In this document: in pieces, positions 1 to 33,111 of the stretch
How the letters are laid out: each line of letters opens with the position of its first letter
How positions within the stretch are numbered: the first letter of the stretch is position 1
Assembly: GCA_009936795.1 (NCBI GenBank)
Contig: JAACDM010000615.1
Location: 1-33,111, forward strand
Direction of reading: 5' to 3'
DNA length: 33,111 nt
From: Verrucomicrobiaceae bacterium
Lineage (GTDB): Bacteria > Verrucomicrobiota > Verrucomicrobiia > Verrucomicrobiales > DEV007
Made by a program: the position numbers and the translations under genes
The notes under the pieces: model-generated
Databases searched by the model: none
The model's input: only the letters and a program-made list of their open reading frames with translations
What the model was told of the DNA's origin: nothing

Positions 1-157
1 TCCCGCCGAACTGGGCGCTTCCGTCCAGGACTTTCACATACGCATTCTGCAACACATCGTCCGCCATCGCGTGATCCCCGCAACAACAGCTGAGCGCCCA
101 GCCAAAACTCAATGCATGGAGTTCGGCCAATTGCGCGCGCAGCTCGGTATGGTTCAT
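1..157 (-). CDS. ECF-type RNA polymerase sigma factor, N-terminal part (runs off window)
   Basis: The reverse strand from the ATG at 157 reads 52 codons without a stop to the window edge. The peptide has the look of sigma-70 region 2 of an ECF sigma factor: an N-terminal helix ending in ALSFGWALS, then the conserved acidic helix DDVLQNAYVKVL at residues 33-44, equivalent to the usual A-E-D-L-x-Q-E-x-F motif that contacts core RNA polymerase. ECF factors direct RNA polymerase to a small stress- or envelope-related regulon. The ATG at 157 was chosen because the other nearby reverse-strand ATGs (170 and 182) are out of frame. The gene is divergent from the glutaredoxin gene. A triple-Cys stretch (residues 24-26) sits in the first helical part and is unusual. 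Regions 3 and 4 lie outside the window, so the subfamily cannot be named. Confidence 0.72.
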   Translation of the reverse strand, partial: MNHTELRAQLAELHALSFGWALSCCCGDHAMADDVLQNAYVKVLDGSAQFGG

Positions 158-305
158 AAATCGGTAGCATGATCTCACTCATGGGTGACCTGAGCGATCC
201 GTTTATAGGACATCGCGTCAAAGAAATCTCTCTAATTGCCGTGGAGTTTGAATTTCTAGGCTGACCCAGAGGCGCCAAGAAGCGGGAGGGCAGCAGTCGC
301 AGCGC

Positions 306-337
306 TTGGTTGCGTCTTGGCAAACACCTCCTATAAT
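306..337 (+). promoter_or_regulatory. Putative sigma-70 promoter for the glutaredoxin gene
   Basis: A perfect TATAAT -10 box lies at 332-337. A weak -35 (TTGCGT, 310-315) precedes it with a 16-bp spacer. Transcription would begin near 344, about 16 bases before the ATG at 360. This argues against the longer in-frame TTG start at 306, which would lie upstream of the promoter. The -10 is seen directly; use of the site is inferred. Confidence 0.5.
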
Positions 338-359
338 CTCAGGAAACCTACGATTAATC

Positions 360-722
360 ATGTCCGAACAAGAAGCACCCAAAATCACTGCCTACCTCAA
401 AACCTACTGCGGCTGGAGCGAGGGCGTTCGCGCCATCATGCGGAAGCACAACCTGGAGTTTGAGGAGAAGGATATTATTAAAAATCCAGCGCAACGTGTA
501 GAAATGGAACAGAAGACCGGGCAACCGCTGTCTCCATGTGTTGAGGTGAATGGCGAGATGCTTGCGGATGTGTCTGGTCAGGAAGTCGAGGGGTACCTGC
601 TTGAGAAGGGGTTGATCGTAGCCTCGGACGAGGACGCTGGCGTGCCCACGGATGCTGGCTGTTCTGCGGAGGAACACGAGAAGATGGCGCAAGCGGCTTC
701 CATCTCGTTTATCAAAGAGTAG
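360..722 (+). CDS. Glutaredoxin family protein with CxxS active site
   Basis: The 120-residue product has a thioredoxin-fold glutaredoxin pattern: beta strand ITAYLKTY, then the active-site motif C17-G-W-S20 at the start of a helix, a second strand (EFEEKDI), and a cis-proline-like segment LSPCVEV (Pro59) before the GxxVxGQEVE helix. Glutaredoxins exchange thiols with glutathione mixed disulfides in the cytoplasm, and CxxS forms use one active cysteine. Two further cysteines stand out, Cys60 directly after the cis-Pro and Cys101 in an acidic C-terminal extension (residues 90-120) beyond the usual fold. The ATG at 360 is preferred over an in-frame TTG at 306 because a TATAAT box lies between them and the fold starts soon after residue 8. 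dtd follows 62 bp downstream and may be cotranscribed. Substrate unknown. Confidence 0.85.
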
Positions 723-784
723 CGCGGCCTTCCAGGCCGGAACTCGGGCAGGGTGCACGAGCTACACTACTACGGCCACCGAAC

Positions 785-1240
785 GTGTTAGCCATTCTTC
801 AGCGGGTTAGCGAAGCGTCTGTCTCCATTCAGGGCGTGGTAAGCGGCGCCATCGACCAGGGTTTCCTGATCTTGTTAGGAATCGAGACCGCAGATGATGC
901 GGGTGACGTCGAGTGGCTTGCCAACAAGATTGCTAAGATGCGGGTCTTTAGTGATGATGCAGGGTTGATGAACCGCTCGTTAGAAGACACCGGTGGCCAG
1001 ACACTTGTTGTGAGCCAATTCACCTTGCATGCGAACACGAAGAAAGGGAACCGCCCCTCCTTCATCCGCGCTGCGCGTCCGGAACAAGCCATCCCGCTCT
1101 ACGAATCTTTCGTTGAGGCGATGCGCTCTCAGCTTGGCCCTGACAACGTAGCCACAGGCGAGTTTGGAGCCGACATGCAGGTCGCCTTGATCAACGACGG
1201 GCCAGTGACCATTCCGATCGATAGTCGGAACCGCCAGTAG
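785..1240 (+). CDS. dtd: D-aminoacyl-tRNA deacylase
   Basis: This 151-residue protein is full length for the DTD family. It hydrolyses D-amino acids (and misattached glycine) from tRNA in the cytoplasm, a proofreading step outside the synthetase. The family start is clear ([14 protein letters not shown]), as are the catalytic SQFTL motif at residues 77-81 and the Gly-cisPro motif N-D-G139-P140-V-T near the C terminus, which excludes L-amino acids. Translation starts at a GTG (785), which aligns with the normal family N terminus; no in-frame ATG fits. The C terminus ends shortly after the cis-Pro motif, as usual. The gene follows the glutaredoxin gene and is convergent with the sulfatase fusion gene, with only 7 bp between their stop codons. 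Confidence 0.95.
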
Positions 1241-1247
1241 CATTCGC

Positions 1248-4200
1248 TCACTCCGCTCCCGCAGCCCAAAGAAGCAGTTTCTCGATGATAGCTGTATTGT
1301 GATGATCTGCGATTGGGACACCACCAATTCCTTCACCTCTCAGCACACTGTTGCTAATCCAGCCGGCATCCGTAACACAGACGACACGACCCTTGCCTGG
1401 CTCAGCGATGCCTAACAAACACCCTTCAGCGTTGCGATCTCCTTTCAGGGGCGCTTGCGAGGTGTCATTGGCAACCAAGCTCCGCGGATTGGCTGGGTGA
1501 TCTTTCGCCAGCTCAATGAGATTACCCGTGTAGTAAGCCCACGTTTCCCCGCCGATGATCGGCGTGTCCTCAGCCAGCTTGATCCTCTTAATGTCAGTAT
1601 ACTGGTTCACCCAACGCATCCCAAAGTGTGCCAGCAACTGATTCGTCGTCTCCGTCTCCAGGTTGTGATTCTCTTGGTTCCCCATGAGGATGAGCCCACC
1701 GCCTTGGTAAACATAATCGCGAAGCTGTGAGATAGCTTCAGGCGAGAATCGTGGTGGCTCAGAACCATCCCCGATCGCTTTCGCACTGGGGTTGCTAATT
1801 AAGACCACGTCAATACCCGCAAGAGTCGCTACGGTTGGGGAAGCAGCGTCCACCTTGACCTCAAAAGGCTTTTCTAACACTTCCAGGATATCTCCATAGG
1901 TGCCGTCGGGCAAATAGCGCTTCTCCCCATCAGCGTTGAAATGTCTGCTATAGAGAAACGTTGGCTTCTCGGCAGGACTAAGAGCTGAAACACCAGGCAT
2001 CATCGTTCTGATAGACCACAGGTGACCACCAGCCGTGATGTAGAGCGTCTTCCAATCATCACCGCCGAAGGTGCAGTTCGTCACTTCATCCGTCGGGATG
2101 TGGACATAGTCCAACAACTTGCCGTCCGGAGTGATTACGTAGATTCCAGAAGTCGGTTGTTCTGAAATCTCCGCCGGGGGATTCGCTTGATGCAATCCCG
2201 CCGCCACGTAGAGCCTGCCTTCCGTATCCTGCGCCAGCCCATCGGGGCCGCGAGTTCCGGCCCAGTCATAGACGAGATAACGCGTATCGAGATCAACATT
2301 GCCATCCTCCCCGAGATCGAACCGCCACAACTTGCGAGCGGCTCCTACTGTGTTGTTGTGGTTGTCTGCCACGAAGAGATAGCGCTCGTCGTGCGACACA
2401 AGAATCCCATTGGGCCGATCAACCTCATGAGTAATGAAACGCGTGATGGTTCCGTTCGGATCGATGCGATACACGCCCTCGACTGGCTTGCCGTCCGTAT
2501 CCACTATTTCCAATCCCTCACGGTTTCCATAGCGTGGGTCGGTGAAGTAGATCCTCCCTTTCGAATCCTTGGTGAGGTCATTGGTCGCCGCGAATCGCTT
2601 TCCGGCATAAGTATCCGCTAGGATCTCCACCCGTCCATCCAAATGATGACGCGTGACCCGCTTCGACTTCGGTTCACAAACCAACAACGTGTTCTCAGTC
2701 TCAAACAACAGGCCGTTTGAACCCACCCCTTTTTTAAAAACACTGGTGACCCCGCCGAGATCCAATCGGTTGATGTTCCCTTCGCCACTGGTGAATAACC
2801 CCAGCTGCGGATGCCATGCCGGCCCCTCACCAGCACCCAACTTGAGAAGCTCCACTGGCTTAGCACCATCGGCGAAGATCTTGGCACTAGCGTCAGAAAC
2901 GGGAACATCACCAGGGAGATCCGAACGCGCTTGGTCCACTTCCTTCCCTTCCCAAATAACCGTTTCTCCATCATAGGTCAGGATACGGCTCGAACTTCTC
3001 GGCGCTGGCTTGGTACTAGTTTTTGGCATGAAAGAGGCCAAATGCGTCTTGATGTCGGCATGCTCCGCTAAGTGCGCGATATTTGTCCATTCGTGGGGAT
3101 CAGCCTCAAGATCGTAGAGCTCCTCAGTCCCGTCCGCGTAGCGAATGTAACGCCACTTCTCCGTGCAGGCACCGTGGTTGTCGTGGTTGTGCGTGGTGAG
3201 GGCAGGAAACTCTCGCGGCGCATCGGGATCTTTGAGTTGTGGCATGAGGCTATGCCCCTCCAAGTCATCCCGTTCTTTCAAATCGCAGAGTTCATTCAAC
3301 GTTGGATAGATGTCTAACAATTCAGCAGGGCGATGCGTGCGCTTTCCTGATCCCACACCCGGTCCGGCAAAGATCAGGGGCACACGCGTGCTATCTTGCC
3401 AAAGGGTGTTCTTTCCTGTGATGTCTTTCTCTCCCACATGCCAACCATGATCCGACCACAGGACGACCACCGTATCGTCAGTCTTGCCACTTGCTTCGAG
3501 AGCATCTAACACACGCCCTACTTGACTATCCACGAAACTGACACTTGCAAGATAAGACCGCGTGAGATGACGCCACTCATTGTTCTGCTTCAACCAACTC
3601 AGACGGGTCTCGGGTAGGTCCCAGTGCAAGTAAGAGGCAAACTTTGGCAAGTCGCTGCGATCTCCGTCCAAGTAAGGCGGCAGTTCCAAGGTGTCTTCAG
3701 GATAGAGATCGAACCATTTCTGCGTGGCATAACAAGGCACATGAGGAAGAAAGAAGCCGACCGCGAGAAAGAACGGATCTTCGGCTTCCGCTTGTTTGGC
3801 TAGCGCCTCGACCGCCCAACTCGCAACTTTCCAATCGCCCTTGTCCTCATCCCTGTGAGGAAACGTTCCCCAATCGACCAGAGGATGCTTTGCTGGGGTG
3901 TCGACAATTTTCTGAGCGGGCTTGGCACCAACACTGGCATTCGGTCCCCACTCATGAAACTCTCCCTCACGGCCACGTTTGCCGCCATGGTAGATCTTCC
4001 CACCGCTCAACGTGCGATAACCGTGATTCGCAAAGTGCTGTGCCAAGGTGACGCGATCCTTGAACGGCTCGACCGTCCGGAACCATGGAGCAAGGCCATA
4101 GATTCCCGTCGTCGACGGACGTAATCCTAACATCAGGCTTGTCCGCGAGGCATTGCAGAGAGGCGATTGGCAATGCGCATTTGTAAAGACCGTACCACGG

Positions 4201-4370
4201 GCAGCCAAACGATCCATGTGTGGCGTCTGAACCTGCGGATGCCCGCCGAGTGGACCAACCCAGTCATTGAGATCATCGATCGCAATGAACAGCACGTTAG
4301 GTTTCGCATCTGCTGAGCTGGACCACGTGCCGAGAACGACCAGAAAGACGAAAAGAAGGCGTTTCATCAT
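1248..4370 (-). CDS. Secreted sulfatase / SMP-30 gluconolactonase / GATase-like fusion protein
   Basis: The 1040-residue protein has three parts. A signal peptide (residues 1-22, ending SADA) is followed by an iduronate-2-sulfatase-type arylsulfatase (about 24-450). Its metal ligands are D32 and D33, its formylglycine site is C72-N-A-S-R76 (the CxAxR variant of CxPxR), and it has D307-H308 and K320. Residues about 490-795 form an SMP-30/gluconolactonase beta-propeller with candidate metal ligands E515, N597, N654 and D710. Residues about 800-1040 look like the GATase-like/ThuA-like fold seen in PVC proteins (GIDVVLISNP, YQGGGLILMGNQE). The first part would remove sulfate esters from polysaccharide, the second may hydrolyse a lactone, and the third has no assignable reaction. 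The frame is open throughout, so the fusion looks genuine. The start is a double Met directly before the signal peptide. Activation would require a formylglycine-generating enzyme, which is not in this window. Confidence 0.9.
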   Translation of the reverse strand: MMKRLLFVFLVVLGTWSSSADAKPNVLFIAIDDLNDWVGPLGGHPQVQTPHMDRLAARGTVFTNAHCQSPLCNASRTSLMLGLRPSTTGIYGLAPWFRTVEPFKDRVTLAQHFANHGYRTLSGGKIYHGGKRGREGEFHEWGPNASVGAKPAQKIVDTPAKHPLVDWGTFPHRDEDKGDWKVASWAVEALAKQAEAEDPFFLAVGFFLPHVPCYATQKWFDLYPEDTLELPPYLDGDRSDLPKFASYLHWDLPETRLSWLKQNNEWRHLTRSYLASVSFVDSQVGRVLDALEASGKTDDTVVVLWSDHGWHVGEKDITGKNTLWQDSTRVPLIFAGPGVGSGKRTHRPAELLDIYPTLNELCDLKERDDLEGHSLMPQLKDPDAPREFPALTTHNHDNHGACTEKWRYIRYADGTEELYDLEADPHEWTNIAHLAEHADIKTHLASFMPKTSTKPAPRSSSRILTYDGETVIWEGKEVDQARSDLPGDVPVSDASAKIFADGAKPVELLKLGAGEGPAWHPQLGLFTSGEGNINRLDLGGVTSVFKKGVGSNGLLFETENTLLVCEPKSKRVTRHHLDGRVEILADTYAGKRFAATNDLTKDSKGRIYFTDPRYGNREGLEIVDTDGKPVEGVYRIDPNGTITRFITHEVDRPNGILVSHDERYLFVADNHNNTVGAARKLWRFDLGEDGNVDLDTRYLVYDWAGTRGPDGLAQDTEGRLYVAAGLHQANPPAEISEQPTSGIYVITPDGKLLDYVHIPTDEVTNCTFGGDDWKTLYITAGGHLWSIRTMMPGVSALSPAEKPTFLYSRHFNADGEKRYLPDGTYGDILEVLEKPFEVKVDAASPTVATLAGIDVVLISNPSAKAIGDGSEPPRFSPEAISQLRDYVYQGGGLILMGNQENHNLETETTNQLLAHFGMRWVNQYTDIKRIKLAEDTPIIGGETWAYYTGNLIELAKDHPANPRSLVANDTSQAPLKGDRNAEGCLLGIAEPGKGRVVCVTDAGWISNSVLRGEGIGGVPIADHHNTAIIEKLLLWAAGAE

Positions 4371-4462
4371 GCCTCATCCCAGGGGCAAATCACGCCGATG
4401 TCAATCGAGCCGCGCGAGCGTTTGCAATTATGCTGGCCCATCGGATAGCGTAACCACCTCTG
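4371..4462. promoter_or_regulatory. Divergent intergenic region between sulfatase fusion and O-antigen-ligase-like gene
   Basis: This 92-bp gap separates two divergent starts and must hold promoter elements for both genes. On the minus strand a CATAAT sequence (plus 4428-4433) could be the -10 of the sulfatase gene, but no good -35 is visible. On the plus strand only a weak TTGCAA / ATAGCG pair is seen. No operator-like palindrome was noticed. The assignment rests mainly on gene arrangement. Confidence 0.3.
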
Positions 4463-5707
4463 ATGCCCGCTGACACTCCACCTCACCTCAACCGCGTACG
4501 CGTGCGGCGTTGGCATTTCGGGATGGTCGTGTTTCTCGCAGGCTACCACGTCTTTCAGAACATCTGGCTTCACCTCCTTTGGTTCGCTGCGACCGTGGCG
4601 TTGCCCTATTTCACCTGGCGTGGGTTTCCAAAGCAGCCGTCCAAATTTCATATCACTGCCACCGTATTCTGTGGGCTCATGCTGCTCCTGTCCTACCGGC
4701 CAGGCGCCTGGCCATCCAGCTTCGGATGGCTAGGCGTGCCACTCGCTCTCGGGGATACCTTGCTCTTCCTCGTCTTTATCGACGCCGCTTATCAGTTAGG
4801 TCATCGACGCGAGCATTTCCGCGAACGCACACTCTTCATCATCGTTCTGGTCGCTGCAGTTACCGCAGTGATCAGCCTGATCGTATTCTATGCCCTACCA
4901 ACCACACAGTTTCCGGCAAGTCGACTAAAGAACGTCATCGTACACTTCGGTCTCGCACCTGTCCTGACCGGCTTGCTCTTCGCTTCCGCTGGACTAACAG
5001 CCGCGTTACTTGCGTGTCGGGAGACCGTGACCAAGCGACGATGCCAACTCCTTGTGCTTGAAGCGATCCTTTTATTCTCAGCATTGTGTACCCAAACCCG
5101 TGGCGCTATCCTCGCCTTCATCGTCGGGCTCGTGATCCTGATCATTTGTCAGTTTCATCGCAAACTTCTTGGGCCCCTTGCCGTAATCGTCATCGTCTGC
5201 GCGATTTACCAATGGGCTCTGCCGTCTCTCAGTCGAGCGGTGTCCACCCAAGCACAGGAGGAGGCAAATCCTGCCAAGTCGTTAATCGTTCGGAAGGACG
5301 CTGGACGACTAAATCTCTACGAGATCATTCTCGACCGGATGGCACCACCCGTCGACTATGTGTTAGGACGTGGACGCTGGGCACCGGATACTGCTGGGCC
5401 TCCCGAGCAGTCTTGGCACGCCCATCACCCCCATAGCGTGTATCTCGCGACATTCTATCGCGGCGGAGGACTGGGCTTGATGGCGTTGGGAACCGTCATG
5501 TTCATTGGTCTCGTGCCTTGCTGGCGCGAAGCACGCGCAGGCCGCCCTGTATGGTTGATTCTCGCTGGCTTCGGCATGGCCGCCTTCCTGGTCGATGGCG
5601 ATGACCTTACCACGATCGCTTCCATGCCGCGTGTGGAACCTCTCCTCTTCTGGTTTCCCCTGGCTGCCGGTGCTGGAGCATCGGCAAGAGAACGAACTTC
5701 GCCTTGA
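4463..5707 (+). CDS. O-antigen ligase / Wzy-like polytopic membrane protein
   Basis: The 414-residue protein has about ten hydrophobic membrane segments. It carries the two features typical of the O-antigen ligase and polymerase superfamily: a TRGAILAFIVGLVI segment (around 210-225, the usual S/T-R-G-A-x-L-A) and a large extracytoplasmic loop containing HAHHPHSVYLATFYRGGGLGLMAL (the usual H-N-x-x-L ... GxxG). Members transfer or polymerise undecaprenyl-linked glycans at the periplasmic face of the inner membrane. The polymer handled here is unknown, and no glycosyltransferase neighbours are present to help. The gene starts a plus-strand pair: the next coding sequence begins 31 bases after its stop, so the two are probably cotranscribed. 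It could equally be called a Wzy polymerase, since sequence does not separate the two reliably. Confidence 0.75.
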   Translation: MPADTPPHLNRVRVRRWHFGMVVFLAGYHVFQNIWLHLLWFAATVALPYFTWRGFPKQPSKFHITATVFCGLMLLLSYRPGAWPSSFGWLGVPLALGDTLLFLVFIDAAYQLGHRREHFRERTLFIIVLVAAVTAVISLIVFYALPTTQFPASRLKNVIVHFGLAPVLTGLLFASAGLTAALLACRETVTKRRCQLLVLEAILLFSALCTQTRGAILAFIVGLVILIICQFHRKLLGPLAVIVIVCAIYQWALPSLSRAVSTQAQEEANPAKSLIVRKDAGRLNLYEIILDRMAPPVDYVLGRGRWAPDTAGPPEQSWHAHHPHSVYLATFYRGGGLGLMALGTVMFIGLVPCWREARAGRPVWLILAGFGMAAFLVDGDDLTTIASMPRVEPLLFWFPLAAGAGASARERTSP

Positions 5708-5737
5708 GCAACAGGGCCTGGGCTTCCACAGTTCCGA

Positions 5738-8700
5738 ATGCCCTCTAGAGACCGCGCAACGCTCCCACCGAAACTGCTTGAGCAGTTTCACTGCCTGCGT
5801 CGGCGACTTTGGCAAACCCGCTTCTTAGAATGGTCTGGCTTGGTCATCGTTGCGTTGATCAGCCTGTTCTTCGTCGTTTGGATATCCGACCGCGTCTGGG
5901 ACACTCCCTTAGCCTGGCGCATGGCTCTACTCGCCTGCATTTACATCACTCTGTTAGGATTCGCGTCATGGCTCTTCTTGCGCTGGGGCTTGCCGCTAAC
6001 CCGCTGGACGGCGCTCGGTAACTTCGTTCGGAGATGGGATCGCAAATCCGGCGATCGTGTTCTCGCTGCCGTTTCTCTAACAGAAGAAGAAGCACAGGCC
6101 GCTGAGTCGCCGCGCCTACGAGAAGCCGCCCTCGGGCAGATCGCGAATCAGCTTAGCCAAACTGATCTCACACCGAGCATCTCCCGCGTTTGGCTCAGAA
6201 GGGCTTCCACCTCCGTCATTGGCACGACGCTTCTACTTGGTCTTGTTCTTCTGCTAGCGCCTCATGCCAGCATGAACGCCGCAGTTCGGACGTTCCTCCC
6301 GTGGAAAGACACGCCTCGCTACACCTTTGTCCAGCTTGGCGACATCCCCTCGACCCACATCATCCCTCATGGTGAACCCACCATGGTCAGCGTCCCACTA
6401 AAGGAAGACTCCCCTTGGAGCCGTCCTCAAGGACACGCCACAGTACATGGCCAATCGCTCGTCGCGCCCTTGGAGAGGGGTGCCTACACCTTTGAACTCC
6501 CCGGACTCGTCAACGAGGAAACGCTCAGCGTTCGCATTGGCGATGCCCAAACGAAGATTCAGATTGTTCCCATGCACCGACCTGGGCTCGAACACTTGGA
6601 GGCCAACATCATCCTACCTACCTACTTGCAACACTCGCCACGGGTCACGGAAATCACCACCGGCAACTTGGAAGTCCTCACCGGAAGCCGCCTCCACCTC
6701 ACAGGCACCGTGACCCGTACGCTTGCCAAAGCAGACTTTCGCGGTGTCGATTCCCAAGCCCTTAGAATCGAAGGCCAGCAATTCCACACGCACACCCTTG
6801 AGATCAATGAACGCCCACAGATCTTGGAGATCAAGTGGGAAGATCAATTAGGACTCCTGGCACGCGATCCCTTGCGCGTAGAGCTTCGTCCCGTCCAAGA
6901 CAAGCCTCCCCGTGTCGAGCTGATCACTGGCACCTCGGCAGCGTTGACACTATTGGCACATGATACGGTTTCGTTCGGGCTACGAGCAGAAGACGACTTC
7001 GGCCTTCGTTCCATTGGGTATGTGTGGGGACCTTCAGGCGCAAAGCCAGAGGAACTCTGGCCAGATCAATCTCGTCAATCCAAAGAAGGTGGCGCTGAGG
7101 TTGTTTCGTTAGAAAATGATCTCACGTTTGCACCTAATACATTGGGACTGGCGCCTGGTAAGTGGCAATTCTGGGCTTACGCACAGGACTTTCAACCTGA
7201 AGCGCTGCCAAGTTTCTCATCGGCCAAGGTCCTCCAAGTGCTAACTGACGCCCAACACGCCTCCATGGTCCGCGCCCAGTTTCGACAGGTTCAAGAACAG
7301 CTTGAATCCATCGCCCGCGAGGAGGCCAGTCTGTTGCAAGAGAACCAAGCTCTCGCCCAAGCGGAGAATCTCGATCCAGCAGCACTCGACAAACAACAGA
7401 AGGCCGAACAGGAGACGGCCGACAAGCTCGCCGAGCTCACCACGCAATCGCAGGCTCTGTTAGAACAGGCCCTCAAGAATGATTCCATCGACACGACGGC
7501 CATGGATTCTTGGGGCGACATGCTAGCCGCCATGCAAAGTGTTTCACAGACAGGCATGCCGCAGGCATCGCAATCTCTCGGTCAGGCCAGTAACGCAGCT
7601 CAGGGTGGAAATTCTGGTCAGGCAAAGCAATCCCTTGCCGAGGCTATCGCCCAGCAAGAAGAGAACCTCAAACAACTCGCTGACGCCATGGGCGAAGCTC
7701 AACAAACGGAGGAAAAATTAGAAGCAGCAACCTTTGTCAATCGCCTTCGCGGTGTCGCCACAGCCGAGGAACGTATCGCCACCGAGATGAAGGCAACCGT
7801 ATTCCAATCGGCAGGACTCGCCCCTGTCCAACTGAATAAATCGGCGATGAAGGCTCTGGGCCTCCTTTCAGATAGCCATGACCTCACGCGCAACGAAGTC
7901 AACTACCTCATGACTGATCTAGAACACTATCATCGTCGCACCGACAAACCCATCTATGGGAAGGTTCATGGAGAGATGGTGCAGTCCAAGGTTCCCATTG
8001 AGCTAAGCCAAATCACCCGACGGGTGCAGCACAACCAGCACGGTCGCGTCATCCAAAGTAGCATTCGCTGGGCAAAGCAGTTTCACGCATGGGCAGACGC
8101 TCTCGCTGCTGACAAAGAACCCGAGAAAGAGGAACCAACTCAGGAAGGAGCAGGAGAAAGTGAAGGGAAGACGGACACAGAAACGCTGCTTGCGATCATG
8201 CGCCTCGTGCAACGCGAGATGGCACTCCGCGATCAAACCCGCGCCCTCGATCGACGCCGTAATCAAGCAGACTACCATGAAGCCGCCCAAGTATTGGAAC
8301 AGGAACAACGTGATCTTGGCTTCGCCGTCGCTGCGTTGTTAGCACGGGTCTTCGGACCTGAGGTTCAAATGCGCCTCCGCGCTGCCGGTTCTGCCATGAA
8401 CGATGCTGCCCTTCTATTAGAAAAACCCGAGACGGGTGGCGAGACTATCGCCGCCGAGACCGAGGTCATCGAGTTGCTCGGCAGCGCTGCCAAGAATGCT
8501 AGCCAGATGAGTGGGAATTCCAAAGGTATGCAGGCCCTAGCAGAGCTCCTCTCGCTCATGGAAGTTGGCAACAGTCCAGGTGGTAATCCCGAAGGTGCCG
8601 CGAGCAACCTTGCCTCGAACGCGACGACCGGCGTGACCACCGAGGACAATCGCGAACATCGCCAGATCGAAAAGACAACTGGCTATCAAAACGACAGCTT

Positions 8701-8800
8701 CCCCGAAGAATTTCGCGAAGCCCTAGGCAAGTTCTTCGAAGCTCGCGAAGCACTCATCGGTGCCCCAGCTGCAGAAGGCGAAGCTCGTTCATTTCCATAG
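5738..8800 (+). CDS. Large DUF4175-like membrane protein with long coiled coil
   Basis: The 1020-residue protein has three membrane segments (about 29-50, 62-81, 159-176), then an extracytoplasmic beta-rich region (about 190-500) and a long charged, Gln/Ala/Glu-rich coiled coil (about 505-665, 815-900) with a hydrophilic C terminus. By eye it parallels the 727-residue protein at 19006-21189: the same 2+1 membrane layout, RPGLEHLEANIILP against RPEINSIRLMTKPP, GSRLHLTGTVTRTLAKADF against GSSLGLKGVADKPLAKANI, and AEDDFGLRSIGYVW against LSDDFSLEEVKLSW. Its C-terminal half resembles the separate coiled-coil protein at 17177-19009. It therefore looks like a fused paralogue of two genes in the MoxR operon. 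Biochemical function is not known. It follows the O-antigen-ligase-like gene with a 30-bp gap. Confidence 0.8.
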   Translation: MPSRDRATLPPKLLEQFHCLRRRLWQTRFLEWSGLVIVALISLFFVVWISDRVWDTPLAWRMALLACIYITLLGFASWLFLRWGLPLTRWTALGNFVRRWDRKSGDRVLAAVSLTEEEAQAAESPRLREAALGQIANQLSQTDLTPSISRVWLRRASTSVIGTTLLLGLVLLLAPHASMNAAVRTFLPWKDTPRYTFVQLGDIPSTHIIPHGEPTMVSVPLKEDSPWSRPQGHATVHGQSLVAPLERGAYTFELPGLVNEETLSVRIGDAQTKIQIVPMHRPGLEHLEANIILPTYLQHSPRVTEITTGNLEVLTGSRLHLTGTVTRTLAKADFRGVDSQALRIEGQQFHTHTLEINERPQILEIKWEDQLGLLARDPLRVELRPVQDKPPRVELITGTSAALTLLAHDTVSFGLRAEDDFGLRSIGYVWGPSGAKPEELWPDQSRQSKEGGAEVVSLENDLTFAPNTLGLAPGKWQFWAYAQDFQPEALPSFSSAKVLQVLTDAQHASMVRAQFRQVQEQLESIAREEASLLQENQALAQAENLDPAALDKQQKAEQETADKLAELTTQSQALLEQALKNDSIDTTAMDSWGDMLAAMQSVSQTGMPQASQSLGQASNAAQGGNSGQAKQSLAEAIAQQEENLKQLADAMGEAQQTEEKLEAATFVNRLRGVATAEERIATEMKATVFQSAGLAPVQLNKSAMKALGLLSDSHDLTRNEVNYLMTDLEHYHRRTDKPIYGKVHGEMVQSKVPIELSQITRRVQHNQHGRVIQSSIRWAKQFHAWADALAADKEPEKEEPTQEGAGESEGKTDTETLLAIMRLVQREMALRDQTRALDRRRNQADYHEAAQVLEQEQRDLGFAVAALLARVFGPEVQMRLRAAGSAMNDAALLLEKPETGGETIAAETEVIELLGSAAKNASQMSGNSKGMQALAELLSLMEVGNSPGGNPEGAASNLASNATTGVTTEDNREHRQIEKTTGYQNDSFPEEFREALGKFFEAREALIGAPAAEGEARSFP

Positions 8801-8807
8801 CGAACCT

Positions 8808-9209
8808 CTAAAAAGCAGCGACGCGTTCGGCCAAATCAGGGTATGATTCTGCCTTCAGGCTCTCCACCTGCCGCGCCCACTTGGCCGTACGGGAGATTCC
8901 GGAGCTGTGGAAGGAGCGCACCTTGGGTTCTGAGGATACGGATCGCCATGCACCGATTCCGGTCTCGATCACGGCGGCAGTCGTCACAATACGCGTCGCT
9001 TTCTTCTCGTCCGTGACCAGTTCTCCAACAATTGGAATCCAGCTATTCACCGCTTTGCTAGGCAGATCTCCCACACTGGTTTCTAACGTGCCCCACACAA
9101 CCACCACATGACGCATGCCTGCTTGACCAGCGGCCATGCGCATGCGTTTTGAAGCACTCGCCTTGTCTTGCCCTTTCTTGCCGACAGGCAGGCCACTGAA
9201 CGGCACCAC
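8808..9209 (-). CDS. 5'-truncated remnant of a hypothetical (probably exported) protein
   Basis: The reverse-strand frame encodes 133 residues with protein-like composition. It has a hydrophobic core strand (MRHVVVVWGTLE), a second one (IVGELVTDEKKATRIVTTAAVIE), and ends LAERVAAF at a TAG, 7 bp from the convergent stop at 8800. I do not recognise a named family. The only possible start is a GTG (9209). Two codons upstream the frame meets a TAA that lies inside the left arm of the palindrome at 9214-9263. The frame opens mid-domain with no signal peptide or lipobox, so the 5' end was probably lost when that sequence arrived. It may be a dead fragment. The opposite-strand frame is shorter and less protein-like. 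Confidence 0.5.
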   Translation of the reverse strand: MVPFSGLPVGKKGQDKASASKRMRMAAGQAGMRHVVVVWGTLETSVGDLPSKAVNSWIPIVGELVTDEKKATRIVTTAAVIETGIGAWRSVSSEPKVRSFHSSGISRTAKWARQVESLKAESYPDLAERVAAF

Positions 9210-9213
9210 TTCG

Positions 9214-9263
9214 TATTAATGCGGCCAACAAATATATGATTGTATTTAAGGGCCGCATTAATA
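9214..9263. repeat. 50-bp near-perfect inverted repeat
   Basis: Left arm TATTAATGCGGCC (9214-9226) and right arm GGCCGCATTAATA (9251-9263) are perfect 13-bp complements. Inside them, after a symmetrical 3-nt mismatch, AAATA (9230-9234) pairs with TATTT (9243-9247). Either strand could therefore fold into a long hairpin with a 3x3 internal loop and an AT-rich tip. There is no T-run as in an intrinsic terminator, and the ends lack the RYYYAAC/GTTRRRY cores of an integron attC site. It lies exactly where the minus-strand gene at 8808-9209 loses its reading frame, which suits an inserted mobile repeat or a recombination site. Confidence 0.85.
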
Positions 9264-9412
9264 GGGTTACTCGTTCGCCAAAAGCAGCCAGGCCTCACTT
9301 CGTTCCATAGCCTCCGATTGTGGCCAATTGCAATTGCACTCTCTCGGGCAAGTCGATCCCAATTCTGAGTTTTTAGGTCGCCATTTTTTTGTAGCTATCT
9401 CAGAAAGCTCAA

Positions 9413-11338
9413 GTGAGCTACGATGTCTTATCCGAGTATGATGAAGTTGGTGAGGGCGAGGAACATATCCCGCCAGTATCTGAAGCAATCTTGCGAGACC
9501 TCTTTGAGGCAGCGAGCCGAGTGCTAGAGATTCAGCCTTGGAAACGACTGGGCGACACTGACTCGTTTGCAATCGAAGACCCCGGCTCCGGCACTCTGCA
9601 AGTCGTATCGATCATGGGAAACGCTGAGGAGGTCTTCGCCATTCACAGCTATCTCCCGGATGAGGGTATTCGGTTCTGGAACGATTTCATCGAATCAGGC
9701 GGTCTTCCAAATCAAGACATCCTCTTGTATCAGAACCGCATGGTGTGTTGTGAATTCGTTAGCAGAGATGATCATTCAATGCTCCCTCATGATGAAGAGC
9801 TCAATCAGCGCATTGGATTGGATTGCAAACGGGGGGCTCTTGAACAGTGCGCGTTTCGCTCTTATCTTCCTGGTTGTTTTCCGTGGTTTGTGGACGAGGA
9901 CGAAGCAAATCAGCTCCTTCAAGTGCTTCGACTCGTTCCCCGCTTCGCAAAGGAGTACAAGCGCCTTCCTGGAGAATGCTATAGCCTTGGACCTGATTTC
10001 ATCTATCCTCAGATACCTGCCTATCATCCTCCAAAGGATGCCGATCAGACCGATACCAGTGCCTGGAAACGAAGCGTTATTCCTTTCCCCAAGGCACCTC
10101 CCACTCCGACACCAGAAGTCGGTCGTGATGAGCTATTTCTCCGACGAGTGTCCTCGCACACTATCCGCCCAGAGTTGAGCTGGGAAATAGGTAGCTTCAA
10201 GTTTGAGAAACCGTTATTACATGATGGTCGCCCGCGTTGGCATCACCTCTCTTTTATAGCAGTACGTCCCGAAGGCTCAGTTCATGGTTCCACCATGACC
10301 CCTGTCGAGACAGGATTGGTAGCGTCCATTCGCCGCACGTTTACTCAGGCCGCTGAGGATCTCGGCTATCTTCCAGGAGAGGTATGTGTTGGTAGCGACA
10401 TCGCCGCAGCAGCCCTGGCGGATGTGTGCTTGGAGTACCCTATTCGGGTCAATCGGGTTGCTCATGAAGACGAGCTAAGTTTGCTAAAAGAGGCAGCGTC
10501 TCACCTATTAAAACGTCCCGGTACACCGCACGGGCTCCCACCAGGCGGTGAGCTGATGGAAGCGATGCAGGAATTGCTCGATCAAGGCGTGACCAGCGGC
10601 ACAGGCTCTGCCGAGGACATGGCCACGCTAAAATCATTGTTAGAACAGTTTGGCGCTGACGAACTCCTCGATAAGATTGGCGGTGACGTTCAAGGCGCAC
10701 CATCACTCGACTCCCCCTCGGTGGAATCTAGTTCACCGCGAGCCTTGTACCGCCCGCCAACGAACCGTGAGCGGTTCGTGTTCCGCGTGGACTTGAAACG
10801 CGCCAAGCCACCTATCTGGAGGCGTTTCTCTCTACCGATTGATGCCTCTTTCTTTAATCTCCATGTGGCCATTCAAGATACCTTCGGATGGCATCACTGT
10901 CATTTACACGCATTTGAACTACGAGAGAAAGGACGAAGTAGAGCTAGCTTCAGCTATGGACTCGAAGACAACCCCTATATAAAGAACTTCTGCGAGTTCA
11001 GAAGTCGACTCTGCGATGTCCACACTGACGGATTTGACGTCATCCACTATACTTACGATTTTGGCGATGGTTGGGAACACAAGGTCAAGATTGAGAAACA
11101 GGTTCTGCTCGACGAGGTCCAGCCAAGAGCCATCTTTATCAAGGGACGTGGCGCGTGCCCACCCGAAGACTGTGGCGGTATCGAAATCTATCAAGCTGTG
11201 CGGGACGAAACTTCAATGATTGACCACCTTCCCCCTGAAAAAGTGGCCGAAATAATGACAAATACGTACGAGCCAGATGCTATAAAAACCTCTGATATCG
11301 AGACAGCGCTAGCCCGACTGGAAGACTTATCGGAATAG
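9413..11338 (+). CDS. pRiA4b ORF-3 family protein with N-terminal DUF7309/DUF6930-like region
   Basis: The C-terminal domain of this 641-residue protein (about 455-600) is a clear pRiA4b ORF-3 (IS1096 TnpR-like) module: VFRVDLKRAKPPIWRRFSL, TFGWHHCHLHAFEL, YDFGDGWEHKVKIEK and the Cys motif CPPEDCGG. The N-terminal part (about 15-400) resembles the DUF7309/DUF6930 type seen in long pRiA4b-containing proteins (IMGNAEEVFAIHSYLPDEGIRFW); this naming is from memory. The molecular function is not established. Such genes are often found on plasmids and near mobile elements. The start is a GTG at 9413, because an in-frame stop lies seven codons upstream and no ATG in this frame precedes the conserved region. 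The 3' end overlaps the opposing lipoprotein frame by 148 bp. A 7-T run lies about 20 bp upstream of the start. Confidence 0.82.
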   Translation: MSYDVLSEYDEVGEGEEHIPPVSEAILRDLFEAASRVLEIQPWKRLGDTDSFAIEDPGSGTLQVVSIMGNAEEVFAIHSYLPDEGIRFWNDFIESGGLPNQDILLYQNRMVCCEFVSRDDHSMLPHDEELNQRIGLDCKRGALEQCAFRSYLPGCFPWFVDEDEANQLLQVLRLVPRFAKEYKRLPGECYSLGPDFIYPQIPAYHPPKDADQTDTSAWKRSVIPFPKAPPTPTPEVGRDELFLRRVSSHTIRPELSWEIGSFKFEKPLLHDGRPRWHHLSFIAVRPEGSVHGSTMTPVETGLVASIRRTFTQAAEDLGYLPGEVCVGSDIAAAALADVCLEYPIRVNRVAHEDELSLLKEAASHLLKRPGTPHGLPPGGELMEAMQELLDQGVTSGTGSAEDMATLKSLLEQFGADELLDKIGGDVQGAPSLDSPSVESSSPRALYRPPTNRERFVFRVDLKRAKPPIWRRFSLPIDASFFNLHVAIQDTFGWHHCHLHAFELREKGRSRASFSYGLEDNPYIKNFCEFRSRLCDVHTDGFDVIHYTYDFGDGWEHKVKIEKQVLLDEVQPRAIFIKGRGACPPEDCGGIEIYQAVRDETSMIDHLPPEKVAEIMTNTYEPDAIKTSDIETALARLEDLSE

Positions 11339-12291
11339 AAAGTCCCGGTTCTCGCCATATATAGAGAATACGCCAGAGAAATGGGTTCGTTCGATATCAA
11401 CTTGGAATTCGTGAGCGCCACGTTCAACGGCTTTCCCTGAGGGAGCCCCGCAATGACCACATAATCGGTAGGAGAGACTCGCACACGACTCTCAAGCTTC
11501 CCCGTCGTGAAGACGGGCATCTCAATACGATTGTCAGTCAACACGACGCTGACCGGATTTCCTAACCAGTCGCTTGCCGCTGTCGTGATTGGCGAACCAT
11601 AGTTCACGAACCCATCGAAGTTCCTACTCTCTGCCTTCAAATTCACTTCAAGGTCTCCAGAACTCTTCACCATCGGAGTAACCCAACTTTGAAAACCACA
11701 ATTCTTACTCTCAAACTTCGTTGGATGAGCCGGCGTCACGGGAAAAGCACCATGGGCATCGACGGAGTGATTCTCTGGAAGTTGAGGCGGATCGTATTCT
11801 ACCGGGTGGATGAGTTCGCGAATGACTTCGTAAACAGCAGGCTGTCCCACCACGGTTACGGCTGATCCGTCGCTATACTCGTCGGTAATCACGTGCCGAC
11901 TCTGCTGCAAGCCCGCGATCAGCGCCTTCCCATCACTGGCTTGTACGACACGCGTCTGTGTCATCCCTGCTTTGTAATAGGACGCCAGTTCAGACACCCT
12001 CTCCGGCTGTTTAATCAGGAAGACACTCGTGTTGATCTGGAACGGGGTGTTCTTTGTCAATCGTGCACCAGGAGCCACCAAAGTTGGTGGTGCCACCACC
12101 GGCGTCTGTTGTTGCGCACACGCTCCAAGTCCCACGAGGCTACACACCCCGCCAAGCATGAGGAGGGAGACGACCAAACTGGATTGCTGTCGCCGGCGCC
12201 GATCAACTAACAAACCTTCTACACGCGTCCTTCGACGGCGAATCTGGAGCCTATTTCCTATCATAGAATAGCTAAAATAGGAACCATTCAT
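11191..12291 (-). CDS. Lipoprotein with secretin-like domain; C terminus doubtful
   Basis: An Arg-rich N terminus is followed by a hydrophobic helix (about 38-57) and a lipobox LGAC (Cys58), so the protein should be an exported lipoprotein. Residues about 190-285 follow the secretin/GspD pattern as seen in Verrucomicrobial Amuc_1098-like proteins: TKFESKNCGF, ...EVNLKAESRNFDGFVNYGSPI, then IEMPVFTTGKLESRVRVSPTDYVVIAGLPQG. Secretins form outer-membrane channels, but this protein is far too short for a full one and may be an accessory or a degenerate copy. Residues from about 319 onward are antisense to the end of the pRiA4b gene, lack secretin features and are Ser-rich, so the true C terminus may have been lost. 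The start at 12291 could also be the Met at 12264. It is divergent from the phosphoesterase gene. Confidence 0.6.
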   Translation of the reverse strand: MNGSYFSYSMIGNRLQIRRRRTRVEGLLVDRRRRQQSSLVVSLLMLGGVCSLVGLGACAQQQTPVVAPPTLVAPGARLTKNTPFQINTSVFLIKQPERVSELASYYKAGMTQTRVVQASDGKALIAGLQQSRHVITDEYSDGSAVTVVGQPAVYEVIRELIHPVEYDPPQLPENHSVDAHGAFPVTPAHPTKFESKNCGFQSWVTPMVKSSGDLEVNLKAESRNFDGFVNYGSPITTAASDWLGNPVSVVLTDNRIEMPVFTTGKLESRVRVSPTDYVVIAGLPQGKPLNVALTNSKLISNEPISLAYSLYMARTGTFYSDKSSSRASAVSISEVFIASGSYVFVIISATFSGGRWSIIEVSSRTA

Positions 12292-12370
12292 CCCAGCGTT
12301 AATTCAAAAGAGGTAATTTTAGCCCTTCATCTGAGCTTGCCGCCATTCATGCGCCATGCCATCCTGACAG

Positions 12371-13775
12371 ATGCGAAAGAGTGGATTCTTCAAGTCTCCG
12401 GTGATCAGTCTCGCATTGCTCTTGGTGATCGTCAGTTGGGGATGGATCCAAGGAAAGGATGCCAACAAGGAGGAGCCAACTCTCAATGAGAAGGCCTCCT
12501 ACCAGGCCTGGTCAGCCGCCTGCCAAACCATGCTCGAGCATCGGATAGAATTGCGTTTTCCAGGGAAGGCCCACTTGCCGTTGCCAGATCCCAATCCTAT
12601 CTACCGTCTGGCAGATCTTGCTGTGAAACAGGGCGGCAATCTAAAGCCATGGGTCGGCAATAGTGCGCCTCCTCCTAGTAAAGTCACCTTTGATCCGTTT
12701 GCTCAAAAGCTCTCGCTCTCAGCAAATAGTCGCGTGGTCATTCATAGCGATTTGCACGGCGACATCCGTTCACTGATGGCCTCTCTAACAGATTTGCATA
12801 ATCGCAAGATCCTCACAGGATTTAAAGTCACGGCCCCTAACACGCACCTACTCTTTCTGGGCGACTACACGGATCGAGGCCATTGCGGCGTGGAAGTCTT
12901 TTACACTTTACTAAGGCTAAGGTTGGAGAATCCTCGGCGCGTTTGGCTAGCTAGAGGGAATCATGAAGATCCTTACATGACCAATCGGTATGGCTTTGCC
13001 GAGGAAGGCATCAGGAAGTACGGCGAAGACTTTGAGCACGACCGTGTAACCAAGTTTTTTGAGTTGTTGCCATCGGTCATCTATGTTGGTACGACCGGTA
13101 ATTTCCTTCAGAGCTGTCACGGTGGGATTGAACCCGGCTATGATCCGAGGACGCTGCTCAGGAGCAGAGGTTCTCCGAGCTATCAGCGATTAGGCACGCT
13201 GACACGGAAGAAGTTTCGCCAGAGACACAAAGACCTATTCGACAAGGCCTTTCACACTGACTACCGCAAAAAACTCGAAACCGCATTCGTCGACTTTCGA
13301 CCCTGGCCAGCCTCGGACCCTTGGTTTCATGTGGCACGACTTCACACTTTATCAGGACGAGCCGGGCCTTGAGATCGAGCCTCATAGCGCCAGCCGCCTC
13401 CGGTTTGGCTACCCGCTCACGCAAAGCATTCTGAAGTTGCAATCCACGCCCAGTGCACGGATAAGGGGCATTCTTCGGGCCCACCAACATTCGTCCGATC
13501 TCACGCCGATCATGGAACGGCTGATAACTTCCAAGGGGCTCTTCCGTCATTGGCAGGAGAAAGAGATTGCTTCAGAACTGGATCCGCCGCCGCCGATGGA
13601 ATCACAAACAGTGCGACCCATCGTCGACGGCAGCGTGTATACATTTAACGTTTCTCCAGACAGCATCTATGGGGTGAACTGTGAGTACGACTTCCACACT
13701 TACGGTATCCTTACACTTGCCGCAAGCTTTGCTCAATGGAGGATGCAGGTCGTGAATTTAGAGGTGGTGCACTAA
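12371..13775 (+). pseudogene. PP2A-type metallophosphoesterase, frameshifted
   Basis: The first frame (12371-13372) gives an N-terminal signal anchor and the calcineurin-like phosphoesterase motifs in order: SD127-L-H129-GD, GD165YTDRG, GN197HE and C-H250-GG. These bind the dimetal centre that hydrolyses phosphomonoesters of Ser/Thr phosphopeptides or small molecules. The last metal-site motif is missing from this frame, which ends in TLSGRAGP. It is found in the next frame, where LGFMWHDFTLYQDEPG leads to RGILRAHQHS, and that frame runs to a TAA at 13775. The two halves together give a complete family-length enzyme (about 467 residues), so one base was gained or two lost between about 13296 and 13325. 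No convincing slippery site is visible, so gene decay or a sequence error is more likely than programmed frameshifting. The N-terminal hydrophobic helix (residues 11-27) suggests export. Confidence 0.8.
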
Positions 13776-13823
13776 GCTATACACCGGTGCCCCACAAGGT
13801 AGCAGGACCTACATTAAGAAGGT

Positions 13824-14900
13824 TTAGATCAGTTTCGTGACCCCGGGTACCGCCGGCGGATCGACTGGCAATTTGCCAAACTTGTAGTCGGCGGGCGAGA
13901 GATCGAGCATCGATTTCTTGAGTGCCCATTCCCACTTCATGGAACGTCCCGTGTAGGCAGCCATACGGCCAGCAATCGCGCTCATCGTGCTTTCAGCTAC
14001 CTGGACGCCTTCATTCACCGCATCGCCATTGCGAATACTATTGATAAGATTGGCGTGCTCTTGCACGTAGGGGTCGTTGCGCTCGCCATCATATTCGTAG
14101 GCCTTGGGTCCGGTGATTTCGCCTTTGCTACCGTCGAGATAGACTTGGCCTTTCGTACCGACCAAACGTTCCGCGACATTGAACGATGCTCCAGACTGCT
14201 GTCTGCAGGTGCTCGTGACCCGCACGCCATTCTCAAACTCAAACTCGGTGGCAAAATGATCGTAACCATTGCCATACTGAGGCTGGACCCGCTCTTGGCG
14301 GCCGCCTTGACCCATGACCATCTTAGGCGCGCTTCCAATGGCCCAGTGGATGATATCGATGTTATGAACGTGTTGCTCGCAGATGTGATCGCCTGAAAGC
14401 CAGACGTGGAAGAGCCAGTTGCGACACTGATACTCCATGTCACTCCATTTGCCAGCTTGGTAGGTTTCCCAATACTTTTTGGCATCCTCCACCCAAAGTG
14501 GCCCCATGTTCCAATAACACTGACCCGAGACGATCTCGCCAATGGCACCGTCGTGCACACGCTTGAGAATCTCGCGGTAGTGGTTCTGATGGCGGCGTTG
14601 AGTTCCCGCAACCACTGACAGATTCTTCTTCTTAGCTTCCTCAGCAGCCGCCATCACCCGGCGAATCCCTGGAGGATCGACAGCCGCAGGCTTCTCCATA
14701 AAGACATGTTTGTTTGCCTTCACCGCTGCCTCAAAATGCTGCGGTCGGAATCCTGGCGGTGTTGCTAGGATCACCATGTCGATCCCGCTATCGATCACTT
14801 TTTGAAAGCAATCAAACCCGGCGAAACGACGTTCCTGTGGCACGTCCATCTTTGCGCTAAGCGAAGGGACTAGAGTTCGTTCTCCAATTGGAGGAAACAA
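13824..14900 (-). CDS. Gfo/Idh/MocA family oxidoreductase, N-terminally truncated
   Basis: Gfo/Idh/MocA enzymes are NAD(P)-dependent sugar or polyol oxidoreductases. The 358-residue frame matches the family from strand four of the Rossmann domain onward: VILATPPGFRPQHFEAAVKA, the conserved E69-K-P71, and the substrate-side SGDH...EQHVHNIDIIHW (171-186), continuing into a complete C-terminal domain. The start of the Rossmann fold is absent, with no GxGxxG strand, no acidic residue after strand two, and no Tat signal, which many PVC members carry. The first dozen residues are instead read from the tail of the upstream NPCBM gene in another frame (31-bp overlap). About 70-100 residues have therefore been lost, probably by a deletion near 14870. 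An internal ATG (Met18) could start a shorter product. Cofactor binding should be abolished. It is the last gene of the operon and may be nonfunctional. Confidence 0.85.
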   Translation of the reverse strand: MFPPIGERTLVPSLSAKMDVPQERRFAGFDCFQKVIDSGIDMVILATPPGFRPQHFEAAVKANKHVFMEKPAAVDPPGIRRVMAAAEEAKKKNLSVVAGTQRRHQNHYREILKRVHDGAIGEIVSGQCYWNMGPLWVEDAKKYWETYQAGKWSDMEYQCRNWLFHVWLSGDHICEQHVHNIDIIHWAIGSAPKMVMGQGGRQERVQPQYGNGYDHFATEFEFENGVRVTSTCRQQSGASFNVAERLVGTKGQVYLDGSKGEITGPKAYEYDGERNDPYVQEHANLINSIRNGDAVNEGVQVAESTMSAIAGRMAAYTGRSMKWEWALKKSMLDLSPADYKFGKLPVDPPAVPGVTKLI

Positions 14901-16123
14901 GCCTCAGCCCAATTGGCATCATCGCCGAGGTCGAGACCTCCTGCAGCGGGTTCGACCGTGAGGGTAAGCGATTGTACGTCTTCGACTTCTAGTTTGATGA
15001 ACTTAGCAGGGTCCCCACTGCCCAGGCGTTCCCGAAACAGCTCTTCTTTACCGGCCCGAATCACAAAGGCGCAGTCGCCTGCGGGCGCGCGTTGGGCATC
15101 GATCCCGATGGTCGCCGTAAAGAGGGTGTATCTGGCGTCGTTGGCAAAAGTGAGCGTCGTACCACTAGCGACACCGAGACCTTTCTCGAAACGATCCTGC
15201 CCGAGGCGCATAGCATTGCCTCTCACATTTAGATCGCGTTTCCAGGTCCGAGGGAACGCATAGATCGCTTCGGTCTCTGCTTGGGTCGGCTCAAGATCGG
15301 AGAGGTAGTGAAGGAGATCGGATTCGATCGTGAGACGACGGACTTGATTCCAGGCAAGGTAGATCCGCATGCCTTCACCCAGCTCCATGTCCAATTGACC
15401 ATCCGCAAGCGCGGCCAGATTGCCCGAAATGAGCGAGCCATCACTTAAAGTTAGGCGACTCGTAATCCAGGAATCGGACTCTGGTTCGAACGGAGGGGAA
15501 GCGAGGAGCACACCATGGACCTGAGCGGCTGGAAGTACTTTCAACTCGCCCTCCTGATCGAATGTTAGCCCTTGTGCATCAAGTTCATCGATGAGGCCGT
15601 TCACTTCTTGCATTTCCGTTGTACCAGTACCCGTGACGTAGATCGTGTCTTCCTCAAGCTCAACATAGGAGCGTACCGCTCTCGCAAATCGAGAATCTGG
15701 ATTCGCCCGGCCGAGACGGACTGCCCAGACAAGATCGATAGGCACCTCGAGTTTACCGAGAACCGGGTTGTCAATCTGATAGTTTTCGTCAGCGAGCTTG
15801 AGGATATTGGTGGTGAAACGGCTGCCATTGGTCAACCACACGGTGTAGGCTGCAGGTATGATGTCCTCAGCTTGAGTGCTAGGGACAATGGCTCGCAGTT
15901 TCTCAAGCGGCCAAGGGTCTTGCCCTCCAAGATCAAGGCCGCTCTCTGCAGTGATTCGTTGGACTTTGCCCTCAACAAGATCTCCTTCGAGAGTGATGAC
16001 GTGATCGGCTCGGAGATTGGCTTGGAAGCCGATCATGAGTACGCCTGCGGCAATCAACGCGACTCGCATCAAATCACGGCGATAACGGAACATCGCCCTC
16101 CGGGATGGAATTGGGGACTGCAT
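14870..16123 (-). CDS. Secreted NPCBM-domain protein with repeated beta modules
   Basis: The 417-residue protein has a cationic N terminus and a hydrophobic signal helix (about 20-34, cleavage likely after LRA39). Three related beta-rich modules follow, each beginning with a TLxGxxxxGxx-type strand (HVITLEGDLVEGK at 41, YTVWLTNGSRFTT near 93, SRLTLSDGSLISG near 220) and ending in a W-x-x-V/L-R-R/L-like segment. The C-terminal part (about 285-415) fits an NPCBM/NEW2 putative carbohydrate-binding module: KGLGVASGTTLTF, TIGID, then GKEELFR and a final DDANWAEACFL. It would act in the periplasm or at the surface, perhaps binding glycan. The gene starts 8 bp after the TPR gene stop and ends inside the next frame. 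The sharp end, LQLENEL-TAG, sits at the presumed deletion point of the oxidoreductase, so its own C terminus may also have been altered. Confidence 0.7.
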   Translation of the reverse strand: MQSPIPSRRAMFRYRRDLMRVALIAAGVLMIGFQANLRADHVITLEGDLVEGKVQRITAESGLDLGGQDPWPLEKLRAIVPSTQAEDIIPAAYTVWLTNGSRFTTNILKLADENYQIDNPVLGKLEVPIDLVWAVRLGRANPDSRFARAVRSYVELEEDTIYVTGTGTTEMQEVNGLIDELDAQGLTFDQEGELKVLPAAQVHGVLLASPPFEPESDSWITSRLTLSDGSLISGNLAALADGQLDMELGEGMRIYLAWNQVRRLTIESDLLHYLSDLEPTQAETEAIYAFPRTWKRDLNVRGNAMRLGQDRFEKGLGVASGTTLTFANDARYTLFTATIGIDAQRAPAGDCAFVIRAGKEELFRERLGSGDPAKFIKLEVEDVQSLTLTVEPAAGGLDLGDDANWAEACFLQLENEL

Positions 16124-16131
16124 TGCCTGGT

Positions 16132-17190
16132 CTATTCGTTGTCCTCCTCGCCGCCGTCTTCCCCTTCCTGGAGGTCCTTGAAATACTGCTCCACCAATTC
16201 CCGATAGCGGGGCGGGTATTTGGATTTCAGGCCTGACAACGCATCCATTTCACGATCGCGCTTCCGGAGATCATCCCAGGCGCTCTTGGCAGCTCCACGA
16301 AGATCGCGCACTTTTTTAGGATCGTTTTGGGCAGAAGCATTACCACCAGGTTGCTGGCCCTGACCTTGGCCTTGTTGCTGACCTGGTTGTTGCTGCTGGC
16401 CCTGACCTTGGCCCTGGCCTTGCTGTTGTTGCTGCTGCTGTTGTTGTTGCTCAGCCTGCTCGATGATCTTGTCTAACATCGCAACGATCTCTTTCTGAAC
16501 TCCCTGCGTTTGCTCGCCGGAGTCTTCGAAACCCAAGCGACGATGCGAGTAATCCATATGCTCCGCGATGTCCTCGACGCTACCATCGAGCACACCAGTG
16601 ATACCGTCCAAAGTCGCTTGAGCAGACAATCGTAGCCGATCTGAAGCGTCGGGATAGTCTTCAAGAAACTGAGCTAACAACGCAATTCCCGCTTCCTTCT
16701 CCAGGCTATTTGCTTTGGCCACGCCTTGATAATAAAGAATATCACCATCGCGGATGGTGTGGTCGACGAATTCACCACTCAGACTCTCCAAATAGGGAAG
16801 ACACTCTTCATAGCGTTGCTGCGAAAAGAGAGTCCGGCCAAGCACATAGTTTGCTTCAGCAGCAAAGAAACGATCCTTCGATCGCGTCAGCTTGTAGAGC
16901 TGCTGTAGGCCCTTGTGGCCGTCACCTTCGCTGACTTTAGCGGCAGCTTCACCCAGCTCAGGATAAAGCGCCTGCAAGGCCAGTGCCATGCTCACGGTGA
17001 GTAGCGAGTCTTGTTTCTTGGCCTCGGAAATGGCAGTGGTCGCTGCTTGCTTTCGCTCGGCAGAGATCGCTTCATTATTCATGAAAGAATCGACAAATCT
17101 TTGGAAGACGGCATCTTCGTCGTCTTGTTGAGCTTGGCTCGTGCCTAGCATCAGGCATGTCGCCAATAATAACATTTTAGTCAATCGCAT
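16132..17190 (-). CDS. Secreted TPR-like protein with Gln/Gly-rich linker
   Basis: The 352-residue protein has a signal peptide (1-20, TSQA), a helical repeat region (about 25-205) of TPR character (AAEANYVLGRTLFSQQRYEECLPYLESL), a low-complexity Q/G tract (about 246-290), and a conserved charged C-terminal segment (PKKVRDLRGAAKSAWDDLRKRDREMD...YPPRYRELVEQYFKDLQE) ending in an acidic tail. I recall the C-terminal segment from MoxR-linked operons in planctomycetes and verrucomicrobia; its function is unknown. Its ATG lies inside the end of the upstream coiled-coil gene (14-bp overlap), suggesting translational coupling and a shared complex. A periplasmic adaptor or scaffold is a reasonable guess but is inference. 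Confidence 0.72.
   Translation of the reverse strand: MRLTKMLLLATCLMLGTSQAQQDDEDAVFQRFVDSFMNNEAISAERKQAATTAISEAKKQDSLLTVSMALALQALYPELGEAAAKVSEGDGHKGLQQLYKLTRSKDRFFAAEANYVLGRTLFSQQRYEECLPYLESLSGEFVDHTIRDGDILYYQGVAKANSLEKEAGIALLAQFLEDYPDASDRLRLSAQATLDGITGVLDGSVEDIAEHMDYSHRRLGFEDSGEQTQGVQKEIVAMLDKIIEQAEQQQQQQQQQQGQGQGQGQQQQPGQQQGQGQGQQPGGNASAQNDPKKVRDLRGAAKSAWDDLRKRDREMDALSGLKSKYPPRYRELVEQYFKDLQEGEDGGEEDNE
16321..16455 (-). repeat. CAG/CAA and GGC-rich low-complexity coding tract
   Basis: About 135 bp inside the TPR gene encode residues 246-290, made almost only of Gln, Gly and Pro (a run of twelve Gln, then QG dipeptides and QQQPGQQQ). Near-identical short units make it prone to slippage, so its length may vary among strains. 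Confidence 0.9.
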
Positions 17191-19009
17191 TGGGATCCTC
17201 CTGCGTCATCGTGGGTTGCAATTGCGTCGCCAATTGGCGCGTCATGTTGGTCAATTTGTCCTGCATGGCGGCGGCATTATCATAGCGGTCCTCCAATAGA
17301 TCAGCGAATTCCGGTTGAGCCTTGCCAACTTCCATCGCGGTGGTCTGTCGATTGATCCGCTGCTGCGTGAGCCGGAGAAGCTTCAACTCCGCAAGCGGCG
17401 GGAAGAGGCTTTGACGTTGTTGCTGCGGTTGACCACCTTGCTGGGGTTGACCACCTTGCTGGGGTTGGCCCATTTGGGTGTTTTCTAACGAAGCAACCAA
17501 CTCCTGCAACGTAGTCTCGATTTCGATATGCGCCTCACGCACGAGCAGACCCGTCTGTTGACGCTCCATCATCTCAGAAACGTTAGCGATCTCCGTTTGA
17601 AGGAAACCAACAACATCGCGGAAGACAATACTCGTGCCGTCATCGATCAAGAGCTGTTCAGCGGCCTGAGCATCTTCTTCCAGCGACCGCTCTGCCTTGG
17701 CCCACTTACGAAGTTCGATTCGATCCGCACGACGCAAACGTTCCGCATCACCACGACGTTCAGCAATGGCTTTCGTAGCCCCCGTCACGCTGCGCTGCGT
17801 TTCTAACATCTTCTGAAACACCTCGGCCAGCTTGACGATCTGTTCTTCCTGCGCCTGGTCTCGCAACTCGTTCAACTGGCGCTCTACCTCTTCTTTCGCC
17901 TTCTGCAGTTCCTCCTGCGCATTCTCCTGATTCTCTCCAGCCTTGCCCGCCTGATTCTGACCTAACTGTTGCGCCGCCTGATTCATTTGTTCCTGCGCTT
18001 TTTGGACACTCGCCGCTGGGGAATCTTCGCCATCTTTTGGCTCGCCGGCTTCAGCCATCTCTTGAGCAAGTTCATCGGTTTCACCAGCCGTTTCGCTCTG
18101 TTTCTCGGAGAGCTTACCGGCAGCTTCCTCACCAGCCATCTTGGCGAGTTGCTCCTTCTCTTGTTCAAGCGCCTTCAGCGCTTTCTTCAGACCCTCAATG
18201 GCTTTCTTCTCGGAGACAGCCGCCTCCTTAGGTTTGGCTTGGCCTAACTGATTCTCAGCCTCACGTTGACTGTTAGCAGCCTTACTCAGCGCCGATGACG
18301 CTTTCCCTTCGGAATCCGTTTCCTCGGCAAGCGCTTTCGTCTCTTGGCGAAGCTCAGCTTGCTCATCGGCCATCTGGTCGAGTGCATCGACATCGCTGCC
18401 GTTACTAACCTCAGTTCGGGCTAACAGCTCTTCCTGCTTCTTAATCAGATCCTGCGCCTTCTTCATCTTCGCGTCTAAAACCTCTTCCGCTTTCTTGGGA
18501 TCCTCGAGAATCTCGGTTTCTTCCTGCAGCTCGGCCTCCTGTTTGATCAGGCCTTCAAGCGATTCTTTCCATTTCTCAAGTTGCTCAATCTCACGCTGGA
18601 GACGCTCATACTCACTTTCCTCATAGAGAAGGAGGTCAATGAGCGCTTTAAGATCACCGACGACTTGGCCTTGCTCTTCCGTCGCACTCTCAAGCTTGGC
18701 GGCGTCTAACAACGCTGTGATCTGATCCATGCGCTGCATGAGCAAAAGCTCTTTGGACTGCTTAAACGCGTCTTCGAGCTTCTTGGCTTGATCGGGCTGT
18801 TCTTCACGGAGTTTGGAAGCGAGTTCGGTAAACTTGGATTCCAAGTCGTTCATCAATCGCTTGATACGCTGCTGCCTAGCACCTAACAAACTGGTATCGT
18901 CGGTACCTTGCGCCTCCGCAACAAGGCCACCAGCCACGAGATCCTGAGCAGACAGTGGCTCACAGACAAAGAGTCCCAACAGACTGGTAAGGAGGACAGG
19001 GATTCTCAT
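17177..19009 (-). CDS. Secreted coiled-coil protein of the MoxR operon
   Basis: The 610-residue protein begins with a signal peptide (1-21, PLSAQ) and is then nearly all heptad-like, charged coiled coil (about 40-400), rich in Glu, Lys, Gln and Ala. A second helical block follows (about 400-510), then a short repeated QPQQGG linker (about 513-530), and a C-terminal conserved helix LFPPLAELKLLRLTQQRINRQT (535-556). It should be periplasmic or surface located. The same kind of sequence forms the C-terminal half of the 1020-residue protein at 5738-8800, which supports a physical partnership with the upstream DUF4175-like protein. The two genes share an ATGA start/stop overlap, so translation is coupled. 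No enzyme motif is visible; a structural role is inferred. Confidence 0.7.
   Translation of the reverse strand: MRIPVLLTSLLGLFVCEPLSAQDLVAGGLVAEAQGTDDTSLLGARQQRIKRLMNDLESKFTELASKLREEQPDQAKKLEDAFKQSKELLLMQRMDQITALLDAAKLESATEEQGQVVGDLKALIDLLLYEESEYERLQREIEQLEKWKESLEGLIKQEAELQEETEILEDPKKAEEVLDAKMKKAQDLIKKQEELLARTEVSNGSDVDALDQMADEQAELRQETKALAEETDSEGKASSALSKAANSQREAENQLGQAKPKEAAVSEKKAIEGLKKALKALEQEKEQLAKMAGEEAAGKLSEKQSETAGETDELAQEMAEAGEPKDGEDSPAASVQKAQEQMNQAAQQLGQNQAGKAGENQENAQEELQKAKEEVERQLNELRDQAQEEQIVKLAEVFQKMLETQRSVTGATKAIAERRGDAERLRRADRIELRKWAKAERSLEEDAQAAEQLLIDDGTSIVFRDVVGFLQTEIANVSEMMERQQTGLLVREAHIEIETTLQELVASLENTQMGQPQQGGQPQQGGQPQQQRQSLFPPLAELKLLRLTQQRINRQTTAMEVGKAQPEFADLLEDRYDNAAAMQDKLTNMTRQLATQLQPTMTQEDPNAID
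17431..17466 (-). repeat. 18-bp perfect tandem repeat, two copies
   Basis: Two perfect 18-bp units (17431-17448 and 17449-17466), with partial flanking copies, encode the QPQQGG repeat of the coiled-coil protein. The unit is a multiple of three, so copy changes would keep the frame. Confidence 0.85.
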
Positions 19010-21189
19010 GGCTTCGGCTGTTTGGGTTCTAAGATATTCTCTAACAACTTCGCTTTCTCCGTATCGGTACGCGTGCGGAGATCTTGCTGAGATTTCTGAA
19101 TTTCGTAAAGGAGGTTTACGGCTTGCTGATAGCTCTCGTTCTTCACCATGTGGACGAGAATCGCCCTCAGTTGCTTCAAGGCAGATTGCTGATTCGTCAC
19201 GGCCGCTGTAAAGAGCACCTTCCGCTCTTCGATCTCCTTGCTTCTGCGCACGCGCTCTAGGTATTCAGAAGCGAGAGCGAGTTCATTCCGGGTAAGATCG
19301 TCGAGTGGCTCGATGATGCGCTCGCGAAGGCGCTCTTGGAGCACCCCATCCTTCTCCTCGAGCTTGTTATTCCCAATCTCCAGGATCATCCCTCGCAAAC
19401 GCTCAACGATGGGAAGGATGTTTTTAACCAAGAGCTTCTGCTGCTTCTGAGAACGCACGACTTGACTGCGCTGTTCACTTGTAAGATCACCCACACTTCG
19501 GGTTTCAGCGAGCAGCCCCTGGCATTCTGTAAGGAGTAGATCTTGGGTATCCACGATACCGGCAAGCAGTTCCCGCTGCGCTTTCTCTCGACGTAGGAGG
19601 TCATCCCGCATTTCCGCCTCGCTTACCACACGCACGATCAGCTCAGTGGACTTGCCAACTTTAGGTCCCGAAACCAGATCATTGTCGCTTGCCTGAAATC
19701 GAAGACTCAGACGAGAACCCACGGGAATGTCCAGGGATTCAATGTCAAACGCCTCGTCAAGTTCCATCGCTGGCTTACCTAACTCATTTGCAGCGCCGGC
19801 GGGTGTGTGCTCACCGGTCGTCTCATTGGCTTCGCTCGTGTCTTCCCGCCATTGCCAAGACAACTTGACTTCTTCCAATGAGAAGTCGTCCGACAATGTC
19901 GCTTTGAAAGGCAACCGGGCGCGCGCGACGACCATACCCCTGACACCGTGAAGACGAGCTTTTATCTGGGGCGTCTCATCGTCCTTCAGGCGAAGCTTAA
20001 AACGAAGTGGCTCGCGTGTGTCCAGTCCCTCGAGATCTTCCAGTTCCACTGTGTAAGAGCCAGAAGCCAACTCATCAGCAGCAACTTCGCCCGCAAACGC
20101 GTTCTCGCGAATCTGTAAGAGCCACTTGGTCTCGCCAGACACAATGTTCGCCTTAGCCAGTGGCTTGTCAGCCACACCTTTCAATCCGAGACTCGATCCT
20201 TTGAGTACATAATACGGCCCCTCACCCGGTGGGAGCTCTTGAATAGCCGTGCCTGTATACTCTGGCGGCTTGGTCATAAGCCTGATGCTGTTGATCTCTG
20301 GGCGCTGCTGTAAAGCGATCCGATACCATTCGCTTTTGATCTTCTTGGTGGAGAGTCGGAACTCTAACGGTTCGGTCACACTAATCATCTGGTGCCCGAA
20401 AGACTTACCATCATCGGCACGATCCATCAATTCCAGACGCCTTCCTGCTCCGCTGCGAAACTCAACCTTAGCCGACTCTGGCAAATATCGATAACCTTCC
20501 CGAACCACAGCAGTCAGTTGATAATCATCACCGCGTGGGATGCGTAAGGTCTGTCCCTCTGCATTGGCAACGTCGAAGTAGTAGTCCTGAGGCCACGCCG
20601 CATTACCTAATAAGACATTACGATTCAGCCACGTGCTCATAGTGTTTGTCTTCACGCAGGCAACACCTAGAACAACGCTCCCTAACAAGAGGACAGCGAG
20701 AAAGCAAAGGTTGGTCACAAACCGACCGTGACGCAAGACACCATCGAGAGACAGCTCCTCACTGACGGCAAGCCCTTTAGCAATAGACTCCTTGACCAAC
20801 CCAGGGGCCACGTTGGGCTGCTTGCTCCAATCCGTATGAGAGAACTCCAGCGCACTGATCAGCTCTTCGGAATACTCCCCATGCTTCTCCATCTCGAGAC
20901 AGAGCGCCTCATCGGTCAGCTTCGCTTTCAACGGACGCACCAGATGACGCCAGGCCACCCAGAGCAGCACACCAATCATGATTACTAACATGATCCCTCT
21001 CTGGGCCCGGTCCATGCGGAAAAACCAGTCAATTAGAAGATCCAAGGCAATGAGCGCAAAGGCCACACCAATCACTCGGATAAGACCATCAACTGTGAAC
21101 CACAAAGTGACACGACGACGTAACCTGCCCAGCTTGTCCGTGAGGACCTGCGGAAGCTTGTCAAGTGAGGTTAAGGCGTCGCTACTCAT
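19006..21189 (-). CDS. DUF4175-like membrane protein
   Basis: The 727-residue protein has two N-terminal membrane helices (about 34-54 and 63-80), a cytoplasmic section, and a third helix (about 157-178). This leaves the large C-terminal region outside the inner membrane. That region contains several Ig-like beta modules (strands such as RPEINSIRLMTKPPEYTG and LPFKATLSDDFSLEEVKLSW) and then an alpha-helical, charged C terminus (about 540-720). This is the layout of the DUF4175-type proteins found in MoxR/VWA operons. The gene begins 9 bp after the VWA gene and overlaps the coiled-coil gene by four bases (ATGA). A partner of the VWA proteins in an envelope complex is likely, but no reaction can be assigned. 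A fused paralogue lies at 5738-8800. Confidence 0.75.
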   Translation of the reverse strand: MSSDALTSLDKLPQVLTDKLGRLRRRVTLWFTVDGLIRVIGVAFALIALDLLIDWFFRMDRAQRGIMLVIMIGVLLWVAWRHLVRPLKAKLTDEALCLEMEKHGEYSEELISALEFSHTDWSKQPNVAPGLVKESIAKGLAVSEELSLDGVLRHGRFVTNLCFLAVLLLGSVVLGVACVKTNTMSTWLNRNVLLGNAAWPQDYYFDVANAEGQTLRIPRGDDYQLTAVVREGYRYLPESAKVEFRSGAGRRLELMDRADDGKSFGHQMISVTEPLEFRLSTKKIKSEWYRIALQQRPEINSIRLMTKPPEYTGTAIQELPPGEGPYYVLKGSSLGLKGVADKPLAKANIVSGETKWLLQIRENAFAGEVAADELASGSYTVELEDLEGLDTREPLRFKLRLKDDETPQIKARLHGVRGMVVARARLPFKATLSDDFSLEEVKLSWQWREDTSEANETTGEHTPAGAANELGKPAMELDEAFDIESLDIPVGSRLSLRFQASDNDLVSGPKVGKSTELIVRVVSEAEMRDDLLRREKAQRELLAGIVDTQDLLLTECQGLLAETRSVGDLTSEQRSQVVRSQKQQKLLVKNILPIVERLRGMILEIGNNKLEEKDGVLQERLRERIIEPLDDLTRNELALASEYLERVRRSKEIEERKVLFTAAVTNQQSALKQLRAILVHMVKNESYQQAVNLLYEIQKSQQDLRTRTDTEKAKLLENILEPKQPKP

Positions 21190-21198
21190 GGGGTATCG

Positions 21199-23682
21199 TT
21201 AGAGCATCTTAAAGCGTTTACGCATGGCCCACTCAAGCCCCAGGAGAAAGGCGAGCAAGAGAAAGACACGCATAGTGTCCCAGATTGGGATAGGTGAGCT
21301 TGGCGTTTCTAGACGTCGAATACGATTGGGAATCGCCTCGAGCAAATTGTCTAACTGATCGAGTTCGAAATACTGACCACCACTGGAGGACGCAAGCTCA
21401 ATGAGGGGGGCTTTGTTCAGCCACGTCGCTTGGGTTTCACGGATCGGGAGCACCACCGAGAAGTTGGTGTCGATCTCCAACTCCTCGCCTCCTTCTCCGG
21501 GTAGGCTCACCGTAATGTGATGGAGGCCTTGGTTCGCTGCCGTAATCGTGGACTCATACAGACCGGGGGAATTGGGAACCAAAGTGAAGGTGATTTCCTC
21601 GGGCTCTTGACCAGGCACCTCAAGGGTCGCGGTGACGGTGTCCTCTTCGAGGGGCTCGTAGTTGGGCTGTCGTAAACGCGCAGCGACACGGACACGGTCT
21701 CCAACTTCGTAACGGAAACGGCTCGTTTCTACTACACCACGTCGTTTGCCCGCCAAGGTGCGCCCCTCCATAAGATAGCGTGTTGTTTGCACCCAGAACC
21801 GTTTGAAGAACTCGGCGTCGAGGCCAGGTGTACGCCAACGCCAAGTACCGTCGAAGCCTAGAAATGTCGTTCGCCCGGAACCGTAGTTGCCAGTCACTAG
21901 TAATGGCCTTGCAATGTCGTTGTTACGCAAGCCAGGATCAGAATGCTCAATCAAGACGCGAGCGGCCGGTTTGGGAGACGCTGCGGGGAAACTCCAGAAG
22001 ATGCCGGGAAGGAGCTTCCACCGGTCGAGCGTCTCTTGCGTGTCTGAGTAAAAGCGCATGATCGGCTGATCAACATTCGCAGTCACAATGCCGAGCGGCC
22101 AAGGGCGATTGAAGGTTGAGAGCAAGCTCGAAACCTCAAGACTACCAATGTCACCCAACGTTACCGGAAGTAGCTCACTGAACGACTCCAGTCCAGGATT
22201 GGTTAGGAACGGACCACCAAAGACAGGGCCAGGCATGTAGAGAAGACCACCAGCATGTTCGCCAACGAAGGATTTCAAGAGATCCACCCAAGCCGAACTG
22301 AACTCACGAGGATCGGGATCGATCATCACAATAACATCAAACTCGAATAGCTTGTCTTTCGTGATCGGGAGCTGGGGAATTGGGGTGTTCCCTTGCTGTT
22401 GTCTACCATTGTCCAGGGATTGCAGCCAGCAAGAGAGATCGACATTGTCTTCACGAATGAAGAGCCGTGTTAAAGCCCGGTATTCCCAGTTAGGCCCACC
22501 AGAAATTAAAAGGAGACGCGCATGATCGTCGAGCACCTTGACTCGCAGCGGGGCACTCGGCTGATTATCCTTCGCATTAACCTCATTCTCCACCGGCGTC
22601 GCGCGGACGGTATAGGAGCGTAGCCCCTCCACTTCTGGTTTGTGGGTAAACGTCAAGCGCAGCTGACCACCATCTTCGTCGATAGTGACTTCCTGAGTGT
22701 CCAACACCTTCTCCTCCGCAGGAACGGACTCGTCTTCGCCAGGAGTGACATCCAGCAAGCTCACCTCTACTGTGGTCGCCTCAAGCCCCTGAGATCGAAG
22801 CGTGGCCTGAATCTCGAAAGGATCATTTTTCCACACTTGAGGGTCTGCGTAGATCTCGGCTACCTGAAGGTTGGTCGGCTTATCCGTATCTCCAAGTCCC
22901 ACAACAAAGAGAGGCACCTGACGTTCCTTGGCCTGATCTGCAGCCTCGGCAAGACTCGATTGGGCATTGTGTTGACCATCGGTTAGGATTACCACGCCTG
23001 AGGTGAGACGCTCTGTCAGGCTCGTGGTCAGAGCCCGGGCAAGGTCGGTTCCTGGCCCAGTGGCTTTCAGCTCGGGGATCACGGTCTTCTCCTCGGCTTC
23101 CGGATTCTCGGGATCAGCTTCTTCTGCTACTGTAGGCACTTCTTGAATCCGGTCCGCAAAGTCGAGTAGACGTAGACGACCGCGCTTCTCAATCTCGCTG
23201 TAGAAACGCCCTTCTTCCCAAGTGGTGAGTTTGTTGATCAGATCGACGCGGGCAATGGGAGTCTGTTTCACCGTTTCTGCTCCTTGACCCGTGATCTTGG
23301 ATACACCGACTGCTGCCTTAGCGTCGTCATAGGTATCCGTCTCATTCATCGACTCCGAGGCGTCTCGGAGGACCGTGACCACCGGTCGAATCGTTCGGAT
23401 TTTGTTGTAACTCACCGCCGGACCTAACAAGATTGCGAGCAACAACAGAAGAGTTAGCCCACGAAGGCCAGCCAGAGATAAACGAACCCAACCTGGCGCA
23501 TCGGCATGGTCCCTCTGATACAGTTTGTAGGCAAGGTAGAGCAGGATGCCCGCCACGCCAATAAGCACAAACACGCCCCAGGACTCCGGCAAGTAGGTAA
23601 ACTGGAAACTCACATCCGCATCATCGGGAACGCGTTCAGCGTCGAACCCAAGCAAGCGGAGGATGGAGGTATTGGCAAGCAT
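21199..23682 (-). CDS. Membrane VWA / GATase-like protein
   Basis: Two membrane helices (about 35-53 and 72-90) precede a von Willebrand factor A domain with an intact MIDAS (D107-A-S109-E-S111, T212 and D235 in ILTDGQHNA), which binds a divalent metal and protein ligands. Residues about 265-380 are beta-rich. Residues about 385-640 form a GATase-like fold (ARLLLISGGPNWEYRAL, FDVIVMIDPDPREF, and GNYGSGRTTFLGFDGTWRWR) without an obvious catalytic Cys-His-Glu triad. A further beta domain and one C-terminal helix near residue 805 anchor the end, followed by a basic MRKRFKML tail. At 827 residues it is typical of the large VWA proteins in PVC MoxR operons. It should sit in the inner membrane with most domains in the periplasm, except that the VWA side depends on topology. 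Confidence 0.85.
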   Translation of the reverse strand: MLANTSILRLLGFDAERVPDDADVSFQFTYLPESWGVFVLIGVAGILLYLAYKLYQRDHADAPGWVRLSLAGLRGLTLLLLLAILLGPAVSYNKIRTIRPVVTVLRDASESMNETDTYDDAKAAVGVSKITGQGAETVKQTPIARVDLINKLTTWEEGRFYSEIEKRGRLRLLDFADRIQEVPTVAEEADPENPEAEEKTVIPELKATGPGTDLARALTTSLTERLTSGVVILTDGQHNAQSSLAEAADQAKERQVPLFVVGLGDTDKPTNLQVAEIYADPQVWKNDPFEIQATLRSQGLEATTVEVSLLDVTPGEDESVPAEEKVLDTQEVTIDEDGGQLRLTFTHKPEVEGLRSYTVRATPVENEVNAKDNQPSAPLRVKVLDDHARLLLISGGPNWEYRALTRLFIREDNVDLSCWLQSLDNGRQQQGNTPIPQLPITKDKLFEFDVIVMIDPDPREFSSAWVDLLKSFVGEHAGGLLYMPGPVFGGPFLTNPGLESFSELLPVTLGDIGSLEVSSLLSTFNRPWPLGIVTANVDQPIMRFYSDTQETLDRWKLLPGIFWSFPAASPKPAARVLIEHSDPGLRNNDIARPLLVTGNYGSGRTTFLGFDGTWRWRTPGLDAEFFKRFWVQTTRYLMEGRTLAGKRRGVVETSRFRYEVGDRVRVAARLRQPNYEPLEEDTVTATLEVPGQEPEEITFTLVPNSPGLYESTITAANQGLHHITVSLPGEGGEELEIDTNFSVVLPIRETQATWLNKAPLIELASSSGGQYFELDQLDNLLEAIPNRIRRLETPSSPIPIWDTMRVFLLLAFLLGLEWAMRKRFKML

Positions 23683-23696
23683 GCTAGAAATAGATA

Positions 23697-24767
23697 TCAG
23701 CGCGCGAAGACAGGAAGACGATCGTTGGGCATCTGTAAGATGATGCAGGCCATGGCGGTGCCGAACTCGTCGCTATAAGGCGACGACCACGAGCCATCAG
23801 GCCGTTGCTTTTTGAGTAGCGAGTCACGAATCTGAGGATACCAATCGTTCCACCACTGCCCCCCCGCATGCCACATGGCTTGAACCGCGTAGTAGTGCCC
23901 GTAGAAATAGTAATGGCCCTCCGCTCGGCTGCGATTCTTTTTGAGATAATGCAGCCCCTTCTCAATCTGAGGCCCGTCGTAGATGCCCGCACTAAACAGG
24001 CTCACTAATCCAGCCGCTGTAAGCGCAAAGGTCGTGTGCCCACCACGCAGCGTGTATCGAAACCCGCCGTCATCAATCTGGCTCTTCTTCACATAGGCGA
24101 TGGTCTTCTCACGGGAAGGATCTGGCACCGTAATCCCCGCATCGCGAGCTGCCCGTAAAGCCATGATCTGGCAAACGGTTACCGATAAATCGGCATCTGT
24201 TGGACTGGGCTGATAACGCCAGCCACCTTCATCGTTCTGGGAACTCAAGGTCAGCTTCACCGCCGTACGAAGTTTCTGCCCTAACTCTTTCTGACGTGTC
24301 ATGCCATACGCCTGCGTCATGCAAAGCATGGCAAAGCCATGACCATACATGTTTCCCGTGCCACGGCCTCCCGCTCTCGCGATGTAGCCCGTGGCAGACG
24401 TGTTCCTAATGAGAAACTGCGTACAGGCCTCGACCTGTTTCCCATAGCGACCAATTCCGGGTGTACTTCCCTCGCACATAAAGGCTAGGCCCGCGATACC
24501 ACAAATACCTACACTACCATTATAACTACTCGCACCGAAAGCACCACGATCCACGCCACGACCGATCTGGCGACTGGCTAAGAAACGGAGCCCCTTGTCA
24601 ATCGCACCTTGCGTGCGGGCATCGATCAGTTCTTCAGATGTGAGCTCTCGGACACCGTCGTCCACCACAGCATTTGCACCAAGCAACGGCACGCCTAACG
24701 CGCCGGCTCCAGCTAGCTGGGCGCTTTGACGAAGGAACTGGCGGCGGGAGGAAGGAGACGTAGACAT
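23697..24767 (-). CDS. Tat-exported terpenoid-cyclase-fold (prenyltransferase/squalene oxidase repeat) protein
   Basis: The N terminus carries a twin-arginine signal (S7-R8-R9-Q-F-L-R13, then a short hydrophobic stretch ending GANA), so the folded protein is probably exported by Tat. The mature part is an alpha/alpha barrel of prenyltransferase/squalene-oxidase-type repeats: AIDKGLRFLASRQ, LTLSSQNDEGGWRYQ, KKSQIDDGGFRYTL, KGLHYLKKNR and LLKKQRPDGSWSSPYSDEFGTAMACIILQ. The DxDD motif of squalene-hopene cyclases is not present, and the length (356) is short for a cyclase, so terpene cyclisation is unlikely. Proteins like this recur in planctomycetal MoxR operons. A binding or protease-inhibitor-like role is possible, but none can be shown here. 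Its start is 12 bases from the stop of the propeller gene. Confidence 0.82.
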   Translation of the reverse strand: MSTSPSSRRQFLRQSAQLAGAGALGVPLLGANAVVDDGVRELTSEELIDARTQGAIDKGLRFLASRQIGRGVDRGAFGASSYNGSVGICGIAGLAFMCEGSTPGIGRYGKQVEACTQFLIRNTSATGYIARAGGRGTGNMYGHGFAMLCMTQAYGMTRQKELGQKLRTAVKLTLSSQNDEGGWRYQPSPTDADLSVTVCQIMALRAARDAGITVPDPSREKTIAYVKKSQIDDGGFRYTLRGGHTTFALTAAGLVSLFSAGIYDGPQIEKGLHYLKKNRSRAEGHYYFYGHYYAVQAMWHAGGQWWNDWYPQIRDSLLKKQRPDGSWSSPYSDEFGTAMACIILQMPNDRLPVFAR

Positions 24768-24779
24768 AACGAATGAATG

Positions 24780-27404
24780 TTAGTTAAGCGATTCCCCGGA
24801 AGCCCCGGGACTAAGCCCATAGACTTGTTTCAATCCATAAACCAAGAGACGCTCACCATCGGTATAGAGGTTGCCAATGGGCTCATCATCATTGGCAAGT
24901 CGAATGGTTGAAAGGGAGAGTTGTTTCCCTGTCTTTGGATCTAATTGAACAATCCCATTGATGGGTTGCGGATTTTCATTGGGCTGCTGACCATTCTGTA
25001 GCTGAGCTGTTTGCACCGGACCGACCCCGTCCATGAATGACATGTAGATGCCGCCTGGCGTAAAGGCACCACGCGCATAGGATTTACCAGGAAGATCCGC
25101 ATCCCAGAGGAGTTTGCCACCATGAGCCCGGTAGCAGCGAACCGAGCGGTCACTTGCAATATAGAGCCGACCATCATGAACGGCGAGCACATAGGCATTG
25201 GGATCAGGTTCACGGAACGGAGTCTTCGGCGTTTCCCAAGCGAGTTCACCAGAGCGTCGATCCACCGCAAAGAGATACTTGAAATCAGTCCCAACGACGA
25301 TGACCTCGTTTCCATGGGGCAGGATACGATCTTCCTCATGCCCATCTAACAGTTTCCACTTATCTTGATAATTCGGGACAATACTATTCGTCGGCTGCAC
25401 CATGATCGAACTTCGGGGATAGTCTACGGCCCAGTTCAACCTCCCAGAAATGGCATCCACCGAGAAGAGCAATCCAGCACCGGAACCAATATAGGCATCT
25501 CCCGCGTCTAGACTGATCGGCACGGGTGATAAGCCTTGCACTTGCCCCGCTGGCTCATCGCAAAGAAAGGTGCGCCATACGGTCTCACCGGTTTGACGAT
25601 CTAAGCCCGCCAACCAAAGAGAAGGCCCCTCATGAACAGGCACGAGCAAGAGGTTACCGTAAGGGACGGGCGAACTGGAGAAGCCCGCACGCTGAGTAAT
25701 TGGGAGGTTTGGATTGACCGGTTCCTCAGCACGCCGATACCACTGGAGTTTCCCTGTAACGGCGTGGTAGGCCACGAGTCGGTTCTCACGGAAGCGTCCG
25801 CGTGCCGTCTGCCGCCCGATGAATCGATTCCGATTGTTCGGCTGAACGGGCGCAATTTCAACCTTCTCATCTTGGAAATCTAACGGATTCCCCTGCAGCA
25901 CATAGATGTAGTCCTTAGCCAGTGTCATCGATTGATGCACCCGATCTCCAAACAGCAACAGCTCTTCGGAACTGGTGGGAAACGGCACCGTCTGCATCTG
26001 CTGATTGCGAATGCGACTTGTCGAATTGGTGGTGTTCTCGTCGAGCACCAGGCTGTTCCGGAACCCTAACCATTTCAAACTGCCCGAACTCGGATCACAG
26101 GCCACCAAGCGATCATCCGTTTTAAAGTAGGCCGTTCCGTCGCGGCCAAGCATCTGACCGGCAGGCATAAAGAAGTCACGCCAGCGGTCTTCCATCCGCA
26201 CAGATTTTGTAGGCTTAGACTGGGTCTGGCCCACTCGAGTACGATTGCGCGCCTGAAGCTGCGCCTGGAACTGATTCACAATGTTAGGCAAAGGCGAGCG
26301 AGGGGACTCCGGCAAGACGGCCCATTCTTGAGGTAACGTTAAATCAAAGCGCTGTCTCCAGGCCACTTTCAACGTGGCGGGAAGTGGCGCAGGCAAGCTT
26401 GCTTGCACCTGCATGGGCGTTTGCAAGGGCGCGCTCCGGCCATCGCTTCCACCCAAATTGCGACGAACCTCCTCGATGTCTGCTTTGACCAATGTCAGGA
26501 TGCGACGATACGCGGGAAACTTCTCATAAAGAGCATCAACCATTCCCAGTGCCTCCACCGCACTACCCACACGAGCGAGCGACCCGGCCAATCGAATCTC
26601 CACTAGGACAGGATCGAGATCCGTCTTGGGGTACTCATCGAGGATCTTGCTGAAGAGACGGACGGCAGGGAGAAACTCACCGCGTTCCATCTTCAGGCAA
26701 CCTAACTCAAACGCTGAATCGTCGCCGACCGAACTCAGGAAGAAGCGCAGCACCACATCAGCCAACGCCGATTCACGTGTCTCAGGAGTAGCGCGGGCCA
26801 GCAAAGCCCGTGCATCGCCATCGATCTTCAATTGATAGTCTTCCAGGCTATCTCCAATCGCCCGCTTCATTGATGCTTCGATCTCAGCAAGCATCGGGCG
26901 CATTTGGCGATAGGTGTTGCCCGCGTAGGTTTCTTGCAACCAATCGGGCCTTGCTAACAGAGAGTCACTACTTTGACTGATAGCTTGTTGCCACAGTCGA
27001 GTTGCAAGATCATAGCGGCCCTGTTTGCCGAGTTGCTCAGCCCGCTCTAACAATAGCTCTGATTCACTATCTGTCTTTACCATACCAGATGCCATCGGTC
27101 GGGCAAGGCTGCGGCCTGGGATCATGAGGTTTCCTTGGAATGCCGCAGCGTCCATTCCCCCATCGATTCCCAGCACCATTTCGCCTCCTAAAACATTCGC
27201 AAGTTGCTCGAGTAACTCAGGATCCGCGTCCAGGATCTCCAAATCCTCGAGCACATCAATGACGGCACCATTCGGTGGCTCGATCTCAATGACGGGCGGC
27301 ACTTCTTCCTCCTCTTGCGACCACCCGCTGCCCATGAGGCCAAAAGCAACCGCACTCGCAGCGAGGCGAGTCTTCCAGTTTGGCGCTGTGTTTCGAAATT
27401 TCAT
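24780..27404 (-). CDS. Secreted TPR plus PQQ-type beta-propeller protein
   Basis: With the start at 27404 the product is 874 residues with a proper signal peptide (MKFRNTAPNWKTRL..., cleavage near WSQ30). A longer frame begins at 27443 but would put 13 non-signal residues in front. Residues about 115-300 are helical with TPR character (AEQLGKQGRYDLATRLWQQAIS, GEFLPAVRLFSKILDEYPKT). The C-terminal 450 residues contain about seven PQQ-like blades, each with a D/R-x-x-T/S-G-x-L-x-W pattern (CDPSSGSLKWLG, HAVTGKLQWYRR, DRQTGETVWRT, DAISGRLNWAV, DRRSGELAWET, RAHGGKLLWDA). The blades resemble BamB and quinoprotein dehydrogenases, but cofactor residues are not evident, so a protein-binding scaffold is more likely than an enzyme. 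The gene sits between the BatA-like gene (10-bp gap) and the Tat protein gene. Confidence 0.82.
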   Translation of the reverse strand: MKFRNTAPNWKTRLAASAVAFGLMGSGWSQEEEEVPPVIEIEPPNGAVIDVLEDLEILDADPELLEQLANVLGGEMVLGIDGGMDAAAFQGNLMIPGRSLARPMASGMVKTDSESELLLERAEQLGKQGRYDLATRLWQQAISQSSDSLLARPDWLQETYAGNTYRQMRPMLAEIEASMKRAIGDSLEDYQLKIDGDARALLARATPETRESALADVVLRFFLSSVGDDSAFELGCLKMERGEFLPAVRLFSKILDEYPKTDLDPVLVEIRLAGSLARVGSAVEALGMVDALYEKFPAYRRILTLVKADIEEVRRNLGGSDGRSAPLQTPMQVQASLPAPLPATLKVAWRQRFDLTLPQEWAVLPESPRSPLPNIVNQFQAQLQARNRTRVGQTQSKPTKSVRMEDRWRDFFMPAGQMLGRDGTAYFKTDDRLVACDPSSGSLKWLGFRNSLVLDENTTNSTSRIRNQQMQTVPFPTSSEELLLFGDRVHQSMTLAKDYIYVLQGNPLDFQDEKVEIAPVQPNNRNRFIGRQTARGRFRENRLVAYHAVTGKLQWYRRAEEPVNPNLPITQRAGFSSSPVPYGNLLLVPVHEGPSLWLAGLDRQTGETVWRTFLCDEPAGQVQGLSPVPISLDAGDAYIGSGAGLLFSVDAISGRLNWAVDYPRSSIMVQPTNSIVPNYQDKWKLLDGHEEDRILPHGNEVIVVGTDFKYLFAVDRRSGELAWETPKTPFREPDPNAYVLAVHDGRLYIASDRSVRCYRAHGGKLLWDADLPGKSYARGAFTPGGIYMSFMDGVGPVQTAQLQNGQQPNENPQPINGIVQLDPKTGKQLSLSTIRLANDDEPIGNLYTDGERLLVYGLKQVYGLSPGASGESLN

Positions 27405-27414
27405 GGATCGTATG

Positions 27415-29679
27415 CTACCGGCGAGCTCCCAACCACCAACCATAAATCAGTTCCACGCAGAGGAAAGCGAGGAGCAGGTAGAGTGCCCATCGCCAGAATT
27501 CAGTGCGCGATTTGGTCGCCCCCAAGTCCATGAGAGAGGCGCTCGCCACCACGATTTCCACCGGTGACTCGCCCATGGCGCTTTCCTCCGCTTTCAAATC
27601 CACCCGCTCTAGAGCGCCCTCACTCGTGTCGACATTGGCGGCAAATAGCACGCCTTCCGGGTCGCCACCATCCGTAGGCATCAGTTCGATTTCGTAAATC
27701 CCGCGCCTAGGCGTGTCTTCAAACCGCACTTCCCAATTCGTCGACTGCTCCCCACCCGCTTTCGGCAGCGCGCGGACGGGCAGGCTGCTTCCCGCAGGGG
27801 TGATCACGGAACCATCTGGACGAAACTCGGTCAGCTCCAGCCCATGAACCAGTGCCCCCCCCACAGGAAAGACACCTTCTCCCGCTCGCTGTGGCGCCAT
27901 GTAGCGTGTGAGCTCTTGCAACATGATCAGGTAGCCGACGGCTTCGGTTGGCCAATTACCCCAGTCGAGATCGAGCGCGGAGGTCACGGTCATGACTCGA
28001 CCGTTGCCGAAACTAGACTCCACGATGAGCGGCGTCTTCTCGGGATTGGAGAGACCAGCTAACACAGCCACCTTTCCACTATCAAGCGCTGCTTGGGCGG
28101 CCTGATTACTCCACCATTGAAGAATCTTCACACCAGCCAGCAACGGACTCCCATCACCATCAAACAGTTTCAGAACTGGATGCGACATCTCTTGGGGCTC
28201 CACTAAGGTCCAGGTATTGCCTTCTTCATCGCCCTGGATACCTGCTAGACTCAGAGGAACTAACCCTTCACCCTCTCTGAAAAGGTCCTTGTTGTAAGAC
28301 TCTTCATCGACCTGATCTCCTAACACCACAACCAATCCACCACCAGCATCAACCCAGTCTTCCAACCGCTGACGAGCACCATCGATCAAACGATAAACGT
28401 TGGAAAGATAAATGACCTCGTAGTCCACGAGAGGCAGCGTCTCCAGATCAGAGTCGTCGACCACAGTTAAATCGAGTCCGGAAATGGCACGACCTCGCGG
28501 TGACAAAGCTTTCTGCATGAAGAAGGTCTCACTCTCGCCGTAAGAACTCGACGGATCGCCATCGATGAGCAACACACGGAGTCCTTGTTTCACTCGGGCA
28601 GGGAAGTAGCGAACATTATCATCGGGCAGACCGTCGCCATCGCTAGGCGCAATTTCTGCTTTGAGCCGCACTGGCTCTATCAAAGACAAATCTTCAGGAC
28701 GAGCAAAGGTGAACGTGAACGAGGCTGCACCCGTTTCACCTGGCCCTACACGATCGATCACACGCTCTATTGGCAGCATTTCGCCCGCCGTCAGACGCAC
28801 GGCCAAATCGGTCACTGCAGCCCGCCCGCGATTTCGCACCGTCACTTCAAACTCGGTTGGGACACCGGCAATCAGCGCCTTGTCGCGTACAGCTACCTCT
28901 TCAACGACCACATTGTCAGTACTGCCTGCTGAGCCACCCGTCGCCGCATCCACCAAATACAGTCCAGCCGATTCCTCCGAGATGCGCTTCAGACTCGCAA
29001 AGACTTCCTTCTGCGCTTCAGGTGCCCAGTCGCGCGAACGAAAGTCACTGACCACATAGACGATACGATTCACTGCGGTCCGACCATTCGCCGATGGATC
29101 GAGCATGTCCTCGATCTCGCTCAGGGCCTTGGGCAATTGGGAGGGCGCATCGGCCGCATCCAGCTGTTTGATATCTTCCAGAATCTGACTCACCGCATCT
29201 TCTGTCAGCGGCTCATCCCGATAGATCGCACGCTCAGGGCGCGATGCTAGCACTAAGGTAAACGAATCTCCTGTGTTATTCGAAGCCAGCGTCGTGATCC
29301 AATTCGTCACGGCCTTGCCAGCCTCAGTCAATGGTGTAGTGCCACCGCTTTTTGCATTCATGCTCAGCGAATCATCCAGCAAGATCACGCGTTCGTGGCG
29401 CGCGGATTTGAAGAGACCACCACCGGCATCCGAGGTGAAGAACGGGCGCGCCAAGAGCATGCCCAAGAAGGCCATGATCAAACAGCGCAACAGGAGCAGG
29501 ATAAAGTCTTCCAGCTTCACGCGGCGCTTATTGATCTTCTGCGCCTGGAGAAGGAAATCCATGGCCGCCCAGTCGACCCGACGGAAACGCCGCTTATTCA
29601 GCAAGTGAATCAGAATGGGCAAGGCCACGCCGATGAGGCCGGCCCAGAAGAGCAAGGGAGTGGTGAAGAAGTTTCCCAT
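27415..29679 (-). CDS. BatA-like membrane protein with VWA domain
   Basis: The N terminus is the BatA signature: two membrane helices separated by a basic loop (LLFWAGLIGVALPILIHLLNKRRFRRVDWAAM, then LLLLRCLIMAFLGMLLARPFF). A VWA domain follows with intact MIDAS D102-D-S104-L-S106. Later come a beta-rich CARDB-like region (about 245-345), a GATase-like fold (about 350-590) and a final membrane helix ending YGWWLGARR. BatA proteins belong to the Bacteroides aerotolerance group and work with MoxR ATPases and DUF58 proteins at the inner membrane. Biochemical function remains uncertain, with chaperone-like assembly or envelope stress roles proposed. It is the third gene of the operon, beginning 6 bp after the DUF58 gene. 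At 754 residues it is a long form, much larger than canonical BatA. Confidence 0.9.
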   Translation of the reverse strand: MGNFFTTPLLFWAGLIGVALPILIHLLNKRRFRRVDWAAMDFLLQAQKINKRRVKLEDFILLLLRCLIMAFLGMLLARPFFTSDAGGGLFKSARHERVILLDDSLSMNAKSGGTTPLTEAGKAVTNWITTLASNNTGDSFTLVLASRPERAIYRDEPLTEDAVSQILEDIKQLDAADAPSQLPKALSEIEDMLDPSANGRTAVNRIVYVVSDFRSRDWAPEAQKEVFASLKRISEESAGLYLVDAATGGSAGSTDNVVVEEVAVRDKALIAGVPTEFEVTVRNRGRAAVTDLAVRLTAGEMLPIERVIDRVGPGETGAASFTFTFARPEDLSLIEPVRLKAEIAPSDGDGLPDDNVRYFPARVKQGLRVLLIDGDPSSSYGESETFFMQKALSPRGRAISGLDLTVVDDSDLETLPLVDYEVIYLSNVYRLIDGARQRLEDWVDAGGGLVVVLGDQVDEESYNKDLFREGEGLVPLSLAGIQGDEEGNTWTLVEPQEMSHPVLKLFDGDGSPLLAGVKILQWWSNQAAQAALDSGKVAVLAGLSNPEKTPLIVESSFGNGRVMTVTSALDLDWGNWPTEAVGYLIMLQELTRYMAPQRAGEGVFPVGGALVHGLELTEFRPDGSVITPAGSSLPVRALPKAGGEQSTNWEVRFEDTPRRGIYEIELMPTDGGDPEGVLFAANVDTSEGALERVDLKAEESAMGESPVEIVVASASLMDLGATKSRTEFWRWALYLLLAFLCVELIYGWWLGARR

Positions 29680-29685
29680 GTTGGC

Positions 29686-30615
29686 CTAACGATTGCGCGA
29701 ACGGCGGGAAAGTCGCTGCCGGGAAGCGAGGTACCGTGAGAGCACGGCATCTAAGGTGTCCTTAGTATTCATGAGCTCGTAGTCGGCGCCCAGCGAGGAA
29801 CACACCTTGCGTATGTCTTTCAAATAATTCTCGACCACATCGAGATACGTCTTTCGCAACGCACGGGGATCTGCATGTACCTGATCATCCGATTCCAAGC
29901 CGAGGAACCGCGTGTGCGTATCAAAAGGAAAGGTCAGCTCGTCGTCATGCATCACGTGCATCACCACCACTTCGTTCTTCCGCAAACGGAAGGCCTGCAG
30001 TGACGCCCGTAGTTGATCGAGGTCCGCAAAGAGATCAGAAATCAGAATGACCATGCCGCGTTTGCGAATCTGCTGGGCGAGGTCCAGAAAGACATTTCCC
30101 ACATCGGTCTTGTCATCCGGCTTCATCTGATCCAACTCGTGAACCAGACGCTTCAAGTGCATGGCCCGTCCGCTCGGCGGCAAATTTAGCGTCACCTTGT
30201 TGGTGAAGGTCACTAGTCCCACCACGTCTTGTTGCCCCTGCAAGAGGTGTGTTAGAGAAGCTGCCGCCGTTGCCGCGTAATCAAACTTCGTCCACGTATC
30301 AGAACCGTACCCCATCGACTTGCTCGCATCGACGATGATCGTACAATTGAGATTCGTTTCTTCCTCATACTCCTTGATATAAAGACGATCCGTCTTGGAC
30401 CACACCTTCCAGTCAATGTGCTTCAGTTCATCACCAGCAGCATATTCACGGTGACCCGCGAACTCCACTGCAAAGCCGCTGAACGGACTCTTATGCTGGC
30501 CGGTGATAAATCCTTCGACCACCACACGCGCACGGACATCCAGCTGCTTGATCTTCTCAAGCACCTTAGGGTCCAAGTACCTGGACGCGTCTTCCGAGGT
30601 CGTGCTGTCAGCCAT
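29686..30615 (-). CDS. DUF58 domain protein (VWA-like)
   Basis: The 309-residue protein shows the full DUF58 signature: GQHKSPFSGFAVEFAGHREYAAGDELKHIDWKVWSKTDRLYIKEYEEET, followed by a VWA-like MIDAS D96-A-S98-K-S100-M and the downstream GMVILISDLFAD strand. No membrane helix or signal is present, so it should be a cytoplasmic or membrane-associated partner. In this family the gene nearly always follows a moxR gene, as here (15-bp gap), and the VWA-like domain is thought to be the substrate adaptor for the MoxR ATPase. The C terminus is strongly basic (SRQRLSRRSRNR). Confidence 0.95.
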   Translation of the reverse strand: MADSTTSEDASRYLDPKVLEKIKQLDVRARVVVEGFITGQHKSPFSGFAVEFAGHREYAAGDELKHIDWKVWSKTDRLYIKEYEEETNLNCTIIVDASKSMGYGSDTWTKFDYAATAAASLTHLLQGQQDVVGLVTFTNKVTLNLPPSGRAMHLKRLVHELDQMKPDDKTDVGNVFLDLAQQIRKRGMVILISDLFADLDQLRASLQAFRLRKNEVVVMHVMHDDELTFPFDTHTRFLGLESDDQVHADPRALRKTYLDVVENYLKDIRKVCSSLGADYELMNTKDTLDAVLSRYLASRQRLSRRSRNR

Positions 30616-30630
30616 GAATAAAGGGAACCG

Positions 30631-31707
30631 CTAAGCAGCGTTGAACGCGGGCGCGAGTTCGGGAGCCACATCGTCCTGCTCGCGACGTTCTGGCAACTTC
30701 TCTAGCAACTGAGTCACCACGTCATCGGACGTGATGTTGTTAGACTCCGCATTGAACGTCGTGATAATTCGATGACGTAAGACCGGTTTGGAGATCGCTT
30801 TCACATCCTCAAGTGTGGCAAATGAACGACCTTCCATCACTGCCTTCGCCTTCGCTCCAAGGATGAGATACTGCACTGCACGAGGACCGGCACCCCAACT
30901 CAGAAGATCGGGCACGAAGTCGGGCACATCGCCCTGGGAGACTCGAGTCGCCCGCACAAGTCGAAGCGCATAGTGAATGACATGAGCGGGAACCGGCACA
31001 CGGCGCACGAGTTTCTGCACATCGAGAATCTCGTCAGCCGAGAGCACCGCGTCCACTTCAGAACTCACTGCCGAGGTCGTCGACGCAGCGATCTGGTACT
31101 CATCGTCGTAATCCGGATAATCGACGAACACCTTGAACATGAATCGGTCCTGCTGCGCCTCCGGCAGCGTGTAGGTACCTTCTTGTTCGATCGGGTTCTG
31201 CGTCGCCAGGACAAAGAACGGATCGGGCAACGGGTGGCGAGTCCCACCGATGGTCACTTGCCGCTCTTGCATCGCTTCCAACAGAGCCGCCTGCGTCTTC
31301 GGAGGCGTCCGGTTGATCTCATCCGCCAAGATGATATTCGCAAAGATCGGTCCCTGAATGAACCGGAACTCACGGGCACCACTCAGCTTGTCCTCTTGAA
31401 TGACCTCAGTCCCGGTAATGTCAGACGGCATCAAATCAGGAGTGAACTGAACCCGACTGAAATCGAGCTTCATCGATTTCGCCAAAGTGCTTACCATCAG
31501 CGTTTTAGCGAGACCCGGCACCCCCTCCAAGAGACAGTGTCCCTGGGAAAAGATACCCATCACCAACTGATCAATCACCTCCCCCTGACCCACGATGATC
31601 TTGCTCAGCTCTGACCGGATCTTTCCCGTCGCTGTCTTCACAGACTCTAGACTCTTAACTTCCTCATCGCTCAATCGCGATTCTTCTACAGGCTGGGTTT
31701 CAGGCAT
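30631..31707 (-). CDS. MoxR-family AAA+ ATPase
   Basis: The 358-residue cytoplasmic ATPase has a Walker A motif GVPGLAKT (62-69, Lys68), Walker B IILADE (125-130), sensor 1 in LATQNP (Asn171), and the MoxR hallmarks [18 protein letters not shown] and [18 protein letters not shown]-terminal helical lid follows (about 230-340). MoxR ATPases form hexameric rings and act with VWA-domain proteins as chaperones for assembly or activation of target complexes. This is the first gene of an eleven-gene minus-strand operon, and its start is the ATG at 31707 just below an AT-rich leader (31708-31740). No Shine-Dalgarno-like sequence stands out. Confidence 0.96.
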
Positions 31708-32033
31708 GATAATTCATTAAATGTTAAAGATAATGGAAATCCTAATGGCTCCAAAGAGCTACGCAACCCAATTCACCAGGGATGCGGGATCTGGTGAGGA
31801 TTATGCATGGCTCTTCCACCCCGACCAGGCCTGATTGGCTCGGCTTTACGAGCAAATTGAGACTACGGACACCAGGACAAGTAGCCGCAAATCACTTTCC
31901 CAGGCTCAAGCGACCTCCGGTCGTCCACGCGGCAATGCGCTTTCGCCTTGCTCGCCCAAGACCGCCAACATACCTTTATAACGATGTCAGGCTACACCCC
32001 GAGTTCCTTTAGCAAGAGAAGCATTGCCCCCAG
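31708..32033. promoter_or_regulatory. Divergent intergenic region upstream of moxR operon and pspC gene
   Basis: No coding frame here looks protein-like. The part next to moxR (31708-31740) is AT-rich and probably contains the operon promoter and leader. A weak minus-strand candidate is TTGCGT with TAGGAT 16 bp downstream. On the pspC side there is a TATAAC hexamer (31977-31982) that could serve as a -10, but no good -35 is placed correctly. The middle is GC-rich and featureless to my eye. No strong palindrome or riboswitch was recognised. Confidence 0.35.
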
Positions 32034-32285
32034 ATGAAGCGCCTAGAACGAGACACCGGTAAGAGATGGATTTCCGGCCTGTGCGCAGGACTCGGCAAGA
32101 CTTATAACATCGACCCTCTTGCGGTACGCCTGTCCGTATTCTTCATCACTTTCATCACAGGTGTCATGCCCGGCCTGATCACCTACGTATTAGGATGGAT
32201 TCTCACACCTACCGCAAACCAAGTGACACCTCAACACACCACTAAAGAAGAGACTAAGAACCTTAAGTTAAACCAAAGAGACTAA
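32034..32285 (+). CDS. PspC domain membrane protein
   Basis: The 83-residue protein matches the PspC domain: KRWISGLCAGLGKTYNIDPLAVRLSVFFITFITGVMPGLITYVLGWILTP, with one long hydrophobic segment (about 33-57). PspC-type proteins sit in the inner membrane and sense or respond to envelope stress. In E. coli, PspC works with PspB and PspA, but small stand-alone PspC proteins are common elsewhere. The tail from residue 70 is hydrophilic and lies within a 28-bp tandem duplication whose second copy supplies the stop codon. With one copy of the repeat the frame would continue for about 24 more residues. Confidence 0.9.
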   Translation: MKRLERDTGKRWISGLCAGLGKTYNIDPLAVRLSVFFITFITGVMPGLITYVLGWILTPTANQVTPQHTTKEETKNLKLNQRD

Positions 32286-32303
32286 GAACCTTAAGTTAAA
32301 CCA
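32248..32303 (+). repeat. 28-bp perfect tandem duplication at the pspC 3' end
   Basis: Positions 32248-32275 and 32276-32303 are identical 28-bp units containing AACCTTAAGTT. The unit is not a multiple of three, so the second copy is read in another frame and gives the TAA stop of the PspC gene. Confidence 0.95.
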
Positions 32304-32354
32304 TCAAGTCTTAGGGATCAGGGAGCACGGACAAGATCCGCTGGTATTCATAAG

Positions 32355-33030
32355 TCAACGAGCGCAATAAAGAGACCCAACCCCGCGCACCCTCTCGATC
32401 ACTTGCGGAGTTACTGGATCGCACTCGATACACTTACGGATCTTGGCGATGTGCTGATCCAAGGTGCGCGACTCGGGGTAATAGTCGAGCCCCCAAAAGC
32501 GCATCTCGATGCACGGCTTCGCCCACGTGTTCATGCAGGAGCGGTATAATCGCTACCTCGCGTGGTGAAAGTTCGATCTCACCTTCACCCTCGATCTCGG
32601 CCCGCAATTCGTTTAAATAAACCGTTAGATGGGCCATGACGAATGCAGGCCGCGTGTTCGCACCCGCCTCTTGTCGCCGCAAGGCGGCGCGAATGCCGGC
32701 TAACAGCTCGCGTTTTCCAAACGGCTTTCGGATGAAATCGTCCGCGCCCATCTCGAGGCCCACGAGCACATCGACTTCTTCATTCTTCGCGGATAGAAAG
32801 AGGATGGGTATCGCGTCGTCACGCTTTCGAATCCTTCGACAAACTTCGAAGCCATCCATCTGTGGCATCATGATGTCCAAACATACGAGGTAAGGTCGAC
32901 TACTCTCACAGAGCGACAACGCTTCTTTCCCGTCCTTGGCTAGCAAGGTGTCGAATCCCTCTGTTTTCAAAAAAGTGTCCATAGCATCCAATGTCACAGC
33001 AGCAGCATCTTCAGCCACTAATAACCTCAT
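32355..33030 (-). pseudogene. OmpR/PhoB-type response regulator, frameshifted in DNA-binding domain
   Basis: The receiver domain is intact: acidic pair E7-D8, phospho-acceptor D52 in LVCLDIMMPQMDGFEV, S80 switch position and K102 in RKPFG. The winged-helix domain starts normally (MAHLTVYLNELRAEIEGEGEIELSPREVAI...HEHVGEAVHRD176) and then leaves frame, ending at 32434. From plus 32504 downward another frame supplies the missing part, MRFWGLDYYPESRTLDQHI...VIERVRGVGSLYCAR, ending with TGA at 32355. Together they make a family-length protein of about 225-228 residues. A loss of about 8 bases between GATG sequences near 32500-32510 would explain it, for example from HRD-x-x-M. Its start overlaps the kinase stop codon (ATGA). 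As read, the product keeps the receiver but has a broken recognition helix and wing. Confidence 0.85.
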
Positions 33031-33111
33031 ACCTTCTCAACTGACGTTGCTGGTAAGCGAAGCTCAAAACAAGCACCACCATACATCGCGATGAACTCCA
33101 GCTCACCTCCA
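33027..33111 (-). CDS. Sensor histidine kinase, C-terminal end (runs off window)
   Basis: The last 27 codons of a minus-strand gene enter from the right edge: GGELEFIAMYGGACFELRLP, ending in SVEKV and a TGA. This matches the end of the HATPase_c domain of histidine kinases (usual pattern H-G-G-x-x-x-x-x-S-x-x-G-G-A-x-F-x-x-x-L-P). Its stop codon overlaps the ATG of the response regulator gene, the normal arrangement for a coupled two-component pair. The sensor part lies outside the window, so the signal is unknown. Confidence 0.8.
   Translation of the reverse strand, partial: GGELEFIAMYGGACFELRLPATSVEKV

Follow-up and report, generated by a model that had tools for sequence, protein, structure and literature searches.

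An orphan DUF4175-like protein of a Verrucomicrobiaceae bacterium, probably a periplasm-facing scaffold, has left a second type of MoxR operon

To our knowledge, little has been established about the components of MoxR operons other than the ATPase. The closest described systems are the Bat and MoxR-DUF58-VWA operons with MRP-type MoxR, including the Bat operons of Bacteroides and Leptospira and the cmd operon (RL3499-RL3502) of Rhizobium leguminosarum, and the available excerpts of two studies report RL3499 to be important for morphology and membrane integrity (PMC3893208, PMC5700661). The usual operon of the protein family considered here, which we call type 2, likewise has MoxR (AAA_3), DUF58 and BatA-type genes, and it adds P1150, X, cyclase-like and Y proteins to the Bat operons as far as these excerpts describe them. 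The family member in question, P1020, is encoded in the window, by which we mean the whole stretch of 33,111 nt that was analysed, and unlike the Bat proteins it has no adjoining MoxR partner of its own type. The window also contains a type-1 MoxR operon with the genes of P727, P610 and TPR352 (Table 1). A sequence-only reading of this DNA had taken P1020 for a second, fused copy of P727 and P610 that is paired with a glycan ligase.

Table 1 Features of the P1020 gene, its upstream neighbour and the type-1 operon genes compared with it (positions in the window)
Feature	Position	Strand	Evidence or remark
P1020, orphan DUF4175-like protein, putative membrane scaffold, 1020 aa	5738..8800	+	ORF; matches in 38/57 genomes (own included); 80 kept named loci
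P1020 aa 1-448, P727-homologous half	5738..7081	+	hhalign Prob 99.7, E 3e-27; hydropathy
P1020 aa 195-502, Ig/FnIII-like beta domains, three in tandem	6320..7243	+	AlphaFold model, Foldseek, VIA
P1020 aa 504-791, packed helical bundles; P610 141-252 weakly similar	7247..8110	+	hhalign, AlphaFold model
P1020 aa 808-944, helical C-terminal module; own coupled or adjacent gene in f2, f6 lineages	8159..8569	+	
P1020 aa 880-917, TG motif M..A..L..PETG..IAAETE.IELL, common to the 352-aa protein	8375..8488	+	
P1020 aa 988-1004, C-terminal motif PEEFR..L..FF	8699..8749	+	
Wzy_C (O-antigen ligase/polymerase-like) gene upstream of P1020; pairing not conserved	4463..5707	+	Pfam E 9.3e-13
TPR352 of type-1 operon	16132..17190	-	TG motif 16471-16578; C-terminal motif YPPRYRELVEQYF 16177-16218
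P610 of type-1 operon	17177..19009	-	End 17216-17407 weakly like P1020 aa ~808-868
P727 of type-1 operon	19006..21189	-	N-part 19807-21174 homologous to P1020 aa 3-448

The gene is a real ORF on the plus strand, as the sequence-only reading had it. Hydropathy marks three hydrophobic helices (aa 29-47, 58-76 and 156-174) in P1020, and its beta domains, which would lie in the periplasm, are matched by Ig/FnIII proteins with Foldseek E values down to 5e-6 and VIA Z scores up to 9.6. The helical half is modelled by AlphaFold (pLDDT 84-86) as packed helical bundles without a long coiled coil; its best Foldseek match has an E value of 0.15, and its VIA matches, with Z up to 16.5, are uninformative because the targets are designed and generic helix bundles. 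The overall layout of Pfam DUF4175 (PF13779)/TIGR02302 is presumably similar to that of P1020, and one of 26 P1020-family members gave a distant DUF4175 match at E<=0.01 (E 7e-4). P1020 itself is not a DUF4175 member by the curated (gathering) cut-off, with no Pfam match at E<=1, and no NCBIfam match was significant. No solved structure is related to it by sequence at E<=0.01, and a first scan of the genome contigs with P1020 alone as query returned no relative. A defence-system origin and a phage origin were considered and rejected, as neither PADLOC (five proteins) nor PHROGs (two proteins) gave a match at E<=0.01.

The resemblance in layout to the 727-residue DUF4175-like protein was borne out. 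BLASTP aligned P1020 residues 261-430 with P727 (E 1e-6), and the profile-profile alignment extended from residue 3 to 448 of P1020 and from 6 to 461 of P727 (hhalign, Prob 99.7, E 3e-27), with a score of 213, whereas none of 30 block shuffles scored above 30.7. These comparisons identify the N-terminal half, about 450 residues, as homologous to P727, and P1020 is thus related to a MoxR-operon component, as had been proposed. The family alignments of VWA, BatA and SqC may share rows, and their profile comparisons were therefore left unused.

P727 and P610 are indeed separate, translationally coupled genes, with an ATGA overlap. The other part of the proposal, a coiled-coil half like that of P610, was confirmed neither by BLASTP (E 0.11) nor by whole-profile HMMER, in which the P610 profile hit P1020-family members with E 0.02 at best and P610 was absent among the matches of the P1020-family C-part profiles at E<=10. 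The profile alignment to the two operon proteins was strong on the P727 side and weak on the P610 side, where hhalign joined P1020 residues 510-661 to P610 139-286 with a Prob of only 22-32 (E 9e-4 to 5e-4). This match exceeds all 60 heptad-block shuffles, and the reversed controls scored 34.5 vs 41.0 for the whole family and 21.5 vs 34.6 for aa 500-660. If P1020 were a copy in which P727 and P610 are fused, it would be Rosetta-stone evidence that the two bind each other directly, and besides the N-half match and this weak alignment three observations favour such a fusion: a profile built from the C-terminal 170 residues of P610 gave one marginal HMMER match, a Poribacteria protein (E 4.3e-4); a short class with the N-half only has a separate coiled-coil partner, and this partner is homologous to P610 (Prob 94, E 1.3e-7); and six of 11 P610-family proteins match Pfam DUF4175 at E<=0.1 (best 3e-7), the window's P610 at DUF4175 positions 502-746. 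However, the reverse search for the P610 end, from the P1020 side, did not find P610, and the alignment of that end with P1020 aa 808-868 was marginal (hhalign Prob 9, score 20.2, shuffle maximum 20.0). P1020 residues 815-1020 gave no match to the C-part of P610 (Prob 0.3, 9 of 20 shuffles equally good). The whole-length hhalign alignment with P727 also covers P1020 aa 510-652, which is a weak argument against fusion because this stretch, cut out alone, has no match to the P727 end (Prob 2). Together with the position of P1020 in the tree described below, these results make the fusion unlikely.

At its C-terminal end P1020 resembles a different operon protein. The TG motif aligned with that of TPR352 at Prob 80 and E 1.4e-5, equalled by none of 20 shuffles, although the match is short and its Prob varied from 34 to 80 depending on the profile cut, and an HMM of the C-terminal module found two of nine TPR352 proteins at E 0.03-0.05 and two more at 2-5. 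The end motif, generalised as P.[EYR][YF]R..L..[YF][FY], lies within the last 45 aa in 62 of 71 family members, with a background of 11 in 11555 interior windows. P1020 and TPR352 carry the TG motif and then the end motif in the same order, short as both are, and by these motifs the C-terminal module and end of P1020 fit TPR352 better than P610. In the f2 and f6 genomes the gene of the module carries an apparent signal peptide; the module has been split off as a gene of its own in two lineages. The P1020 chain appears collinear with a row of three operon genes (727, 610 and 352), and it is in this form, not as a P727+P610 fusion, that the Rosetta-stone idea of comparing one-chain with split forms remains informative. 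The P727-P610-TPR352 set resembles P1020 in the N-half homology (P727) and in the TG and C-terminal motifs (TPR352), and differs from it in having three coupled chains instead of one and in belonging to a separate clade.

The phylogeny of DUF4175-like proteins has two clades, with the P727, 1350 and 565 classes split from the P1020 family at an SH-aLRT of 100, and P1020 falls outside the P727 clade; this is a quick tree, and the tool warned of long branches that come together, including at the main split. P1020 has full-length homology with the P1150 (type-2) family (best matches E 0 to 1e-50), which by sequence makes it a member of that family. Tree and matches identify it as an ancient paralogue that stems from a different type of operon and not as the second, fused copy that had been suggested. 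Homologues were found in 38 of 57 genomes, that of the window included, and the 80 kept named loci belong to three phyla, Verrucomicrobiota, Planctomycetota and Poribacteria. The P727 kind (type 1) and the P1020 kind co-occur in only three of the 57 genomes, each of which belongs to the genus of the window, a count that ignores kinship and uses gene lists from searches at E<1e-100 and E<1e-50. A literature search found no experiment on a P1020-family member.

The order of the type-2 operon is often MoxR-DUF58-BatA-VWA-[P1150]-X-cyclase-like (SqC)-Y. Counted over the 80 loci, each only where the flank suffices, VWA lies upstream of the family gene in 41 of 69 loci and is missing in 28, MoxR and DUF58, counted on either strand, lie upstream in 24 and 25 of 50 loci, respectively, and downstream the cyclase-like gene follows in 55 of 61 and Y in 53 of 61. 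The P1150-X-SqC-Y half is often found alone, and the dependence of the family on MoxR is therefore putative. Around P1020 in the window, both the MoxR-DUF58-BatA-VWA genes upstream and the cyclase-like and Y genes downstream are absent. In the congener G003 the P1020 gene overlaps the cyclase-like gene, which is followed by Y; G000, G001 and G002 have cyclase-like genes beside Y, 77-79% identical, elsewhere in the genome, and in the genome of the window this pair is on other contigs. P1020 has thus left its type-2 operon in this genome. Such dispersal of the operon partners would also be expected if the type-2 operon had been lost and P1020 were its degenerating remnant, without a present function, and this reading agrees with the failure to find a homologue in G002, the closest genome (88% complete), and with the missing Cys motif before the C-terminal module of P1020. 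We consider it improbable because three genomes of the genus have full-length open frames, 50-54% identical and with conserved motifs, and because the model confidence is good.

An O-antigen-ligase-like gene does adjoin P1020, which starts 30 nt behind it on the same strand, and this spacing is what speaks for a two-gene glycan-ligation unit in which the scaffold would position the ligase. However, tblastn at E<=1e-5 found a relative of Wzy414 in none of the 80 loci of the family, two congeners included (69 with at least 2.5 kb upstream, 11 with less), and among the PF04932 matches listed in the 57 genomes no other lies near a P1020-family gene. G003, the only congener with an orthologue of this ligase (51%), has it beside a fumarase-like gene. 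We thus regard a ligation unit as very improbable, and the ligase gene looks like a chance neighbour. Since the pairing is seen in the genome of the window only, it is silent on the role in surface glycan at which it had been thought to hint.

Many relatives have a CxxC motif just before the C-terminal module, where P1020 itself has no Cys motif. In four relatives from two phyla (Verrucomicrobiota and Planctomycetota), an in-frame TGA takes the place of a CxxC cysteine that most others possess, 9-10 residues before the module; of 32 unique Cys modules, 29 have the Cys at 8 or 9. A SECIS-like hairpin follows the TGA by 16-37 nt in all four (-7.3 to -9.9 kcal/mol); this distance and -7.5 kcal/mol are the criteria given in the available part of a published description (PMC13188914), and one of the four is slightly weaker than this value and has an 11-nt loop. 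A tRNA-Sec gene was found in three of four genomes with the TGA and in four of 18 without (Fisher p 0.08), and the Poribacteria relatives have another conserved TGA. The C-terminal ORFs (194-195 aa) of L113, L115 and L173 are in frame behind the TGA, and they were rejected as gene splits and not counted among the split module genes. Re-initiation behind the TGA may be an alternative for all of these genes, and by these sequence features the P1020 family may well include selenoproteins.

Taken together, P1020 is probably an orphaned inner-membrane, periplasm-facing scaffold from a family that is the DUF4175-like component of the type-2 MoxR-DUF58-BatA-VWA operon. It would be anchored by three membrane helices, extend into the periplasm as a rod made of its Ig-like domains and helical bundles, and dock on a partner through its short C-terminal motif, and the MoxR/VWA machinery would assemble or remodel the envelope complex of the scaffold. 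The type-1 operon would build an equivalent scaffold from its three coupled chains, and the CxxC of many relatives, in a few probably selenocysteine-bearing, may be a redox or metal site. More tentatively, we see it as possible that MoxR operons have a selenoprotein-containing family of periplasmic scaffolds, made of one chain or of as many as three coupled ones that share a C-terminal docking motif, in which selenocysteine replaces the CxxC site before the C-terminal module in some Verrucomicrobiota and Planctomycetota and a second UGA site exists in Poribacteria.

The second operon type for P1020, the separable C-terminal module and the common end motif point to concrete interaction pairs, and a misleading tie of P1020 to glycan ligation is removed. 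Periplasmic redox chemistry has been proposed for Bat proteins and is unconfirmed in Leptospira, according to the available part of one study (PMC3557215). If the UGA is read as selenocysteine, the CxxC/CxxU-type site would link MoxR operons to such chemistry, and if the scaffold family does contain selenoproteins, the MoxR/Bat envelope machinery would be, at least in part, a redox system, of which P1020 would be a redox-dead orphan.

P1020, the 1020-residue DUF4175-like protein of the window, had no Pfam match and no significant NCBIfam match. Its hydrophobic helices (29-47, 58-76 and 156-174) show the hydropathy pattern also seen in P727, which together with P610 and TPR352 is encoded by consecutive genes of the window's type-1 MoxR operon. 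In the AlphaFold model (66 sequences, mean pLDDT 85.7) three N-terminal helices, as in the hydropathy analysis, are followed by beta strands (206-502), helices (504-944) and, past a disordered linker, a last helix (990-1008). The beta part resembles Ig/FnIII proteins (best VIA match at Z 9.6, with an rmsd of 9.9 over 186 residues), and the helical half, modelled separately (40 sequences, pLDDT 84.2), forms packed bundles with generic structure matches only. The sequence-only reading had taken P1020 for a fused copy of P727 and P610 and hence for a sign of their direct interaction. The first half of this relation was borne out, as the N-half matched the P727 family in hhalign with Prob 99.7, E 3e-27 and score 213, against a maximum of 30.7 over 30 block shuffles, but the helical half could not be tied to P610. 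BLASTP of P610 against P1020 gave E 0.11, whole-profile HMMER with P1020 C-part profiles matched neither P610 nor P727, and the P610 whole profile reached P1020-family members at E 0.02 at best. By hhalign, P610 scored Prob 22 against the whole P1020 family (reversed control 34.5 vs 41.0) and Prob 32 against aa 500-660 (21.5 vs 34.6), with 0/60 heptad shuffles as good in either case, and P1020 815-1020 scored Prob 0.3 against the P610 C-part, with 9/20 shuffles as good. Since these matches are weak or absent, a fusion of P727 plus P610 is undemonstrated. Furthermore, the N-half tree (52 rows) separates the P1020 family from P727 and from two further classes with SH-aLRT 100, albeit with a long-branch warning from the tool, and places P1020 and the G003 and G001 members, from two congeners, in a single clade on the family side; the fusion claim does not stand as written. 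In G000, the window's own genome, the sole match above the DUF4175 cut-off lies on contig C732 (L188; 1452-3986, forward strand), split over several frames in one stretch and with one TAG within the matched part.

The neighbouring Wzy_C gene (Wzy414) had been read as a hint that the system acts on surface glycan. No Wzy414 relative was found at E<=1e-5 at any of 80 family loci (flanks unequal, 69 loci with at least 2.5 kb upstream), and among the Pfam Wzy_C matches listed for 57 genomes no other lay near a P1020-family gene (places compared by eye). In the congeners, P1020 adjoins an M20 peptidase gene in G003 and the gene of a Gfo/Idh-type enzyme in G001. G003 has a ligase orthologue (51%), which lies next to what we take to be fumarase- and peptidase-like genes and not beside P1020. 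The pair is thus not conserved, and the glycan claim likewise does not stand as written. Elsewhere in the window (1248-4370, reverse strand), a sulfatase and an SMP-30/gluconolactonase-like domain are united in a single 1040-aa ORF.

The 57 genomes comprise that of the window and 56 relatives; 38 contain a P1020 match, and many full-length relatives are 1070-1200 aa long. Close relatives were confined to G003 (54%) and G001 (50%), both in the window's genus, with no match in the third congener, G002. The named-genome scan retained 80 of 107 relatives, from Verrucomicrobiota, Planctomycetota and Candidatus Poribacteria, and a recurrent gene order at these loci is MoxR-DUF58-BatA-VWA-P1150-X-SqC-Y (type-2 operon; P1150 is the family member, SqC is cyclase-like). 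Where the flank sufficed, VWA was present in 41/69, MoxR in 24/50, DUF58 in 25/50, SqC in 55/61 and Y in 53/61 loci; many of the 28/69 loci without an upstream VWA are half operons, P1150-X-SqC-Y. Pfam confirms MoxR, DUF58 and BatA in the window and in the type-2 operon L073, whose VWA protein had no Pfam match at E<=0.001. P727-type and P1150-type scaffolds are nearly mutually exclusive, occurring together in 3 of the 57 genomes, all in the window's genus (P727 only 12, P1150 only 31, neither 11; Fisher p 4.8e-4, kinship ignored). In G003, the P1020 orthologue and an SqC-like gene share 4 nt, and a 969-aa Y ORF comes next; orthologues of this SqC gene (77-79%) adjoin Y elsewhere in G000, G001 and G002, in G000 and G002 downstream of a gene that presumably resembles moaC. 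G001 and G003 additionally carry a normal family member, in G001 within a complete type-2 operon and in G003 on a contig that is a fragment. With the partners at other places and a normal member besides in two congeners, P1020 is a divergent family member now parted from its operon partners, an orphan whose family is informative.

The family gene also occurs divided, into 844-870 and 217-236 aa with an ATGA-type overlap in Akkermansia-like (f2) genomes and into 906 and 245 aa in group f6. By eye, the C-terminal genes of both groups open with an apparent signal peptide, which points to a periplasmic module. Two further arrangements of the same N-half occur in other paralogue classes: a ~565-aa protein with a coiled-coil gene of its own behind it, and a single ~1350-aa chain. 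Compared through the L196-led profile, this coiled-coil partner is homologous to P610 (Prob 94 and E 1.3e-7, against 1.0 for the reversed control).

Coordinates of the features discussed (positions without a locus refer to the window)
Feature	Position	Strand	Remark
P1020 ORF, 1020 aa	5738-8800	+	ORF call
Wzy_C gene	4463-5707	+	Ends 30 nt before P1020 start; Pfam E 9.3e-13
~565-aa N-half-only protein, then coiled-coil gene (third arrangement)	L196:5461-10835	-	Also L195, L197
In-frame TGA	L115:12785-12787
In-frame TGA	L113:5607-5609
In-frame TGA	L173:5289-5291
In-frame TGA	L082		Before module, near 200-aa ORF 8215-8817 (-)
Poribacteria TGA	L120:12335-12337		Same place in L123, L127, L128, L131, L138, L143, L147, L177, L178

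The motif P.[EYR][YF]R..L..[YF][FY] lies within the last 45 residues of 62/71 family members; it is present in 107/3245 unique ORFs and in 11/11555 interior windows. Of the 107, 53 are outside the 71-row set, and all but three of these resemble DUF4175-like proteins or TPR352 relatives. The window's TPR352 ends in it (YPPRYRELVEQYF, 16177-16218), and 7/9 TPR352-family ORFs contain it; shared by DUF4175-like scaffolds and TPR352, it is a possible docking tag. At a second, upstream motif, TG...E.I.LL, P1020 880-915 aligns with TPR352 205-240 with Prob 80 if cut to 815-1020 (0/20 shuffles as good), 37 with 650-1020 and 34 with 54 columns (0/60 shuffles as good). The P1020-module HMM reaches 4/9 TPR352 proteins (E 0.03, 0.05, 2 and 5), the best two spanning both motifs. 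The P610 end (523-598) resembles P1020 ~808-868, its best matches being Poribacteria proteins at E 4.3e-4 and 1.8e-3, compared with 0.28 at best for the reversed HMM, but hhalign gave Prob 9 and the opposite-direction search was negative. If all these resemblances hold, P727, P610 and TPR352 in gene order would match P1020 from N to C terminus. A modified relation of one chain to three chains is plausible.

A pattern that marks where the C-terminal module begins, but misses P1020's own clade, retrieved 59 unique sequences with a Cys at most 14 residues upstream in 33, an in-frame TGA in 4 and neither in 22 (32, 4 and 21 in a stricter recount). The Cys is 8 or 9 residues ahead of the module in 29/32, mostly as CxxC, and the TGA 9, 10, 9 and 9 residues ahead. 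The TGA members, from two phyla, belong to G012 (L073/L115), G005 (L082), G044 (L087/L173) and a Pirellulaceae (L113), and both flanks of the TGA align in frame with relatives. Published bacterial SECIS criteria are a spacing of 16-37 nt, a loop of 3-9 nt, -7.5 kcal/mol and a G among the first two nucleotides of the loop (PMC13188914). All four have a hairpin of SECIS geometry after the TGA (-9.9, -8.7, -8.1 and -7.3 kcal/mol), that of L087 narrowly failing two of these criteria, against means of -1.9 in the 32 Cys genes and -1.0 in the 21 others (Mann-Whitney p 3.7e-4, n=4), although some non-TGA genes also attain -8 to -10.5; whole-stretch fold z-scores of three members were -2.3, -0.8 and -0.3. 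tRNA-Sec was detected in 3/4 TGA genomes vs 4/18 others (p 0.08; 120 candidates scored per genome); the exception is G012, whose congener G024 has it. With its C-terminal thioredoxin-like domain, the Y protein of L073 is a possible redox partner. P1020, with Cys at 19 and 67 only, is without the Cys/TGA site, and the TGA-bearing relatives are, from their sequences, selenoprotein candidates.

A separate in-frame TGA is conserved in 10/13 Poribacteria loci, upstream of the stretch aligning with P1020 from ~aa 650, the remaining three being uninterrupted. The 18-nt GGAGGAATGGGCATTCCT, 9 nt past this TGA, is invariant including synonymous sites, whereas flanking codons vary. With an energy of -4.0 to -6.9 kcal/mol, the 6-7 bp hairpin that it could form, whose loop lies 17 nt past the TGA, falls short of the published limit; the best hairpin of L138 is a different one. 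Of the fold z-scores for six loci, two were -2.8 and -2.6, and the other four lay between -0.9 and 1.0. The exact 18-mer occurs in 12/84 genomes of the phylum, 12/12 with the TGA, and SelB scored above cut-off in 9/11 tested genomes. tRNA-Sec is found in 10/12 18-mer genomes and also in 3/3 uninterrupted ones, so that its presence does not discriminate, and the uninterrupted homologues hold Pro or Gln nearby, not Cys, which argues against selenocysteine here. Re-initiation at an ATG 15 nt past the TGA is a rival explanation, against which speak a GGAGG 1 nt from the ATG and an ORF without a signal peptide by eye. This TGA may reflect recoding or translational coupling.

MoxR proteins are described in PMC3893208 as chaperone-like and involved in the maturation of complexes, with RL3499 important for membrane integrity and morphology, and for the Leptospira biflexa bat gene deletion PMC3557215 gives no detected phenotype. 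Our literature search found no paper on DUF4175 together with MoxR; DUF4175 appears in one paper for an Acinetobacter division gene, Poribacteria and selenocysteine are both named in two, and the match for selenoprotein with MoxR was a cancer review. The main text of the 2026 review PMC13188914 contains no Planctomyc-, Verrucomicrob-, Poribacteri- or MoxR. The selenocysteine lead in the relatives of P1020, which rests on sequence, is the most interesting part of this analysis.
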